Shown here piece after piece: positions 1 through 64,000 of a stretch of 64,000 nt of DNA. How positions within the stretch are numbered: the stretch's first letter is position 1; every line of letters begins with the position of its first letter. The notes under the pieces are model-generated. The model did not search any database. It was not told the DNA's origin and saw only the letters and a program-made list of their open reading frames with translations. A program made the position numbers and the translations under genes. Source of the DNA: Lachnospiraceae bacterium (GTDB taxonomy: Bacteria > Bacillota > Clostridia > Lachnospirales > Lachnospiraceae); contig JAILRH010000203.1 in assembly GCA_024698345.1 (NCBI GenBank), positions 28,968 through 92,967 on the forward strand, written 5' to 3'.

Positions 1-530
1 AAAATAACATACATACCTGTGAGAAATGCCATTACAAGAATAACAACCCAATATGGTAAATCGAATACAAGACCAAACAAACTTGAAAGTCCGTTGTAAA
101 GTGATGCTGTATATGGAATAAGGAAAATAAATACGATTACTGAAGCTATAACTTTAAGCTTGTCTGATGCAAATCTCTTTCCAAAGAAATCCGGCATAGT
201 CTTAGCATCAAGTTTCTGTGTCATAATTCTTGTTCTTCTTCCAAGGATATTCCAGGCAAGAAGTGAACCAATAAATGCATTTCCAAGTCCTGCCCATGTT
301 GAAGCAAGACCAAACTTCCATCCGAACTGTCCTGCATAACCTACAAAAATAACTGCTGAAAAGTAAGATGTACCGAAAGCAAATGCTGTAAGCCAAGGTC
401 CTACAGAACGTCCTCCAAGTACAAATCCATTAACATCTGTTGCATGACTTCTTGTGTAGAATCCAACGCCAATCATAACTGCGAAGAATACTATCAAGAG
501 TATTGAACAAAGCCAAATCTGTGGTGTCAT
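1..530 (-). CDS. Sodium:solute symporter (SSS) family transporter, 5' part only
   Basis: The gene runs off the left edge, so only about 176 N-terminal residues are visible; it is not in the ORF track. Reading leftward from ATG at 530 gives MTPQIWLCSILLIVFF, a first membrane helix, then GGRSVGPWLTAFAFGTSYFS, which is the typical N-terminal signature of sodium-coupled solute symporters, followed by LGRRTRIMTQKLDAKTMPDF. Family members use the sodium gradient to import sugars, amino acids, acetate or pantothenate; the substrate cannot be told from this fragment. A ribosome-binding site GGAGG lies 9 nt before the ATG. The gene has its own strong promoter with an inverted repeat and direct repeats upstream, so it is probably regulated. 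Confidence 0.85.
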   Translation of the reverse strand, partial: MTPQIWLCSILLIVFFAVMIGVGFYTRSHATDVNGFVLGGRSVGPWLTAFAFGTSYFSAVIFVGYAGQFGWKFGLASTWAGLGNAFIGSLLAWNILGRRTRIMTQKLDAKTMPDFFGKRFASDKLKVIASVIVFIFLIPYTASLYNGLSSLFGLVFDLPYWVVILVMAFLTGMYVI

Positions 531-556
531 AATTAAAAATCCTCCGTATACTTTAT

Positions 557-610
557 ATCGCTTTAGTGCGTTGCGTTTTAAACCGTTACGCTTTAAAGCA
601 CTAAAGCGAT
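557..610 (-). promoter_or_regulatory. Inverted repeat in the 5' leader of the SSS transporter
   Basis: Two perfect 13-nt arms, ATCGCTTTAGTGC at 557-569 and GCACTAAAGCGAT at 598-610, are separated by 28 nt. The right arm overlaps the -10 box and the left arm lies in the leader before the ribosome-binding site. It could be a paired operator for a repressor or a leader hairpin; the sequence alone does not decide. Confidence 0.55.
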
Positions 611-637
611 TATATATAATGATTCATCCACTGTCAA
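609..637 (-). promoter_or_regulatory. Strong sigma-A type promoter for the SSS transporter
   Basis: On the minus strand TTGACA (637-632) and TATAAT (614-609) are both perfect and are separated by exactly 17 nt. Transcription should begin near 602, about 70 nt before the start codon at 530. Confidence 0.8.
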
Positions 638-681
638 GTTATTTTTCATACTTCTTGTAAGTTATTTTTCATACTTATTGT
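636..681 (-). repeat. Two 23-bp direct repeats abutting the -35 box
   Basis: The unit AAGTTATTTTTCATACTT plus 5 nt is present twice in tandem (636-658 and 659-681) with one mismatch, directly upstream of TTGACA on the minus strand. The position is that of an activator site or an UP-like element. Confidence 0.6.
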
Positions 682-697
682 AAGAAAAAACTTGATG

Positions 698-742
698 AAG
701 CAAGCTTTATGAATTATCCTCGTTGCTAAACAACAAAGGCGC
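698..742. repeat. Dispersed intergenic repeat, copy 1
   Basis: This 45-nt stretch (AAGCAAGCTTTATGAATT ... GCTAAACAACAAAGG) closely matches 2220-2264 at about 84% by eye. Both lie between operons. The remainder of the 531-795 gap holds the promoter elements listed separately. Confidence 0.6.
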
Positions 743-795
743 CATGTCTGCGATTTTCACCACTAACATAACGCCCTGATATATTTCATAAAAGT

Positions 796-1260
796 CTACT
801 TACTATAATCCGCCTCGATTTTCTTGATAAGTTCAACTCTTCCTGCGTGTCTTCCACCTTCAAACTCTGTTCCAAAGAATTCATCAAGTATCATCTTTGC
901 CATCTCATCGCCCACAACTCTTGCTCCGAATGCAATAATATTTGCGTTGTTGTGCATCTTTGTCATACGTGCTGAATATGGTTCGCTGCAAACTGCTGCA
1001 ATTACTCCCGGAACCTTGTTTGCTGAAATTGAAATGCCAATTCCCGTTCCGCACATAAGAACTCCGTAATCAACATCACCTTTAACTACTGCCTCGCCGA
1101 CTTCTCGACCCTTGTCCGGATAATCACATTTGATGATTTCACCATTTTCATCATAATTTGTACCATAATCCACACATTCATAGCCCTTTTCTTTCATGTA
1201 GGCTATCATACTGTTTTTCAAATCAATTGCTGCATGATCGCATCCAAATCCTATCTTCAT
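796..1260 (-). CDS. rpiB: Ribose-5-phosphate isomerase B
   Basis: A 154-residue cytosolic RpiB/LacAB-family enzyme that interconverts ribose 5-phosphate and ribulose 5-phosphate in the non-oxidative pentose phosphate pathway. Visible family signatures are GCDHA at residues 6-10, the catalytic cysteine in CGTGIG at 70-75 and HNNAN at 103-107. Length is normal for the family. The start is supported by AGGAGGAG just upstream. It lies 27 nt downstream of the DegV-family gene on the same strand and may be cotranscribed with it. Some close relatives act on allose or galactose phosphates, but nothing here indicates that. Confidence 0.93.
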   Translation of the reverse strand: MKIGFGCDHAAIDLKNSMIAYMKEKGYECVDYGTNYDENGEIIKCDYPDKGREVGEAVVKGDVDYGVLMCGTGIGISISANKVPGVIAAVCSEPYSARMTKMHNNANIIAFGARVVGDEMAKMILDEFFGTEFEGGRHAGRVELIKKIEADYSK

Positions 1261-1287
1261 ATTCTCCTCCTATGAAACAAAAATAAT

Positions 1288-2148
1288 TTAATCCTCAAGC
1301 ACCTGAATTCCGGCACCTACCAGTCCAAATCCAAGGTACACTGCCAATGCACCTCCAAGATCTGCTCTGACTAGCATATTATAATCAGGGAAGTGTTCAT
1401 TTACCATACCCTCAAGCTCAGCTCGAAGTTCGGGAACTCCTCCACCACAAATAACTATATTATACTTCTTTCCTTCTACTTTATATTCATCAACTAATTT
1501 GATAAGAGTAGCCAGTGTCTGTTTCATACCACGCACCTTTGCTGCTGCGTATATTTCACCATCATTGTCATCAAATGATAAAATTGGTTTGATGTTGAGC
1601 ACACTTCCAAGAAAAGCCGTTGCCTTTCCGATTCTTCCACCCTTCTGTAACAGATCCAAATCCTGTATGCAAAAGAATACCTTTGTTCCATCTATAAGCT
1701 GTTCAACTTTCTTTTTTAATGTATCAAAGTCCATACCCTGTGCTGCATACTCTGCTGCCTGAATAGCTATAATTCCAATACCTATACTTGCCTGAAGAGA
1801 ATCATAAACTTCAACTTCTAATTCTTCTTCGTCATCTGCAAGCATCTTCATAAATCCATATGTTCCTGATAATCCACTAGAAAGCATAATCATGATTGCC
1901 TTGTTATAACCCTGCTCTTTGATTTTATCAAATATATCAAGAACGTCTTCCCCTTGAGGCGAGCTGGTCTTTGGCACTTCTGTCTTTATCTTCTCATACA
2001 CTTCCTCAACTGTAATATCTACTCCATCCTTGTACTGTCCGTCCTCGCATGTAATAAGCATTGGAAGCATAAAAATATTGTACTTCTCAATCAGTTCCTT
2101 TGGAACGTCAGAACATGAATCTGTAATAATTGCTATCTTATCTGCCAT
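1288..2148 (-). CDS. DegV/FakB family fatty-acid-binding protein
   Basis: A 286-residue DegV-family protein. Characterised members (FakB) bind a fatty acid and present it to the kinase FakA for incorporation into phospholipid. The sequence shows ITDSCSDVP at residues 8-16, TSSP at 61-64 and the ligand-loop motif SSGLSGTY at 90-97, plus the late GGG and GGAL segments typical of the two-domain fold. There is no fakA gene nearby, so the partner must be elsewhere. The ribosome-binding site AAGGAGGA precedes the ATG. Family assignment is firm; the ligand is inferred. Confidence 0.9.
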   Translation of the reverse strand: MADKIAIITDSCSDVPKELIEKYNIFMLPMLITCEDGQYKDGVDITVEEVYEKIKTEVPKTSSPQGEDVLDIFDKIKEQGYNKAIMIMLSSGLSGTYGFMKMLADDEEELEVEVYDSLQASIGIGIIAIQAAEYAAQGMDFDTLKKKVEQLIDGTKVFFCIQDLDLLQKGGRIGKATAFLGSVLNIKPILSFDDNDGEIYAAAKVRGMKQTLATLIKLVDEYKVEGKKYNIVICGGGVPELRAELEGMVNEHFPDYNMLVRADLGGALAVYLGFGLVGAGIQVLED

Positions 2149-2208
2149 AGTTCCTCCTTATTAGTATTTACTAACAGATTTTCATTCCTATAAATAGCCG
2201 AAACCGCT

Positions 2209-2264
2209 ACGCTTGTTTCAAGCAAGCTTGATGAATTTTCATTGTCGCTAAACAACAACGGGGC
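2209..2264. repeat. Dispersed intergenic repeat, copy 2 with extra module
   Basis: 2220-2264 matches 698-742. It is preceded by AACCGCTACGCTTGTTT (about 2211-2218 region), a module found again at 63739 and in altered form at 32763. It lies between the DegV-family gene and the tRNA terminator. Confidence 0.6.
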
Positions 2265-2285
2265 ACCATCCTCGATGGTACCCCG
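2259..2285 (-). terminator. Terminator hairpin of the tRNA operon
   Basis: Stem CGGGGTACCAT / ATGGTGCCCCG (minus strand; 11 bp with one G-U) around a 5-nt loop, followed by GTTGTTGTTT. It lies just past the 3' end of tRNA-Leu. Confidence 0.7.
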
Positions 2286-2290
2286 TGATA

Positions 2291-2375
2291 TGCCGGCGAC
2301 CGGAATCGAACCGGTACGATGTTGCCACCACAGGATTTTAAGTCCTGCGCGTCTGCCAGTTCCGCCACGCCGGCA
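2291..2375 (-). tRNA. tRNA-Leu (anticodon UAA)
   Basis: An 85-nt gene with perfect acceptor arms TGCCGGC / GCCGGCA, a long variable arm as in type II tRNAs, T-arm GGTTCGATTCC, and anticodon stem-loop CAGGA-CTTAAAA-TCCTG, so the anticodon is TAA, reading UUA leucine codons. The CCA end is not encoded. Confidence 0.95.
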
Positions 2376-2380
2376 AAAAT

Positions 2381-2461
2381 GGGTGGAGAAGGATTCGAAC
2401 CTTCGAAGGCGGTGCCAACAGATTTACAGTCTGCCCCCTTTGGCCACTCGGGAATCCACCC
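2381..2461 (-). tRNA. tRNA-Tyr (anticodon GUA)
   Basis: An 81-nt gene with acceptor arms GGGTGGA / TCCACCC, anticodon stem-loop CAGA-CTGTAAA-TCTG (anticodon GTA), a long variable arm and T-arm GGTTCGAATCC. It lies 5 nt upstream of tRNA-Leu, with which it shares the promoter and terminator. CCA is not encoded. Confidence 0.95.
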
Positions 2462-2484
2462 AGTTAATTTGTCAACCATGTATA

Positions 2485-2513
2485 TTTATATCATATCTAA
2501 AAATAAACTTCAA
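2485..2513 (-). promoter_or_regulatory. Promoter of the tRNA-Tyr/tRNA-Leu operon
   Basis: TTGAAG (2513-2508) and TATAAA (2490-2485) on the minus strand are 17 nt apart and lie 24 nt before tRNA-Tyr. Confidence 0.6.
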
Positions 2514-2540
2514 CATTTTTCTTAAAAGAAACCACCGTTG

Positions 2541-2585
2541 CAAAACAAAAAGTGGCCGCAGGTATTTCAAATACTAACGGCCACC
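2541..2585 (-). terminator. Terminator of the large secreted multidomain gene
   Basis: The minus strand reads GTGGCCG...CGGCCAC with an inner GTATTTGAAATAC stem, followed by TTTTTGTTTT. It lies about 80 nt past the stop codon at 2662. Confidence 0.85.
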
Positions 2586-2661
2586 ATAACTATTGCATAT
2601 TATTCAATTTAATGCTATACGACATAACAATCAACTAATATCGTTGTTACATGCCACGTTA

Positions 2662-5600
2662 TTACCTTACATCTCTAAATTTGTTGTGAGCGATAAGATA
2701 ATATGTAGGCTGCATATGCGGATGCTCTATTCCTCCAAACCAGAGAATCTTTCCGCTTGATAAAATAAATGATCCTTTTGCTGTTGCATATTTACCTTTT
2801 ACACCTGTCAATACGTTTGCCAAAACCTCTTCATTTCCTGCAAGGTTTGCAAGTACCTGCATCAGATATGCCGGACAGATGTTCTTCTCTGCATGCCATG
2901 CATAATAATATGTCTGCCATCCAAAGATTTTTACACCTTTTTCCCAGGAACCAACTGTATATATACTACAGAATTTGCTGAGTCGTCCCTTGTTAAAGAT
3001 ATTTTTCAATGCAAGCATGTCTAATTCTGCAAGTCCCGGTACAACATGTTTAGCATAACTAAGTGTTCCGTCACTTGATTTGTCAAATACGTATAATTCA
3101 TTTCTATTGTTTGCTATTCCTGCAAATGCATTAACGGTTCTATTAACACCTGTATCATTTCTGTAGTCATAACCTGTAAGCCACTCAAATGTTCCCTTAA
3201 TATTTCCGCTTAAAATGCCCTCATACCAGTATGTTTCATACTTGTCAGCAACACTTATGCTCTTTGTTATTCCGTATCTCTTAAATCCCCATGCTGAAAG
3301 TGGTAACTTTGGAATAAGATCATCTGAGTTAACAACATTAAATACCGTATTACATGTTCTTGAAAGTGTTGTTGTGAGTGGAGATGCAAATGTATATGTA
3401 AATGATCTATATCCTTTTTGCTCTCTCTCAAAGTACTCTCCAATAATATTTGCTATTCCTGCACCTCTTGAATGTCCTGTAATCAGAATACTCTTATTAT
3501 CAACTGAATTAATATTATATTTGTTAAGATATGCTTTTACATATGTAAGAATTCTGTTTGCAGCAACATCAAATCCCTTATGATGCTCTTTTGTCTTCCA
3601 ATCAGGATGGCTATATCCTAATTTATTATAATAATCATTTGTATTTGCACCAACGTCAAAATTACTTGACCATTCTCTTATACCATCCTCTGTTTTAGGC
3701 TTTGGCCCTGTTCCTCTTATTGTGAGAACTACAATTTCTCTTTCTTCACCGTTGTAAGAATACTTTCTGTGGCCGATGACAGCTTCTGACATATCATCAG
3801 TATCAACGCTGTATCCCTTTTCGTAAAGATTGATATTTTCAACGTCACTGTAACCCAACTTTTTCAATAAAGTTGTGTTTGTGTCATCTCCACCTGAAAT
3901 TCCTGATTTGAAATCAATATACAAATGCTCATAAATATCTGAAGCAAGAATTGATGAGAAAATAGACAAATCATCATCATACTTTGTATTGTTTCCAAAT
4001 AATTTTCTGTAATCTAAATCAAATTCAACATTACATGCCTTATTATTTTTATCCATATCCCTATAATTCATTACGCCTGTGAATGTTCTTGATTTAGGAG
4101 CATCGTCTTTGTCATCATTAATACCGTCAAAATCTGTATCTTCCATCAACGGATTAGAAACATAATTGTATACGTATATTTCTGTCAATCCATCATATTC
4201 AGTTTTTGGAACATTTTTTGCTTTAAGTAAAACCTTAATAAATGCTCCCAAATTAACTTTTTCTAATGTTCCAAGCTCGTACTTATCTGAAAGTGAATCC
4301 TTATCTGAACTGAATCCGTCATCAGAAAGCGGTTTTTTTAGTTTGATGTACTGATAATCACTGAGAAGTGCCCAATAACCGTCATTTACAACGCCACCGA
4401 TGTTTCTTGCAAGTTTGAGAAGTTCGTCACTGAAATTTGTATCAATATTTGCATAGATACCATCTGTTTCTTCATATAAATCTTCATAATCAGACTGATA
4501 TTTACTTCTTGTAACAACAGATGTGTTGATTTCCTTTTCTTTCAAAATTTCAATCATCTCATCCATTGTTGAAATTCCAAAATTGTTATCAATCTTGTAT
4601 CCTGCATCTGTAATTAAAATTGCAAACTTATCTGCATTCTTTCTAAAATCAAGTTCACTCATAGTTGCCAATGCATCAACTGCTGTTTCAGGTGTGTCAC
4701 CACCACCTGTTACTTTCAAAGCCTTGATTTTGTTCTTAAATTCATTTACGTCAGTGTACCAGTTTGAATTACCGTTTTTTACTGTTTTAGTATATTCGTT
4801 AGGACATGTAATATCCTTATAATCTACAAGAGCAAAATTTACTTTTACATTTAACTGTGAAAGTTCGTCAACAAATGCAGATACATTTTTTACAACGTTA
4901 TTGATTGCTCCGCCCATAGAACCAGTAGAGTCAATTACAAATACAATATCTGCCTGTCCTGCTGCTGTGCTATTTACTGCTGTTTCATCTGATGCAGAAC
5001 TATTTGCTACTGTTTCATCTGCTTTTGTTTCAGATACTTTTGTTTCAGATACTGTTGTTTCAGATACTGTTGTTTCTGTTGCTGTTGTCTCAGCTGCTGT
5101 TGTTTCTGTTGCTGTTGTTTCTGTTGTCTCTGTTGCTGCTGTTTCTTCCGAAGTTCCAAGCAGTTCTCTGCTTAATGGTGTTATGTCTGTTATTGCTGAC
5201 ACCTTTGTGCTTCCATCCGGAATAGTAATTCCCAAGCTGTCAAGGAACACTTCAACATCTAATACGAAAAATACTCCCGCACCTACTGAAGCACTGATTT
5301 TATTTCCATCACTCTCTGTCTCATAAGGCACAAACTCACCATCTTTGTACTCACATACCATAAGGTATTCAACTCTGTCACTTACCTTACTGCAGTCAAA
5401 TGAAAGTACAAGATCTGCTCCTTCATAATCTGTTGCAATTTCAACCTGCTTGCCGATAACTGCTCTGTTATCATCTAACTCGTAAACGTCTTCAGCCTCA
5501 ACAGAAACATGCTTGTCGATAAGTCCTGCAACTTTTGCCTCAATGGATGGTATCACATCATTTTCCTCAAAAAGCTCCTCTGCAAAATTGTCTTCACTTA

Positions 5601-6966
5601 ATTTCTGCTCAAATGTTCTCTCTGAGTCAGGTGTTGTTCCATCTGTTTTTTCCTTTGTAGGATCCAGTCCCAATGTTAATTCTTCATTATCTGAAAGACC
5701 GTCACCATCTGTATCACTATTAATTGGATTTGTGTTGTATTTATTTACTTCTTCACCATCTGTTATTCCGTCGCCGTCTGTATCTGCCTTTGATGGTTCC
5801 GTTTCAAGTCTGAGTTCTTCAATATTTGAAAGAGAATCTTCGTCTGCATCCTCGTCTGCATCACTAATACCATCCTCATCAGTATCAGCTAAAACAGGAT
5901 CAGTCTCAAGAAGATATAATTCCTCATAATCTGTAAGTCCGTCTCCGTCTGTATCTTCTTTTGTCACATCTGTGCCAAACATCTCTTCAAGATAATCTTC
6001 AACTCCGTCTCCGTCTGTATCCTTTTCAACGTAATCAGGAATTCCGTCTCCATCTGTATCTTCTTCCATCTCATCAGGGATTCCGTTTCCGTCTGTATCT
6101 TCTGCGTCATCGCCGAAAAGACCGCTTGCGGCTTTTTGCTTGTATGTGCACTGGGATAAAATAAATTTCTCCGGAACGTCTTCCTTGCTGCCACCTTTTC
6201 CTGAAAATCCGAATGTTACAGATTTGCCCGGCTTAATGTCAGCATTAAAGCCACTGTTTCTGACAACATATCTGTCATCATCACTAGGAACTAAAGCTGC
6301 ACTCCAGATATTTGTGATTGTTCTGTCATATGAAAAAATCATACTCCAGTCTTCAATTGTTGAATCAGAATTATTTGTGATTGTAATAGTTCCGTTAAAT
6401 CCGCTTCCCCAGTCTGCATCTATTTTATAGTCAACTGAAAAATCTTTAGAATCGATATAATCTATATCACTTACAAGATTAAAATATGCCGGGAATTTTT
6501 CGAAATCTTTATTTGCCGTGAATCCAAATTCAACCTGGCCGCCTATTGCAATCTCACGATTCCAACCCATGTTCTTATAAACATTTGTATCCTCACTGCT
6601 TTTTACAATCTGAGCATTCCAAATGTTTTCAATACTGTCATAACCAAGAGCCTCGAGATACCAGTTGTGAATAACCTCGTCACCTGTATTCACAATCTTA
6701 ATATAAGCTGTGTATCCACCATCCCACTTGTCTGAAACAGTATAAGTTACCGAGAAACCTTCGCCTTCATACTCTATCTGATTTGTCTCCATTTTTTCGA
6801 AATCCACACCCGGTCCATCAACCATTGTTTCTGATTCAACAGGATTAAATTCCGTATCCCCCGACAAATTGTCAAATAATAAATCTGCGTTAACAGTTCC
6901 TACCGGCTGAACAGCCAGTGCTGCAGTCATCATCAGTGCTGCAACTTTTTTGAAATTGATTTTCAC
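2662..6966 (-). CDS. Secreted multidomain protein: CBM2-like x2, calcium repeats, VWA, class 3 lipase
   Basis: A 1434-residue exported protein. Residues 1-27 are a signal peptide. Two tandem modules (about 65-150 and 175-260) have the spaced Trp, IWNA/IWSA and FGF pattern of family 2 carbohydrate-binding modules. About 285-430 hold eight or so DTDGDGI-type repeats (thrombospondin type 3, calcium binding). A Thr/Glu-rich linker (about 600-660) precedes a von Willebrand A domain starting near 672 with the MIDAS motif DSTGSMG. After a further DTDFDG repeat, the C-terminal third contains ITGHSRGAG near 1160, the nucleophile elbow of class 3 lipases. It could therefore bind a glycan surface and hydrolyse an ester; the natural substrate is unknown. 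No sorting signal or C-terminal anchor is visible. GGAGGAGG precedes the ATG. Confidence 0.85.
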   Translation of the reverse strand: MKINFKKVAALMMTAALAVQPVGTVNADLLFDNLSGDTEFNPVESETMVDGPGVDFEKMETNQIEYEGEGFSVTYTVSDKWDGGYTAYIKIVNTGDEVIHNWYLEALGYDSIENIWNAQIVKSSEDTNVYKNMGWNREIAIGGQVEFGFTANKDFEKFPAYFNLVSDIDYIDSKDFSVDYKIDADWGSGFNGTITITNNSDSTIEDWSMIFSYDRTITNIWSAALVPSDDDRYVVRNSGFNADIKPGKSVTFGFSGKGGSKEDVPEKFILSQCTYKQKAASGLFGDDAEDTDGNGIPDEMEEDTDGDGIPDYVEKDTDGDGVEDYLEEMFGTDVTKEDTDGDGLTDYEELYLLETDPVLADTDEDGISDADEDADEDSLSNIEELRLETEPSKADTDGDGITDGEEVNKYNTNPINSDTDGDGLSDNEELTLGLDPTKEKTDGTTPDSERTFEQKLSEDNFAEELFEENDVIPSIEAKVAGLIDKHVSVEAEDVYELDDNRAVIGKQVEIATDYEGADLVLSFDCSKVSDRVEYLMVCEYKDGEFVPYETESDGNKISASVGAGVFFVLDVEVFLDSLGITIPDGSTKVSAITDITPLSRELLGTSEETAATETTETTATETTAAETTATETTVSETTVSETKVSETKADETVANSSASDETAVNSTAAGQADIVFVIDSTGSMGGAINNVVKNVSAFVDELSQLNVKVNFALVDYKDITCPNEYTKTVKNGNSNWYTDVNEFKNKIKALKVTGGGDTPETAVDALATMSELDFRKNADKFAILITDAGYKIDNNFGISTMDEMIEILKEKEINTSVVTRSKYQSDYEDLYEETDGIYANIDTNFSDELLKLARNIGGVVNDGYWALLSDYQYIKLKKPLSDDGFSSDKDSLSDKYELGTLEKVNLGAFIKVLLKAKNVPKTEYDGLTEIYVYNYVSNPLMEDTDFDGINDDKDDAPKSRTFTGVMNYRDMDKNNKACNVEFDLDYRKLFGNNTKYDDDLSIFSSILASDIYEHLYIDFKSGISGGDDTNTTLLKKLGYSDVENINLYEKGYSVDTDDMSEAVIGHRKYSYNGEEREIVVLTIRGTGPKPKTEDGIREWSSNFDVGANTNDYYNKLGYSHPDWKTKEHHKGFDVAANRILTYVKAYLNKYNINSVDNKSILITGHSRGAGIANIIGEYFEREQKGYRSFTYTFASPLTTTLSRTCNTVFNVVNSDDLIPKLPLSAWGFKRYGITKSISVADKYETYWYEGILSGNIKGTFEWLTGYDYRNDTGVNRTVNAFAGIANNRNELYVFDKSSDGTLSYAKHVVPGLAELDMLALKNIFNKGRLSKFCSIYTVGSWEKGVKIFGWQTYYYAWHAEKNICPAYLMQVLANLAGNEEVLANVLTGVKGKYATAKGSFILSSGKILWFGGIEHPHMQPTYYLIAHNKFRDVR

Positions 6967-7055
6967 TTTTTTCCTCCTCCTCGTGAAAATGTATGAGTCC
7001 CAACCTTACTTCTCCCCCATAAGTGTAAAACTCTGTTTATAGTCACCAATTTGCT

Positions 7056-7084
7056 ATTCTATCATTTTAAACCATTTAATACAA
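7056..7084 (-). promoter_or_regulatory. Promoter of the large secreted multidomain gene
   Basis: TTGTAT (7084-7079) and TAGAAT (7061-7056) with a 17-nt spacer on the minus strand, about 90 nt before the start codon at 6966. Confidence 0.5.
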
Positions 7085-7181
7085 TGTATAAATTTGGTTA
7101 TTTCGTAATATTGTAGTCTTGGTATTATTGTAAATATCCCGTAAAAATGATATGCTTAACTATATTTTCAGGAGGAATACA

Positions 7182-7955
7182 ATGAAGAAAAAGAAATTTC
7201 TATGGATTGTAATTTTTATTATTTCCATGACTTGTATTATTACCTGTACCGTGTTCATTGCTCTATATATGAACTCAGGAAAACAGGATTACTCAGAATA
7301 TAAGATTGAGACTACTGCTTCAGAGTCAGGCATTGATTTGGATGAAACTAATAATTCTTTATCAATCCCTATCAACTTTAAGAAACTCCAAAAAAAGAAT
7401 TCTGACATTTACGCCTGGATAAAAGTTCCCGGCACAGTAATAGATTACGCAGTTTGCCAGGCCGGAAAAGGCAGAGATGATTTCTTTTATCTCTCGCACA
7501 ACATATACGGCAATTATGAATTTGCAGGAAGCATTTACAGTGAAAAGCAGAATGCTCTTGATTTTTCCGACCCTGTGACAGTTCTCTACGGTCACAACAT
7601 GAACAATGGTTCCATGTTTGCAGGTCTCGACAAATTCAAAAGTGAGAAGTTTTTTAAAAAACATGATAAGATTATTATTTATTTGCCGGACAGAATATTA
7701 ACTTACAGGATATACGCTGCTTATGAATATGACAACAGGCATATTCTCAACTCGTTTGATTTCAGTGATATGGAAGTCGTTGATTCATATTTCAAGTCAA
7801 CTCTTTCTCCAAAATCAATGGTATGCAATACCAGAGAAGGGATTTCCCTCTCTACCAAAGATCACATAATTACACTCAGTACATGTGTAAATTCAAACAG
7901 CAGTCTGAGATATCTCGTGCAGGGGGTACTTATAAAAGATGAGCGAGCAGAATAA
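7182..7955 (+). CDS. srtB: Class B sortase
   Basis: A 257-residue membrane-anchored transpeptidase that cleaves a wall-sorting signal and attaches the protein to peptidoglycan. From the chosen start, residues 5-30 are a membrane anchor. The catalytic residues are visible: His138 in YGHNM, Cys235 in TLSTC and Arg243 in SLRYLV. The long helix-rich insert before the last strands fits class B. The track starts at 7152, but GGAGG at 7171-7175 places the real start at ATG 7182. It overlaps the LCP gene by 17 nt, and a likely substrate ending in SPKTG is encoded 1.4 kb downstream. Confidence 0.93.
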   Translation: MKKKKFLWIVIFIISMTCIITCTVFIALYMNSGKQDYSEYKIETTASESGIDLDETNNSLSIPINFKKLQKKNSDIYAWIKVPGTVIDYAVCQAGKGRDDFFYLSHNIYGNYEFAGSIYSEKQNALDFSDPVTVLYGHNMNNGSMFAGLDKFKSEKFFKKHDKIIIYLPDRILTYRIYAAYEYDNRHILNSFDFSDMEVVDSYFKSTLSPKSMVCNTREGISLSTKDHIITLSTCVNSNSSLRYLVQGVLIKDERAE

Positions 7956-9252
7956 ATCACGCAGAAAACATATTCCAAAACAGGTTGCAGATATTGTAGT
8001 TGAAAATGAAGACGGATTTGATATTGACTGGGACTCCATTGAAAACAATGTTGAACATGCCAATAGAGTTCGACGCTCAAAGCACAGGCACAGAATGTCT
8101 TCATCTTTACAATCTGATTCCATCGGCTATCCAACTACAGGCAGCAACGGTGACGATAAAGACAATTCTTCAAAATCCGGAACTGTTTTGAATCATTCTG
8201 TTAAGATTGATAATGATAAAAAATCCAAAAAAAAATCCAAAGGAATAACTGCAAAGAAAGTTCTTTTAATTATTCTCGCTGTTATTCTTTCTATAATAAT
8301 TGGTCTGATTATTGCTTTTTCTATTCTGAGAAAGACCGGTATGAAGAAGCTCTTTGATTATAACAATCTGAATATTCAGACTATAGATGATGCTACAACC
8401 GACAACCGTGGAAAAACTATTGTCTACAATGGCAAGACATATGACTTTAATCCTTATGTCACATCTATTCTTTTTATAGGTGTGGACAAAGAAACTTTGG
8501 ATCTTGTTGACAACACTGTTGGTACCGGAGGTCAGGCTGATGCCCTTTATCTGTTAGCATACAACGCAACAAGCGGCAATGTAAAAGTTGTCTCTATTTC
8601 CAGAGATACACTGATAGATGTTAACACCTACACTGTATCCGGAGACTACGCAGGTGTAATGAACACACAACTGTGTCTCTCATATGCTTACGGTGACGGC
8701 AAAGACCTCAGTGCTAAAAATGTTCTCACTTCTGTCAGACGAATGATGTTTAACATTCCGATTAATACTTATTTGGCAATGGATTTGAAAGCAATAAGTA
8801 AAATGAATGACAGTATCGGTGGTGTCAGACTTAACTCTATGATTACAGTTGACGACATTTTCACTGAGGGAGAAGATGTTTTGATAAAAGGTGATATGGC
8901 AGAGAAATATGTAAGATACAGAGATACTTCTGTACTTGATTCAAACAACAACCGTATGCAAAGACAACAACAGTATCTCAATGCATTTTCCGCAAAGCTT
9001 GTTGAAGCCACAAAGAATGATGTTACTACACCTTTGAAGATACTTAATGATTCATCTGATTATCTAATTACAAACTTTGATACTTCAAGAGTTACTTATC
9101 TCGCTTCAAGTATCATTCAGGATTATTCAGGACTCAACATAATAAACATTCCGGGAGATGTTGTTGAAAAAGAAGGTAAGGCTGTTTTCATTCCTGATGA
9201 AACGTCACTCTTTGAAACTCTTCTTGATATTTATTACATCTGCAGAGATTAA
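7939..9252 (+). CDS. LytR-CpsA-Psr (LCP) family protein
   Basis: A 437-residue membrane protein of the family that transfers undecaprenyl-linked glycopolymers to peptidoglycan. Residues 1-105 form a charged cytoplasmic segment with a KKSKKKSKG stretch, 107-130 a single membrane helix, and the outer part the LCP domain. Seen in it are ADALYLLAYN, VSISRDT (the conserved Arg/Asp that bind the lipid pyrophosphate) and YVRYRDTS...RMQRQQQ near residues 325-345. It is translationally coupled to srtB by a 17-nt overlap. It is a plausible ligase for the polysaccharide made by the 34-56 kb locus, but that link is inference. The cytoplasmic extension is longer than in many family members. Confidence 0.9.
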   Translation: MSEQNKSRRKHIPKQVADIVVENEDGFDIDWDSIENNVEHANRVRRSKHRHRMSSSLQSDSIGYPTTGSNGDDKDNSSKSGTVLNHSVKIDNDKKSKKKSKGITAKKVLLIILAVILSIIIGLIIAFSILRKTGMKKLFDYNNLNIQTIDDATTDNRGKTIVYNGKTYDFNPYVTSILFIGVDKETLDLVDNTVGTGGQADALYLLAYNATSGNVKVVSISRDTLIDVNTYTVSGDYAGVMNTQLCLSYAYGDGKDLSAKNVLTSVRRMMFNIPINTYLAMDLKAISKMNDSIGGVRLNSMITVDDIFTEGEDVLIKGDMAEKYVRYRDTSVLDSNNNRMQRQQQYLNAFSAKLVEATKNDVTTPLKILNDSSDYLITNFDTSRVTYLASSIIQDYSGLNIINIPGDVVEKEGKAVFIPDETSLFETLLDIYYICRD

Positions 9253-9310
9253 ACTTCTTTTCTGCGTAACAGATACTGTATTTAATATGCTGTGATTGAC
9301 ATGTTGCAAC

Positions 9311-9339
9311 TTGATTTATTATCAATATAGTTGTATAAT
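9311..9339 (+). promoter_or_regulatory. Promoter of the SPKTG surface protein gene
   Basis: TTGATT (9311-9316) and TATAAT (9334-9339) with a 17-nt spacer, 27 nt before the start codon. The gene therefore has its own promoter as well as possible read-through from the LCP gene. Confidence 0.65.
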
Positions 9340-9365
9340 TTTGTTAGTTATACACGGAGGTGACG

Positions 9366-9740
9366 ATGATGAGAAAAACTTCAATTTTAATAGCATTTAT
9401 GGCACTTACTTTAATATATACTCCTTCAGCATCAGTTTTTGCTGCTTCAAGCCCTTCTGCTGAAACTATTACCAACAGTTCTTCAACAGATAACGGCGCC
9501 AATGATAACGGTGGTTCCGATAAATATCCATACGGTGAAGCTATTTCTGAATTTGATGACAGCAATGACAGCGATGACATTGATTCCATTGAAGATTCAG
9601 ACGGTGCTGAAAGCAAAAAGAATAATGAAGGGGGCAATACTTCCGATACTTCTCCAAAGACCGGATTTCCTGTTCCTGTTTTTTTAGGAGTTATAGCAGC
9701 TTCAATTGGATCATTATTAGCCATTAAGAAAAAATCTTAA
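9366..9740 (+). CDS. Small wall-anchored surface protein with SPKTG sorting signal
   Basis: A 124-residue precursor: signal peptide (residues 1-27, ending SVFAA), a short Ser/Asn/Asp-rich acidic middle, then SPKTG at 96-100 followed by a hydrophobic stretch and a KKKS tail. This is a complete cell-wall sorting signal, and SPKTG is the type cleaved by characterised class B sortases such as that of Clostridioides difficile, so srtB upstream is the likely processing enzyme. Start choice: the track uses GTG 9360, which overlaps the ribosome-binding site CGGAGGTG; ATG 9366 or 9369 is better. The mature part is only about 70 residues with no recognisable domain, so its function is unknown. Confidence 0.8.
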   Translation: MMRKTSILIAFMALTLIYTPSASVFAASSPSAETITNSSSTDNGANDNGGSDKYPYGEAISEFDDSNDSDDIDSIEDSDGAESKKNNEGGNTSDTSPKTGFPVPVFLGVIAASIGSLLAIKKKS

Positions 9741-9778
9741 TGTATTTATGATTAGTTAATTTAATTATCATGTCTTTA

Positions 9779-9820
9779 CAGATAAAAAAGGAACTTCAAA
9801 CGAAGTTCCTTTTTTATCTG
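9779..9820. terminator. Bidirectional terminator between convergent genes
   Basis: A perfect 19-bp stem around an AAAC loop: GGAACTTC / GAAGTTCC flanked by A6 and T6 runs. It can serve both the plus-strand SPKTG gene and the minus-strand GH13 gene. Confidence 0.92.
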
Positions 9821-9866
9821 CATTCACAATCACCTAATCCACTAAATTTGTTTGGAATTACGGCAA

Positions 9867-11915
9867 TTACTTGCTGATATATATCGCAGCTCCAAAAGGT
9901 CCTATGGTGACGCTTATTTCGCCTCCTGTTACACTTTTATCCACTGCCCCTATATTGTACTGTTCTTTGTCACATAACAATATTCTCTTCATGTTAATTC
10001 CGTCTTCAACACCCAGTCTCCATACAGGTATCTTTACTTCTATTCTGTCACCGGAATTATTTATAATAATGGCTGCCTTAGAATCTCTGCTGAATCTGCC
10101 ATATGAAATTACATCCTTATTCTCGTATAACGGAATGTAAGCGCCCGTTCTAAACACTTTGTTCTGCTTGTGAATTGCAATAACATCTCTGTGAAATTCC
10201 AACAAATCCAAATCTTCCCTGCCCCAGGGATAGGTTCTTCTATTATCCGGATCTGTCCATCCGCACAGTCCTGCCTCATCACCATAATACAATGTTGGTG
10301 CGCCCGGCAATGTCATCTGCATAACAACAGCTTCTTTCATGATGTGCTTGTTTATTCCAAGGGAAGCTGCCTCCGGTCCTACAGTGGCAGTACGTCCAAC
10401 CATACTGTTTGTTCTTGTAAGGAAACGTGAATGATCGTGATTTGACAACTGATTCATTGCGCACAGCATAGAATTAGTCTGAAAATTAAGCATGTTATAC
10501 CTCATGCTCTCAAAGAATACTCTGGCATTTCCTTTAAGGTCCGGATTATAATTGTCACTGTGTTTGTCAACACCTGTTAAAAACCAGGTAACAGGCTCCA
10601 TAAACGCATCATAATTCATTACCGTATCCCACTGATCTCCCATAAGCCATGACTTAGGGCTGCCGTAATGTTCTGCCAGTATTATGGCATTTGGGTTGGC
10701 TTTTTTGACTACTCTTCTGAATCTTCTCCAAAACTTGTGATTGAACTCTTCACTATGTCCCAAATCTGCTGCAACATCAAGTCTCCAACCATCCACATTA
10801 TATGGTTCGGAAACCCATTTAGCACCAATCTTCATAATGTAGTCACATAATTTCTGAGATTCCTCGTAGTTAAGTTTTGGGAGGGTATCAAATCCCCACC
10901 AGCCCTCATAAACAGTGTGATTGTCATCAAAAAACTTGAAGAATGAATCATATGAACTGTCCTTATTACCGTAGGCACCCGGCTTGTAACTGCCGTTTAA
11001 GTGATAGAATCCTTCCTTATCCAACCACTTATTAAAAGATCCGCAGTGATTGAACACTCCGTCAATAATAACCTTTATATTTCTCTTGTGAGCCTCTCTC
11101 ACAAGTTTTGCAAACAGTCTGTTGCTGGCGGTTAGATTCTCTCTGTGGGTAGTTCTCATGATATATCTTCCGGCATTTCTGTTGTTCATATCGCCATCAG
11201 CAAGATTCATTCCGCCGTCCCTTAATATCTTTCCGATATGCGGATCAACATGATCGTAATCCTGAGTATCATATTTATGATTTGATGGTGAAACAAATAT
11301 CGGATTGAAATATATTACTTCAACTCCAAGTTTCTGAAAATAATCCATCTTATCGATAACACCCTGCAAATCTCCACCGTAAAAGTTAAATACATCTCTT
11401 GCATCAGGCAGCTTATACCAATCAGAAATCTTCTTTACATGCTCACCTATATACGAATATTCATTATCCTGAACATCATTTAATCTATCCCCACTATAGA
11501 ATCTGTCAACATATACCTGATACATTACTGCACCCTTTGCCCACTCCGGAACGTCGAATCCCGGTGTAAGTTCAAATCTGCTACCTTCCGGTACGTTATA
11601 ATTTACTCCCAACTTATCGTAGTAAATCGTTCTGCCTTCAGATTCAATCTTAAAATAGTATCTAAGCAATTCATCCTCTGCTTCGAATGTCAGCTCGAAA
11701 TATTCAAAGATTCCGTCAACTTCAGCACTCTCCATCTCAAAATCTTCATCATTTATGGATATTACTGCCCTGTCAACTTTTTCTGACAATGTCCTCAAAA
11801 CGAAGGTATATGTGTTTTCTCCCTCTGGCGAAACTCTGCAAAAATCACTTGTTCCATCATGGAAAAGCGCTTCTTCAAGAGTCCAATTGATATTTGAGTT
11901 ATAATGTGTGTCCAT
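9867..11915 (-). CDS. GH13 alpha-glucosidic hydrolase (neopullulanase/cyclomaltodextrinase type)
   Basis: A 682-residue intracellular alpha-amylase-superfamily enzyme. Residues about 20-115 look like the N-terminal immunoglobulin-like domain of the neopullulanase/maltogenic amylase group. The barrel then shows YQVYVDRFYSGD, VFNHCG, the nucleophile Asp in GWRLDVAAD (about 379), the acid/base Glu in LAEHYG (about 413) and the third Asp in SNHDHS (about 490). There is no signal peptide, so it would act on maltodextrins or pullulan fragments taken up by the cell. The track start at 11978 adds 21 unlikely residues; ATG 11915 has an AGAGGAA site at proper spacing. Exact specificity cannot be read from sequence. 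Confidence 0.88.
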   Translation of the reverse strand: MDTHYNSNINWTLEEALFHDGTSDFCRVSPEGENTYTFVLRTLSEKVDRAVISINDEDFEMESAEVDGIFEYFELTFEAEDELLRYYFKIESEGRTIYYDKLGVNYNVPEGSRFELTPGFDVPEWAKGAVMYQVYVDRFYSGDRLNDVQDNEYSYIGEHVKKISDWYKLPDARDVFNFYGGDLQGVIDKMDYFQKLGVEVIYFNPIFVSPSNHKYDTQDYDHVDPHIGKILRDGGMNLADGDMNNRNAGRYIMRTTHRENLTASNRLFAKLVREAHKRNIKVIIDGVFNHCGSFNKWLDKEGFYHLNGSYKPGAYGNKDSSYDSFFKFFDDNHTVYEGWWGFDTLPKLNYEESQKLCDYIMKIGAKWVSEPYNVDGWRLDVAADLGHSEEFNHKFWRRFRRVVKKANPNAIILAEHYGSPKSWLMGDQWDTVMNYDAFMEPVTWFLTGVDKHSDNYNPDLKGNARVFFESMRYNMLNFQTNSMLCAMNQLSNHDHSRFLTRTNSMVGRTATVGPEAASLGINKHIMKEAVVMQMTLPGAPTLYYGDEAGLCGWTDPDNRRTYPWGREDLDLLEFHRDVIAIHKQNKVFRTGAYIPLYENKDVISYGRFSRDSKAAIIINNSGDRIEVKIPVWRLGVEDGINMKRILLCDKEQYNIGAVDKSVTGGEISVTIGPFGAAIYISK

Positions 11916-11978
11916 TTTCTCATTCCTCTTTATCTTTCTTTGGAGCTTTTCACCTAACTGCCTCCTCAAAACCCGCAT

Positions 11979-12064
11979 TTATATATTGAATCATCATCCA
12001 TATAAAGTCAAGTAAATATGCTGATTAGTCTTCCAACCATCACTGCAACCTTATTATCCTAAAG
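11979..12064. other. Intergenic stretch upstream of the GH13 gene
   Basis: Apart from an AT-rich segment with a possible TTGACT box near 12008 on the minus strand, but no well-spaced -10, I see no feature here. Confidence 0.3.
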
Positions 12065-12095
12065 AAAAAAGGACAGCTGCTACTGCTGTCCTTTT
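12061..12095 (-). terminator. Terminator of the tilS-hpt-ftsH operon
   Basis: The minus strand shows AAAAGGACAGC / GCTGTCCTTTT (11 bp, 7-nt loop) followed by a T-rich run (TTTTTTCTTT). It lies about 190 nt beyond the ftsH stop codon. Confidence 0.82.
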
Positions 12096-12119
12096 CGGAG
12101 AAGGTATTTGTTTTTTTAT

Positions 12120-12204
12120 GGGGTGTAGCAAAAAAAACTATATAATGTATTGGGGGGTTTTACAATACTAATAATACCATCTACTACCACTTTTGTCTAC
12201 CCCC
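12120..12204. other. Possible structured RNA element between ftsH and its terminator
   Basis: The outer segments GGGGTGTAGCAAAA (12120-12133) and TTTTGTCTACCCC (12192-12204) can pair with a small bulge and enclose a perfect GTATTG/CAATAC stem (12149-12170) whose loop contains a G run. No ORF covers it. On the minus strand it would be the 3' untranslated region of ftsH; on the plus strand a separate transcript. I do not recognise the family. Confidence 0.3.
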
Positions 12205-12288
12205 TCAAAGGTATTTTTTTACATTTTCCCTAAAATTCACAATTAATTCACATACTTGGTGAAACCTTACTACCTTCTGTTTATCATT

Positions 12289-14118
12289 CTATCCCTCAAA
12301 GATAGACTCGAATTCTTCTCTTGTTATCTTCTCTTTTTCAAGAAGCATCTGCGTACATTTCTCAAGCTCATTCTTATGATCAAGTATCATCTGTTTTGCT
12401 TTCTTGTAACAGTCATCAACTATGCTTCTTACTTCGTCATCAATAAGTGACGCTGTCTTCTCGCCATAGCCTTTTGAGTGAGCAAGATCTCTTCCGATAA
12501 ACACCTCATCCTCATCACTTCCATAATTGATAAGTCCAAGGCTCTCAGACATTCCATACTTTGTAACCATTGATTTTGCAAGCGATGTAGCCTGCTTGAT
12601 ATCCTGAGAAGCTCCGGTTGTAATATCATCAAAGATAATTTCCTCGGCAATTCTTCCTCCAAGATCTACCATAATCTCCTGAAGCATCTTTCCTTTTGTA
12701 AGGAACATCTCATCCTTTTCAGGAAGAGGCATTGTATATCCTGCCGCTCCGCCACCTGTTGGAATGATTGATACCGTATGAACAGGTCCCACATCAGGAA
12801 GAAGATGGAACAATATAGCATGACCTGATTCGTGATATGCCGTAATCTTCTTTTCTTTCTCGGAAATAATCCTGCTCTTCTTTTCTTTTCCTATTCCAAC
12901 CTTAATAAATGACTTTTCTATATCTTCTCTTGTAATGAATCCTTTTTTGCTCTTTGCCGCACAGATTGCAGCTTCATTTAGAAGATTCTCTAAATCTGCA
13001 CCTGTAAATCCGGCAGTTGTTCTTGCGATTGTGTCAAGATCCACATCCTCGCCAAGTTTCTTGTTCATTGCATGAACTTCAAGAATCTCTTTTCTGCCCT
13101 CAACATCAGGTCTTCCAACCAATACTTTTCTGTCAAATCGTCCCGGTCTCATAATAGCAGGATCAAGAATATCAACCCTGTTTGTGGCAGCCATAACAAT
13201 GATTCCTTCATTTACTCCAAAACCATCCATCTCAACAAGCATCTGGTTAAGTGTCTGTTCACGCTCATCGTGTCCGCCACCCATACCTGTTCCTCGTCTT
13301 CTGGCTACTGCGTCAATCTCATCAATAAAAATAATACAAGGCGCATTCTTTTTTGCTTCCGCAAATAAATCTCTAACTCTTGATGCACCTACACCTACAA
13401 ACATCTCTACAAAATCAGAACCCGATATTGTAAAGAAAGGAACACCAGCCTCACCTGCAACAGCTTTCGCAAGTAATGTCTTACCTGTTCCGGGAGGTCC
13501 CTCAAGAAGAATACCTTTAGGAATTCTTGCCCCCATATCTATATACTTTCTTGGGCTCTTGAGGAAATCAACCACTTCCTCCAACTCTTCTTTTTCTTCC
13601 TTAAGACCTGCAACCTTTGAAAAATTGATATTCTTTGTATCAACTGCCAGTTTTGCCTTGCTCTTTCCAAAATTCATCATCTTACCGTTTCCACCTGAGT
13701 TTACACCCATCATGGAGAAGAAAAACAACACAAATACTCCCATGAAAACAAGTGGAAGTATAGTTGTCAGGAACACACTGTCACGTCTGACATCCGAAAC
13801 TTCAATATCAACTGTGTCTTCAAATGCGTTCAAATCTTTCAATGCAGCATTTACATCTGTAATGTAAATAAGGCGAGTCTTATAATATGTCTTCCCATCT
13901 TCTTCGTATCTGACTTTCGCCTGCAGTTTTCCTGTTGGAACTTCCTTATTCTGTATTACATATATGCTCTCAATATTACCATCCTTAAGATCTTTTAACA
14001 GATTGCTGTACTTATAGTCAGAACTTCCTCCGGCAAATAAAGTAGAACACGACAGAACAATGAGCAATAAGGCTATAATGGCCACGTATACCCCAAGTCC
14101 TTTACTTCTTCCCTTCAC
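12289..14118 (-). CDS. ftsH: ATP-dependent zinc metalloprotease FtsH
   Basis: A 609-residue membrane AAA+ protease that degrades misfolded membrane proteins and short-lived regulators. Two N-terminal membrane helices (about 9-29 and 115-138) bracket an extracytoplasmic domain. Walker A GPPGTGKT lies near residue 206, Walker [10 protein letters not shown] follows, then the second region of homology [19 protein letters not shown] and the zinc site HESGH near 427. Length is typical. The start is GTG with AAGGAG upstream. It is the last gene of tilS-hpt-ftsH, a gene order conserved across Firmicutes. Confidence 0.97.
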
Positions 14119-14153
14119 TTTCCATTTCTCCTTTTCAACTTAAATTCTCTATA

Positions 14154-14681
14154 TCAATCGTCAAACTTAATAACTCCAACATATGGGAGATCTCTGTATT
14201 TCTGATCATAATCAAGACCATATCCCACTACAAACTCATTAGGAATGTTAAAGCAAGTGTACTTAACCTCGACATCAACCTCTCTTCTGTCCGGCTTGTC
14301 AAGCAATGTTGCAATTTCCAAACTTGCAGGCTCTCTGTCCTGAAGAATAGGAATAAGCTTACTCAACGTGTTTCCTGAATCAATGATGTCCTCAACAACA
14401 ATCACATGTTTGCCCTTGATAGAATCATCAAGATCCTTTTTGATTCTGACATCTCCCCTGCTCTCTGTTCCCGAGCCATAACTGCTCACACTGATAAAAT
14501 CCATGGTAACAGGGACTTTGATTCTTTTTGCCAGATCACTGAAAAAGAAAATACTTCCTTTCAGTATACATATAAGATGTACTGATTTGCCTGAATACTC
14601 TCTGCTTATTCTCTCTCCCAATTGCCTTACTTTTGTATCAATCAAATCTTCACTAATTAACTCTGTTATCTTCTCTGCCAT
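14154..14681 (-). CDS. hpt: Hypoxanthine phosphoribosyltransferase
   Basis: A 175-residue purine salvage enzyme that makes IMP or GMP from hypoxanthine or guanine and PRPP. The PRPP-binding motif VIVVEDIIDSGNTL lies near residues 94-107; ILKGSIFFFSDL and the C-terminal VVGYGLDYDQKYRDLPYVG are also characteristic. It sits between tilS and ftsH, with 9 nt to tilS and 35 nt to ftsH, in the conserved arrangement. Confidence 0.95.
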   Translation of the reverse strand: MAEKITELISEDLIDTKVRQLGERISREYSGKSVHLICILKGSIFFFSDLAKRIKVPVTMDFISVSSYGSGTESRGDVRIKKDLDDSIKGKHVIVVEDIIDSGNTLSKLIPILQDREPASLEIATLLDKPDRREVDVEVKYTCFNIPNEFVVGYGLDYDQKYRDLPYVGVIKFDD

Positions 14682-14690
14682 AACTGTGTA

Positions 14691-16100
14691 TCATCCTCTC
14701 TTTTCAAATACTTTCCCCTTAAGAACCAGGCATTGCCTTGTATTCTTTGAAACTTTATAATAACTGCCAAGTCTGTAGCCGATAATCCAGACTATATGAC
14801 TGCCATCAGCAACGAGAAGGATATTATCTCTCTCGTCTCTTGGTATCTTCTCATTTATAAAGAAGTCTTTTAGTTTTTTTGTATTTCCTGCACCGTCAAT
14901 GGTAATATAATCTCCCTGCTGTCGATTTCTGACGTGCAATGTTCCTTTTATCTTATCACAATCAATCCATTTAGTATATATTAAATCGGGGATATTTTGC
15001 ACGAACTCTTCCGCTGACTCCGATGTCAAATCAACTTTTTCTATTGTCATGATATCATTTTCTATATATCGGTTATCTTTCCATATCTCTCTGTCGGTTA
15101 TTTCATCTTTCTCATATTTCTTCTGAGCTTTTTTTGTTTTAAAAATAATATGACTGTATGATTTTTGAACTGTTATCCCGTAAGGCAAATCCGCTGAATT
15201 GCCCGTTTCCGCCCCAAGAAGACCCATTGCTATATCAATATGGAGAGAGGTTACATCCTTTAATCTTCCAGCCATCTTATCGATTATCATCCTGATTACT
15301 CTCTTGACAATAGCCGGATGTTCCTCCTTTATACTCAAAGATAAATAGTAATCATCTGCCTCTATGCTCACATATCTGTCATAAACAGTTTCAGTCTGAG
15401 CCTTCAGATAATCTTCTATCTCTAAAAGGCTTGAACCTGCCTTTGCAATATTAATATCTGCTGCGGGGTTCAGATTGTGTGTAATATACGGAATAACAAC
15501 ATTTCTCAATTTGTTTCTGGAATAATCAGTTCCAAGATTAGTGCTGTCAGTCCTAAAAGCAATATTTCTTTCAGAAAGATATTCTTCTATCTCTCTTCTT
15601 GCAAGACACAAAATTGGTCTTATAATATCATCTCTTACAGGCTTTATTCCACTCAGTCCCCCTATTCCCGTTCCCCTGAACAGATTAAAGAGAATAGTCT
15701 CGGAAACATCGTTCAAATTGTGTGCAACCGCAATTGACACTGCATTTTTAGCCTTTTTAACCTCCCGAAATATTCTATATCTTTCCTCTCTTCCTGCTTC
15801 CTCCTCAGAACATTTCATCTCACGGGCGATTTGGGCAGCATCAATGTCATAGCATATACATTCCACATTCAGTTTTCTGCACAAATCCACAACATATTTC
15901 TGATCTTCATCAGCCTCATTTCCTCTGATGTGATGATTCACATGAACCGCATACAGTCTCATGTCAAATTCTTTTGAAAAAGAATGCAACATAGTAAGCA
16001 GACAAACTGAATCAGCGCCTCCTGACACTCCAACTACAACGCCGTCTCCCTGTTTTATCATTCTATTTTGATTAATAAATTCTAATACCTTTTTTTCCAT
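14691..16100 (-). CDS. tilS: tRNA(Ile)-lysidine synthase
   Basis: A 469-residue ATP-dependent enzyme that converts C34 of the CAU-anticodon tRNA-Ile to lysidine so that it reads AUA. The PP-loop SGGADS is at residues 26-31, the substrate-binding HVNHHIRG near 75-82, and the C-terminal RNA-binding TilS domain (RNRQQGDYITI...NTKKLKDFFINEKIPRDERD) is complete. No ribosome-binding site precedes ATG 16100, and a promoter -10 box ends only 6 nt before it, so the mRNA may be leaderless. Confidence 0.95.
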   Translation of the reverse strand: MEKKVLEFINQNRMIKQGDGVVVGVSGGADSVCLLTMLHSFSKEFDMRLYAVHVNHHIRGNEADEDQKYVVDLCRKLNVECICYDIDAAQIAREMKCSEEEAGREERYRIFREVKKAKNAVSIAVAHNLNDVSETILFNLFRGTGIGGLSGIKPVRDDIIRPILCLARREIEEYLSERNIAFRTDSTNLGTDYSRNKLRNVVIPYITHNLNPAADINIAKAGSSLLEIEDYLKAQTETVYDRYVSIEADDYYLSLSIKEEHPAIVKRVIRMIIDKMAGRLKDVTSLHIDIAMGLLGAETGNSADLPYGITVQKSYSHIIFKTKKAQKKYEKDEITDREIWKDNRYIENDIMTIEKVDLTSESAEEFVQNIPDLIYTKWIDCDKIKGTLHVRNRQQGDYITIDGAGNTKKLKDFFINEKIPRDERDNILLVADGSHIVWIIGYRLGSYYKVSKNTRQCLVLKGKVFEKRG

Positions 16101-16106
16101 AAGAAT

Positions 16107-16135
16107 AATATACTTTACAGATATTACAAAGTCAA
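16107..16135 (-). promoter_or_regulatory. Promoter of tilS-hpt-ftsH
   Basis: TTGACT (16135-16130) and TATATT (16112-16107) with a 17-nt spacer on the minus strand. Initiation would fall at or next to the A of the tilS start codon at 16100. Confidence 0.6.
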
Positions 16136-16201
16136 ATTACGACATTTTCTCAGCATACGACTCTTTTTATGAACGCGACTCTTTCTATTGCCCCATACAA
16201 C

Positions 16202-16789
16202 TTATGACTCCCAGATTCCTGAAACAAGAACTGTCATATCATCTTTTGGCTTGTCGCCCATTCTTTTTGTGACAGTCTCCAGTATTATATTTGCCATTTT
16301 CTGCGGATTATTCGTCTCAGTACTCATTATTACTCTTCCTACAAAATATTCTCCGCCACACTCTTCCACTCCGTCAACAATTCCATCTGAGACCATCACA
16401 ATAAAATCTCCGCCGTATAATTTTTTTGAAACACTCTCCATATCCGGATTTTTCAGTGCTCCTATGGGAAGTGTTTCTGATTTTACACACTCTACCCAGT
16501 TGCCCCTTTTTATATAAGTGCACGCCGCACCCATTTTTAATAATTCACAGGTTCCGGAGTACAAATCTATCATCCCCACATCAATTGCCATGGGACTGTC
16601 CCATTGATTTCCAAGCATCAATGCAGAATTGATAAGCTTTAGAGCCGTTTCTTTCCTAAACCCGTATCTAATCAGTTGTTCCAGCAAATCCAAAACAATA
16701 CCGCTATATCTGCCTGCCTTTTGTCCCACTCCCATGCCGTCACATATACTCAAAAGACATTGTCCGTATTTTAATTTTGCCACCTCCAT
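16202..16789 (-). CDS. spoIIE: SpoIIE-type PP2C phosphatase, N-terminally truncated remnant
   Basis: 195 residues matching only the C-terminal PP2C phosphatase domain of SpoIIE, the sporulation phosphatase that dephosphorylates SpoIIAA to activate sigma-F. Visible are ICDGMGVG (residues 15-22), the KLGAA/IKR region (LLKMGAACTYIKRG) and the metal motif VSDGIVDG. Full SpoIIE has about 800 residues with ten membrane helices; here the frame is closed by TGA two codons before the first ATG, and the segment GDSYS with the first metal-binding Asp, which normally precedes this point, is absent. The ATG has no ribosome-binding site. The position between divIC and tilS is the normal spoIIE site. It is probably a decaying gene rather than an active phosphatase. 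Confidence 0.75.
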   Translation of the reverse strand: MEVAKLKYGQCLLSICDGMGVGQKAGRYSGIVLDLLEQLIRYGFRKETALKLINSALMLGNQWDSPMAIDVGMIDLYSGTCELLKMGAACTYIKRGNWVECVKSETLPIGALKNPDMESVSKKLYGGDFIVMVSDGIVDGVEECGGEYFVGRVIMSTETNNPQKMANIILETVTKRMGDKPKDDMTVLVSGIWES

Positions 16790-16947
16790 TATTCAGCTTT
16801 TTAAGCATTATCTGTACAGGATTTTTAACGTCTCCTGTTTCGTCGTGAAAAGTATACCTTTGTTCACCTGCAAAAAAAGCCAAAAAAAGGAACATTGCCA
16901 TTATAATTTTTGACAATTGTTCCTTAAAAAAATCAATTAACTTCCTG
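16790..16947 (-). pseudogene. Space between divIC and the spoIIE remnant
   Basis: In intact sporulators about 1.8 kb of spoIIE N-terminal coding sequence would lie here. Only 158 nt remain. A different frame encodes a short hydrophobic run (AMFLFLAFFAGE) that ends inside the phosphatase ORF, consistent with a deletion scar, but I cannot align it to SpoIIE. Confidence 0.4.
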
Positions 16948-17307
16948 TTAGTTTGATGGTTTGAATATAACCTCATTAGGATAAATAAGTCCAAGCTTTC
17001 TAGCCTGTTCTTCAATATATGCATTTGTCTTAACGTAAACCTTTTTCTTTTCAAGTTCCTCTGCTAACTTAAGCTGTCTGTCATACTCTGCCTGAAGTTT
17101 CTGCTTCTGCTCGTTCAACTCGGCAAGTTTCTTGCGTGAACTGTTAATATTTATTACAAACACACTACTCACAATAGAAACAACAATGATAATCATCGCA
17201 ATCATAAGACGGTTATCGTTTCTTCTCTTGGACTTGCTGCGTCTGCTTACTCTTGCTGTAGCGGTATTTGGTTTTCTCACCTTTGCGGATCGTTTTCCAT
17301 CTGTCAT
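16948..17307 (-). CDS. divIC: DivIC/FtsB-family septum formation initiator
   Basis: A small bitopic cell-division protein that partners FtsL and DivIB at the septum. From ATG 17307 it has 119 residues: a basic cytoplasmic segment, a membrane helix (LMIAMIIIVVSIVSSVFVI), a coiled coil (KKLAELNEQKQKLQAEYDRQ) and the conserved end YIEEQARKLGLIYPNE. The track start at 17343 lacks a ribosome-binding site; AGAGGT precedes 17307. The gene overlaps the 3' end of yabQ by 95 nt, suggesting coupled translation. Confidence 0.9.
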   Translation of the reverse strand: MTDGKRSAKVRKPNTATARVSRRSKSKRRNDNRLMIAMIIIVVSIVSSVFVININSSRKKLAELNEQKQKLQAEYDRQLKLAEELEKKKVYVKTNAYIEEQARKLGLIYPNEVIFKPSN

Positions 17308-17674
17308 TAATCTGACCTCTTTCCCTTTTATATAATCTAACAATAAGTTTAATAGGTTTACAAATAAATATCAATGCCTTAACACAATAATTCACAAAAA
17401 AAATGCTGACATATGAATAATATAAAAACATTGCCGCAAATAATATACCAATTGCAAAGAATCTGACTCCTCCATAGTTGTATCTTAAAAATATCTCGTA
17501 GGTAACTGCCGAATACAGTAACCAATAGAACAAATCCTGAATACATTTTGAGGGGTATGACGGTGGTATAAACAATCTCAAGACCCTGACAACATCATAT
17601 AAGAAAGCCATCACAAAGCCCATAACAAAGGATACAATTCCAAGAATCAATTGTTCTCTGATAAAATCAGTCAC
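17213..17674 (-). CDS. yabQ: YabQ, spore cortex biosynthesis protein
   Basis: A 153-residue membrane protein with four hydrophobic helices; YabQ is needed for spore cortex formation in Bacillus subtilis. The N-terminal FVMGFVMAFLYDVVRVLRLF and YWLLYSAVTYEIFLRYNYG are typical. The long charged C-terminal tail (RKGEKTKYRYSKSKQTQQ) overlaps divIC in another frame. It overlaps yabP by one nucleotide. The reading frame is intact although yabP and spoIIE next to it are damaged. Confidence 0.88.
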   Translation of the reverse strand: MTDFIREQLILGIVSFVMGFVMAFLYDVVRVLRLFIPPSYPSKCIQDLFYWLLYSAVTYEIFLRYNYGGVRFFAIGILFAAMFLYYSYVSIFFVNYCVKALIFICKPIKLIVRLYKRERGQINDRWKTIRKGEKTKYRYSKSKQTQQVQEKKR

Positions 17675-17883
17675 TATCCAAACATCCTCTTGACTACTGA
17701 TTTTCCTTTTGATTTGAGAGATGAAAGTTCTGAATACACCACACTGTCTACACAGCCTTGTGCCTCAACCTCACCCTCTTCAAGTTTCACGCTGTTTACT
17801 TTCAAATCATTCCCTTTAACATTCATAACACCGCAGATTGTCTCAAGTGTTATCGCGCTCAAGTCAAATGAAATAACATCCAC
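17674..17883 (-). pseudogene. yabP: YabP-family sporulation protein, N-terminus out of frame
   Basis: The 69-residue ORF carries the YabP body (VDVISFDLSAITLET, GNDLKVNSVKLEEGEVEAQG, VDSVVYS) but begins at a GTG inside the conserved ITGV-VDV strand and has no ribosome-binding site. In the same frame the codons further upstream (RRSIIITGV) continue the domain without any ATG, back to the rqcP stop codon. A good site, AGAAGGTCAG, precedes ATG 17917, but that frame ends after 17 codons. A one-base shift between 17890 and 17910 would join them. YabP normally has about 90-100 residues. I judge it inactivated, or translated from a non-standard start. Confidence 0.65.
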
Positions 17884-17967
17884 AACACCGGTGATTATTA
17901 TGCTGCGTCTGATCCATATTAAAAACTGACCTTCTTTATTGACACATTCTTTGATTAATTGTATGTT

Positions 17968-18210
17968 CTAGGTCAGATCTTTATACATCTCAACTGCATT
18001 TTCCTTCTTAACTGTTTCATTAAGTGAAAGCACTTCAACTTTAACAGTTCTCTGTCCGAACATTATTTCTAAAATATCTCCAACCTTAACTTCTGCTGAA
18101 GCTTTTACAACTTTTCCGTTTATAAGAACGCGCCCTGCATCACATGCTTCGTTTGCAACAGTTCTTCTTTTAATAATTCTTGATACCTTTAAATACTTAT
18201 CTACTCTCAT
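17968..18210 (-). CDS. rqcP: S4-domain RNA-binding protein RqcP (YabO/Hsp15 family)
   Basis: An 80-residue S4-domain protein; RqcP binds stalled 50S subunits and supports C-terminal alanine tailing by RqcH in ribosome quality control. The S4 fold is visible as MRVDKYLKVSRIIKRRTVANEACDAG-type start (MRVDKYLK, RRTVANE) and GRVLINGKVVKASAEVKVGD. The track start at 18234 is replaced by ATG 18210, which has AGGAGAA. It lies between hup and yabP in the conserved order. Confidence 0.92.
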   Translation of the reverse strand: MRVDKYLKVSRIIKRRTVANEACDAGRVLINGKVVKASAEVKVGDILEIMFGQRTVKVEVLSLNETVKKENAVEMYKDLT

Positions 18211-18230
18211 TTCTTCTCCTATATTCTTAT

Positions 18231-18258
18231 GCACAGATTTTCACTTGGCTCGTCATGG
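18231..18258. repeat. Dispersed intergenic repeat fragment (GCACAGATTTTCACTTGGC)
   Basis: This stretch corresponds in reverse complement to 63903-63926 near the right edge (CCAAGTGAAAATCTCTGTGC there). It lies between rqcP and the hup terminator. Confidence 0.5.
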
Positions 18259-18266
18259 ATAATAAA

Positions 18267-18295
18267 AGGAGCCTTTGCACCTTGCAAAAGCTCCT
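18267..18295 (-). terminator. Terminator downstream of hup
   Basis: The minus strand forms AGGAGC-TTTTGCA / TGCAAAG-GCTCCT with a short loop and is followed by TTTTATTA. It lies 27 nt past the hup stop codon and ahead of rqcP. Confidence 0.75.
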
Positions 18296-18321
18296 AATAA
18301 ATCTAACTATTTATCAAACAA

Positions 18322-18594
18322 TTAGTTGATAGCGTCCTTTAAAGCCTTACCAGCTTTGAACTTTGGTACGTTAGATGCAGCAATCTTGATTGTCTTACCT
18401 GTCTGTGGGTTTCTTCCTTCTCTAGCTGCTCTCTTAGATACTTCGAATGTACCGAATCCAACTAACTGAACCTTGTCCCCTGCCTTTAATGCTTCTTCAA
18501 CTACTTCTGCGTAAGCTTTTACTGCCTTTGTAGCATCTGTTTTTGATAATCCTGTCTTTTCAGCGATTGCTGCGATAAAATCTGTCTTGTTCAT
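18322..18594 (-). CDS. hup: HU family nucleoid DNA-binding protein
   Basis: A 90-residue DNA-bending nucleoid protein. It starts [20 protein letters not shown], has [21 protein letters not shown] and the arm motif NPQTG, and ends [14 protein letters not shown], all typical of HU. The ribosome-binding site AGGAGGAA and a separate strong promoter upstream fit a highly expressed gene. Confidence 0.96.
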
Positions 18595-18661
18595 CGTATA
18601 ATTCCTCCTAATATAAAATATATAAACAATAATACGTTTTCTCGCGTATACCTCAAGTAAA

Positions 18662-18691
18662 TTTATACCATTTTTATACTTGTATTGTCAA
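18662..18691 (-). promoter_or_regulatory. Promoter of hup
   Basis: TTGACA (18691-18686) and TATAAA (18667-18662) on the minus strand, 18-nt spacer, about 65 nt before the hup start codon. Confidence 0.7.
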
Positions 18692-18776
18692 GCAAATTAA
18701 CGATTTTAGCCCTATTTTATTACATTTTTTTGTCATTTTGTAACAATATGTCAACTGACAAAATAAATCCACAAAA

Positions 18777-19322
18777 TCAACTATACAAATTACCAAAAAA
18801 TGCCGCTGTAACTTTCAAGATTTTTTCCTCAAAATCATATTTTTCTTCATCCTTTTGGTAACTGATTAACCCCACAGTGCCAATCACATCTCCACGACTC
18901 AAAATCGGATAAATAATCTGACTTTTATCCGTCAAGTCTTCACCCTCATAGACAAAAATCTTTTGTCCTTTATTATCTGAGGTATTGATAATCTTTCTCG
19001 CCTCCATAGCATTCTCCAGCTGTCGGCTGACGATTCTGTCCTCATATTCTGTTTTGCGCCTTCCTTCAGAAGCTATAATTCGCTCTCTGTCGCTTATTAT
19101 GACAGTCTTTGCAGTAATTTCCGCTATGGTCTTTGCAAATGATTTTGCATAATTACTCAGTTCCCCCATAGGCGAATACTTTTTCAGAACTATTTCGCCG
19201 TCCCTTGAAGTATATATCTCGATGGGGTCTCCCTCTCTGATATGATAATTCTTTCTGATTTCTTTCGGGATTACAATCCTGCCAAGTTTATCTACAGCTC
19301 TGATAACTCCTGTTGCTTTCAT
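18777..19322 (-). CDS. spoVT: SpoVT/AbrB-family transcriptional regulator
   Basis: A 181-residue regulator with an AbrB-type swapped-hairpin DNA-binding domain (MKATGVIRAVDKLGRIVIPK, residues 1-50) and a C-terminal GAF-like domain (about 55-181, ending VTAAFFGNLY). In spore formers SpoVT tunes sigma-G genes late in the forespore. The length equals B. subtilis SpoVT. The start was moved from 19409 to ATG 19322, where AAGGAGAT is present. It is intact, which contrasts with yabP and spoIIE nearby. Confidence 0.9.
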   Translation of the reverse strand: MKATGVIRAVDKLGRIVIPKEIRKNYHIREGDPIEIYTSRDGEIVLKKYSPMGELSNYAKSFAKTIAEITAKTVIISDRERIIASEGRRKTEYEDRIVSRQLENAMEARKIINTSDNKGQKIFVYEGEDLTDKSQIIYPILSRGDVIGTVGLISYQKDEEKYDFEEKILKVTAAFFGNLYS

Positions 19323-19396
19323 TTCTAAATCTCCTTTATATTTTTTATTATTATTGCTAATAATTAGGAGATTATACATATTTAGTCTGCACAGAT

Positions 19397-19609
19397 TTAT
19401 TCTGCACAAGCCATGGCAACTTTTGTTTTTATATATCTTCCATTTTTTACTCTCTCATCTTTTGGTTTCTTTGTGTTTGCCGGAATAGCCCACATATTAC
19501 CAAACTTAACCGCTCCTTTAATACGTCCCTGGAGACACAGTGTGTTGATTCGTCTCTCACTGATTCCCCACAACTCAGACATTTCTTTTAATGTTTTAAA
19601 TTCACCCAT
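19397..19609 (-). CDS. Small helix-turn-helix DNA-binding protein (excisionase/MerR-like)
   Basis: A 70-residue protein made of one winged-helix unit: FKTLKEMSELWGISERRINTL is the helix-turn-helix, followed by RIKGAVKFGNMWAIP, the pattern of HTH_17/excisionase-like domains. It has no enzymatic domain and no integrase next to it. ATG 19609 follows GGAGG with good spacing; the track start at 19624 does not. A c-di-GMP-I riboswitch with terminator lies 220 nt upstream on the same strand, so expression may respond to c-di-GMP. Its target is unknown. Confidence 0.75.
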   Translation of the reverse strand: MGEFKTLKEMSELWGISERRINTLCLQGRIKGAVKFGNMWAIPANTKKPKDERVKNGRYIKTKVAMACAE

Positions 19610-19693
19610 AAAAAACCTCCCCATGCTCTTTTGTTAATTTGTTTTCCATAATGTTGTTTTTCTTTGTTTCGTTTTTCCACATCCTGCACTTGT

Positions 19694-19783
19694 TTAGCAA
19701 TGCAGTAATTCAAGGTTTATTTCTGTCGGATTGCATAATTTAGTTTTACAACTCAACCATAGCGGGTTTTGTTTTTCACTCAT
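19694..19783 (-). CDS. Possible 29-codon ORF between riboswitch and HTH gene
   Basis: ATG 19783 follows AGGGG at a short spacing and opens a 29-residue frame (MSEKQNPLWLSCKTKLCNP..., three Cys) ending TAA. It lies after the riboswitch terminator and before the HTH gene. It could be a leader peptide, a small protein or chance; I recognise no homology. Confidence 0.3.
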   Translation of the reverse strand: MSEKQNPLWLSCKTKLCNPTEINLELLHC

Positions 19784-19827
19784 AATACCCCTAATAATTT
19801 TCATATCAACCTATCCTAAACTTGAAA

Positions 19828-19866
19828 TAAAAAAGAAAAAGCACTGCAGCTGGTACTACAATGCTT
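19828..19866 (-). terminator. Riboswitch expression-platform terminator
   Basis: The minus strand reads AGCATTGTAG-TACCAG-CTGCAGTGCT followed by TTTTCTTTTTT: a 10-bp stem with two G-U pairs and a clear U tract immediately 3' of the aptamer. Confidence 0.8.
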
Positions 19867-19958
19867 AATGCATGCAACTGGCTGACATTTTAAAGTCCCT
19901 ATAGCTTTGCGTCATTGCCTTTCGACAATTTTGCCTTTTTTTCTATTAAACCTATTGA
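19862..19958 (-). ncRNA. c-di-GMP-I (GEMM-I) riboswitch aptamer
   Basis: The minus strand shows the hallmarks in order: AAGGCAAA, a TTGTC-GAAA-GGCAA tetraloop hairpin, the invariant GACGCAAAGC, a second hairpin GGGACTTTAAAATGTC and AGCC..GTTGC. These match the GEMM-I consensus including the GAAA tetraloop and its receptor region. The base aligned with G20 of the Vc2 aptamer is G, which favours c-di-GMP rather than cGAMP. A terminator overlaps its 3' end, so ligand binding could control read-through to the small HTH gene. Confidence 0.85.
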
Positions 19959-19960
19959 TA

Positions 19961-19989
19961 ATTTTACTCTCATCATAGTACAATGTCAA
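19961..19989 (-). promoter_or_regulatory. Promoter of the c-di-GMP riboswitch transcript
   Basis: A perfect TTGACA (19989-19984) and TAAAAT (19966-19961) with a 17-nt spacer on the minus strand, placing the start of transcription just before the aptamer. Confidence 0.8.
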
Positions 19990-20097
19990 CCTTACCAATT
20001 TTTATCGGTATAAACTAAAAAATCAATACCCATTGTACCATGACGTTATTTGTACTGCAATTTCTTGCATTTTAATTATTTATTCAGGTTTTTATTC
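19990..20097. other. Gap downstream of the O-acylation cassette
   Basis: AT-rich spacer between the end of the DHHW gene and the riboswitch promoter. A near-palindrome TTTATCGGTATAAA lies near 20004-20018; no convincing terminator is visible. Confidence 0.3.
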
Positions 20098-21228
20098 CTA
20101 TTTTATTTTTACAATTCCACTGTTATTATTAAGTGAATCGATATTATAAAGAACAAGAACATCTTTAACATTTTCGTTCTTCTTTACATAATCACTGATA
20201 TGAGGCATATAATAGCGGGGATCGATTATGTGTATCTTTCTGTAGTGATATACCAAAAACGGTACAAAGCAATTTGCAAAACTGTCTTTGACAATCACAA
20301 GTTCATCCTCGCTCTCCGACTCCTGATTTTCAACAATCTGAAGAGCCTGATTTCCTCCTCCAAATACGCTGTACTTATCTTTTTTCTTCAAAAATGAATA
20401 GTCATAGTAATCATTTGTTTCTTTCTTTTTATCAACATATTCAACTTTGATTCCACTCTCAGGAAATTCAACAGCCTCTATTACATCAGGCTTCATGCTC
20501 TTAATAAGAACTTTAGAATACAAAGTTCCCCTGAAGTCTTTTGCCAATGTCTTCCTTTCAAAATCTTCAATATCTTTTGGCTCAATACCTGTCTGTTTAC
20601 AGTACTGTCTGTATCCTGCATAGGCGCCATAATAATTCCAATGATGATCCAGATTATAATACAGATTGTGATTGTCTTTTTCATTAAGCAGTTCTTTTAC
20701 TACATCAATGCCATTGCAATTTGTATTATCATAAATCTCGTGAATTATTGCCTGCTCATTTACAATGTCAGGCGCATTTTTAGGAAGTTGGGATGAATAA
20801 ACCGTTGCATTAGTCGGAATTAACATGAGATTAAGTTCTGTTCCTGTACCTTCAAGATTATCACAAAGTCTGTTAATTCTATCTTCAAACACACCTGTTT
20901 GAGGTTCTTCAATATGCTGTATGAGTCTGCCTTTTCCCAGAAAAACATTGTTAAATTCTTTGATTCCCGCAATCTTTTGAACGGAGCATTTAAGTGATAC
21001 CAACTCATCTCTCAGTGGAAAATGATCTGACACGTATTTTTCTACTTCGTCAGAAAAAACTCCCTCTTTAATATTTTTCAAAGTAACAACCGGTACCTTT
21101 TGTAACATTCTGTTTTCATTCTCAGAGAAATCTTTTTTTGGAAGAACTATTATTAAAACCGGTACCAGCAAAATAAGTGCAGCTACTGTAACCGGCACTA
21201 TTTTATTTTGCATTATTTTATTTTGCAT
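20098..21228 (-). CDS. DHHW-family SGNH-like protein (AlgX/AlgJ-like)
   Basis: A 376-residue exported membrane-anchored protein: residues 10-29 are an N-terminal hydrophobic anchor, then NENRMLQKVP, FSDHFPLRD-type region and the defining DHHW near 192, followed by late KDSFANCFVPFL. Proteins of this type accompany MBOAT acyltransferases and are thought to acetylate extracellular polysaccharide, like AlgJ/AlgX. It lies 20 nt downstream of the MBOAT gene and is the last gene of the cassette. The first ATG has AGGAGG; the start contains a repeated MQNKI. Confidence 0.85.
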   Translation of the reverse strand: MQNKIMQNKIVPVTVAALILLVPVLIIVLPKKDFSENENRMLQKVPVVTLKNIKEGVFSDEVEKYVSDHFPLRDELVSLKCSVQKIAGIKEFNNVFLGKGRLIQHIEEPQTGVFEDRINRLCDNLEGTGTELNLMLIPTNATVYSSQLPKNAPDIVNEQAIIHEIYDNTNCNGIDVVKELLNEKDNHNLYYNLDHHWNYYGAYAGYRQYCKQTGIEPKDIEDFERKTLAKDFRGTLYSKVLIKSMKPDVIEAVEFPESGIKVEYVDKKKETNDYYDYSFLKKKDKYSVFGGGNQALQIVENQESESEDELVIVKDSFANCFVPFLVYHYRKIHIIDPRYYMPHISDYVKKNENVKDVLVLYNIDSLNNNSGIVKIK

Positions 21229-21248
21229 AATAACATTCCCTCCTTTTG

Positions 21249-22640
21249 TTAAAATCTGAAATATAAAAACGGATTATAAGACTCACTGATAATCATTGCC
21301 ACTGATATGATGAACAGGCCAATGTAAACAACCGGTGAAATCACCTTAATTGCTTTTTCATATCTGTTACCCGCTTTTTTTATAAGCCATCCTGCTACAG
21401 GCGTACTAAACAGCATTGCCACCACAAAAACAACTTTATACTGTCCAAAAATGAAAAGCGCCTTATCGTCTACAGGATTTGCAAAATTGAACATACCTAC
21501 AACATAACTGAAAATATCCGACACCTTGTCAAATGAGAATATAACCCAGCCAATCATTGCCATGACACATACGTAAATGTGAAGTATAGCTGAAGGTATT
21601 TTCTCCAAAACAGACTTCAAAACATACTTTTCAGTTATAAGAATCACTCCAAAATACACTCCCCACAGCATGAAATTCCACTGTGCACCGTGCCAGAATC
21701 CCGTGAGTGCCCACACTACAAGTATATTGAGAATGTTGCGCCCTACGCTGCATCTGGAGCCTCCAAGAGGTATGAACACGTAATCTCTGAACCAGGTTGT
21801 GAGAGACATATGCCATCTTCTCCAAAATTCAGAAACCGACTTTGCTATATATGGATAATTAAAGTTTTCAGGGAATGTAAATCCAATCATTCTTCCTATT
21901 CCGATTGCCATATCTGAATATCCCGAAAAATCAAAATAAATCTGAAGTGAAAAAGCAAGTATCCCAAGCCATAATGTCAGTGCCGACTGCCCTTTAATTC
22001 CTACGTTTTGAATATCCGTAAATACTGCTCCTACACTGTTTGCAATTAGTACCTTCTTAAACAAGCCGATAAGAAATCTGCGCATTCCGGCTTCAAATGA
22101 GTTAAAGTCAATTGTTCTTTCATGAAGTTCTGCTCCCACAACACTATATCTGACAATAGGACCTGCAATGAGTTGCGGAAACATAGATACATAGGTCATG
22201 AAATCTATAAAATTGTGTTCTGTCTTAACCTTTCCACGATACACATCAATACTGTAGCTCATTGTCTGAAAAGTATAAAAACTGATGCCTATTGGCAAAG
22301 CCAGATTTGGTACAGTTAGTGACGCTCCCGTGACATCATTAAAGGTTGAAATTAATAGAGTTGAATATTTAAAAAATCCAAGCATTGATAGATTTACACA
22401 CACCGATATTACAAGAAATACAATCTTTTTACCGGGAAACTTTTCAATACAAATACCATTCATATAGTCCACAATGGAAGAAAACACCATCAATAGAATG
22501 TAGACAGGTTCTCCCCATGCATAAAAAACAAGGCTAAAAATACAGAGAACTATATTCTTAGCCTTAAATGGTACTATGTAATATAATATGAAAAATATCG
22601 GCAAAAATACAAACATAAATGTCGAACTGCTAAATACCAT
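21249..22640 (-). CDS. MBOAT family O-acyltransferase (AlgI/DltB-like)
   Basis: A 463-residue polytopic membrane protein with about ten helices. It carries the family segments FPQLIAGPIVRYS, FSGYSDMAIGIGRMIGF, EFWRRWHMSLTTWFRDYVFIPLGGSR and the catalytic-region FWHGAQWNFMLWG. It should move acyl groups across the membrane to an acceptor glycan together with the DHHW protein downstream. It is part of SGNH-DUF4358-MBOAT-DHHW. A DltB role in teichoic acid alanylation is unlikely because dltA/dltC are absent. Confidence 0.92.
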   Translation of the reverse strand: MVFSSSTFMFVFLPIFFILYYIVPFKAKNIVLCIFSLVFYAWGEPVYILLMVFSSIVDYMNGICIEKFPGKKIVFLVISVCVNLSMLGFFKYSTLLISTFNDVTGASLTVPNLALPIGISFYTFQTMSYSIDVYRGKVKTEHNFIDFMTYVSMFPQLIAGPIVRYSVVGAELHERTIDFNSFEAGMRRFLIGLFKKVLIANSVGAVFTDIQNVGIKGQSALTLWLGILAFSLQIYFDFSGYSDMAIGIGRMIGFTFPENFNYPYIAKSVSEFWRRWHMSLTTWFRDYVFIPLGGSRCSVGRNILNILVVWALTGFWHGAQWNFMLWGVYFGVILITEKYVLKSVLEKIPSAILHIYVCVMAMIGWVIFSFDKVSDIFSYVVGMFNFANPVDDKALFIFGQYKVVFVVAMLFSTPVAGWLIKKAGNRYEKAIKVISPVVYIGLFIISVAMIISESYNPFLYFRF

Positions 22641-22652
22641 TATTCTACCTTC

Positions 22653-23264
22653 TTATTTATATGTCTCAATATCATTTTTTGCTTCTTCAGTCTTATTGCA
22701 GATAACAAGATACACAAAATTGTTATCATTTACCACTTCAGCCTTCGTAGTCTTATCATACTCTTCAGGCGCATAATCTTTTGTTGAATCTTTTATGCTG
22801 TCAAGAACTGTATTAAGTGCTGTTTCTATTCTTGATGCTGCCGCATTATCCTTTGCTCTGAATAATGCAAGAACATCCGCAGACGGTGAAACTGTTCCCT
22901 GATAGAATGCATACTCTGTAGCATCATTTACGTCAACACCATAATAATCCATCAAATCTTCTTCATCCAGGCTGTATGTATCTGAAAAATAGCCTGCCGC
23001 AAATAGTTTGTCACAGATATCTGATATCTTCAAACTCTCTTTTGGCTCTGTTGTCTCTTCTATAGTTGTTTCTTCTGCTGTAGTTTCTTCTGCTGTTGTT
23101 TCTTCTGCTGTAGTTTCTGTATCTTCATTTGTATTCTCTGTAACTTTTGTTGTGCTATTTGATTCCTTATTATCTGAATTATTGCAACCGGTAAAAGAGA
23201 TTGCCGAAATCAGCATAACAGTTGACAATCCTAATGCAATTACTGATAATCCTCTTTTTCTCAT
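22653..23264 (-). CDS. DUF4358 lipoprotein
   Basis: A 203-residue lipoprotein: signal peptide with lipobox FTGC (Cys about 27), a Thr/Glu-rich repeat linker (TTAEE repeated), then a DUF4358-like domain (ISDICDKLFAAGYFSD...YYGVDVND...). DUF4358 proteins are common beside MBOAT/DHHW genes in Clostridia but have no established activity. It lies 15 nt after the SGNH gene and 12 nt before the MBOAT gene, so coordinated expression is likely. Confidence 0.82.
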   Translation of the reverse strand: MRKRGLSVIALGLSTVMLISAISFTGCNNSDNKESNSTTKVTENTNEDTETTAEETTAEETTAEETTIEETTEPKESLKISDICDKLFAAGYFSDTYSLDEEDLMDYYGVDVNDATEYAFYQGTVSPSADVLALFRAKDNAAASRIETALNTVLDSIKDSTKDYAPEEYDKTTKAEVVNDNNFVYLVICNKTEEAKNDIETYK

Positions 23265-23279
23265 TTTCTTTTTCTCCCT

Positions 23280-24614
23280 TTAGTGTTTTTTATTCCACGC
23301 ATAATTTCTCAGAACTTTGTCCCATATTGAATAAGCAGATATCTGCTGATGTATAAAAGAATCGGAGCAATACTGTGATTTCAAATAACCGTCACTTGTT
23401 GAAACATAGGATGTTATATCAATGTACTCACAATCCGACTTTTCACAATATGATCTCATTAAATCATTTAATTTTTTTAGATTCTTTGCAAGAACCTCAC
23501 TTCCTTCGTGTTCCTTCACGGGATAGGTCGTACTCATTATATAAATCTGCACATCAGGGCAATTCTTTTTTATTCTGTCGATTAATTTCAGATACTTTTT
23601 GTAGGTACCTTTTGGATCTTTTGTGTTGTAGACATCATTTATTCCGAAAAACAAAAATACTTTTTTAGCGCCCACTGTCTGTGCCAATTTTTCCGGAGCC
23701 ATATGCTGTCCCTTGTAAAGTGGATGAAACTTTGAATCACTCTTCAATGCTTCTGTCAGAGAATAACTGACAACCCCGTCAACTTTTGCTCCATCAAGAT
23801 ACCCTTTGTTCTTTGATTTCATATAAATTCCAAGACCTGATAATACAGAATCCCCGAAAAAGACAGAATCCTTAAAGAATCCATCTGTATCCTTGTACGA
23901 ACCGTTTATTATACTATTTGAATTTTTGACCTTACATTGTTTTGCATTCGACCAGTCACTGTAATACTTCTTTTTGTTCTTTGATTTGTATGTTCTGATT
24001 CTTACATAATAGGTCTTTTTGGATTTGAGTTCATATAACACTTTGTCTGAAGAATCATTTCCTTTAACATTTACTGTTTTTGCATGCTTGAACTTCTTAT
24101 TATCACTGTACTGTATATCATATCCGGTAACTCCATCACCTTTTTTCCATTTTACTATTGCAGAAAATGAATCAACGGCATTTACCTTTTTCAACTCTAC
24201 ATTTGTAATAACATTCTCCAGAGTATTGCTGTACTGCCCATATACAGTCTTTCCGTCTGAGTTCTTGTAACCTCTGACTTTTACTTTATATACTTTTCCT
24301 AATTTGAGTTTATCAATCCGAAACTGAGTATCACGGCCCGAAGACACTTTTTTGAACTTCTTTTTTCCGTTTCCTTTAACCCAGATTTCAAATCCGTCAC
24401 AATTGTCCTTATTCTCCCACACAATGACAGATCTGTCTGTTTTTGAATTCACCTGTAATATAGACGGGGTACTGACCTGAGGTGTAATAGCCAAAGTTGT
24501 TACTCCCTCTGCCGTAGTCTCCCCTTCTGCTTTAACTGAAATATCATTATTAAGCATTCCGCTTACCGAGATGCTTAGCAAAAGTACTGCAAATAATCGA
24601 TTTTTAGTGTTCAT
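23280..24614 (-). CDS. Secreted SGNH/GDSL hydrolase with two fibronectin type III domains
   Basis: A 444-residue exported protein: signal peptide (1-29), two fibronectin type III modules (about 45-135 and 140-230, each with VYKVKVRGYK or YYVRIRTYKS type strand), then an SGNH hydrolase domain with FFGDS near 255, FGINDVYN near 323 and DSFIHQ near 417 supplying Ser, Asn and Asp/His. It may remove or transfer acetyl groups on surface glycan, consistent with the MBOAT and DHHW genes downstream. FN3 modules probably hold it to the wall or polysaccharide. Confidence 0.87.
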   Translation of the reverse strand: MNTKNRLFAVLLLSISVSGMLNNDISVKAEGETTAEGVTTLAITPQVSTPSILQVNSKTDRSVIVWENKDNCDGFEIWVKGNGKKKFKKVSSGRDTQFRIDKLKLGKVYKVKVRGYKNSDGKTVYGQYSNTLENVITNVELKKVNAVDSFSAIVKWKKGDGVTGYDIQYSDNKKFKHAKTVNVKGNDSSDKVLYELKSKKTYYVRIRTYKSKNKKKYYSDWSNAKQCKVKNSNSIINGSYKDTDGFFKDSVFFGDSVLSGLGIYMKSKNKGYLDGAKVDGVVSYSLTEALKSDSKFHPLYKGQHMAPEKLAQTVGAKKVFLFFGINDVYNTKDPKGTYKKYLKLIDRIKKNCPDVQIYIMSTTYPVKEHEGSEVLAKNLKKLNDLMRSYCEKSDCEYIDITSYVSTSDGYLKSQYCSDSFIHQQISAYSIWDKVLRNYAWNKKH

Positions 24615-24659
24615 TTTTTGCTCCTCAAATAGTCTTTTCGACTTTTTTCGCCAATCCCT

Positions 24660-24687
24660 AGTATATCACATTTATTATTATTCGCAA
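24660..24687 (-). promoter_or_regulatory. Promoter of the O-acylation cassette
   Basis: TTGCGA (24687-24682) and TATACT (24665-24660) on the minus strand with a 16-nt spacer, about 45 nt before the SGNH gene. Confidence 0.5.
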
Positions 24688-24710
24688 ATATCAAATACTC
24701 AATACTCAAA

Positions 24711-24749
24711 AGATGAAGGCACATTGCGTTAGCAACAGTGCCTTCATCT
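24711..24749 (-). terminator. Terminator of the JAMM-like membrane protein gene
   Basis: A 12-bp perfect stem AGATGAAGGCAC / GTGCCTTCATCT with an inner TTGC/GCAA stem; a short TTT run follows on the minus strand. Confidence 0.7.
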
Positions 24750-24793
24750 CATAATACATCAATATTTACTATGTTACAGATAACCGGAAGAAC

Positions 24794-26800
24794 TTAGTTA
24801 TTGTCCTCCTTATTATCATCTTTTTTATCATCGTTGTTGTCGCCTTTGTTGTCGTCTTTATTATCGTTCTTATCTTCTTCCTTTTTATTATCCTCAGAGT
24901 TCTCATCTGCTGCTGTTTCCTGGGCTTTCGTCTCCTCAGCCGTTGTTTCAGCGGCAGTTGTTTCAGCGGCAGTTGTTTCTCCATTGATAATATTTGTAAG
25001 ATTTACATCATTCTCATAAAGAGTCTCTGCAACACCGTTAAGACTCTCAACATCTGTATGCAGTTTATCTATCTCTGAATGTAATCCATTAACATATCCC
25101 TGCATTGAATTAATATAATTATTAAGAGAGTTAACTTTCCAGAAAAGAACAACTACAACCCCAAGAGACAGAATAAGCAAAGCAGTAAGAATACCCACAA
25201 ATCTCTTTAAGCCTTTTGTGCCTTCATTATACTCCGCTTCCTCTTCCGGATAAATATAATTAACAGAATCGGAATCTTTTATCTTTCTCTCAGACTCTTC
25301 GAATACTTTTTCGAATTCATTATCATTATTATTTTTAACTTCTTCGAGAGTGATCTCTTCTCGCATATTATTGTCTGACGCTGTATTGCTGTCACCGCTA
25401 ATTGATGATACAGTATCATCTATCAAAAATGGTGTCGCATTTTTTTCCTCAGACTTCTCACTCTTTTTTGGAGCCGCTTCTTCATTTATATCAGATTCAA
25501 CCGCTTCTTCATTTACTTCCGCATTTGATTCCACATTTGATTCTGCATTTGATTCTGCATCTAAGTCTTCATCTACCTTTTCAAGGTCATAATGTTCTTC
25601 AAATGCCCGAGCCACTTCATTTATATAAGCCTGACTCTGAGCATCACTGTCATAGTCTGACTCATTACCTTCCATTTCTTCGGAATCAGATTCATCTTTA
25701 GAATCTTCACCGGCATTGGAATGTGCATCAACATCATAAGCTTCCACCATAGGAATCTCAACCTCAGGATACTCTTCTGCTGCTGGTTCTGCTGCTGGTT
25801 CTGCTGTTGGTTCTGCTGACACTTCTTCTGCGACTTCTTCTGCAACTTCTTCTGCAACTTCTGCTACAACCTCTTCAACCGGCGCAACAGGTGTTTCTAC
25901 ATTGCCTGCTTCGTCTGCTGCAACTTCTGCTGCTGGTTCTGCTGTTGGTTCTTCCGCAACATCTTCTGCTATTGGTTCTGGCGCAACATCTGCTGCAACA
26001 TCTTCTGCTGATTCTGCTACAGTCTCTTCAACCGGCGCAACAGGTGTTTCTACATTGCCTGCTTCTTCTGCCGCAACTTCTGCTGTTGGTTCTGCTGCGA
26101 CTTCTTCTGCGACTTCTTCTGCAACTTCTTCTGCAACTTCTGCTACAGCCTCTTCAACCGGCGCAACAGGTGTTTCTACATTGCCTTCTTCTTCTGCAAC
26201 TTCTGCTGCTGGTTCTGCTGACACTTCTGCCTCAGGCAATTTCTGAACAGGCTCTGCAATTTCAGGGATTATACGTTTTTCTTTCTTCTTACTTTCATCA
26301 TCAGTAAAAATAAAGAATCCGTCTATCTTTTTCATTTTTCCGTTTTCCATGTAGTAAAATGCCTCTACTATCTGAACCGGGTCCACGATATATTCAATTA
26401 TATTCTTGCCTTCAAAGGTACGTGTCTGAAAATACTCATCGTACTCTGTTGCATTACAGCCGGTGTCAGGATTTGTGTGCATCCATCCGATTATCTTATA
26501 TGACGGATAGTTCTTCTTAACCTGCTCAATGTACTTGATAGTATCCTTTGTAAACTTTATCGAGTTAGATGTTGCCTCACAATGCTTAGCCTCAATAAAA
26601 GCACGAATAATATAATAGTGTGTCTCACCTTTTCTAAGTTTGTTTCCAAGCAGAATCCCCCCTGCCTGAACTACGTTCTTGTCCTTAGAAAAATTAAATA
26701 TATCTTTGTATACTTCTTTTGAAATATATACTCTCTGTAATCCCTGGCCTGTACCTCCGACAACTCTTGTCTTTGCAGGCAATCTGTTCTCTTTGCTCAA
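24794..26800 (-). CDS. Membrane protein with degenerate JAMM/MPN domain and Ala/Glu repeat linker
   Basis: 668 residues, starting at TTG with AGAAGGA upstream. Residues 20-165 resemble a JAB1/MPN (JAMM) isopeptidase fold: QAGGILLGNK, then H108-x-N110-P with T118 and D121, where the catalytic pattern would be HxH, Ser and Asp, and Gln45 stands where the catalytic Glu is expected. Zinc binding is therefore probably lost. Residues about 190-420 are Ala/Glu/Pro/Val-rich with three long near-identical repeats (ETPVAPVEE), followed by an acidic region, one membrane helix near 530-552, a short coiled coil and an exported-side tail rich in Thr/Glu then Lys/Asp/Asn. The JAMM part would be cytoplasmic. 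No function is known to me. Confidence 0.7.
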   Translation of the reverse strand: MSKENRLPAKTRVVGGTGQGLQRVYISKEVYKDIFNFSKDKNVVQAGGILLGNKLRKGETHYYIIRAFIEAKHCEATSNSIKFTKDTIKYIEQVKKNYPSYKIIGWMHTNPDTGCNATEYDEYFQTRTFEGKNIIEYIVDPVQIVEAFYYMENGKMKKIDGFFIFTDDESKKKEKRIIPEIAEPVQKLPEAEVSAEPAAEVAEEEGNVETPVAPVEEAVAEVAEEVAEEVAEEVAAEPTAEVAAEEAGNVETPVAPVEETVAESAEDVAADVAPEPIAEDVAEEPTAEPAAEVAADEAGNVETPVAPVEEVVAEVAEEVAEEVAEEVSAEPTAEPAAEPAAEEYPEVEIPMVEAYDVDAHSNAGEDSKDESDSEEMEGNESDYDSDAQSQAYINEVARAFEEHYDLEKVDEDLDAESNAESNVESNAEVNEEAVESDINEEAAPKKSEKSEEKNATPFLIDDTVSSISGDSNTASDNNMREEITLEEVKNNNDNEFEKVFEESERKIKDSDSVNYIYPEEEAEYNEGTKGLKRFVGILTALLILSLGVVVVLFWKVNSLNNYINSMQGYVNGLHSEIDKLHTDVESLNGVAETLYENDVNLTNIINGETTAAETTAAETTAEETKAQETAADENSEDNKKEEDKNDNKDDNKGDNNDDKKDDNKEDNN
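25800..26230. repeat. Direct repeats within the JAMM-like gene
   Basis: The segment TCTTCAACCGGCGCAACAGG plus flanking GCNACTTCTTCTGC units is present three times (near 25872, 26030, 26151), encoding the Ala/Glu linker. Such arrays are prone to length change. Confidence 0.75.
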
Positions 26801-26879
26801 TGTATCAATCCTTCTCTTTTCAATTAAAATATTTAGCCGTAAAGTGTTACTGAATTATAATTGAATTGTATCACTCAAT

Positions 26880-26906
26880 TGTTATGAAAGTGTGGCTTTC
26901 ATAACA
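26880..26906 (-). other. Perfect hairpin containing the argF stop codon
   Basis: TGTTATGAAAG-TGTGG-CTTTCATAACA is an 11-bp perfect inverted repeat that covers the last codons and TAA of argF. It lacks a following T run, so it may protect the mRNA 3' end rather than terminate. Confidence 0.5.
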
Positions 26907-27868
26907 GCTTTGATTGTGTGCATTCTGTTCTCTGCCTCGTCAAATACTATAGACTTGTCGGACTCAAACACTTCGTCTGTAACTTCCATCTCTGTAAGTC
27001 CAAATTTTTCATATATTTCCATACCTGTTGTAGTCTTTAAATCATGGAATGCAGGAAGACAATGCATAAACTTACAATCAGGTGCAGCATTGTTCATGAG
27101 TTCCATTGTCACTCTGTATGGCAACAAATCGTCAATACGTTCTTTCCAGATTTCAGTGGGCTCACCCATTGATACCCATACATCGGTATAGATGACATTT
27201 GCTCCCTTTACTGCCTCCATTGGTTCTTCCATAAGTGAAATAGTTGCACCTGTTTCTGCTGCAACTTTCTTGCACTCTTCCACAAGTTTCTCATTAGGCC
27301 AGTATTTCTTTGGTGCACATGCAACAAAATCAAGCCCCATCTTTGCGCATCCTACCATAAGCGAATTGCCCATGTTATATCTTGCATCACCCATGTAAAC
27401 AAACTTGATACCTTTTAACTTTCCAAAATGTTCTTTGATTGTGAGAAAATCTGCAAGAATCTGTGTTGGATGGAACTCATTTGTGAGACCGTTCCAAACA
27501 GGAACACCTGCGTATTTTGCAAGTTCCTCAACTATCTCCTGCCCGTATCCTCTGTACTCGATTCCGTCAAACATACGTCCAAGAACTCTAGCTGTATCTG
27601 CAATGCTCTCTTTCTTTCCAATCTGTGATCCCGACGGATCAAGGTATGTTACTCCCATTCCAAGATCATGTGCTGCAACCTCAAAAGAACATCTTGTTCT
27701 TGTACTTGTCTTTTCAAAAATGAGGGCAATATTCTTTCCCTTAAGAGTATCAACAGGAATGCCCTGTTTCTTCTTTGCTTTCAAATCTGCTGCAATATCT
27801 AAAAATTCCTGAATCTCGTCAGGTGTAAAATCTAATAATTTAAGGAATGATTTTCCTGCTAATCCCAT
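26882..27868 (-). CDS. argF: Ornithine carbamoyltransferase
   Basis: A 328-residue enzyme that makes citrulline from ornithine and carbamoyl phosphate in arginine synthesis (or runs in reverse in the deiminase pathway). The carbamoyl-phosphate loop STRTR is at 55-59 and the ornithine-site motif HCLPAFHD near 268-275. The start was set at ATG 27868, with AAAGGA upstream, instead of 27898. It begins 1 nt after the pyrI stop codon and thus appears to share an operon with pyrB and pyrI. No arcA or arcC is adjacent, so the biosynthetic role is more likely. Confidence 0.95.
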
Positions 27869-27869
27869 C

Positions 27870-28298
27870 TTACTGTCCTTTCTCCAGTGCTTCTTCACAA
27901 TACAAGCAACGGTAAACCTTTTTTTCTATATCTGCCAAGAAGAATATCTGCTCCAATTCCTGCTCAACACAGGTAATGCATCTTGGGTTTTTACACTTTG
28001 CCACATTTGAAATACGTGTCGGCAATGTGAGCGGCTTCTTCTCTATAATCTTCTCATCTTTTATTACATTGACAGTTATATTGTCATCTATAAATCCAAG
28101 CAGATCCAGATTAATATCAAGCAAACCTTCTATCTTGATAATATCTTTCTTTCCCTGCTTTCCACTCTTTGCATTTTTGATAATTGCAACTTCACCTGTG
28201 CACTTATCCAAATCTAAAGCTCTGTAAATGTCCATGCATCTTCCGGCTTTGATATGGTCAATAACATATCCATCTTTCAATCCACTGATATTTATCAT
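27870..28298 (-). CDS. pyrI: Aspartate carbamoyltransferase regulatory chain
   Basis: A 142-residue regulatory subunit that binds CTP/ATP and joins PyrB trimers. The N-terminal [10 protein letters not shown] and the four zinc ligands C102, C107, C131 and C134 (CKNPRC and CLYC) are present. The track's start (TTG 28331) is replaced by ATG 28298, where GGAGA lies at good spacing and the family N-terminus MINI begins. It follows pyrB by 35 nt. Confidence 0.93.
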
Positions 28299-28333
28299 CT
28301 TTTTCTCCATTTCTTCGCTATCATTTTGCAAAA

Positions 28334-29251
28334 CTACGCCTTCAATCCTAAAAGCATCATAATCAGTGCCATTCTGATATATACTCCGTTTTGTGCCTGT
28401 TTGAAATAAACTGCTCTAGGGTCTGAATCAACCTCAACAGATATCTCATTTACTCTTGGAAGGGGATGCATTACTATCATGTCGTCTGACGCATATTTCA
28501 TCTTGTTCATATCAAGAATATATCTGTCCTTGAGTCTTATATAATCCTCTTCATTGAAGAATCTTTCTCTCTGAACTCTTGTCATATATAAAATGTCCAT
28601 CTTTGGCATTACATCTTCTAAAGTTTCAACCTCTTCAAACGGAATGTTATTCTTCTGTAAAACATCTTCGCGAATAGATTCAGGAATTCTGAGTTCCTCC
28701 GGTGAAACGAGAATGAACTTAACTCCCGGGTATCTTACAAGTGCAGTAATAAGTGAATGAACAGTTCTTCCAAACTTCAAATCACCACACACACCAATAG
28801 TGAGATTATCAAGTTTCTTCTTGTATGTGTGAATAGTAAGCAAATCAGTGAGAGTCTGTGTCGGGTGCTGATGTCCGCCGTCTCCTGCATTGATAATAGG
28901 AACTGCCGACTTCATTGATGCAACCAAAGCCGCTCCCTCTTTTGGGTGTCTCATTGCAATAATATCGCTGTAGCAACCAACTACCGATACCGTATCAGAT
29001 ACACTCTCTCCTTTGCTGGCTGAACTTGACGTAGCCTCAGAAAAACCAAGAACCTGTCCTCCCAGCCTGATCATTGCCGACTCAAAGCTAAGTCTTGTTC
29101 TTGTACTTGGCTCATAAAAACAAGTTGCAAGAATCTTTCTTTTTGCAACTTCGCAGTACTTATCAGGATTCTCTCTGATATCCTCCGCAACCTTTATCAG
29201 GTCGTATGTTTCTTCAACTGTTAAATCCAATGGATTTAGTAAATGTCTCAT
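28334..29251 (-). CDS. pyrB: Aspartate carbamoyltransferase catalytic chain
   Basis: A 305-residue enzyme that condenses carbamoyl phosphate and aspartate, the committed step of pyrimidine synthesis. STRTR is at 49-53 and HPLPRVNEI near 260-268. First gene of pyrB-pyrI-argF; AGGAGAAG precedes the ATG. Presence of pyrI predicts an allosteric, E. coli-like holoenzyme. Confidence 0.96.
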
Positions 29252-29318
29252 ATACTTCTCCTAGTATGTATATTTCACATTAACCATGTGATTAATCATT
29301 TTCTTTCCGACATGTAAC

Positions 29319-29347
29319 ATTATACAATCAATATCTGCTAATCGCAA
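29319..29347 (-). promoter_or_regulatory. Promoter of pyrB-pyrI-argF
   Basis: TTGCGA (29347-29342) and a perfect TATAAT (29324-29319), 17-nt spacer, about 70 nt before pyrB. The leader contains a small CACAT/ATGTG stem but no clear attenuator. Confidence 0.6.
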
Positions 29348-29357
29348 TAATTTTACC

Positions 29358-30407
29358 CTACTTCTTGAAGGTAAAGCGCATATTTTTTATGTAATCTTCA
29401 ATTCTTTTTGTTTGTCCGCTTATATGCCACTTAGGAAAGGCTCTCGACATTCTTTTTGAATTCGCCATTACCCTTTTTGTGAGAGATTCGTATTTACTGT
29501 TGAGGGCTTTCGTAAACTCTGTCCTCACATCTGACATCTCATTTTTGAACTCATCGCTTCTCTTTGAAATATTCTTTCCAAACTCTATAAATTCAACTTT
29601 AAATGCGTCGCTCTTCCTATATACACTTCTGCTAAATTCCAGAAGTTCTTCCTTCATATTGCCTTTAATTCCAGAGAATCCTTCCCTTAAATCATCACTA
29701 AAATCCATAACATTCTCTTTAAATTCATCGCTGATTCCTGCGACACTCTCTTTAAATCCATCGCTCATTTCTGCGACACTCTCTTTTAGTTCATCACTCT
29801 TCTCTGCCGCTTCAATTGCAGTCTTTCCAACTTTCTGTGTAAGATTATCACTTATTTCGTGAAGTACTTTTGCCACTCGCTCTATTTCCTTAATATCTCT
29901 TGTAATGCCAATAACAGTCTTGTATGTAACAATCAAATCGCAAATCATTGCTATCGCACATACAATCAATATAAATACTCCAAGATAAAAAGGCACATGG
30001 GCAACCAACTTGTAAACTATAGCATGAAAATATCTAACTGCAAATACAACCGCAATTCCCCACAAAATACAGAATTTAAGACATATATATCCGTTCAGAT
30101 TAAAGGGTTCCTCTGAATAATCCCACCATCGCATATGAAACAGTTTGTCCAAGGCCCATCCCCCAAACAACTCTATCACCGTTGCAATTATTATTCCTCC
30201 AAAGAACAAAAGCCACTTGTTATCTATTACCGGTGACAGCAGTGTCAAAACTCCTACCATTCCAAATCCATATATCGGACATACCGGCCCGTTTAAAAAT
30301 CCTCTGTTAATCAATTGTCCCTTAGCCACACCCTGATATGTCACCTCCAGGCACCAGCCGAGAAATGAGTAAATAAAGAAATATGCAACCAAATAATAAA
30401 ACCACAT
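29358..30407 (-). CDS. PF06541-type membrane protein with C-terminal amphipathic repeat tail
   Basis: 349 residues. The first about 170 form five or six membrane helices of the putative ABC transporter permease family PF06541 (FFIYSFLGWCLEVTYQ, NRGFLNGPVCPIYGFG). The remainder is a charged helical tail with about eight loosely repeated 11-residue units (SDELKESVAEM, SDGFKESVAGI, SDEFKENVMDF), predicted coiled coil or amphipathic helix. Start moved from 30428 to ATG 30407, which follows GAGGTGG. No ATPase gene is adjacent, so a transport role is doubtful. Confidence 0.75.
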   Translation of the reverse strand: MWFYYLVAYFFIYSFLGWCLEVTYQGVAKGQLINRGFLNGPVCPIYGFGMVGVLTLLSPVIDNKWLLFFGGIIIATVIELFGGWALDKLFHMRWWDYSEEPFNLNGYICLKFCILWGIAVVFAVRYFHAIVYKLVAHVPFYLGVFILIVCAIAMICDLIVTYKTVIGITRDIKEIERVAKVLHEISDNLTQKVGKTAIEAAEKSDELKESVAEMSDGFKESVAGISDEFKENVMDFSDDLREGFSGIKGNMKEELLEFSRSVYRKSDAFKVEFIEFGKNISKRSDEFKNEMSDVRTEFTKALNSKYESLTKRVMANSKRMSRAFPKWHISGQTKRIEDYIKNMRFTFKK

Positions 30408-30511
30408 GTCAGTCCACCTCGATTTCAATAATAGTTCAAGAACGCCTCAGCGTTCCTGCTTCTCAGTTATTAATTGTCATGTTCACTGTTATTATTATAC
30501 TTCAAAATGCA

Positions 30512-30575
30512 TAAAAAATGCACAGTCAACTAATCTTTTTGAATTACACTTCACTCTGATTACCTGACTGTGCAT
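30512..30575 (-). terminator. Terminator of hppA
   Basis: Arms ATGCACAGTCA / TGACTGTGCAT (11 bp) extended by GTAATC/GATTA, followed by TTTTTT on the minus strand, 54 nt beyond the hppA stop. Confidence 0.8.
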
Positions 30576-30628
30576 AATTATTTATAGTTGTCATTTATAG
30601 TTGTCATTTATTTTTGCAATATATCATA

Positions 30629-32656
30629 TCACAATAATCCTGCGCCAAATACTCCTGCAAACACAAGAGATACAATAGTCATAAGCTTAATAAGAATATT
30701 GATTGAAGGTCCGGAAGTATCTTTGAAAGGATCTCCCACAGTATCGCCAACTACTGCTGCCTTATGCGGTTCGCTTCCTTTTCCTCCTTCAGCACCACCT
30801 TCTATATATTTCTTGGCATTATCCCATGCTCCACCTGCATTTGCCATAAATATAGCCATCATTACTCCACTCACAAGAGAACCTGCAAGCATTCCTCCAA
30901 GAGCTTTAGATCCAAGTAAAAATCCCATTGCAAGCGGTGATAATACCGCAAGTACTCCAGGAACTATCATCTCATGCAAAGCTGCTGTGGTTGATATTGA
31001 TACGCAGGTCTTGTAATCAGGTTTCTCAGTGCCCTTAAGAATTCCCGGCTTTTCTCTGAACTGTCTTCTCACTTCTTCAATCATCTTATTTGCCGCTTTT
31101 CCAACAGATGACATAGTGAGGGCTGAAAACATAAACGGAAGCATACCTCCAACAAACAGTCCCACAACAACTCTGGGATCTAAAATATTGATTCCATCTT
31201 TTGAAATTCCTGCTGTCTCTGCATAGGAAACAAACAATGACAATGCCGTCAGTGCAGCAGAGCCAATTGCAAACCCTTTTCCAATGGCCGCTGTAGTATT
31301 TCCAACCGCATCCAACTTGTCAGTAATATTTCTGACAGACTCATCAAGTTCTGACATCTCCGCAATACCACCTGCATTATCTGCAATTGGTCCGTATGCA
31401 TCGACTGCAACAGTCATTCCCGTAGTTGAAAGCATTCCTACTGCGGCAAGTGCTATTCCATACATTCCACAGAAATAATGCGCCATAAGAATACCAATAG
31501 CAATAACAACTATAGGCATACATGTAGACTTCATTCCTACCGATAGTCCGCTGATAATATTTGTTGCAGCGCCTGTGTTGGAACTCTTAGCAATCTCTTT
31601 TACACTTCCATGCTTTTCTGATGTATAAATTTCCGTAATTTTTCCGATTATAACTCCCACTGCAAGGCCCGCAACAATAGCTGCAAAGGCATTATATGTT
31701 CCAAAGAAAGACTTGCTTAACACAAAGGACGCGATAATAACAATAATCGATGCTGTATATTCTCCTATATTAAGGGCAAGTTGCGGATCAGATCCCTCTT
31801 TTCCTCTCACAAAGAAAGTTGCAATAATCGATCCGACGATACCTATTGCCGCAAGTACCAACGGGAACAATGCCCCACCCAGTTCTATCTTACTCTCTAC
31901 TGCATTAGTGACAAGTCCAAGGGTGACGGCTGACACCAGTGCACCGACATAGCTCTCAAACAAATCCGCACCCATGCCGGCAACATCTCCAACGTTATCA
32001 CCAACATTATCCGCTATAACTGCCGGATTTCTCGGATCATCTTCAGGAATTCCCGCCTCAACTTTTCCAACCAAATCCGCTCCCACATCTGCAGCTTTGG
32101 TATATATTCCGCCACCTACTCTGGCAAACAGCGCAATGGACGATGCTCCAAGACTAAATCCGGTAAGAATACTGATTGACTCCGGTGTTACATCACCACC
32201 TTGTCTAAAATATACAATTGCAAAAATACATCCAAGTCCTAAAATACCAAGTCCCACTACCGATAATCCCATAACAGCTCCGCCGGAAAAAGCAATCTTA
32301 AGTGCCTTATTCATGCCTCCGTCTTTTGCTGCTTTTGCAGTTCTGACATTTGCCTTTGTGGCAACATTCATTCCGAAATAACCTGACATGGTAGAAAAAA
32401 CAGTTCCAACCAAAAAGCACATAGCTGTAATCCAATTAACTCCAAAACCTATTACCGCAAAAAGGATAAATATAAAAAATATCAGTATCCTGTACTCTGC
32501 ATACAAAAAGGCCTTTGCACCCTCTGCGATGGCATCTGCTATCTCTCTCATGTGCTCATTTCCGACCGGCGCTTTCGAAATAACAGCAGTTTTGATGAAT
32601 GCAAAAACAAGTGCAAGTGCACCGGCAATAGGAGCCAGTAACAACAAATATTCCAT
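30629..32656 (-). CDS. hppA: Membrane-bound ion-translocating pyrophosphatase
   Basis: A 675-residue, about 16-helix membrane pump that couples pyrophosphate hydrolysis to H+ or Na+ export. Catalytic motifs [21 protein letters not shown]-type ([26 protein letters not shown]) and late [15 protein letters not shown] are present. The GNTTAA segment has Ala where potassium-independent enzymes carry Lys, so it should be potassium dependent; whether H+ or Na+ is moved cannot be told here. Start set to ATG 32656 after GGAGGTGA. Confidence 0.96.
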
Positions 32657-32760
32657 ACCTGTCACCTCCGTCTTTTCATAATTCAATTATCCGATGTAAA
32701 CTATTAATATTATAGCACTTTTTTATTGCTTTTGTCCCTATATTTTTATACAAATCACAA

Positions 32761-32806
32761 AAACCGTACTCTTGTTTCAAGATCGTATCACGGCCGCCAA
32801 ATGCAA
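32761..32806. repeat. Dispersed intergenic repeat, copy 3
   Basis: AAACCGTACTCTTGTTTC followed by ATCACGGCCGCCAAATGCA matches 63739-63784 with few differences. It lies between the terminator at 32815 and hppA. Confidence 0.6.
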
Positions 32807-32807
32807 A

Positions 32808-32850
32808 CAAAAAAGGATGTTGTACAAAAATAGCAAATCGTACAACATCC
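32808..32850 (-). terminator. Terminator of the small membrane protein gene
   Basis: Stem GGATGTTGTAC / GTACAACATCC (11 bp, 14-nt loop) followed by TTTTTT on the minus strand. Confidence 0.8.
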
Positions 32851-32907
32851 CATTCAACTTCAATAATTTGTTAGAAATATTACTAATACTTCATTTGATT
32901 GTCATAA

Positions 32908-33321
32908 TTATAGGAATAATTCTCTAAAATCCTCGTTTGTGAAAGCAACTCCATCGATTACAAAAAACATATTCTTCTTTGGAAGGATAAGTTTTGTCTT
33001 CTCATATGCTATAACATGATTCTGTTCTCCGTCTTCAATAGAGTAACCAATCGGAAAATCATATGTTTTTGAATATGCATATAACTTTATTCCGTCTTCC
33101 TTTTTCTCAACTTTGTATACTGTGACAATACAATAGTAATAATACAAAAATGCAACAATTCCAAGGATTATTGCTGTAGAAAGGAATTTAAGAAATCCAC
33201 CTGCTATACTACCTGAAGTAACAATTCCGATTAAATTAATAACAAGCCAAACTATTCCGAATACTTTTAAAACTTTATCAATTACAGATAAAACTTCAAA
33301 CAACTTCTGTTTCTCTACCAT
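32908..33321 (-). CDS. Small membrane protein of unknown function
   Basis: 137 residues, not recognised. Two membrane helices (about 17-38 and 44-65, VFGIVWLVINLIGIV and STAIILGIVAFLYYYY) are followed by a soluble domain of about 70 residues rich in strands (KLYAYSKTYDFPIG, KLILPKKNMFFVID) that resembles a small PH-like or YcxB-like fold in pattern only. It has its own promoter and terminator, so it is monocistronic. GAGGAGAAG precedes the ATG. Confidence 0.7.
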   Translation of the reverse strand: MVEKQKLFEVLSVIDKVLKVFGIVWLVINLIGIVTSGSIAGGFLKFLSTAIILGIVAFLYYYYCIVTVYKVEKKEDGIKLYAYSKTYDFPIGYSIEDGEQNHVIAYEKTKLILPKKNMFFVIDGVAFTNEDFRELFL

Positions 33322-33380
33322 TTTCTTCTCCTCGATTATATGTTAATTTGCATATCTGTCATTTTTCAATACTCTGATTT

Positions 33381-33409
33381 ATTTTAATACATAATATAAA
33401 ATAAATCAA
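33381..33409 (-). promoter_or_regulatory. Probable promoter of the small membrane protein gene
   Basis: TTGATT (33409-33404) and TAAAAT (33386-33381) with a 17-nt spacer on the minus strand, 60 nt before ATG 33321. Confidence 0.45.
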
Positions 33410-33458
33410 ATAAAAAGTGTATTTTTTGCGAATGCGAACCAACTCTAAGATTTAGCCT

Positions 33459-33518
33459 TTTACTATATCCCCACAATATGTTATACTGACTAATGTATTA
33501 ATTTTTGGATTGATACAT
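33459..33518 (+). promoter_or_regulatory. Promoter and inverted-repeat operator of the Lrp-type gene
   Basis: TTTACT (33459-33464) and TATACT (33482-33487) with a 17-nt spacer; immediately downstream ATGTATTAAT and ATTGATACAT (33493-33502 and 33509-33518) form an inverted repeat with one mismatch, well placed for autoregulation. Confidence 0.6.
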
Positions 33519-33548
33519 CAGGACTGAATAATATGAAAGGAGTAATAT

Positions 33549-34007
33549 ATGAAACACGAATTAGATCATATTGATGAACAAATAATTAATTTGTTACATG
33601 ACAATGCCCGTATCCCCCTAAAAGCAATTGCCAATCAGGTTTTCCTGTCTTCACCGGCCGTATCAGCCAGAATTGAAAGACTGGAAAAAGCAGGTATAAT
33701 TCTTGGTTACAACGCCAGACTCAATCCTGCCGAACTTGGTTATCACATTAAGGCATTTATCAATTTAGAAGTTAAGCCGGGGCAGAAAGCCGACTTTTAT
33801 CCTTACATAAAGAGTTGTAATAATGTTGTTGAATGTAACTGCGTTACAGGTGATTATTCAATGCTTATTGAGGTAATGTTTAAAAGCACTGATGAACTGG
33901 ATCATTTTATTGGTGATTTACAGAAATTTGGCAGTACAAAGACCCAGATTGTTTTCTCCACTTCCGTTGAACACCGCGGTATTCCGGTTCAGCAGATTGA
34001 AGAATAA
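33549..34007 (+). CDS. Lrp/AsnC family transcriptional regulator
   Basis: A 152-residue regulator: N-terminal helix-turn-helix (DHIDEQIINLLHDNARIPLKA and VSARIERLEKAGIILGY) and C-terminal ligand-binding RAM domain (VVECNCVTGDYSMLIEV). Such proteins sense amino acids and often control amino-acid metabolism and their own gene. It is one of the few plus-strand genes and stands alone, convergent with the polysaccharide locus. AAAGGAG precedes the ATG. Confidence 0.93.
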   Translation: MKHELDHIDEQIINLLHDNARIPLKAIANQVFLSSPAVSARIERLEKAGIILGYNARLNPAELGYHIKAFINLEVKPGQKADFYPYIKSCNNVVECNCVTGDYSMLIEVMFKSTDELDHFIGDLQKFGSTKTQIVFSTSVEHRGIPVQQIEE

Positions 34008-34041
34008 CAGACAACAATGATTGTTTTTAAATTATAGTTTT

Positions 34042-34081
34042 AAAAAAAGTAGGATTTGCTTATGCATCTCCTACTTTTTTT
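34042..34081. terminator. Bidirectional terminator between the Lrp-type gene and the polysaccharide locus
   Basis: AAAAAAAGTAGGA and TCCTACTTTTTTT pair perfectly over 13 bp around a 14-nt loop, with A and T runs on both sides. It ends the 22-kb polysaccharide locus. Confidence 0.9.
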
Positions 34082-34093
34082 CTTCAATTTTCT

Positions 34094-35836
34094 TTAATTT
34101 TCATCAGATGGAGATTGCTTCTCATCTTTCTTGTCCTGAGGTCTTTCTATGGATTCATTACTTATGACTATTCGCTTTGCTGTCTTTCGCTCCTTAGCCA
34201 TGAATTCAGTGTCATTAACTTTTTCATATTCACTTTCACCGTAACCGTAAGAACCTCCATAGCCCTTTCCGTAACCGTAACCGTAGCCGTAACCATAGCC
34301 ATATCCATAACCATAGCCGTAGCCTCTTCCATATCCATAGCCATAACCTCTTCCGTAGCCATAGCCCCTGCCATAACCATAATTAAGTCCCACTGAACCG
34401 ATACTGTCATTTAGAACACTTCCTAAAATCGGTTTCTTTGTATATGACAATTCCTGAAGAACATCCAATATGGTATTAACTTTTGCAAAATCTTCCCTGA
34501 CAACATATATAGATGCATCAACATACTTTGAAAGTGCAACTGCATCTGCAACTCCGGAACATGCCGGTGCGTCGATAATAACGTAATCGGCAACTGCTTT
34601 ACACTGTTCAAGGATATTTTCCATCTTTGTTGAGTTAATGTGCTCTATTGGATTCGGCGTTGGCTTATCCGCTGCAATCAAAACCACTCTTGTATCGGCA
34701 ATATTCATAAGTGCATCTTTGAGACTTACTTTTTTATCGAGAAACTCTTTCATATCGTAAGATATGCCCTTCACTCCCGAAAGTTCTCTAAGTGATGGAT
34801 TTCTCAGGTCACCATCAATAAGCATTACCCTTTTTCCAAACTTGGACAATGTAAGTGCAAGATTTACAGAAAATGTGCTCTTTCCCTCTTTAGGCAGGGT
34901 ACTTGTAACAAGGAGCACTTTATAATCATTGCTCTGCATGTCTTTCTCAATTCTTGTACTAATACTTCTAATAGCCTCTAAGTATCTAAAGCCAATCTTT
35001 TTGTCAAGAATCAGCTGCTTTCCACTGTCTTTATCCTGTTCTCTCACTCTGGCATTTCTGCTGACAGAACATATTATTCGTTTATACATTGATGGTTTCT
35101 TAATTGTCTCTTTTGTACCATCTTCTTTTAATTTTGGAACCATTGCATTTGGTAATGCACCGTAGCACTTAAGACTTATGTAATCCTCAATATCTTCTCT
35201 CGACTGAATTGTCTTTACAAAGAATCCGAAAATCACCACAGGAATCATCGCTATAGCAATTCCTACCAAAACAAAAATAATCATAGTTCTATAAAAAGAA
35301 AACGGATTGATTGCTTTTGTAGGAACTGTAGGTTCCTCTAATACAGTAAGTTTGGTATCTCCCAAAACAAACTGCGCCACACTGGAATAATTCTTCATTA
35401 CTGAAAGAAGAATATTATATGCATCATCAGGATTTGAACTTTGAACCTCCAATGTCAGGATATTAGTTCCTTCCAGTACTGAAGATAATATCTGTCCATT
35501 GAGATATGGAACCCCCATATCCTTTCTTATTACCTCATAAAACAAGTCATTATTTATCAGATAATTAAAGGATACTCCCAGTTCTTTTGCAAGTTCTTCA
35601 TCATTGGTGCGGGACAAATCCTTGTCTCCACTGTAAGTTGGAGCTGTAATGGAAATAGTTGCTTTTGAACTATATATAGGGACATATGTAGCTTTTGCTC
35701 TCTTATATCCCAGTGCACCAAACATAATAATAAGTATAAAAAATAACCACCAGAACTGAATCACGCCGGCAATAATCTTGTCCAGCATATCAGCAATACT
35801 CAGTTCTTCAACGTTTTCCTGTGTATTATTATCCAT
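34094..35836 (-). CDS. Wzz/BY-kinase with Tyr-Gly autophosphorylation tail
   Basis: 580 residues fusing a polysaccharide co-polymerase (membrane helices near 32-50 and 175-200 around an outer Wzz domain) to a bacterial tyrosine kinase: Walker A LPKEGKST near 313, DGDLRNP near 340 and a later YVIIDAPA. Near residues 482-540 is a tail of GY dipeptides with RG and KG interruptions, about 20 tyrosines, clearly the autophosphorylation cluster but far more regular than usual. It controls chain length and export in the Wzx/Wzy pathway. It overlaps the preceding kinase gene by 8 nt and is the last gene of the locus. Confidence 0.92.
   Translation of the reverse strand: MDNNTQENVEELSIADMLDKIIAGVIQFWWLFFILIIMFGALGYKRAKATYVPIYSSKATISITAPTYSGDKDLSRTNDEELAKELGVSFNYLINNDLFYEVIRKDMGVPYLNGQILSSVLEGTNILTLEVQSSNPDDAYNILLSVMKNYSSVAQFVLGDTKLTVLEEPTVPTKAINPFSFYRTMIIFVLVGIAIAMIPVVIFGFFVKTIQSREDIEDYISLKCYGALPNAMVPKLKEDGTKETIKKPSMYKRIICSVSRNARVREQDKDSGKQLILDKKIGFRYLEAIRSISTRIEKDMQSNDYKVLLVTSTLPKEGKSTFSVNLALTLSKFGKRVMLIDGDLRNPSLRELSGVKGISYDMKEFLDKKVSLKDALMNIADTRVVLIAADKPTPNPIEHINSTKMENILEQCKAVADYVIIDAPACSGVADAVALSKYVDASIYVVREDFAKVNTILDVLQELSYTKKPILGSVLNDSIGSVGLNYGYGRGYGYGRGYGYGYGRGYGYGYGYGYGYGYGYGYGKGYGGSYGYGESEYEKVNDTEFMAKERKTAKRIVISNESIERPQDKKDEKQSPSDEN
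34225..34385 (-). repeat. Tyr-Gly coding microsatellite
   Basis: A run of TAY-GGY codons (reverse complement of CCGTAA, CCATAG and similar hexamers), with one stretch of nine consecutive Tyr-Gly pairs. The hexamer structure could allow length variation. Confidence 0.8.
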
Positions 35837-37241
35837 GCTGCACCTCCATTATCTGATTGTATTTAGCGTAATCCCTGTTACCGTTTGGCACAGATATATT
35901 CTTGAAATCATTTAGTATGCAACCAAGGAATTTGGAATTTGCATCTTCCAGAATATTTATACTATTTCTAACATCATACTTAAAACTGAAATCATGTCGC
36001 ACTACCAGCAATGTAAAATCTACCATATCTGCCATAGCTTCAGCATCTGAAATCATCGCCATTGGCGGTGTATCAACAATAACATAATCTGCCATCTTAG
36101 ACAGTGTATTAACCAAATCTCTCATCGCTTCAGATTTGACATACTCGTATGAACTTGAATGTCCCTTGCATGACATAACTATTCCAAGACCTTTAATCTG
36201 TTCGCGACAAATGACTTCTTCCAATGTCTTTTTACCCTGAAGAAGTTCTATATAATCAACAACATTTTCTTTCTTAATGTCGAGAAGTTTGTACAAGGCA
36301 GGTTTTCTGAGATCTCCATCTAAAAGAATAACTGACTTTCCTTCCCTTACAAGGGAAAGTGCCAGATTTACTGCAACAGTACTCTTTCCTTCATTCTCGC
36401 AGGCGCTGGAAATCATGAATACATTCTTATTCTCCCTGCGTTCATGCTCATATTCCATCTTAACACGCACATTATTTATAGCTTCTATGAAGTTGAAGCT
36501 AATAATTGGACTGGTAATAAGAATACTCTTTACATTATTTTTAATCTTTGCCTTAAAAGTCTTATTCTTTTTTTCATGGCCGATAGTTCCGTAATGAACT
36601 GTCCCCAACTGATTTTCAAACATATAGTCAGTCTTCACCGTATCTCTGAGAATACTCAAAAATGCCACAAGCGCCATCATCAGTAATGCCGCAATTCCTC
36701 CTGCCATCAGAGATTTGTACCTTGCAACAGTTGCATTATCCGGATACTCGGCAATCTTTGGAGCCTTAAGTTCTTCAAAAATTGCATCCTCATTGAGGTA
36801 CTGCGATAAATCACCGTAGTTCTTCATTATGTATCTGATTATTAAAAAGGACTCCATTGGACTTGGCGATGTAACCTTCATAGTCATAATATTGGTCTCA
36901 TCGGTGTTCTCAACTACGACAGTTGCGTCCCATGGTACATCTCCAAGTGAATGAACCACCCTCTTTATCATAATATCCTGATTCACCAATCCCTTGAATG
37001 AAGTGATTGCATTTCTTGCTATAAGTTTATCGGTTCGTCTGTATCCCGTACTTTCCTTTGGTGTAACAACGTATACTGCCGATGAAGTATACTCCGGCTG
37101 ATACGTACTTCTGATTACAGTATAGGTTGCCATTATGCCTATAAAGCCAGCTAACAGAATTACCCACCAGTTCCTGATAATATCCCTCAGAATACTGTAT
37201 ATATTTATATTATTAACATTAAAAATACTGTTATTATTCAT
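35829..37241 (-). CDS. Wzz/BY-kinase, first of two
   Basis: 470 residues from ATG 37241 (GGGAG upstream; the track start is GTG 37259). Wzz-type N-terminal part with membrane helices near 26-44 and 185-205, then a tyrosine kinase domain with Walker A CENEGKST near 283, DGDLRKP near 307 and YVIVDTPP. Unlike its neighbour it ends with only two tyrosines (RDYAKYNQ), so it may act on the other kinase or be regulated differently. Confidence 0.9.
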   Translation of the reverse strand: MNNNSIFNVNNINIYSILRDIIRNWWVILLAGFIGIMATYTVIRSTYQPEYTSSAVYVVTPKESTGYRRTDKLIARNAITSFKGLVNQDIMIKRVVHSLGDVPWDATVVVENTDETNIMTMKVTSPSPMESFLIIRYIMKNYGDLSQYLNEDAIFEELKAPKIAEYPDNATVARYKSLMAGGIAALLMMALVAFLSILRDTVKTDYMFENQLGTVHYGTIGHEKKNKTFKAKIKNNVKSILITSPIISFNFIEAINNVRVKMEYEHERRENKNVFMISSACENEGKSTVAVNLALSLVREGKSVILLDGDLRKPALYKLLDIKKENVVDYIELLQGKKTLEEVICREQIKGLGIVMSCKGHSSSYEYVKSEAMRDLVNTLSKMADYVIVDTPPMAMISDAEAMADMVDFTLLVVRHDFSFKYDVRNSINILEDANSKFLGCILNDFKNISVPNGNRDYAKYNQIMEVQHG

Positions 37242-37295
37242 ATTTTCTCCCGCTGACACCGAAGTCCTCTTTTGTTATTTTCATCATCACTTTCC

Positions 37296-38141
37296 TTATT
37301 CAAGAACCACCACTGTCAGATAACCTCTTCCCTCATTGTCTTCAGAATCTTTAAATTTATATGTTACATGGTAAAATCCATCCTGATTTGTATCAACTGA
37401 AGTCTTCTCGACTTTTACTGATTTAACATCGATTGGGTTACCCTTATAGTCAACTACCTTTTCAATATTGTCTAATGGATTATAATCTGTTCCCTTATTT
37501 ATGTAAACAATATTATTCTTCAACTGAATAACCGGCTCTAAATTATTTTTTTCTTTTACAACTACTACAGCCTGAAGTTTTGATGTATCACCAAGGGAGT
37601 TTGTAACCTGTGCAGTCACGGTATAAGTCCCCGCCGTCTTGGTAGATACGGAACTTGAAAGTAATTTTACATTGTTTGTGATATCTCCACCGTTTTCCTT
37701 ATTGTCATAGCAATCAACTGCTCCGATAATATCCGTAGTATCAATATTCTGTCCCATATACAGACACAATTGCTGCGACAAAGTAAATCTAGGAGATACA
37801 TAATCAGTAAACTCTATCATTCTTGATACTCTGGCAATATGGTTGTCGGAATCAGATACTGCATATGTAATCTTACACTGATGACCCTGTATGAACTTTG
37901 AAATTTCTTCAACTGTAATCTGAGAAGTCAAATCTCCATCCTTTTTGTCATATGCAGTTACTCCGGTTCTAAGTTCTTCTTCTGATGCATTAACACTTAC
38001 CTTAAATACATCATCCGGATTCTGCACCGAAAACTCCGGCATAGTCTGATCTACATTTATTCTTATCTGGTAAAAATTATATGAAAAAATGCAGGTAACT
38101 ATAGCAAATATAATTGCCGTAACAATTCTAATTAATCTCAT
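37296..38141 (-). CDS. Membrane-anchored protein with Ig-like repeat domains
   Basis: 281 residues: one N-terminal membrane helix (IVTAIIFAIVTCIFSYNFY) and an outer part with about three beta-rich modules of the bacterial Ig-like/DUF5011 kind (VTAYDKKDGDLTSQI, AVDCYDNKENGGDITNNV, KTAGTYTVTAQVTNSLGDTS). Such modules occur in cell-surface and polysaccharide-associated proteins of Firmicutes. It lies between the thioesterase and the kinases; a role in holding or assembling the polymer at the surface is a guess. Confidence 0.75.
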   Translation of the reverse strand: MRLIRIVTAIIFAIVTCIFSYNFYQIRINVDQTMPEFSVQNPDDVFKVSVNASEEELRTGVTAYDKKDGDLTSQITVEEISKFIQGHQCKITYAVSDSDNHIARVSRMIEFTDYVSPRFTLSQQLCLYMGQNIDTTDIIGAVDCYDNKENGGDITNNVKLLSSSVSTKTAGTYTVTAQVTNSLGDTSKLQAVVVVKEKNNLEPVIQLKNNIVYINKGTDYNPLDNIEKVVDYKGNPIDVKSVKVEKTSVDTNQDGFYHVTYKFKDSEDNEGRGYLTVVVLE

Positions 38142-38189
38142 CTTCCGCTCCTAATTTGAAAATAATACTCTCAACCTTCTTTGAGAAAA

Positions 38190-38230
38190 ATAAAAAGGGC
38201 ATAATACACCACTGTGATACATTATACCCT
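38190..38230 (-). terminator. Terminator of the thioesterase gene
   Basis: AGGGTATAAT ... ATTATGCCCT stem with one wobble, followed by TTTTTATTTTT on the minus strand. Confidence 0.7.
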
Positions 38231-38251
38231 AAATGTCATATTCATTTCAAC

Positions 38252-38370
38252 CTTATGCTAAAAAACCTTATGCTAAAAAACCTTTTACTCAAAATCCATG
38301 TATCTATTTTTACTGTTTATTAACTTTCTGCTCAAAAACCTTGTGCCCATTTTTTCTGTTTATTAACTTT
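38252..38370. repeat. Short direct repeats downstream of the thioesterase gene
   Basis: ACCTTATGCTAAAAA occurs twice in tandem, then CTGTTTATTAACTTTCTG occurs twice about 43 nt apart. They fill most of the noncoding gap. Confidence 0.6.
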
Positions 38371-38374
38371 CTGC

Positions 38375-38851
38375 CTAAAATCCTTCTGCTCTTCTGTGCT
38401 TCCTGAGTTCTCTTCGCTTCAAAGCACTTTCCCACTCTGCCTTTTCACTCTCGCTATTTAGTTCAAGCCCATACTGTATCTTTGTAGGAGTACCCCCTTC
38501 ATCCACGCACACTTCTGTAAAATATGCCCTGTTTATCTGTCTTCGCTCTCCATTTGTCACATCTTCAACATAAACATCAACGCGTATCTCCATGGAAGTA
38601 TTACCTACATAGGTTATTTTGGCGATTATTACAACTATGTCGGCAAGATAAGCACCACTTTTAAACTGAAGATTATCAACGCATGCCGTCGTTACATAAT
38701 TGCCACAATGTCTCTGGGCAGTTATTGCAGCCGCCTCATCCATCCACGCCATAAGCTTACCGCCAAAAAGTCTGTTGGCTCCATTGATATCTGAATACTG
38801 AAGACATCTTGTCCATTCCGTTATTGAATCTGATACTGATTTGTTAGTCAT
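38375..38851 (-). CDS. Acyl-CoA thioesterase, hotdog fold (YciA-like)
   Basis: A 158-residue single-domain thioesterase with INGANRLFGGKLMAWMDEAAA, the helix with the catalytic Asp/Glu, and ADIVVIIAKITYVGNTSMEI. It would hydrolyse acyl-CoA in the cytosol. It has its own terminator and GAGGTGAG site, so it may be an independent gene sitting inside the polysaccharide region rather than part of that pathway. Confidence 0.85.
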   Translation of the reverse strand: MTNKSVSDSITEWTRCLQYSDINGANRLFGGKLMAWMDEAAAITAQRHCGNYVTTACVDNLQFKSGAYLADIVVIIAKITYVGNTSMEIRVDVYVEDVTNGERRQINRAYFTEVCVDEGGTPTKIQYGLELNSESEKAEWESALKRRELRKHRRAEGF

Positions 38852-38969
38852 ATCTCACCTCTATACTCTTCTAAAATCCAATTTATTATCGAATCAACAC
38901 TGTTTATACTTGACTAATTATATTTTTCCAAACAATTATTGAAATGAGAATCTCACCGATACCAAACAT

Positions 38970-39971
38970 CTATTTTTTCATAATTTTCTTTGCAGTATAT
39001 ATAAGATTCAACTTCATTGCAATATATACCAATCTGTCTTTTACCTTTCCCTTAAGAGTATTATTTCCCATATACTTTTGTACTGCGGCATAACCGTCTT
39101 TTTTATATATTTCCCAAAACATGTCATACCCTGAAGGCTTATCACATGGCTTATACAAATGAGGTTGTCTTACTCTACTCAAATCTGTAGTTTCCATTAC
39201 CATATTGTCTTTAACATCCTCAACCATTTTCTTCCCTTTTTCTGTGCTAACTAAAATAAGAGATTTTGCTTCTTCTGTTGTTTTTGAATTCCAATAATCT
39301 GCAAGTGTTATATCTGACTCTCTTTCAATACTTGTAAACTTACAACTATAACAGGATGGTTTCAGTATAAGATTCTTTAAATATATCGAATAAAACCAAT
39401 CATATTTTGTAGAAGAAGCATTATACTTTTTACCATTTTCAAAAGATATCTCCATATCCTGCTTTCTTCCCGGTTTACTTTTAGCTCTGAAATTCACTTT
39501 AACAGCTTTACTTTTATACTTTTTTTCCAAATAACGTACATAATCCTTGAAAAATCCGTTATCGCCAACACCATGGCACACAAAATCAATCAATAATAAA
39601 TTATCACCATATTCCACTTGATTCTTGGCCAAATATTTTTTTAGCGAAGCACACTGACAAGGTGTTCCTGAGAACAATACCTTATATCCAAGTTTCAGAT
39701 CATCCAACACTTTATTATTTATTCCAATAACGTTTGATCCAATATACTTTGACCCTCTCATTGGTTCACATTCTACAATACTTGTGGCTCTATAATGCAC
39801 TGCATCCAAATTTTTATTCATCTTGCAACCGTAGACAACACATTTCCCATCTTTGTCAAACCACGCCTTTATCAGTTCAGTAAAAGCGCCTCCTGAGGAA
39901 CTTGTTTTACGTATATTTCGGTCTTTACTATTTGCAATTATTGTTTCTTTTATCAATATTATATCCTCCAT
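38970..39971 (-). CDS. FrhB/FdhB C-terminal domain protein, polysaccharide-locus type
   Basis: 333 residues of the coenzyme F420 hydrogenase beta-subunit-like family found in polysaccharide clusters. It shows KTSSSGGAFTELI near residue 23, FSGTPCQCASLKKYL, IDFVCHGVG and SCYSCKFTSIERESDITLADYW. Most relatives begin with a 4Fe-4S ferredoxin-like segment of 50-80 residues, which is missing here. It may reduce or modify a sugar or pyruvyl group using flavin, but the reaction is unknown. ATG 39971 overlaps its own GGAGG; the TTG at 39956, 8 nt after GGAGG, is an equally good start. Confidence 0.8.
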   Translation of the reverse strand: MEDIILIKETIIANSKDRNIRKTSSSGGAFTELIKAWFDKDGKCVVYGCKMNKNLDAVHYRATSIVECEPMRGSKYIGSNVIGINNKVLDDLKLGYKVLFSGTPCQCASLKKYLAKNQVEYGDNLLLIDFVCHGVGDNGFFKDYVRYLEKKYKSKAVKVNFRAKSKPGRKQDMEISFENGKKYNASSTKYDWFYSIYLKNLILKPSCYSCKFTSIERESDITLADYWNSKTTEEAKSLILVSTEKGKKMVEDVKDNMVMETTDLSRVRQPHLYKPCDKPSGYDMFWEIYKKDGYAAVQKYMGNNTLKGKVKDRLVYIAMKLNLIYTAKKIMKK

Positions 39972-39991
39972 AGTTTTTCAAAGATTAAAAG

Positions 39992-40021
39992 AAATCAGGT
40001 GTGGATAACCACACCTGATTT
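39992..40021 (-). terminator. Terminator of the Ig-repeat secreted protein gene
   Basis: A perfect 13-bp stem AAATCAGGTGTGG / CCACACCTGATTT with a 4-nt loop, followed by CTTTTAATC on the minus strand. Confidence 0.8.
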
Positions 40022-40047
40022 TATATAAATAAATTATTATTTACAAA

Positions 40048-41340
40048 TTACTGTACTGTTACAACAGCTGGATTAGATGTTACAGACTGACCAGTCTTAT
40101 CTGTGATTACACATCTGTATTTGTATCCGTTGAATGTTGATGTAGCTTTTGTAATTGTGTATGTAGCTCCCTGGGAAGCAGCTCCTGAAAGGTTCTTCCA
40201 TGTGCTTCCTGAAGCTGTACAATACTGCCACTGATATGTGATTCCAGGACCCTCAGCTTCAACTGTAAATGATGCTGAATTTCCAGCTTTTACTGTTACG
40301 TTCTGTGGCTGAGAAATAATAGTTGTTCCTGTTACGATCTTAACAACTGCAACGTTTGTTGTCTTTGTCTGACCATAGAAGTCTGTGATTACACATCTGT
40401 ATTTGTATCCGTTAAATGCTGAAGATACTTTTGTGATTGTGTACTGTTTACCCTGAGCAGCTGATCCTGTAAGGTTCTTCCATGTGCTTCCTGAAGCTGT
40501 ACAATACTGCCACTGGAATTTAAGACCTGTACCTGTAGCACCTGCTGCGAATGTAGCACTGTCACCAGCTAAAGCGTACTGGTTAGTTGGCTGTAAGTTG
40601 ATTGCGAAATCCTGTTTTACATAGATGTATGCTGGATCTGTAACTAAAAGTGTTCCAACTGCATCTTTAATGAAACATCTGTATTTGTATCCGTTAAATG
40701 CACCTGTAACATCCATTGAGAATGTATCTGTCTTAGCTGAAGCCTGTGTTAACTTCTTCCATTCTCCTGAAGATGGTACATAATACTGCCACTGATACTG
40801 AACTTCAACACCCTTTGTTTCAACATGGAATGTTACTGTCTGAGCTGACTCGATAACTACATCCTGTGGCTGTGAAACAATCTCAAGTGGAGTTCTTGCT
40901 ATAATTGTTACTGTTGCTGCGTTTGTTGACTTTGTTGCACCACTAGCATCTTTTACTGCACATTTATATCTGTATCCGTTATATTTGCTTGTTGCAATTT
41001 TAACTCTTACAGATGACTGTGTTGCACCAGATAAAGCCTTGTAAGAACCTGTTGCTGTAGCATAATACCACTGATAAGTAAGTCCCTTACCTGTAGCCCC
41101 AACACTAAATGTAGCATATTCACCAGGCTCAACCTCAACGTTCTGTGGCTGTGATGTGATTGCAAAAACCTCTGATTCCTCTGTAGGTGTTTCCTCCTCG
41201 AAACGATCACCAAATGGGTTTGTGATCAAGTCACCGTCTTCTTCGTATGCATCTGCCTTAACTGTTGTAACAGGTGCAACTGGTGTGATTGTTCCTGCCA
41301 TTAATGCTACTGAACATAACATTACCATAAATTTTCTCAT
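40048..41340 (-). CDS. Secreted protein with four immunoglobulin-like domains
   Basis: 430 residues from ATG 41340, which has AAGGAGAGG; the 86 extra residues in the track ORF are leader DNA. A signal peptide (1-28) is followed by an acidic segment and four repeats of about 90 residues, each with SQPQNV or LQPTN, VTF/ATF, YQWQYxxxSG, a Gly-rich turn and YNGYKYRCxIKD, i.e. Ig-like domains with the usual Cys/Trp pattern. The repeats 3 and 4 share STWKNL and are nearly identical in DNA. No anchor is present. It sits in the polysaccharide locus, perhaps as a surface-bound or matrix protein. Confidence 0.85.
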   Translation of the reverse strand: MRKFMVMLCSVALMAGTITPVAPVTTVKADAYEEDGDLITNPFGDRFEEETPTEESEVFAITSQPQNVEVEPGEYATFSVGATGKGLTYQWYYATATGSYKALSGATQSSVRVKIATSKYNGYRYKCAVKDASGATKSTNAATVTIIARTPLEIVSQPQDVVIESAQTVTFHVETKGVEVQYQWQYYVPSSGEWKKLTQASAKTDTFSMDVTGAFNGYKYRCFIKDAVGTLLVTDPAYIYVKQDFAINLQPTNQYALAGDSATFAAGATGTGLKFQWQYCTASGSTWKNLTGSAAQGKQYTITKVSSAFNGYKYRCVITDFYGQTKTTNVAVVKIVTGTTIISQPQNVTVKAGNSASFTVEAEGPGITYQWQYCTASGSTWKNLSGAASQGATYTITKATSTFNGYKYRCVITDKTGQSVTSNPAVVTVQ

Positions 41341-41646
41341 TATCTTCCTCTCCTTCTTAATGATACTTTTTTTACTTTTTTTCTTTCGATGCAAACGTGG
41401 GCTATTGCTATCGAATAAATATAACAAGCGATTCAATTTAACATTGTAAAAAAGTTCCGTTCGCTTAGGCTGTTTGATATATACCCACAACATACCTCGT
41501 TGAGTATAATGATAACAAATTTGTTCATATTCATCAAGTCTTACATCAAAATTTAGTAATTTTTTACAGTAATTCGTTATTTTATTATTCATATTCACAA
41601 TTTTACTTGTTTTTTCTTGTCCGTTACAACCAATAAAATTAAACTT
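41341..41646 (-). promoter_or_regulatory. Long leader of the Ig-repeat gene with a hairpin
   Basis: The 306-nt gap before the Ig-repeat gene contains a hairpin at 41385-41415 (TTCGAT-GCAA ... TTGC-ATCGAA with one bulge) about 25 nt upstream of the ribosome-binding site. A possible promoter, TTGATG and TATCAT with 17 nt between, lies near 41505-41540. I do not recognise a known riboswitch. Confidence 0.4.
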
Positions 41647-43047
41647 TTACTGTTTTGTCTTCTTCACCATACTCGTTATTATACTTCGGTTTGAAAATAA
41701 ACTGTATGTTCCCGCGATAATTACATTACAAATCAATTTCCAAACACAATCATAATCATATAATAACAGAATTATTATACAAACCGCAACCTCTAAAATT
41801 ATTGTTTTTACATCTAACTGAACTTTCAGCATTTTACCTATGCTTGCGGAACGCAAAACAAATAACACAAAAGTTGCTATCAGTGTTGAAAGTGCTGCTG
41901 CAAGTAACCCAATCTTTCCGATAAGCAAAACATTAACTGACACGTTTACAATCGCAGCAATAACTGTTGTTGTGGCAATAACCTTTGTTTCCTTAAGAGC
42001 CGTAAAAATACCCGAATAGAATTTACTGAGGCTGTCAAAATACATTGCCAACATTAATAATGGCACATATGAATAGCCTGACACATAATCTCCCCTAATA
42101 AACAGTCTGAACAAAATCGGCATTCCTGCTATCATGCATATTATAACCGAAAATATAAAAGAGTTGACTGTCTTAAGTAAGGACTGATAATACTTCTCCG
42201 CCTTTTCTTTTCCTGTATTGAATACTCTTGACGCGCTCTCACTCCAGGCTGTGTAGAAATAATGATACACAGTTTCTATAATATTGGGAAACTTGTAAGA
42301 TACAGAATAAATACCATTAGGCGCCTTTCCCATGTATGTACTGATAATAATTCTGTCTGAAATATTTATTATCTGCGCAGACAGTGCATTCGGTATAAGT
42401 GGCAATGAATATGCCATCATTTCCTTTATCTGTTTTTTGTTAATAGAGCTTAGTGATATGTTTCTCCACATCTTTGACGCAATAACAACAATAAGCACTG
42501 CCAGCACTTCAGATGTGCACATTGAAAGAAGTAAACCATGCATTCCCCATCTAAAAACCGCCACAACTATTACATTTATAATAAGCTGCAATATATTCTT
42601 ACCACTGGATATTATGGCATACTCTTTTATCTTTCCCAAACCTCTGAGAAAATTATTTGAAAAACTGTACAATGCATTTGCACTCACATAAAACCAGATG
42701 TAAATGACATTTTCCAAATTTGTAAATCTATCTAGCCCAAACATTATCAGTCCGGAACAAAAAACGCCCACAAGTACAATAAATGCCGAATTACTTATTA
42801 TCTCGTCAAATTTTTTTCCTTCTCGACCGGTGTCAATAATAAACCTGAACATAGCCTCATGCATTGACATTGTCACTATCGGCAACAGAAAAGTACTGGC
42901 TGCAACAATGAAATCATAAGTTCCGTATTCAGTTGTGGATAATATTGAAGTGTATAACGGAAGCAAAAGGAAAGATATCATCTTTGCCCCGAAGTTACCA
43001 ACAGCAATAATCCCCGTATTTCTCAACAGTCTTTTTTTCTCATTCAT
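41647..43047 (-). CDS. Oligosaccharide flippase (Wzx/MATE-like)
   Basis: A 466-residue polytopic protein with about 12-14 helices of the MOP exporter superfamily. The start RNTGIIAVGNFGAKMISFLLLPLYTSILS is the usual Wzx opening (motifs RNTGIIAVGNFG, LPLYTSIL), and YSLPLIPNALSAQIIN marks the second half. It should translocate the lipid-linked repeat unit. ATG 43047 was preferred over GTG 43050. It overlaps the pyruvyl transferase gene by a few nucleotides. Confidence 0.9.
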   Translation of the reverse strand: MNEKKRLLRNTGIIAVGNFGAKMISFLLLPLYTSILSTTEYGTYDFIVAASTFLLPIVTMSMHEAMFRFIIDTGREGKKFDEIISNSAFIVLVGVFCSGLIMFGLDRFTNLENVIYIWFYVSANALYSFSNNFLRGLGKIKEYAIISSGKNILQLIINVIVVAVFRWGMHGLLLSMCTSEVLAVLIVVIASKMWRNISLSSINKKQIKEMMAYSLPLIPNALSAQIINISDRIIISTYMGKAPNGIYSVSYKFPNIIETVYHYFYTAWSESASRVFNTGKEKAEKYYQSLLKTVNSFIFSVIICMIAGMPILFRLFIRGDYVSGYSYVPLLMLAMYFDSLSKFYSGIFTALKETKVIATTTVIAAIVNVSVNVLLIGKIGLLAAALSTLIATFVLFVLRSASIGKMLKVQLDVKTIILEVAVCIIILLLYDYDCVWKLICNVIIAGTYSLFSNRSIITSMVKKTKQ

Positions 43048-44161
43048 CACACAATTCCTTTATTTTTCCGACAAAGTTATCAAAAGTTTTTCTCTGCAGT
43101 TCTACTGCACTGGAAAAATCAACTTCCTGTCCTTCCTTTATTTCATTCGCTATTATTTCATAATCCTTTTCTGACATATCACTTGCACAGTAATATTTAT
43201 CGAGAAGATCAATTCTTCCAAGCAAATCGTATAATTTTGAAGTCTCACAGTTAGACTTATTCGCCCTTCTGTCAATTACGGAAAAAGGAGTATTCTGGTT
43301 AATGGCAAATACCATTCCGTGGAAATATGATGACACAAGGTAATCAGCTCCTCCTATTATATCAACCCATTCAAAAGGTGTAACCGCCGTAAGGTTCCTG
43401 TCAGCGTTCCACATTGGCCTTGCAATGCACACAAAGCAGTAATCCTTTCCCAAAATTTTTCTCAACCTGGTTATAATATTAGGTCTGTCATACATAACAG
43501 CAACTATCTTTTTATCGCCTTCTACTTTTAACCTTTCACGCAACTTTTGTTTCAGTTCACTCTTCCTGCCAAATCTGTCATAAAGAAAAGCCGGATCACA
43601 GTTTATCTCTGCCTGTATATTGTCCGTTACTCCTTCAACCATTTTTTTGGTCAATGAGTCCCTGACTCCAATATAATCAAAATCACTGTAAAGTTCTCCC
43701 AGTTTTGTTCTGACATCAGTGCTCAGATTGTCAATTTTCATTCTTCCCGAAGCGGCATAACTCATTTTTTTTGCTTTAGTATTCAATGGTAGCCAATATA
43801 TATTTGGGAAACCACGTGTTGCTATTCTCCAAATCTCATCGCTTCCCACAACAAGAACATCATAATCCTTCGAAATTTTTTCAAGAGTACCTGTATAGTC
43901 ATTATCCAAAATCAAATCACCGGACAGCAATTGTTCACTCTGCAATCTTTCAAACATCTTATCCTGTTTAAAATATTCAAAATAATAGATTGGACGTTTA
44001 TATTTTCGCTTTTTGTAAATCTCATCTTCACTTTCAAGATTATAATTAATCAGTTCACATTCAAATCCCTCAATTGCATTTATCGCATGAGACAAAGAAT
44101 ACGCCTGTAGATACGCACCATAATTATGCGATCTGTGGTAAGTCAATACGCCTACTTTCAT
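43040..44161 (-). CDS. Polysaccharide pyruvyl transferase family protein
   Basis: 373 residues of PF04230. Visible are GVLTYHRSHNYGAYLQAYSL, VVGSDEIWR, YAASGRM, the region VAVMYDRPNI and SSYFHGMVFAINQNTPF, all typical. Enzymes of this family add ketal-linked pyruvate to sugars from phosphoenolpyruvate, giving negative charge. ATG 44161 follows AGAGGTTG. It is one of two family members here. Confidence 0.88.
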   Translation of the reverse strand: MKVGVLTYHRSHNYGAYLQAYSLSHAINAIEGFECELINYNLESEDEIYKKRKYKRPIYYFEYFKQDKMFERLQSEQLLSGDLILDNDYTGTLEKISKDYDVLVVGSDEIWRIATRGFPNIYWLPLNTKAKKMSYAASGRMKIDNLSTDVRTKLGELYSDFDYIGVRDSLTKKMVEGVTDNIQAEINCDPAFLYDRFGRKSELKQKLRERLKVEGDKKIVAVMYDRPNIITRLRKILGKDYCFVCIARPMWNADRNLTAVTPFEWVDIIGGADYLVSSYFHGMVFAINQNTPFSVIDRRANKSNCETSKLYDLLGRIDLLDKYYCASDMSEKDYEIIANEIKEGQEVDFSSAVELQRKTFDNFVGKIKELCDE

Positions 44162-44180
44162 CTGCAACCTCTTCTACTTC

Positions 44181-45335
44181 TTATTTATTTCCTTCGAGTC
44201 TCTTTTTGTAAACTTCTAAAAATTTCACTGCCAGTTTATCCCAGGTATAACTATTCTTAATAGTCTCGGCTCCATTAACCGATATTCTTTGATACATTTC
44301 TTCATTTTCCACAACTTCTATTATCTTAGATGCCCAAAAATCCGGCTGATTGTTTTCAATTACAACTCCGTTTTCGGAATTCATCAGCGTACTTGATCCT
44401 CCGTTATACGTTGTGAAAACAGGAACGCCGTAGTACATCGCCTCTAACAAAACCATTCCAAAAATTTCATATTTTGTAGGAAGCAGGAATGCATCTGCAA
44501 GTTCATACACAAAATGCATATATTTCTGTTCCACTTTTTTCTCATAATATACACTGTCACCTATTCCATATTCTGAAATCTTATCCATTACAGCATTTGT
44601 GTAATCATCACTTCCTCTGCCAATCATAATAAGCTTCCAGTCTTTATTGTGATTATGTATTCTGGCAAACACATCAATCAGAAACAATGTATTTCTTCTA
44701 TCCTCAAGTACTCCGATATACAAAAAATATTTTTCATTTTCTTTCTTGTTGGATATTTTGCTGACAAATTCATTATCTTTTGCTGAAGCACTTTCATCTA
44801 TAAGATTATCAGCATCAAGCCCTACTCCAACAGTTGTAACATCTTCCAGACCTTTATTCCTCAGATACTGTTCTGCCAGAGAGCTTTTTGTCATACAAAT
44901 CATATTCTTCTTTTTTGAAAACGGAAGCAGCACCCTGTCTAACACGGCCGCTTTTAAAATGTCACCTTTATTATTCTTATAATAGTACGGTCCCTGGTAG
45001 TTCACCACTTTGTAACCGTATTTTCTATTTAGCAAACAAGAGACTATCCCTAAATAGCCTCCTATTTGTATCATATCGTAATTATTTATATATTTGTGAA
45101 GAGTAGGGTATATACTTCCTCTGGCAAGTGCATAACCTCTAAGCCACAGAACCTGTATCTCTTTGTTCCCATCAAATGAAACTTTTGTCCAGTGATCTTT
45201 TTCTTTTCCGCCGAAATAAGCCACGTCACAACTGTGCCCCATTCTTGTAAGAGCCTTTGCCAATCCAATTTCCTGAAGGTTGTATGTATTTAGATTTACT
45301 TTTCCTGATGCTGTCCTCAAAATCAGTATTTTCAT
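44181..45335 (-). CDS. Glycosyltransferase, GT4-like
   Basis: 384 residues, GT-B fold retaining glycosyltransferase. The C-terminal half shows YIGVLEDRRNT, IGRGSDDYT and the nucleotide-sugar site PTKYEIFGMVLLEAMYYGVPV with the E(x7)E pattern. It adds one sugar to the lipid-linked repeat unit; donor and acceptor are unknown. It lies between the polymerase and a pyruvyl transferase. Confidence 0.87.
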   Translation of the reverse strand: MKILILRTASGKVNLNTYNLQEIGLAKALTRMGHSCDVAYFGGKEKDHWTKVSFDGNKEIQVLWLRGYALARGSIYPTLHKYINNYDMIQIGGYLGIVSCLLNRKYGYKVVNYQGPYYYKNNKGDILKAAVLDRVLLPFSKKKNMICMTKSSLAEQYLRNKGLEDVTTVGVGLDADNLIDESASAKDNEFVSKISNKKENEKYFLYIGVLEDRRNTLFLIDVFARIHNHNKDWKLIMIGRGSDDYTNAVMDKISEYGIGDSVYYEKKVEQKYMHFVYELADAFLLPTKYEIFGMVLLEAMYYGVPVFTTYNGGSSTLMNSENGVVIENNQPDFWASKIIEVVENEEMYQRISVNGAETIKNSYTWDKLAVKFLEVYKKRLEGNK

Positions 45336-45350
45336 TTAACTCCACTCCCA

Positions 45351-46595
45351 CTATCTGAATTTAACAAATTTTGCTGCTTGCTGTTTAATGTCATCCGAAA
45401 AGATAAGCGGTATCATAAAGAAAATTGCAACAGTAACGAAATTAAAAAATGTGGCTGTCGCTATACTCGACACTACCTGTGTTACAGCAATAAATATTCC
45501 TGCAACAAAAGTATATTTGTTATATCTTGTTTTCTTTAACACATCAAAAACCCACTGTCCAATCAGAACAACCATTGCAATCAGTCCCAAGAAACCGAAC
45601 TGTCCCATAATGGCCGGCCAATATGAATCTCTGGCAAAAACCGAATATTCTCTGGCCAATCCATATATTCTGTTAAAACCATACTTTACATACAAAGGCG
45701 AATAAAATTTTGCTGCAACGTCAGTTCCATATGTTCCAAAACCTGCACCAATAGGAAAATAATCTTTCATGGTTCTGATTCCATATCTCAAAAGATTTGC
45801 CCTTGCAGTCTTGTCATTTGCAAAATAAGATTCTGCCTGTTCCACTCCAAACATATACAATATGCCCAAGATAACTATTCCGTTTTTTATATTCAGTTTA
45901 AACTTTCCTTTTCTGATTACAACTGTATAGTATACAAAACAATAAATGGCAACAAACATAAACGCTCTTGATCTGAGAGTTGAAATCCATACTATCAGCG
46001 CCATTATTATAAACATCTTTTTAATTGCCACATTTCCGGGATTCTTCAAATCCGCAGTTAGCATCATGATAATGGCATACATCATTACACTGAGCTGCCC
46101 TGCGCCATTATTTACGAACTGAAAAGAATTCAATCCAAATCTCACGTCAGTTCCGAAATTTACGATTCCGGTAAAATGAAGTAACATACACACAAAAAGT
46201 ATACCTACAAACCCTTTGAATACAAAAGCAATATATTTTACTACATACTCTTTCTTTAAGTGATTGTAGAGATAACTGCTTGCACCTAAGTAGATTAAGA
46301 ACAACTTAATAGTATTACCCATATCATTAATAATAGGCTTGATATCAGTACGAACTCCTGCAGTATAATTACCCATAAGACCTATTATCACAACGGCAAC
46401 AATCATTATCAGCATCGTACAATGACTAGTCTGCAATCTCTTTGACAAAACCATCATGAAGTACAAAAAAAACAGTACCGAGAGCGCTTCGTCAAAATAC
46501 TGAAACGGGCTGACAAACAACTGTATATAAATTTGAAAATATAAAAGCAATGCCAACATGGCAAATAATACTTCTTTTGGTCTAAATACTATCAT
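45351..46595 (-). CDS. O-antigen-type polymerase (Wzy-like)
   Basis: A 414-residue protein with 10-12 membrane helices and a large outer loop, including YGIRTMKDYFPIGAGFGTYG, the hallmark loop of O-antigen ligase/polymerase proteins (GxGxGT-type). It should join repeat units at the outer face. Low primary similarity is normal for the family. ATG 46595 with AGGTAGGA was chosen over the track start 46625. Confidence 0.85.
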   Translation of the reverse strand: MIVFRPKEVLFAMLALLLYFQIYIQLFVSPFQYFDEALSVLFFLYFMMVLSKRLQTSHCTMLIMIVAVVIIGLMGNYTAGVRTDIKPIINDMGNTIKLFLIYLGASSYLYNHLKKEYVVKYIAFVFKGFVGILFVCMLLHFTGIVNFGTDVRFGLNSFQFVNNGAGQLSVMMYAIIMMLTADLKNPGNVAIKKMFIIMALIVWISTLRSRAFMFVAIYCFVYYTVVIRKGKFKLNIKNGIVILGILYMFGVEQAESYFANDKTARANLLRYGIRTMKDYFPIGAGFGTYGTDVAAKFYSPLYVKYGFNRIYGLAREYSVFARDSYWPAIMGQFGFLGLIAMVVLIGQWVFDVLKKTRYNKYTFVAGIFIAVTQVVSSIATATFFNFVTVAIFFMIPLIFSDDIKQQAAKFVKFR

Positions 46596-46605
46596 TTTTC
46601 CTACC

Positions 46606-47748
46606 TTAATTAAACAAACATTCATTCAGATACTCATCTGCTTCACTTCTTAATTTCTCAACAACTTTATCAACCTGAGTATAATCAATAATATTAACTT
46701 CTGAGTCCTGACCCTTAAACCTATTTTTAGACAGCCCAAGATTATCACACATGGTGTCTATTCTTGAATTTTTTGAATGTTTCGCATTTGCATCATATCT
46801 GTTAAACACCATAAACTGCTTGTGGTTAATTACAGAGAAACACATTCCATGGAAAGAATCCGTAAATACTGTCTCTGCATTTCTCAATAAGTTCAAAAAC
46901 TTATCCGGCGCCACATCGTATGGTGCATAATCTCCAAACTGCTCATCACTGTCCACATACTGATCCAGATGTCTCAGCGTCACAATCTTTATACCATGCT
47001 CCTTTGCATACTTCTTGACGAAAGAGCGATGTTCTTCGTTGTTTCCAAGAAAATAAGCAAAAACATATTTATCCTCATACACCCTTTCATCAGGTATATA
47101 TTCTTTCCATTCGTCACAGCTAAGCATGAAAACAGGATCCAAAACCGTGAGCGGTTTCCTGCCTGTCAGTTCCCTGACAATCTCACTACCTCTGTTTTCT
47201 CTCATACTTATATAATCAATTCTCTCAAGAAACTTACGCGTCCTGCCTCTTTGATACCATGGTATGGAACTAACCCCAAAACTTGAAGCATAAGATATCT
47301 TTTTGATTCCATCTCCCACAAACATGAGATTATAAAAATTAGTCGGCAACCCGGCAGGCGACCATAACTGATCACTTCCTGTAATTACCGCCTCGTAATT
47401 GCCGGCACCCTCACACAGATTTTTATATCCCTTGTAAATCCTTTCTTTGCCTGCAAAATTCTTTTCTCTGAATTTTGCAAAAGCCTCCATTCTCACTCTG
47501 TCATTACATGAGAATTGCGGATGCTTCTTTTTTCCTCTTTTTTTGATAAAAGCCTCAACTTTATCATTTATAAGAACTCTGTTGAACACCCTTGGAATAA
47601 ATCTGATTTTTTCTGCCAGTGTCAATTGCTTTTCATATCTGATCAGTTCATACTCTATTCCCTTTTTTTCTATTATTTTTGTAGTTGCAAAAGCCTGCAA
47701 CATTCCACCATAGTTTTCATGAAAATACTTAATACACAATCCAATCAT
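46606..47748 (-). CDS. Polysaccharide pyruvyl transferase family protein, second copy
   Basis: 380 residues of the same family as 43040-44161, with FHENYGGMLQAFATTKI, VITGSDQLWSP, ISYASSFGVSS, YISMRENRGSE, LDPVFML and TDSFHGMCFSVINHKQF. The two copies are clearly divergent, so each probably acts on a different sugar. It lies 10 nt upstream of the polymerase gene. Confidence 0.88.
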   Translation of the reverse strand: MIGLCIKYFHENYGGMLQAFATTKIIEKKGIEYELIRYEKQLTLAEKIRFIPRVFNRVLINDKVEAFIKKRGKKKHPQFSCNDRVRMEAFAKFREKNFAGKERIYKGYKNLCEGAGNYEAVITGSDQLWSPAGLPTNFYNLMFVGDGIKKISYASSFGVSSIPWYQRGRTRKFLERIDYISMRENRGSEIVRELTGRKPLTVLDPVFMLSCDEWKEYIPDERVYEDKYVFAYFLGNNEEHRSFVKKYAKEHGIKIVTLRHLDQYVDSDEQFGDYAPYDVAPDKFLNLLRNAETVFTDSFHGMCFSVINHKQFMVFNRYDANAKHSKNSRIDTMCDNLGLSKNRFKGQDSEVNIIDYTQVDKVVEKLRSEADEYLNECLFN

Positions 47749-47853
47749 TGTTCACCCACACCGGCCTCAACCGTTTTATCTTTTATTAAAAGAACGTTCT
47801 CTTGCACTCAACATGTTTTATTCTGTACTTTACGCCATGTTGTACTTTGGATT

Positions 47854-48984
47854 TTATTCTGCGTTCTTCTCAATTTCCTGCCTTGAGAGTTCACTCAAGC
47901 CGTCGTTAACCTTTGCATTAAAATCACATGTAGAACATTTGTCCAAATCCTCTTTTGAAACTTTTCCATCTCTGAAGTCTCTGACAATTTTGTTCTCATA
48001 CATACTGTATTTTTTCTTTGTCCAGAATTTAAGTTTGTGTTTCAATACCCAAAATGCCGGAACCCATATATATTTATGCATTGCCGGTGAAACCGAACCT
48101 ATCATCCAACATGATCTGTCGCAACAACGCACTTTTGTCCTGATCTTATCCGCCTGTTCACTAGTCCACAAATCTTCCCAACTTTCAACCTCATTAAGAT
48201 TACCCATTACCTCTTTGTCCTTTGTTCCGTTACATGGCATAACATCACCATAAGGATCAATAAAGAAAGTATCAAAAGCCATATCACAAGGAAGCAATCT
48301 CTTTTGTCCGTAAATATAATTAATTAGTCCGTGGTTAAAATATGCTCTGAACCACTTCTTAGGACTCTTTGATTTCAACAATTCATTGACAAGATTTTCA
48401 AATTCCTTTGCAACCATCGCTCTGTCGTGAATAATATTTTTTGCTTCTACAAAATAGAATGAATTGTGAAGACTCGCAGTTGCAAACTCCATATTCATCT
48501 CGTTTGAAAGATTATACAAGGCCACAAGATCCTTAGCATTGGCATCCTGAACAGTCATACCAAAACCTATATCCTTTATTCCCATCTCTTTCAGTTTTTT
48601 GAGAGTCTCATAGCCTTTCTTATAACCATCTTCAAGACCTCTTATTTTATTGTTGGTTTCTTCAAGACCTTCAATAGAAATTCTAATTCCTATATTTGGA
48701 AATTCTTTACAAAGATCAATGATTCTGTCTGTAAAGAATCCATTAGTCGAGATAACAATTCTGTCAGACTTCTTATATAACTCTCTCACAATATCCTTTA
48801 AATCTTCTCTGATAAAAGGTTCTCCACCTGTAATATTGGTAAAATACATTTCAGGTAATTTCTTTATTGTATCAAGTGTTATTTCCTCTTCCGCCTTTGA
48901 CGGAGCCTTATATCTGTTACACATATTGCATCTTGCATTACATCTGTATGTCACTATTACTGTTCCATTCAGTTTTCCACTCAT
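47854..48984 (-). CDS. Radical SAM/SPASM protein in the polysaccharide locus
   Basis: 376 residues. The [4Fe-4S]/SAM motif CNARCNMC lies at residues 15-22, followed by TGGEP near 55 and an S-strand typical of radical SAM barrels. The C-terminal part has further Cys (LPCDMAFD, VMPCNG, CCDRSCW, CSTCDF), a SPASM-like auxiliary cluster region. SPASM enzymes modify peptides or small substrates such as sugars. No peptide substrate ORF is visible nearby, so a sugar or aglycone modification is more likely, but this is inference. AAGGAGAA precedes the ATG. Confidence 0.85.
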   Translation of the reverse strand: MSGKLNGTVIVTYRCNARCNMCNRYKAPSKAEEEITLDTIKKLPEMYFTNITGGEPFIREDLKDIVRELYKKSDRIVISTNGFFTDRIIDLCKEFPNIGIRISIEGLEETNNKIRGLEDGYKKGYETLKKLKEMGIKDIGFGMTVQDANAKDLVALYNLSNEMNMEFATASLHNSFYFVEAKNIIHDRAMVAKEFENLVNELLKSKSPKKWFRAYFNHGLINYIYGQKRLLPCDMAFDTFFIDPYGDVMPCNGTKDKEVMGNLNEVESWEDLWTSEQADKIRTKVRCCDRSCWMIGSVSPAMHKYIWVPAFWVLKHKLKFWTKKKYSMYENKIVRDFRDGKVSKEDLDKCSTCDFNAKVNDGLSELSRQEIEKNAE

Positions 48985-48986
48985 AG

Positions 48987-49976
48987 TTACTTATTCTCCT
49001 TTTCTCTTTTGACTGTTCTGTTATATATCGCTTTCATAAACGGAACACTCACAAAACTGAGTATCAATGTCATAATAATCAGAACAGTATCATATATGGC
49101 ATTATTGACTTTCAAAAAATGAATTTTTGTAAGTATAATATTCAAAATTGCTATTATTTCCATATGAACAATCATTATCACAAGGCTGTTACGTCCAATC
49201 CACGACAAAACACCTATATTGCTGTTTTTGCTCTCAATATATCTGCTTAATGACATTATCATTACGCTTCCAAGAACAGCATTTATCATAAATAATAATA
49301 CGTTTCTTCCATATTCATACAGGAACATACTAACCTTTCCGTTAAAATATGTGCACAATATCCATAATAATGTAATTCCTGTAAATTGCATAGCTGAAAG
49401 TTTGATTTCTTTTTTCTTAAGATAGTAGCCTATGGCAACAAAAAAGCTACCTGTAAACCCACCAATAAATGTTCTGAAATAGAAGGATTTTGACGGTATT
49501 GTCATAACCAGAACAGGAAGCATTGCAACTACCAGCCAATACATCTTCCTATTCTTAATATTTCTGTAGCATACCACAAATATCATCTTTGCAAAAAACA
49601 AACATGGCAAAAACCAATCCGCCTTCAGACCTACAAGAAAAATCCATCTTCCTATTATAATGAATGAACTCTTAACATCTGCATCATGTTGTAAAATATT
49701 CTTTGCCAATTCTATCGCAACAATAAATCCTGTATAAAAATAATATGGAACCAATATATTTTTAAATTCCTTTTTTAACACTTTTCCATAACTGTAGTTT
49801 TCAATTTCTTCACTCTTGGAAATAAATCCACTTAAAATAAAAAACAATGGAAGATGAAAGGAATATGCATAAATGTTTATGTAATTTTTATCTGAAATAA
49901 TGTGAGCAATCACTACAAGAATAATTCCAATAGCCTTCGAGTAATCAACCCACTGAATTCTTTTTTCTCTTTCCAT
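48987..49976 (-). CDS. Acyltransferase-3 family protein
   Basis: About 329 residues, ten membrane helices. QWVDYSKAIGIILVVIAHI carries the conserved early His, and FILSGF follows. Such proteins transfer acetyl or other acyl groups to surface sugars. The track start is GTG 49985; ATG 49976 is also possible. It overlaps the preceding acyltransferase gene by about 30 nt. Confidence 0.88.
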   Translation of the reverse strand: MEREKRIQWVDYSKAIGIILVVIAHIISDKNYINIYAYSFHLPLFFILSGFISKSEEIENYSYGKVLKKEFKNILVPYYFYTGFIVAIELAKNILQHDADVKSSFIIIGRWIFLVGLKADWFLPCLFFAKMIFVVCYRNIKNRKMYWLVVAMLPVLVMTIPSKSFYFRTFIGGFTGSFFVAIGYYLKKKEIKLSAMQFTGITLLWILCTYFNGKVSMFLYEYGRNVLLFMINAVLGSVMIMSLSRYIESKNSNIGVLSWIGRNSLVIMIVHMEIIAILNIILTKIHFLKVNNAIYDTVLIIMTLILSFVSVPFMKAIYNRTVKREKENK

Positions 49977-51000
49977 ATTCTCCACTCTTTTCTACTGCGT
50001 ATTTGAATATGTATGAAAATACAATTGCACCCAAGAGAACCGCAGCACAGCTAATCAAAAATGCAACAACGCCGTTTCCAACAAACTTATCCAAATGTAA
50101 TTTTTGCACAATTCTGAGTACCAGCATATGACTCAGATATATCTCCATACTAATCCCGCCAAGTATCCTTGCAAATTTGCACGAAAGTATCTTTCTGTTA
50201 TCGCCTATAGCATAACAAATCCAAAGTGTAAATATTACAATTCTTTTTATGGAAGAATTATCGATGAAACAATATGTCACAACTGAACCAGCCACAACCA
50301 GTACCAATGCAATTATACCCATTCGATTTACATAATTTACAATCTCATCTTTGTAAAGGAATATAATCCCACCTATTACAAAAAATACTCCACAAAAAAC
50401 TATATTACTATCCTTATTAAAAGATGGCAATACATGATTTGAATTCATAAAATAAACTTCGCTTGTAATGTGTAGCAACAATGCTATTGCTAACGAAAAC
50501 CATGCTCTTTTTTTATTTCCTATAAGAAAGCAAAAAAACGGGAAAATCACATAAAATGCAAAAATCACTCCGAGAGTCCAGGCAACTCCTATAACAGATA
50601 TATTTGCATTAGGCAAAAAAGAAAAGAGCAATGTCAAATCGGCAAAGGCCTCCATCAATGCATCTTTGCCCGGTGACACAACAAAATCCAGCAGAACAAG
50701 TATCGCAAAGAAAGGCCAGATCCTTCTGTATCTCTTTGAATAGAATTCATTAACAGATATTCTGTTTTCAATTATCTTATCGTAATATCCGCAACACATT
50801 GCAAATGCACTCAATATCATAAATAAAAATGCAAGATTCCCCAAATCAGAAATAAAATCATTATAGAATCTTCCTGAGATGTCAAACCTCATGTTTGCCT
50901 TTACATGCATTATCACAATACCAATTGCCGCAAAAGCTCTCAAGCCATCAAGTGCTGTATAACGTTTCTGAGTTGCAACTTTATTATTATCTTCAGACAT
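49945..51000 (-). CDS. Acyltransferase-3 family protein
   Basis: 351 residues, ten helices. YTALDGLRAFAAIGIVIMHV and YRRIWPFFAI are typical of the OafA/NodX-like acyltransferase-3 family. ATG 51000 follows GGGAG at good spacing. It would O-acylate a sugar residue of the polysaccharide, either on the lipid intermediate or after export. Confidence 0.9.
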   Translation of the reverse strand: MSEDNNKVATQKRYTALDGLRAFAAIGIVIMHVKANMRFDISGRFYNDFISDLGNLAFLFMILSAFAMCCGYYDKIIENRISVNEFYSKRYRRIWPFFAILVLLDFVVSPGKDALMEAFADLTLLFSFLPNANISVIGVAWTLGVIFAFYVIFPFFCFLIGNKKRAWFSLAIALLLHITSEVYFMNSNHVLPSFNKDSNIVFCGVFFVIGGIIFLYKDEIVNYVNRMGIIALVLVVAGSVVTYCFIDNSSIKRIVIFTLWICYAIGDNRKILSCKFARILGGISMEIYLSHMLVLRIVQKLHLDKFVGNGVVAFLISCAAVLLGAIVFSYIFKYAVEKSGEYGKRKKNSVG

Positions 51001-51077
51001 GTTTACTCCCATCGTATTCTAATCAACACATTTTTTACAATCCGGAACACTCTAATTTAAGAACATTCCAAACTGCA

Positions 51078-52280
51078 TTACTGATAGACTGACATTATTT
51101 TCTCATAATACTCTTTTATCGTTTCAAACTTCGCCTGCCTGCAATTGACTCCAAGCTGTTCTGTCAGTTTCCTGTCATTCCAAAGTTTTCTTACTTTTTC
51201 TGACAGCGATTCCTCATTTCCACTCTCGAAGAGTTCTCCTGTCTTTCCATTTTCAATCAGCTCCGGAATTCCACCTATGTCTGCTCCAAGAACCGGCGTG
51301 CCATACATCTGACTCTCCATAACCGAAAACGGACAGTTTTCATACCACTCTGAAGGATAAATACTGAATCTGGCTTTTCTAATTGTCATCTCAAGTTCCT
51401 CACCTGAAAGAAATCCACGATTTTCTATATTGGATAGTTTATTAACTTCATCCTCCAAAGGTCCTGATCCCGCAAACACAAATCGAACTTCAGGCATCTT
51501 CTTGCACACTTCCAGCAGTGTCTGAATGCCCTTTTCTTTCGAGTATCGTCCAAAATAAACTACATAATCTTCTTTGTCGACATTTTTATCCTCTACTCTG
51601 TCAATAAAATTGTGCATTGCAATAGTCTTATCAGCAAAAACAGGATTAATATCCATTTTTTTCTTCATAAATTCACTGCAACAAACCATTTTATCTATAT
51701 TTTTATATACTTTATTTATCTTATTCCAATATACAGCTTCCGCCATTCCGATAACACTCTTGGCTGTGGAACCGTGAATACATTTCCCTTTTACACAATT
51801 GGAGAATTTACCCTTTGCACACTTTTCGCAATTTTCTCCTGTGTTAGGATTATTCATCATATGATTTGGACACACCAGCTGATAATCATGAGCTGTAAAC
51901 ACTATTTTCAACTTATGGTTATTCTTCTTACTCCATTTTTTTGCTTCGAGAATAACAGAAGGAGTAAGTTGATAGTTAAAATTATTGAGATGCATAACGT
52001 CCGGCTTAAAATCATCCAAAACCTTTCTTAACTTTATTCTCGCTTCTTTTGAATAAATTGTCTTTATCGGATACGTTATTTTTGACAGGGGATTTCCACC
52101 ATGAAAATCCATGTCTGACGTATAGGCATCGACGTTATTTCCAACACATCTGCCATCGTGCTCCATTCCGAAGTACTGAACTTCGTGCCCCATATTAATC
52201 AGATATTCTCCCAATTTGAATATATAAGTTTCCGAGCCTCCGTTTGGATAAAGAAACTTATTTACCATTAACACTTTCAT
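51078..52280 (-). CDS. Glycosyltransferase family 4
   Basis: 400 residues from ATG 52280 (GGAGC upstream). N-terminal KFLYPNGGSETYIFKLGEYL, an insertion with a four-Cys cluster (GENCEKCAKGKFSNCVKGKC) and the C-terminal YFGRYSKEKGIQTLLEV, VFAGSGPLEDEV and PSEWYENCPFSVMESQMYG are typical of a subgroup of GT4 enzymes. The Cys cluster probably binds a metal. It overlaps the acyltransferase gene upstream by 23 nt. Confidence 0.9.
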   Translation of the reverse strand: MKVLMVNKFLYPNGGSETYIFKLGEYLINMGHEVQYFGMEHDGRCVGNNVDAYTSDMDFHGGNPLSKITYPIKTIYSKEARIKLRKVLDDFKPDVMHLNNFNYQLTPSVILEAKKWSKKNNHKLKIVFTAHDYQLVCPNHMMNNPNTGENCEKCAKGKFSNCVKGKCIHGSTAKSVIGMAEAVYWNKINKVYKNIDKMVCCSEFMKKKMDINPVFADKTIAMHNFIDRVEDKNVDKEDYVVYFGRYSKEKGIQTLLEVCKKMPEVRFVFAGSGPLEDEVNKLSNIENRGFLSGEELEMTIRKARFSIYPSEWYENCPFSVMESQMYGTPVLGADIGGIPELIENGKTGELFESGNEESLSEKVRKLWNDRKLTEQLGVNCRQAKFETIKEYYEKIMSVYQ

Positions 52281-53331
52281 TTTTTGCTCCATTAATATTT
52301 ATTCTGATAAATTTTCCGGGATTGATAAATATCTCCGGATAAAACAATTTTTCCATAATCATTGCTGATATAACAGGTCCAATTATACTGAAAGGAATTC
52401 CGACAATGCTTTGAATAAGTAAACTGTTCATTCCCATTTTATTAAGTACAATTCTGATTCCCGCCGCGAATATCGTATGCATTAAAAATACAGGCATTGT
52501 ATATTTTGAAAAAATACCAAAATAATTTTTGTAAGTATCTCCCGCAAAGAAGATAATTACACCTGCACATGCAATGATACCACATATAAACGGAATTAGT
52601 CCATTGTTAAAGTCTAATACATACACCAATACAGAAATTGCCAAAAATAAAATCATAACAAAACCAGCTATAATCTTTCCATACTTCTTTAAGACTCTAT
52701 CTTTTGAAGCATCTTCCGAAAACATTGAAACAACATTGACTCTGCTCAAAATCATTCCAACCACAAACCAAATTGTAAATGTCATAATTTTATCGCAGAG
52801 ATAAGGAAAGAAATTATCACCGGCAAGATCCACAACTACTCTCAAAATAAGTGAAGTTCCTGCAAAGAAATACATCATTCTGTCATTTTTGAATGTAGGT
52901 ATCAACACAAAAATAAAAAACAAAGTATACAAAAACCAATATGGTGAAGCCGGGTGTACAAACAAAGAATCAATCAAGCCGGTATTCTTGCTATTTACAG
53001 ATGAAGACAAAACAACCTTTATTAAATAAGTAATAATCGAAAAAGTAAAATATGGTATTCCAAGATTAACAAGCTTCTTTACTATGTTATTAATCCACGT
53101 CCCGGCACTGTCAACCACCGAATAACGCTGATATATGTATCCGCTGCAAATAAAAAAAAGCGGGACATGAAAATAGTAAATAGTCGTATTAAACCAAAGG
53201 TATATATCATTTTTTTCAATTATTCCGGACTTTACCATACTCTGAAAAAAATGTCCCAATAGAACTAATACACATGCGACTACTTTTATATTATCTATCC
53301 AGCTTTCTCTTATATTCTTATTATTTTCCAT
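52258..53331 (-). CDS. Acyltransferase-3 family protein
   Basis: 357 residues with about ten helices. WIDNIKVVACVLVLLGHFFQS contains the conserved His; HVPLFFICSGYIY is the second family motif. It is the third acyltransferase-3 protein in the locus, predicting several acylated positions. Confidence 0.88.
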   Translation of the reverse strand: MENNKNIRESWIDNIKVVACVLVLLGHFFQSMVKSGIIEKNDIYLWFNTTIYYFHVPLFFICSGYIYQRYSVVDSAGTWINNIVKKLVNLGIPYFTFSIITYLIKVVLSSSVNSKNTGLIDSLFVHPASPYWFLYTLFFIFVLIPTFKNDRMMYFFAGTSLILRVVVDLAGDNFFPYLCDKIMTFTIWFVVGMILSRVNVVSMFSEDASKDRVLKKYGKIIAGFVMILFLAISVLVYVLDFNNGLIPFICGIIACAGVIIFFAGDTYKNYFGIFSKYTMPVFLMHTIFAAGIRIVLNKMGMNSLLIQSIVGIPFSIIGPVISAMIMEKLFYPEIFINPGKFIRININGAKNESVNGK

Positions 53332-53354
53332 CTTTTCTCTGTTACCCTATTGTT

Positions 53355-54515
53355 TCAATTTTCATCCAAGTATAATTTCAATGTTTCATCTGTTATGTCA
53401 TCCCAATTATACTTATTACAAATATAATCCGCAGATTCTGATTTTAATTTTTTCACAAGAGACTCATCATCAGACAAAAGCTGCAATTTTGTTGCCAGAT
53501 CGTCAACATTACTCTTTTCAAATATAACAGCTTTGTCTTCGACCACTTCAGTTATCTCAGGAATACTTGAGCCAAGCACTGCGTTACCGTATGACATTGC
53601 CTCTAACAAACTCAGTGGCATTCCCTCAAGGTCCGATGGCAATACATAGACATAAGCATTGCTGTACAATTCATCCAAAAGTTCTCCTTGAACAAACCCC
53701 GTAAAAATAATGTTAGGATTATCACCTGCCATTTCTTTGAGACTTGCCACATAATCATCCGTGTCGCTAGTGTCCCCTGCAATCACCAATTTTTTATTTG
53801 TGTTTATCTTTTTGTAGGCTTCAATAAGATAGTGGATGCCCTTCTCCTCAGTCAATCTGGACAGAGAGCAGAAATAGTCATTTCCTGCAAGGCCATACTT
53901 GTCTTTTATTATGTCAGCTTTTCGAATCTCAGGTCTTACCACACCATTAGGAATGAAAACAGTCTTTCTTCCATATGTCTCCATAAAATACTGCTGAACA
54001 TTCTTACTGAGAACTATTATCTCATCCGCGTGTTTTGCAATCACTTTTTCACCAAACCTGATATACTTCGAGCCAAAACCATTCTTCCATTTTGCACGCT
54101 GCCAATCAAGGCCATGGACAGTTGCTATGCATCTCTTTCCGAATAACTTTGGAATCCAAAGAGTTGCGCCCGGTCCTTCCGCATGAAAATGAATAATATC
54201 ATACTTCCCAAAAGAAACAGCTAGCGCCGAAAAAAGAGAGGATGTCATTGCAGATATTCCCTTTACCGGTATTGAAAAAATCTTCTTAAGTCTTACGCCC
54301 TTATAAAAATTATCATGAACATCAGCCACATACTCTTCGCCGAACTCTTCACCGGTTCTGTTATAACATGTAACCTTGTGTCCTCTCTCAGCCATAAGCG
54401 GTGTCATTGTAGTGAGTACAAGCTCAACACCACCTTTTCTTGAAGGCACAACCTTGTGTCCAAGCATGGCAATATTCAATTTCTCATTTGTTGATTTCTT
54501 TTGTTTACGTGCCAT
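53355..54515 (-). CDS. Glycosyltransferase family 4
   Basis: 386 residues. AMLGHKVVPSRKGGVELVL at the N-terminus, FHAEGPGATLWIPKLFGKR, TVHGLDWQRAKW, SRLTEEKGIHYLIEAY and PSDLEGMPLSLLEAMSYGNAV follow the GT4 plan. Its place directly after the initiating transferase suggests that it adds the second sugar. ATG 54515 replaces the TTG start in the track. Confidence 0.9.
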   Translation of the reverse strand: MARKQKKSTNEKLNIAMLGHKVVPSRKGGVELVLTTMTPLMAERGHKVTCYNRTGEEFGEEYVADVHDNFYKGVRLKKIFSIPVKGISAMTSSLFSALAVSFGKYDIIHFHAEGPGATLWIPKLFGKRCIATVHGLDWQRAKWKNGFGSKYIRFGEKVIAKHADEIIVLSKNVQQYFMETYGRKTVFIPNGVVRPEIRKADIIKDKYGLAGNDYFCSLSRLTEEKGIHYLIEAYKKINTNKKLVIAGDTSDTDDYVASLKEMAGDNPNIIFTGFVQGELLDELYSNAYVYVLPSDLEGMPLSLLEAMSYGNAVLGSSIPEITEVVEDKAVIFEKSNVDDLATKLQLLSDDESLVKKLKSESADYICNKYNWDDITDETLKLYLDEN

Positions 54516-54527
54516 TATCTCCAATTC

Positions 54528-56027
54528 CTACATGGAACCTTTTCTTCCAAAAACTACAAAGAAAGTCTTCACTACAATTTTGAAATCCAAAGCCAGGCTC
54601 CAGTTTTTAATATATTCTGCATCAAGCGCAACTATCTCTTCAAAATCTGTTTTGTCACTTCTTCCGCTAACCTGCCACAAACCTGTAAGTCCTGGTTTGG
54701 CTGCCAGACGACTCTTATGATGCAAACTGTATTTTTCAAATTCATCTACTGTAGGTGGTCTTGTTCCCACAAGACTCATATCACCCTTTAATATACTCAA
54801 AAAATTAGGAAATTCATCCAGGGATAAAGTTCTGATCCAATATCCCACTCCTTTTCGCTTTCCGTCAGGACCGCTTCCTATGATTCTCGGATCCGCATCC
54901 ATTTTAAACATCAGCCCTTCCATCTTATTGTTTTTCATAAGATCTTTCTTTCTGGCTTCTGCATCCTTATACATAGATCTGAACTTATAAATTGTAAATA
55001 TTCTTCCGTTTTTTCCAACTCTTTTTTGTGAAAAAAACGCAGGTCCGGGATCCGCAATCTTTATGGCAGGTGCCAATACAATAAAAAGCAATCCGGTTAT
55101 AATGCATCCGACAATTCCTGCAACAATATCCGTTGCTCTTTTTATAAATGCCGCTGCAGGTGTTATTACATTTATAGAAGATGTCATAACTGTATATCCG
55201 TTCATTTTCTCAACTACTACATTCGGCATTCCCGTTGACAACATCGATAAATTAAGATGTACTGTTACGCCCATCTGCAAGAACGTATTTGCAATCTCAC
55301 GGTTAATGTCTGAATTGCTGTTAAGATTAATATACATAACCTCATCTACTATATTTCTGACCGCAAATTCATACGCATCTTCAGAAGTGTATGCGACAAC
55401 CGGCACTCCGCTAATCTCGCCAGGTTTTGACTTTTTGCTCTTTTCTCCTGAGTCATCAGAGGTGCCTGCATTACTACTGTCCAATATTACAATTCCAACC
55501 AATTCACAATCGTTGCTGTTATTGTTGAAATTATCAACATCTTTCTCTATATCTCCACGATTTGAAATGAGCAATATATGTCTTAAATTTATAGATCCAA
55601 GTTTCTTGGATTTTATGAAATGCTTCATTGTAATTCTGACTATGTATATACTCATAATAGAAAGAACAATATAACCGACAATTACAAGTCTTGAAGCCTG
55701 CTTAGATGCTCCCATTAAATAGATAAAAGAAATGAGCCCGGCAGACATGATGACGCCATGAACAAAAACCTTCATAAACTCCACCAAATTACCGCGCCTC
55801 AAGATACCCGAATAAGAATTTGTAAAAAAAACTATACAAAAATGAAGAATAGTGAGTACTATCCCTATAATTCTGTAACCTCTGTAATTATATACGAATT
55901 TTAAGCTCTGATTCATTACATAAACTCGCAATGCAAATGCAATAATCATGGACAAATGAATGCAAATCAAATCAGCAAATATAAAATCCAAATGCTTCAT
56001 CCAACTGTAACTTGCTCTTTTATACAC
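54528..56027 (-). CDS. Initiating polyprenyl glycosylphosphotransferase (WbaP/CpsE type)
   Basis: 499 residues: four membrane helices, a Rossmann-like central part (HILLISNRGDIEKDV, GEISGVPVV) and the catalytic C-terminal domain with FSQKRVGKNGRIFTIYKFRS, RTLSLDEFPNFLSILKGDMS, LVGTRPP and KPGLTGLWQVSGRS. It loads sugar-1-phosphate on undecaprenyl phosphate and starts the repeat unit. It is the first gene of the locus. The start is GTG with GGAGG 10 nt upstream. Confidence 0.95.
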   Translation of the reverse strand: MYKRASYSWMKHLDFIFADLICIHLSMIIAFALRVYVMNQSLKFVYNYRGYRIIGIVLTILHFCIVFFTNSYSGILRRGNLVEFMKVFVHGVIMSAGLISFIYLMGASKQASRLVIVGYIVLSIMSIYIVRITMKHFIKSKKLGSINLRHILLISNRGDIEKDVDNFNNNSNDCELVGIVILDSSNAGTSDDSGEKSKKSKPGEISGVPVVAYTSEDAYEFAVRNIVDEVMYINLNSNSDINREIANTFLQMGVTVHLNLSMLSTGMPNVVVEKMNGYTVMTSSINVITPAAAFIKRATDIVAGIVGCIITGLLFIVLAPAIKIADPGPAFFSQKRVGKNGRIFTIYKFRSMYKDAEARKKDLMKNNKMEGLMFKMDADPRIIGSGPDGKRKGVGYWIRTLSLDEFPNFLSILKGDMSLVGTRPPTVDEFEKYSLHHKSRLAAKPGLTGLWQVSGRSDKTDFEEIVALDAEYIKNWSLALDFKIVVKTFFVVFGRKGSM

Positions 56028-56313
56028 AAAAGTATCCTCCAGTTTCTTTTGTAAATCGGGGTATTCCCGGTAGACATATTTTTATGCATAATCAAATCTC
56101 ATTATAACATTAATAATAATGATTAGCAAATGATAATATACAGTATATTATACAATGTCACTTTTTAATCAACTTTAAAAACTCTGGCTGCTTTGAACTA
56201 TATGTCACTTTGCAAAAAATCCAGTTATTTTATACTATTCATCACCGTTCAAAAACTCTGACCATAAAAAACATCATCACTGTTCAAACGCTCCGGATAT
56301 TTTAAAATGTATA
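56028..56313. other. Gap between dacF-like gene and the polysaccharide locus
   Basis: Besides the promoter listed next, the 56165-56335 part holds degenerate repeats: CATCACCGTTCAAAAACTCTG and CATCACTGTTCAAACGCTCC, and two copies of a TATATGTCACTTTGCAAAAAA-like block, the last running into the 3' end of the carboxypeptidase gene. Confidence 0.5.
56101..56129 (-). promoter_or_regulatory. Promoter of the polysaccharide locus
   Basis: TTGCTA (56129-56124) and a perfect TATAAT (56106-56101) with a 17-nt spacer on the minus strand, giving a leader of about 65 nt before GTG 56027. Confidence 0.65.
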
Positions 56314-57360
56314 TCATTCCGCAAAAAACTTCAGCAACTTCAGACTATCCTCATATCGCCCGTCAGCATTGGAATTTAGTACAACACTTATACATGTTCT
56401 TCCGTCCTTAGTTGCTGCTGACACAAGACACTTACCTGCCGCATCAGTACTTCCCGTCTTCATTCCAATTGCATATTTATAGAAGAAACTGCTATCTTTT
56501 AACAGTAATTCATTAGTGGTAACAAAATCATGACCCTTAACTTTTGCCTTTGTCATGGAAAAAATGCTCTTAAGATTTTCATTTTCCAGTGCCACTATTG
56601 CAATCTTTGAAAGATCTTCCGCCGTGGTATACTGTTCCGCTTCATCATAGCCGTCCGGCGTTGTAAAATTTGAGTTCTTCGCTCCAATATCCGTCACATT
56701 CTTGTTCATCTCATAAACAAATCTCTTAATGCACTGGTCCGTTGTTATCTCAGTTCCGTCATACGCAATGTTATCATTTAGAAGTTTCTCTCCTCCTGCC
56801 TTTGCTATAATATATGCAGCATCATTTCCCGATGAAAGAAGAAGCCCCTCCAGCAATTCCTTAAAGGTAAGTTTCTCACCTTTCTTAAATCCTGCCTTGC
56901 TGGAATCCGCAGCAATAAGATTCACTTCATTCCCAACTACTATCTCTTCATCCATATCCAGAAGATTAACCGCTGTAATTGCGGTGGCAAGCTTTGTGGT
57001 ACTAGCCGGTGCCATCATCACATCAGCATTTTTCTCATAGATAACTTCCTTTGAATCATAATCAACAAGGATTGCCCCTTTTGCCACCAGGTTTGATTCA
57101 AACTTTGTGACATCCGTTGAGGCCTTGGCATATTCCACCGGATTGTATATATTCAGTTTCCAAAAATCATCACTGTAATTATCTTTTGCATAATCTCTTA
57201 CAGGAACTTTTTCTTCTTCAACCAGCTGATAGTCTTTCGGATCGACACATCCGTCCAGTTTTGCCTTATCACAGAAATGCAAAACCGCCGCCGATGTTGA
57301 AATCGTGCCCGCCAAGCAAATCAAAAAGCTTCCTATATTCATCAACTTATATTTATTCAT
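56314..57360 (-). CDS. D-alanyl-D-alanine carboxypeptidase (PBP5/DacF-like)
   Basis: A 348-residue exported penicillin-binding protein that trims the terminal D-Ala of peptidoglycan peptides. Residues 8-25 are a signal or anchor sequence. The active-site triad motifs are S120-TTK123 (ASTTK), SGN at 177-179 and KTG at 301-303. The usual C-terminal beta domain and amphipathic anchor are missing because the protein ends soon after KTG, so the N-terminal segment may anchor it. In spore formers the related dacF belongs to a sporulation operon, but nothing here shows that. Confidence 0.9.
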   Translation of the reverse strand: MNKYKLMNIGSFLICLAGTISTSAAVLHFCDKAKLDGCVDPKDYQLVEEEKVPVRDYAKDNYSDDFWKLNIYNPVEYAKASTDVTKFESNLVAKGAILVDYDSKEVIYEKNADVMMAPASTTKLATAITAVNLLDMDEEIVVGNEVNLIAADSSKAGFKKGEKLTFKELLEGLLLSSGNDAAYIIAKAGGEKLLNDNIAYDGTEITTDQCIKRFVYEMNKNVTDIGAKNSNFTTPDGYDEAEQYTTAEDLSKIAIVALENENLKSIFSMTKAKVKGHDFVTTNELLLKDSSFFYKYAIGMKTGSTDAAGKCLVSAATKDGRTCISVVLNSNADGRYEDSLKLLKFFAE

Positions 57361-57485
57361 CTTTCATTTCTCCCATTACAAAATATTCAGAAACACCATG
57401 CATTCCTAAAATAAAATGTAGTCCCAGTCTTGTTTTTATATCTTATATAGAAGTTTTACCGTTCTACAACCAAGATGATATATCA

Positions 57486-58121
57486 TTACTTTGCAAGAAT
57501 AGTCTCATCAAAATTCAGTTTATCCCATTCAGCACCTGTGGTAACATTATTTGCAGTTTTCCAATTTTTATACACTTCATCGGCTTTGCCTGCTTCCTCA
57601 TCCTCAATAGTTTTTTCCACCTTCTTATATAAGATGTCTTTCTCAAAAACTTCTTCAAGCCTCAAAGGCGAAATCTCTATTTTTTCTTGAAGTTTAGGAT
57701 TCGTTTCAGTAAAAAATGTTTCCACCATAGTCTTTGCCTCCGCGAACTCCTCATTATCAAGCTTCACCTCGTACTCCTCTGCCAACGCGGCAATAACCTC
57801 TCTTCTGCAAATGTCGTCTAAAACAGTACTTTTAACACCTTCACTCATTGTGGTCCCTTCCTGAATCTCACTGTTCCAGTCAAGTTCCATTTCTTCTGCA
57901 ATATAATATGCCTCATAGGTCGCCTGCGTATTATAGAAATAATATCTCATCTCATCTTCAGGGACAACAATGTCTCCAACTCTAATAGTATCAACATCCT
58001 GAACTTTGATAGCAGGTGAACTTTTCATCTCGCATCCTGTATTTGCAAAAACAGTTGCAAACGCCAAAAGAAGTACCATTTGCAATTTGCAAATATGTTT
58101 TATCAAATTGTCTTTCTTCAT
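57486..58121 (-). CDS. SurA/PrsA-like lipoprotein
   Basis: 211 residues from ATG 58121 with AAAGGAGAA. Signal peptide with lipobox ANTGC (Cys30), then IRVGDIVVPEDEMRYYFYN and a helical chaperone-like region as in the N-terminal part of SurA/PrsA proteins. The parvulin isomerase domain is not recognisable and the protein is short, so it may be a chaperone only. The 35 extra residues in the track ORF are encoded by a tandem repeat that carries copies of the ribosome-binding site. It lies directly downstream of mfd, where prsA-like genes often are. Confidence 0.75.
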   Translation of the reverse strand: MKKDNLIKHICKLQMVLLLAFATVFANTGCEMKSSPAIKVQDVDTIRVGDIVVPEDEMRYYFYNTQATYEAYYIAEEMELDWNSEIQEGTTMSEGVKSTVLDDICRREVIAALAEEYEVKLDNEEFAEAKTMVETFFTETNPKLQEKIEISPLRLEEVFEKDILYKKVEKTIEDEEAGKADEVYKNWKTANNVTTGAEWDKLNFDETILAK

Positions 58122-58127
58122 TTTTAG

Positions 58128-58260
58128 TTCTCCTTTCCGGCTACTGTTGTTTTCTATCATTTCTCCTTTCCGGCTACTGTTGTTTTTTATCACTTGTCCG
58201 TTCCGGCTACTGTTGTTTTCTATCATTTGTCCTTTCCGGCTATTTCTTCCAATCTCTTTC
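58128..58260 (-). repeat. 33-bp tandem repeat with duplicated ribosome-binding site and start codon
   Basis: On the minus strand the unit GGAAAGGAGAAATGATAGAAAACAACAGTAGCC (33 nt, quoted here only as its parts GGAAAGGAGAAATG and AACAACAGTAGCC) occurs three times plus a partial copy just ahead of the SurA-like gene. Each unit has a Shine-Dalgarno and ATG (one GTG) in frame with the gene. Confidence 0.8.
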
Positions 58261-58313
58261 TGCTCCGGTTATTTTTCTTCCGGTTCTTTCTGACCTTTCT
58301 CTTTCTGCTCCGG

Positions 58314-61300
58314 TTATTTCTGCTCCGGTTCTTTCTGCCCCGGCTCTTCAAACTTCAGGCTTTCAATTTCCTTGATTATGCCCATAACCATGTCATACAC
58401 TTCCTCAAAGCCTTTTGGCTGACTGATTGGTGAATAAACAAAACACGGAATCTGATCCGTCTGCAGTTTGAGTCTTCCTCTGTATTTTTCAATGAGTGTA
58501 GGAATCTTTACCGTATCAATTTTGGCATCTTTCCACATTGTCAGCTTCAGTCTGCTCTTTCCACCGGAAATATCAGTAATATAACATCCGTTTGCATAGC
58601 CCTTCATAAGAGCTACTTTCAGAAGATTCTCCACCTGATTTGGGATATCACCATAACGATCCTGAAGTTCATCCTGCATATCCTCATATTCTTCCATATT
58701 CTCAATAGCCGCAATTCTCTTATATACATCGAGTTTTTGGAACTCATTTGAAATATATGAATTAGGAATAAATGCATCCACATCAAGATCAATGGTTGTC
58801 TCAAAGGATTCTTCTTTTCGTATTCCCTTCTTCATCTCCACGGCTTCATTCAACATCTTGCAGTACAAATCATATCCAACTGCTGCCATATGGCCATGCT
58901 GCTTTGCTCCAAGAATGTTTCCCGCGCCTCTTATTTCAAGGTCGCGCATTGCAATCTTAAATCCTGCACCAAGTTCCGAGAAATCTCTGATAGCCTGAAG
59001 TCTCTTCTCTGCAACTTCTTTAAGAATCTTATTTCTCTTGTACATCATAAAAGCATATGCAGTTCTGTTAGATCTGCCCACTCTTCCCCTGAGCTGATAT
59101 AACTGCGAAAGTCCCAGTTTGTCCGCATCATGGACAATCATTGTATTGGCATTCGAAATATCAATACCTGTTTCCACTATTGTAGTGGAAACAAGAACAT
59201 CTATATCTCCATTTACAAAATCATACATAATGCTTTCTATCATTCTCTCGCTCATCTGTCCGTGGGCAAATGCCACATTTGCGTCAGGCACAAGTTTGCT
59301 GATTCTGGCTGCAATCTCGTCTATATTTTTCACATTATTATAAATGTAATAAACCTGCCCGCCTCTGATAAGCTCTCTGTTGATTGCCTCTCTGACTATC
59401 TCGTCATTGTACTCCATAACATATGTCTGAATCGGAGTACGCTCCTGAGGCGGTTCCTCAATAATACTCATATCCCTGATTCCGATAAGACTCATGTGAA
59501 GAGTTCTCGGAATAGGTGTTGCAGTGAGAACCATAACATCAACATTTTCTTTGAGCTGTTTAATCTTTTCTTTGTGAGTAACACCAAATCTCTGTTCTTC
59601 GTCAATAATCAGAAGTCCAAGATCTTTGTATTTTACATCCTTAGACAAAAGTCGGTGTGTTCCTATTACAATATCCACATATCCTTTTTTCAAATCAGAT
59701 AAGGTCTTTGTAACCTGAGCCTTGGTTCTGAATCTCGAAAGCATGTCGACTCTGACAGGAAAATCCTTGAATCGCTGTGTAAAAGTATTGTAATGTTGCT
59801 GCGCCAAAACAGTTGTCGGCACCAGATAAGCAACCTGTTTATTATCCTGTACCGCCTTGAAGGCCGCTCTGATTGCAACTTCAGTCTTTCCAAATCCAAC
59901 GTCACCACAAATAAGTCTGTCCATTATCTTTGTGCTTTCCATGTCATCTTTTACGGCATTAATAGCTCTGAGCTGATCATCAGTCTCATCATATGGAAAT
60001 AACTCTTCAAATTCTTTCTGCCATACAGTTTCCGGACTGAACACAAATCCGTTCTTCTGCTGTCTCGCCGCATAGAGAGCCACAAGTTCATCTGCTATCT
60101 CATTAACCGCCGCCTTTGTTCTGGACTTTGTCTTAGTCCATTCATTACCGCCTAACTTATTGAGTTTCGGTGGCTTTGCGTCTGCTGCAGCATATTTTTG
60201 TATCATATTAAGCTGAGTTGCCGCAATGTAGAGAAATCCTTTTGCCGCATACTCAATCTTCAAATAATCCTTTACAACTCTGTCCACTTCGACCTTTTCA
60301 ATACCGCGGTATATTCCAAGTCCGTGATTTTCGTGAACAACGTAATCACCCACATTCAGTTCCGAAAAGCTGGATATATTCATTCCGGAGAACTGCTTCT
60401 TCTTTTTCTTCTTTTTTTTCTTTCCGAATATGTCTGTCTCGGAAATAACAACATATTTGATATCTCTGTAAATAAAGCCCTTGTGAATACTTCCCACACT
60501 GACCACTATTTCTTTTGATTTAATATCTCTGTCTGAATCATCGCTGAATACAGCATTAAGCTCATACTCCCTGAGATTTTCCGCGAGTCTCTGCCCTCTG
60601 GTTCTTGATGGAGAAAGAATCAAAACAGCGTACTTCTGTTTTTTATACTTCTTTAAATCTTCGACCAACAACTCAAACTGATTATTGTATGGGCTCAGAT
60701 TACCGGCATCAACTCCGGCTTTTTCATCTATGTCAAACTCCTTAACCTTTTGGTCAAGCATTGTAAATACAACTTTTTTTCTTTTCTTGAGTTTTGCAAG
60801 AATCTTTTTATAAGACCACATAACGTCTGTCTGTCTTGGAAGAACATATCCACCGGATAACCTATTGACCATGCTCTCCTTAAATTCTGTCTCGACAGCA
60901 TCGCAACGCTCACTTATATGTCTTGGCTCATCCATTAGAAACAAAGTGTCATCATCAAAATAATCTATAAAACTTACCAGTTCATCAAAGAAGTAATTGA
61001 CGTAACTGTCAAGTTGGACACCCTGACCGTTTATTTCGGCAACAGTCACAAACTCATTTGTTATTACCCTAAGCCTGTTTGCCTGTTCGGTCTTCATATC
61101 CGCCATAAAGACATCTATACACTTATCTTTTTCTTTTGTAATCTTTTTTATACCTTTTTCAACCTGTTCTTTTGTTATGATATACTCAGTTGCAGGGTAT
61201 ATTTCTATAGATTCAAGATTCTCAATCGCTCTCTGGCTTGCAACGTCAAAACTCTTAATAATGTCAACTTCTTCATCCCAAAAATCAATTCTGTAAGGAT

Positions 61301-61856
61301 TGTCATTTGTCAATGTAAAGACATCAACAATACTGCCTCGCACCGCAAACTCTCCGGGATTTTGTACCTGCTCAACTCCGTCATACCCTAGCATCACAAG
61401 TTTCTTCTTAAGAGCTTCAATCTCAACAGTAGCACCCTCTTCAACTCTCACAATATTCTGCCTGATAATATCTAGCGGGAGTACCTTGTCCATAAGTCCG
61501 TCAAAAGGAACAACAATTGTAATCTCTTCCTCGTTTATAATCTTAGAAAGAATCTCTAATCGCTCTTTGAGCATAAGATTTCCGTGAACATCCGCACTGA
61601 AGAAAATAAAATCCTTTGCAGGGTACACTGCCGCATTCTGACCTGTGCCTCGCAAATCTTCGTAAATCTCTGTTGCTTTTTTTGCATCAAAAGTAACGAT
61701 GACTTTTCTTTTAAAGCCATCGCCTATTCCACTCATGAAGTTAACAAGAAGCGAATCCGTACATCCACAAATCTGTGCGGTTGTCCCTTTTTCAATGCAT
61801 TCTCTTGCAACTTCATACCCTTTTAAATTCTTAAGCGGATAAACATAATTGCTCAT
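58314..61856 (-). CDS. mfd: Transcription-repair coupling factor Mfd
   Basis: A 1180-residue DNA translocase that removes stalled RNA polymerase and recruits UvrA. The N-terminal UvrB-like region (about 1-480), the RNA polymerase interaction domain (DYVVHENHGLGIYRGIEK, near 505), helicase motifs GDVGFGKTE near 650, DEEQRFG near 750 and ATPIPRTL, and the C-terminal TRCF domain are all present. Lysine-rich KKKKKKKK lies before the interaction domain. The C-terminus ends in a Pro/Glu/Lys-rich extension (GQKEPEQK) that grades into repeats. ATG 61856 follows GGAGTGAC; the track start is GTG 61862. Confidence 0.97.
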   Translation of the reverse strand: MSNYVYPLKNLKGYEVARECIEKGTTAQICGCTDSLLVNFMSGIGDGFKRKVIVTFDAKKATEIYEDLRGTGQNAAVYPAKDFIFFSADVHGNLMLKERLEILSKIINEEEITIVVPFDGLMDKVLPLDIIRQNIVRVEEGATVEIEALKKKLVMLGYDGVEQVQNPGEFAVRGSIVDVFTLTNDNPYRIDFWDEEVDIIKSFDVASQRAIENLESIEIYPATEYIITKEQVEKGIKKITKEKDKCIDVFMADMKTEQANRLRVITNEFVTVAEINGQGVQLDSYVNYFFDELVSFIDYFDDDTLFLMDEPRHISERCDAVETEFKESMVNRLSGGYVLPRQTDVMWSYKKILAKLKKRKKVVFTMLDQKVKEFDIDEKAGVDAGNLSPYNNQFELLVEDLKKYKKQKYAVLILSPSRTRGQRLAENLREYELNAVFSDDSDRDIKSKEIVVSVGSIHKGFIYRDIKYVVISETDIFGKKKKKKKKKQFSGMNISSFSELNVGDYVVHENHGLGIYRGIEKVEVDRVVKDYLKIEYAAKGFLYIAATQLNMIQKYAAADAKPPKLNKLGGNEWTKTKSRTKAAVNEIADELVALYAARQQKNGFVFSPETVWQKEFEELFPYDETDDQLRAINAVKDDMESTKIMDRLICGDVGFGKTEVAIRAAFKAVQDNKQVAYLVPTTVLAQQHYNTFTQRFKDFPVRVDMLSRFRTKAQVTKTLSDLKKGYVDIVIGTHRLLSKDVKYKDLGLLIIDEEQRFGVTHKEKIKQLKENVDVMVLTATPIPRTLHMSLIGIRDMSIIEEPPQERTPIQTYVMEYNDEIVREAINRELIRGGQVYYIYNNVKNIDEIAARISKLVPDANVAFAHGQMSERMIESIMYDFVNGDIDVLVSTTIVETGIDISNANTMIVHDADKLGLSQLYQLRGRVGRSNRTAYAFMMYKRNKILKEVAEKRLQAIRDFSELGAGFKIAMRDLEIRGAGNILGAKQHGHMAAVGYDLYCKMLNEAVEMKKGIRKEESFETTIDLDVDAFIPNSYISNEFQKLDVYKRIAAIENMEEYEDMQDELQDRYGDIPNQVENLLKVALMKGYANGCYITDISGGKSRLKLTMWKDAKIDTVKIPTLIEKYRGRLKLQTDQIPCFVYSPISQPKGFEEVYDMVMGIIKEIESLKFEEPGQKEPEQK

Positions 61857-61949
61857 TGTCACTCCTGTATTGACCTTTAGTTGCTCACTATATTATTATA
61901 CATAAAAATACGATTATTTAAAACAGCAGTAGCTCTATTTTTTGCACTG

Positions 61950-62055
61950 CTGCTTTATTATGTATTGCTTTGTTTGTATTGCTTTGTTTGCTGTTTTTGC
62001 ACTGCTTTGTTTGCATTGCTTTGTTTGTACTGCTTTGTTTGCTGTTTTTGCACTG
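61950..62055. repeat. Short tandem repeat between pth and mfd
   Basis: TGCTTTGTTTG and TGCTGTTTTTGCACTGC units of 11-15 nt are repeated about seven times in the 200-nt space between pth and mfd. No other feature is seen in this gap. Confidence 0.75.
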
Positions 62056-62064
62056 TTCATTTTA

Positions 62065-62622
62065 TCAATTGAATTTGTTCATAGCCGCGTTAACATCTTC
62101 AATAATCATAACCTCTGTTGCCAAAGCTGCTTTCACAACGGCATCATCTACTATTTTTCTTTCTTTCGAACCAAATTTACCAAGAACATGTTTCACCATA
62201 TCACCATGCTGGTCACTTCCAACTCCAACTTTAATTCTCTTGAAAGTCTGTGTACCTGTATGAGCAATAATACTCTTTATTCCATTGTGTCCGCCTGCAG
62301 ATCCCTTGGCTCTAATTCGAATACTTCCTACTTCCAAACTGATATCATCATAAATTACAATAATATCTTCCTCCGGGTTAAGTTTATAAAAATCACATAC
62401 AGCTCTTACCGACTCGCCACTTAAGTTCATGTAAGTCTGCGGCTTAACTAAAATAACTTTCTCACTGCCAATCATTCCCTGACCTACTAATGCTTTGTGC
62501 CTCTTCGTAGTAACACTCACTCCCATCTGGCCTGCCAGTTCATCTATCACATCAAATCCAATATTGTGTCTTGTCTTATCATATTGTTTTTCAGGGTTTC
62601 CCAAGCCAAAAATTGCGTACAT
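62065..62622 (-). CDS. pth: Peptidyl-tRNA hydrolase
   Basis: A 185-residue enzyme that frees tRNA from peptidyl-tRNA dropped off the ribosome. FGLGNPEKQYDKTRHNIGFD carries the catalytic His19 and Asn10; KPQTYMNLSGESV and VIYDDISLEVGSIRIRAKGSAGGHNG contain the other active-site residues. Normal length; AGGAGGAA precedes the ATG. pth-mfd order is conserved in Firmicutes. Confidence 0.96.
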   Translation of the reverse strand: MYAIFGLGNPEKQYDKTRHNIGFDVIDELAGQMGVSVTTKRHKALVGQGMIGSEKVILVKPQTYMNLSGESVRAVCDFYKLNPEEDIIVIYDDISLEVGSIRIRAKGSAGGHNGIKSIIAHTGTQTFKRIKVGVGSDQHGDMVKHVLGKFGSKERKIVDDAVVKAALATEVMIIEDVNAAMNKFN

Positions 62623-62734
62623 AAATTCCTCCTATTAAAGCAGTGCAATAGAACTAATAATACCCACTAATTATTACACTGTTTTTCTCTTTCACTTTAT
62701 TATTCTTATGCGCATGTTAATCACACCATTTTGT

Positions 62735-62830
62735 GCATAATTTAATTACATATTCTACGCATAATTTAATTACGCATTCTACGCATAATTTAATTACATA
62801 TTCTACGCATAATTTAATTACACATCTTTA
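62735..62830. repeat. 24-bp tandem repeat, four copies
   Basis: GCATAATTTAATTACATATT plus CTAC is repeated at 62735, 62759, 62783 and 62807 with a strict 24-nt period; the third copy differs slightly. Confidence 0.85.
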
Positions 62831-62992
62831 CACATCTATTAATTCTACTATCCTTCCGTCTTTTTATCAACTTCATTTCCTAACCCAATTATACTCCCAA
62901 TTATACTCTTGTAACTATTCAGCTATTCAGCCTTTCAGCAATGCCAGTTCGAATATGCAGATAAATCTGCTAGTTCTCTTAGTTTACATACA

Positions 62993-63420
62993 TTTTGGAA
63001 TTTTCTTCTCATGGGATGCCGCACCTTACTTTTCCCTCAGAAACTCCTGACATCCCTTTTGGAATTTTCTCCACATGGGATGCCGCACCTTACTTTTCCC
63101 TCAGAAACTCCTGACATCACTTTTGGATTTTTCTCCACATGGGATGCCGCACCTTTCCTTTTCCCCGAAAATTTTCTACATCCCTTTTGGAATTTTCTTC
63201 TTATGGGATGCCGCACCTTTCCTTTTCCCCGAAAATTCTCTACATCCCTTTTGGATTTTTCTTCTTATGGGATGCCGCACCTTTCCTTTTCCCCGGAAAT
63301 TCTCTACATCCCTTTTGGAATTTTCTTCTTATGGGATGCCGCGCCTTTCTTTTTCCCCGGAAATTCTCTACATCCCTTTTGGATTTTTCTTCTTATGGGA
63401 TGCCGCACCTTTCTTTTTTT
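62993..63420. repeat. 64-bp tandem repeat, about 6.7 copies
   Basis: Units begin with TTTTGGAATTTTCT at 62993, 63057, 63121, 63185, 63249, 63313 and 63377, an exact 64-nt period. Each contains ATGGGATGCCGCACC. Within a unit CATCCC pairs with GGGATG, and GAAAATTC with GAATTTTC of the next unit, so the array is rich in potential hairpins. Confidence 0.9.
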
Positions 63421-63427
63421 ACACAGA

Positions 63428-63720
63428 AACGCCTCTGCAAGTACCTCTACAACACCTCTGCAAGCACATTCTGCAACGCCTCTGCAAGTACCTCTACAAC
63501 ACCTCTGCAAGCACATTCTGCAAAACCTCTGCAAGTATCTCTGCAACACCTCTGCAAGTACCTCTACAACGCCTCCGCAAGTACCTCTGCAACACCTCCG
63601 CAAGTACCTCTGCAACACCTCTGCAAGCACATTCTGCAACATCTCTGCAAGTACCTCTACAGCACCTCTGCAAGTATCTCCACAACACCTCTGCAACACT
63701 TCTGCAACACCTCATCTGCA
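63428..63720. repeat. 23-24-bp tandem repeat, about twelve copies
   Basis: Alternating CCTCTGCAAGTACCTCTACAAC and CCTCTGCAAGCACATTCTGCAAC units follow each other without spacers. They are degenerate and shorten to 11-mers at the right end. Confidence 0.85.
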
Positions 63721-63737
63721 CCACAATAACAATCACC

Positions 63738-63784
63738 GAAACCGCTACGCTTGTTTTGGTATTGTATCACGGTCGCCAAATGCA
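63738..63784. repeat. Dispersed intergenic repeat, copy 4
   Basis: AAACCGCTACGCTTGTTT and ATCACGGTCGCCAAATGCA; matches 32761-32806 over its length, and its first half matches 2209-2220. Confidence 0.65.
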
Positions 63785-63820
63785 TGAGAACAAGTTTTCC
63801 GCATTTTTCCCGCCGTGTAG

Positions 63821-64000
63821 ATCGAGTAGGCTGATTCCTACTCGATACCCACTCTGTGCAATCACTTCGAATCCACTTCGCTACTTCTCAGTGATTACAC
63901 GGTCGCCAAGTGAAAATCTCTGTGCAAGCCATGAGATAACTTACTTAGTAAGTTATCGACTGCGACAGCGATTATTTATAATCGCGATAGCACAGATTTT
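63821..64000. repeat. Cluster of perfect palindromes at the right edge
   Basis: ATCGAGTAGG/CCTACTCGAT (63821-63846), GATAACTTAC/GTAAGTTATC (63935-63957) and GCGATTAT/ATAATCGC (63968-63985) are perfect stems. AAAATCT..GTGC at 63914 and GCACAGATTTT at 63990-64000 form an outer pair enclosing the last two. CACGGTCGCCAAGTGA at 63898 is another copy of the dispersed motif. Confidence 0.75.

Follow-up and report, generated by a model that had tools for sequence, protein, structure and literature searches.

The usual partners of class I c-di-GMP riboswitches are genes for motility, adhesion, and the cell surface. In the window analyzed here, a stretch of 64,000 nucleotides from a Lachnospiraceae bacterium, such an element is located directly ahead of a gene for a small helix-turn-helix (HTH) protein. 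The reading favored by our results, with a probability of roughly 0.7, is that of a transcription-terminating c-di-GMP-I riboswitch, the target of which is a small, predicted winged-HTH protein that probably regulates itself and belongs to a family standing at the heads of accessory, often defense-type, operons.

A GEMM-I aptamer had been named in the preliminary description of this locus, and the search of the 64-kb window with the Rfam c-di-GMP-I model (RF01051) confirmed it. Positions 19870-19945 (-) covered the full model (1-87) with a score of 63.2 bits (E = 5.2e-10), compared to the curated gathering score of 35 bits. In the Rfam alignment, the equivalents of Vc2 G20, A47, and C92 are G, A, and C, A47 and C92 being placed according to the crystal structures. 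These predicted ligand contacts are those to be expected if the RNA binds c-di-GMP, and the G at the G20 position, already read there before, supports c-di-GMP rather than cGAMP as the ligand by the G20 rule. In Cd1, the equivalent of Vc2 G20 is G11 (PMC9262584). Across the family aptamer alignment, 44 two-sided (compensatory) changes were counted in the paired elements, compared to 14.6 after shuffling (0 of 500 shuffles). Judged from its sequence, the riboswitch in the window is genuine, and the leader would bind c-di-GMP. Furthermore, nine GGDEF matches were found in the genome, so that c-di-GMP is probably made in this bacterium.

The promoter of the unit, TTGACA-17-TAAAAT, is located at 19961-19989 (-); it is present as proposed earlier, but was called perfect, whereas it matches the consensus in 11 out of 12 positions and is near-consensus. 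Downstream of the aptamer, the previously described terminator with its U tract was recovered at 19829-19866 (-), consisting of a 12-bp hairpin (19866-19839) and a T tract (-15.1 kcal/mol). It is conserved in three species, provides the aptamer with an expression platform, and was the only terminator-like site detected in the region 18500-20700 on both strands.

The genus sample comprised three genomes, and the regions read were the window, G297/SIG293, and RUG215 (identical to G397 here). The riboswitch-HTH pair was kept in all three genomes, with one pair each, and in the window, SIG293, and RUG215 it is located between the DHHW gene and spoVT. The former encodes a DHHW/AlgX-like protein just upstream and outside the unit (20098-21228 (-); PF14286, E = 5.4e-35). 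The next gene downstream, spoVT (18777-19322 (-); SpoVT_C, E = 4.3e-30; TIGR02851 with 185.7 bits, below its cut-off), opens a conserved sporulation/division cluster. In the genus alignment, promoter, aptamer, terminator, ribosome-binding site, and HTH gene were conserved; the stretch from the terminator to the HTH gene was indel-rich and fast-evolving and measures about 200 nt, where other lineages have a few tens of nucleotides. A 29-codon ORF in this stretch (19694-19783 (-)) had been counted as part of the unit; its letters exist, but an indel disrupts the reading frame in RUG215/G397, SIG293 lacks the ORF, and it is probably no gene. The HTH gene, on the other hand, is supported as the target of the riboswitch. 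The arrangement is not a product of chance, since three species have retained the riboswitch, its location, and the HTH gene, and other genera show the same pairing. Elsewhere in the window, a 668-aa ORF (24794-26800 (-)) was noticed, which by eye begins like a JAB/MPN-type domain and continues with extended repeats rich in Glu and Ala and with what looks like a transmembrane segment.

The HTH gene (19397-19609 (-)) is preceded by a putative ribosome-binding site read from the sequence, GGGGAGG (19616-19622 (-)), which is identical in three species, and encodes an HTH_17/excisionase-like DNA-binding protein of 70 aa. Its match to Pfam HTH_17 (E = 8.1e-5) scored 23.3 bits and thus stays below the curated cut-off of 27 bits. 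None of the NCBIfam profiles matched the protein, and a sequence-profile search against solved structures returned no match. The AF2 model (pLDDT 72, pTM 0.49) features a helix-turn-helix and a two-strand wing, and its best meaningful fold matches were the excisionases of lambda and Tn916, both being weak (Foldseek E > 0.1; TMt ~0.74 for lambda Xis). In L062, L071, L121, and many other loci, the HTH domain forms the start of larger open frames of about 400-930 aa, resembling fusions.

Two c-di-GMP-I elements were identified in the genome, the assembly of which is fragmented (263 contigs), and both are located directly upstream of members of the same HTH family. At the second pair (L038 (G000:C72), about 3882-5942 (-); riboswitch at C72:8865-8941 (-)), promoter, aptamer, and a terminator-like hairpin are present, and the HTH gene carries an in-frame TAA and a frameshift. 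Dynamin-like GTPase genes of LeoABC-like type follow this broken gene.

The preliminary description had also suggested looking for the same pairing in other genomes. A total of 80 HTH relatives were taken from species-representative genomes, and 18 aptamers were used to build a covariance model for searching their flanks. In 15 out of the 80 relatives, a same-strand aptamer was detected 60-275 nt before the start of the HTH gene; if the 15 matches were placed at random, about 0.3 of them would be expected at such a position, and no further significant aptamer match was found in the 703,520 bases of flanks. When the loci were rescanned with the Rfam model and its cut-off, nine of them passed (L047, L051, L054, L055, L057, L087, L104, L106, and L114), as did the genus members. 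The aptamers of L048, L053, and L078 were below this cut-off and were excluded from the intact riboswitches. Losses of the riboswitch are visible, since the promoter is fused into the aptamer in L053 and the aptamer is eroded in L056, with the terminator still being there. In a separate draw, 196 out of 397 family genomes encoded the HTH family. Among 28 of the best loci from this draw, three featured an aptamer of more than 39 bits, namely L087 and L053 (already counted) and G004, an orphan riboswitch-HTH pair for which an operon was not evident in the 1.5 kb downstream. The exact riboswitch consensus had no match in viral contigs.

On the HTH tree, which is built from few columns and leaves many forks unresolved, the riboswitch label required 5 changes compared to 15.7 after shuffling (0 of 500 shuffles). 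The riboswitch is found in a clade of 14 members, almost all of them bearing it, in the genus of the window, and in the pair L104/L106. On these comparisons, the riboswitch-HTH pairing is a recurrent module.

Several further loci of the HTH family deserve mention. In L085 (Oscillospiraceae), a weak GEMM-I-like element (4181-4248; 15.7 bits) is located exactly between promoter and HTH gene and apparently represents a decayed GEMM-I relic. The HTH-linked aptamers of L087 (Acetivibrio ethanolgignens, 1250-1325) and L078 have an A at the position of Vc2 G20, which is the mark of cGAMP-responsive GEMM-I members, and their ligand may differ from c-di-GMP. In the pair L026/L040 (G174:C11), the HTH frame diverges abruptly past the conserved Trp40, as if interrupted.

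The second pair with its broken HTH gene, the recurrence of the module with defense-type operons, and the motif in the promoter spacer are not contained in the preliminary description. Regarding the operons, most pairs elsewhere look like heads of operons with defense-like genes, these assignments being profile matches, several of them weak, with predicted functions. A Mokosh-like helicase (MkoA, E = 8e-107) is encoded in the operon of L047, a HerA/mads_8-like ATPase in L048, and a Druantia DruE-like helicase (E = 6e-74) in L104. A WYL regulator and LeoABC-like dynamins were assigned to L051, L055, L054, L078, and C72, where L051 and L055 are loci of the cultured relatives [Clostridium] aminophilum and Butyrivibrio sp. 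MC2013, respectively. The operon of L106 features a PD-T4-6-like kinase with a vWA protein, that of L057 a HEC-07-like match with vWA, and that of L114 a macro-domain gene. In a PADLOC scan of the riboswitch-negative HTH operons, at least 5 out of 47 first genes were DNA methyltransferases, indicating that the HTH family heads defense-type operons without the riboswitch, too. Strong terminator-like hairpins between promoter and HTH gene were observed in the leaders of L059, L060, and L111, which have no riboswitch, and are possible attenuators of another kind. The c-di-GMP-I elements of the bacterial family that are not followed by an HTH gene precede, as judged by eye, sensor-kinase-like, secreted, or surface-type frames.

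Nearly all members of the HTH family, with or without riboswitch, possess a promoter with a 17-bp spacer carrying a conserved motif. The family consensus of this motif is TTC-N8-G, and the spacer of the window promoter contains TAC-N8-GAG as putative HTH operator, so that aptamer and HTH gene of the window likewise stand behind a spacer-motif promoter. Scanning of the upstream regions yielded scores of 14-18 for 76 out of 80, and shuffles almost never exceeded 14. In 69 aligned promoters, the spacer C at +11 is conserved in 99% and the G at +20 in 91%; these are not promoter positions, yet they are nearly invariant. Family members that differ more in the spacer also differ more in the HTH protein itself (Mantel r = 0.47; 0 of 2000 permutations), compared to r = 0.09 for a control flank, and such co-variation can partly be produced by shared descent alone. 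Because of this co-variation, we take the spacer motif as the probable binding site of the HTH protein, through which it would control its own promoter. Within the genome, the full operator pattern occurs at the window promoter alone, and sites with one mismatch are the C72 promoter and three unrelated places inside genes or before tRNAs; the search of the genome for an HTH regulon by this pattern yielded nothing beyond these sites.

In the proposed mechanism, RNA polymerase would start from the TTGACA/TAAAAT promoter, and c-di-GMP on the leader would decide whether transcription ends at about 19830 or continues into the HTH gene, whose product would bind the spacer motif and repress its own transcription. 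Most likely, c-di-GMP would favor termination (OFF). Terminators were present after nearly all family aptamers, and family-wide, their 5' arms were complementary to their own aptamers (Fisher p = 3e-4 with shuffled arms and 7e-3 with shuffled aptamers). By analogy with Cd1, this points to an OFF-switch arrangement, in which the ligand would free the arm and termination would follow. Cd1 is an OFF switch and was described as being without P1 (PMC9262584), and most class I switches of C. difficile terminate with c-di-GMP (PMC7699646). For the window, the OFF direction is therefore considered probable by analogy.

The opposite direction, an ON switch in which a ligand-stabilized P1 blocks termination and induces the HTH gene, appears unlikely, although a P1 can be drawn. 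Its possible 5' strand, GUUUAAU (19945-19951 (-)), pairs with AUUAAGC at 19863-19869, and this 7-bp helix would share four nucleotides with the terminator base, the 3' strand containing the first four terminator bases. A shorter P1 can be drawn in RUG215. Moreover, the best antiterminator pairing in the window, GGCAAUGA/GCAUUGUA with -6.5 kcal/mol, does not exceed what shuffles give (p = 0.35) and was rejected. However, no comparable P1 is found in SIG293 despite its conserved aptamer and terminator, which makes the window P1 uncertain; furthermore, the terminator arms of the family pair rather with the aptamer core, and Cd1 manages OFF switching without this helix.

It was also considered that the riboswitch yields a short terminated RNA only, or acts elsewhere, and that the HTH gene is transcribed from its own downstream promoter. 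The preliminary description had regarded such an internal promoter as speaking against its reading, and a candidate indeed exists between terminator and HTH gene (TTGATA-16-TATTAT, 19809-19782, 10 out of 12 consensus matches), in a stretch that is unusually long in this genus. A stronger second promoter downstream of the riboswitch is known for cdi1_4 of C. difficile (PMC7699646). However, the -10 of the internal candidate is lost in both sister species, and it was rejected as the promoter of the HTH gene. In other lineages, the HTH start follows 60-97 nt past the aptamer, and the terminator fills most of this distance, so that little room is left for a promoter. An independent HTH promoter is thus improbable, even more so than an ON switch.

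The window copy is an orphan pair, since no accessory or defense genes were found behind its HTH gene, spoVT and the sporulation/division cluster being located there instead. It is very improbable that the unit is a functionless remnant of a lost accessory operon, as could be suspected from the missing operon and from decayed copies such as C72, L053, and L056, because the selection test largely refutes this: the dN/dS between the window and RUG215 is 0.012 for the HTH protein and 0.094 for SpoVT. In the comparison with SIG293, identity amounts to 87% for the HTH protein, but only 62% for SpoVT. By these measures, purifying selection acts more strongly on the HTH protein than on the neighboring SpoVT, and together with the promoter, aptamer, and terminator conserved in three species, the low value indicates that the unit is maintained by selection. 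In the absence of an accessory operon, the output of the terminating riboswitch in the window would be either the level of the HTH protein, acting at sites elsewhere, or a modest extension of transcription into spoVT; no terminator was found between the HTH gene and spoVT. Read-through to the HTH gene is less certain in the window than in other lineages, given the long, fast-evolving stretch behind the terminator. Ahead of spoVT (19323-19396 (-)), a GTATA-N16-CAATAATA-like sequence is conserved in the genus and possibly represents a forespore sigma promoter.

As a tentative extension, which we rate somewhat below an even chance, riboswitch and autoregulatory HTH gene would form a transferable head that places anti-phage-type operons of Lachnospiraceae under c-di-GMP, the window copy being an orphan domesticated beside spoVT. 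If true, the decision between sessile and motile life would be coupled to defense via c-di-GMP, and the recurrent pairing would mean an RNA-mediated gating of Mokosh-, HerA-, LeoABC-, and Druantia-like genes by a second messenger. The pairing offers a small, directly testable system, and the window copy, an orphan beside spoVT that is very strongly selected, would offer the simplest setting for testing the circuit.

The riboswitch class is already known, and its pairing with an HTH family heading defense-type operons appears to be new: the search of the open-access literature found neither a report on the pairing of c-di-GMP riboswitches with this HTH family nor one on such riboswitches at the head of defense-type operons. 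That a transcription factor would stand one step below c-di-GMP, as proposed in the preliminary description, is not novel in itself, since the Vc2 riboswitch of V. cholerae controls the regulator TfoY in a comparable position (PMC7371385). Vc2-tfoY differs from the window family in its translational control and in not forming a recurrent module with accessory operons. TfoY is not known to be related to the small HTH protein.

The Cd1-type RF01051 switches of C. difficile resemble the window in aptamer family, terminator platform, and their occurrence in Firmicutes. The class I targets listed for this species comprise flagellar, adhesin, protease, and small hypothetical genes as well as type I antitoxin RNAs and, unlike in the present family, include no HTH-headed operons (PMC11477304). 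In C. difficile prophages, the riboswitches cdi1_4 and cdi1_5 precede the type I antitoxin RNAs RCd11 and RCd12, and thus, as in the present family, a c-di-GMP-I switch is joined to conflict genes of mobile elements (PMC7699646); the target there, however, is an antisense RNA, and no HTH protein is involved. Finally, the window HTH protein resembles the Xis proteins of lambda and Tn916 in its small size and, weakly, in its predicted fold. Unlike for these excisionases, no recombinase partner was seen for the HTH family, the members of which head operons and share a conserved motif in their promoters.
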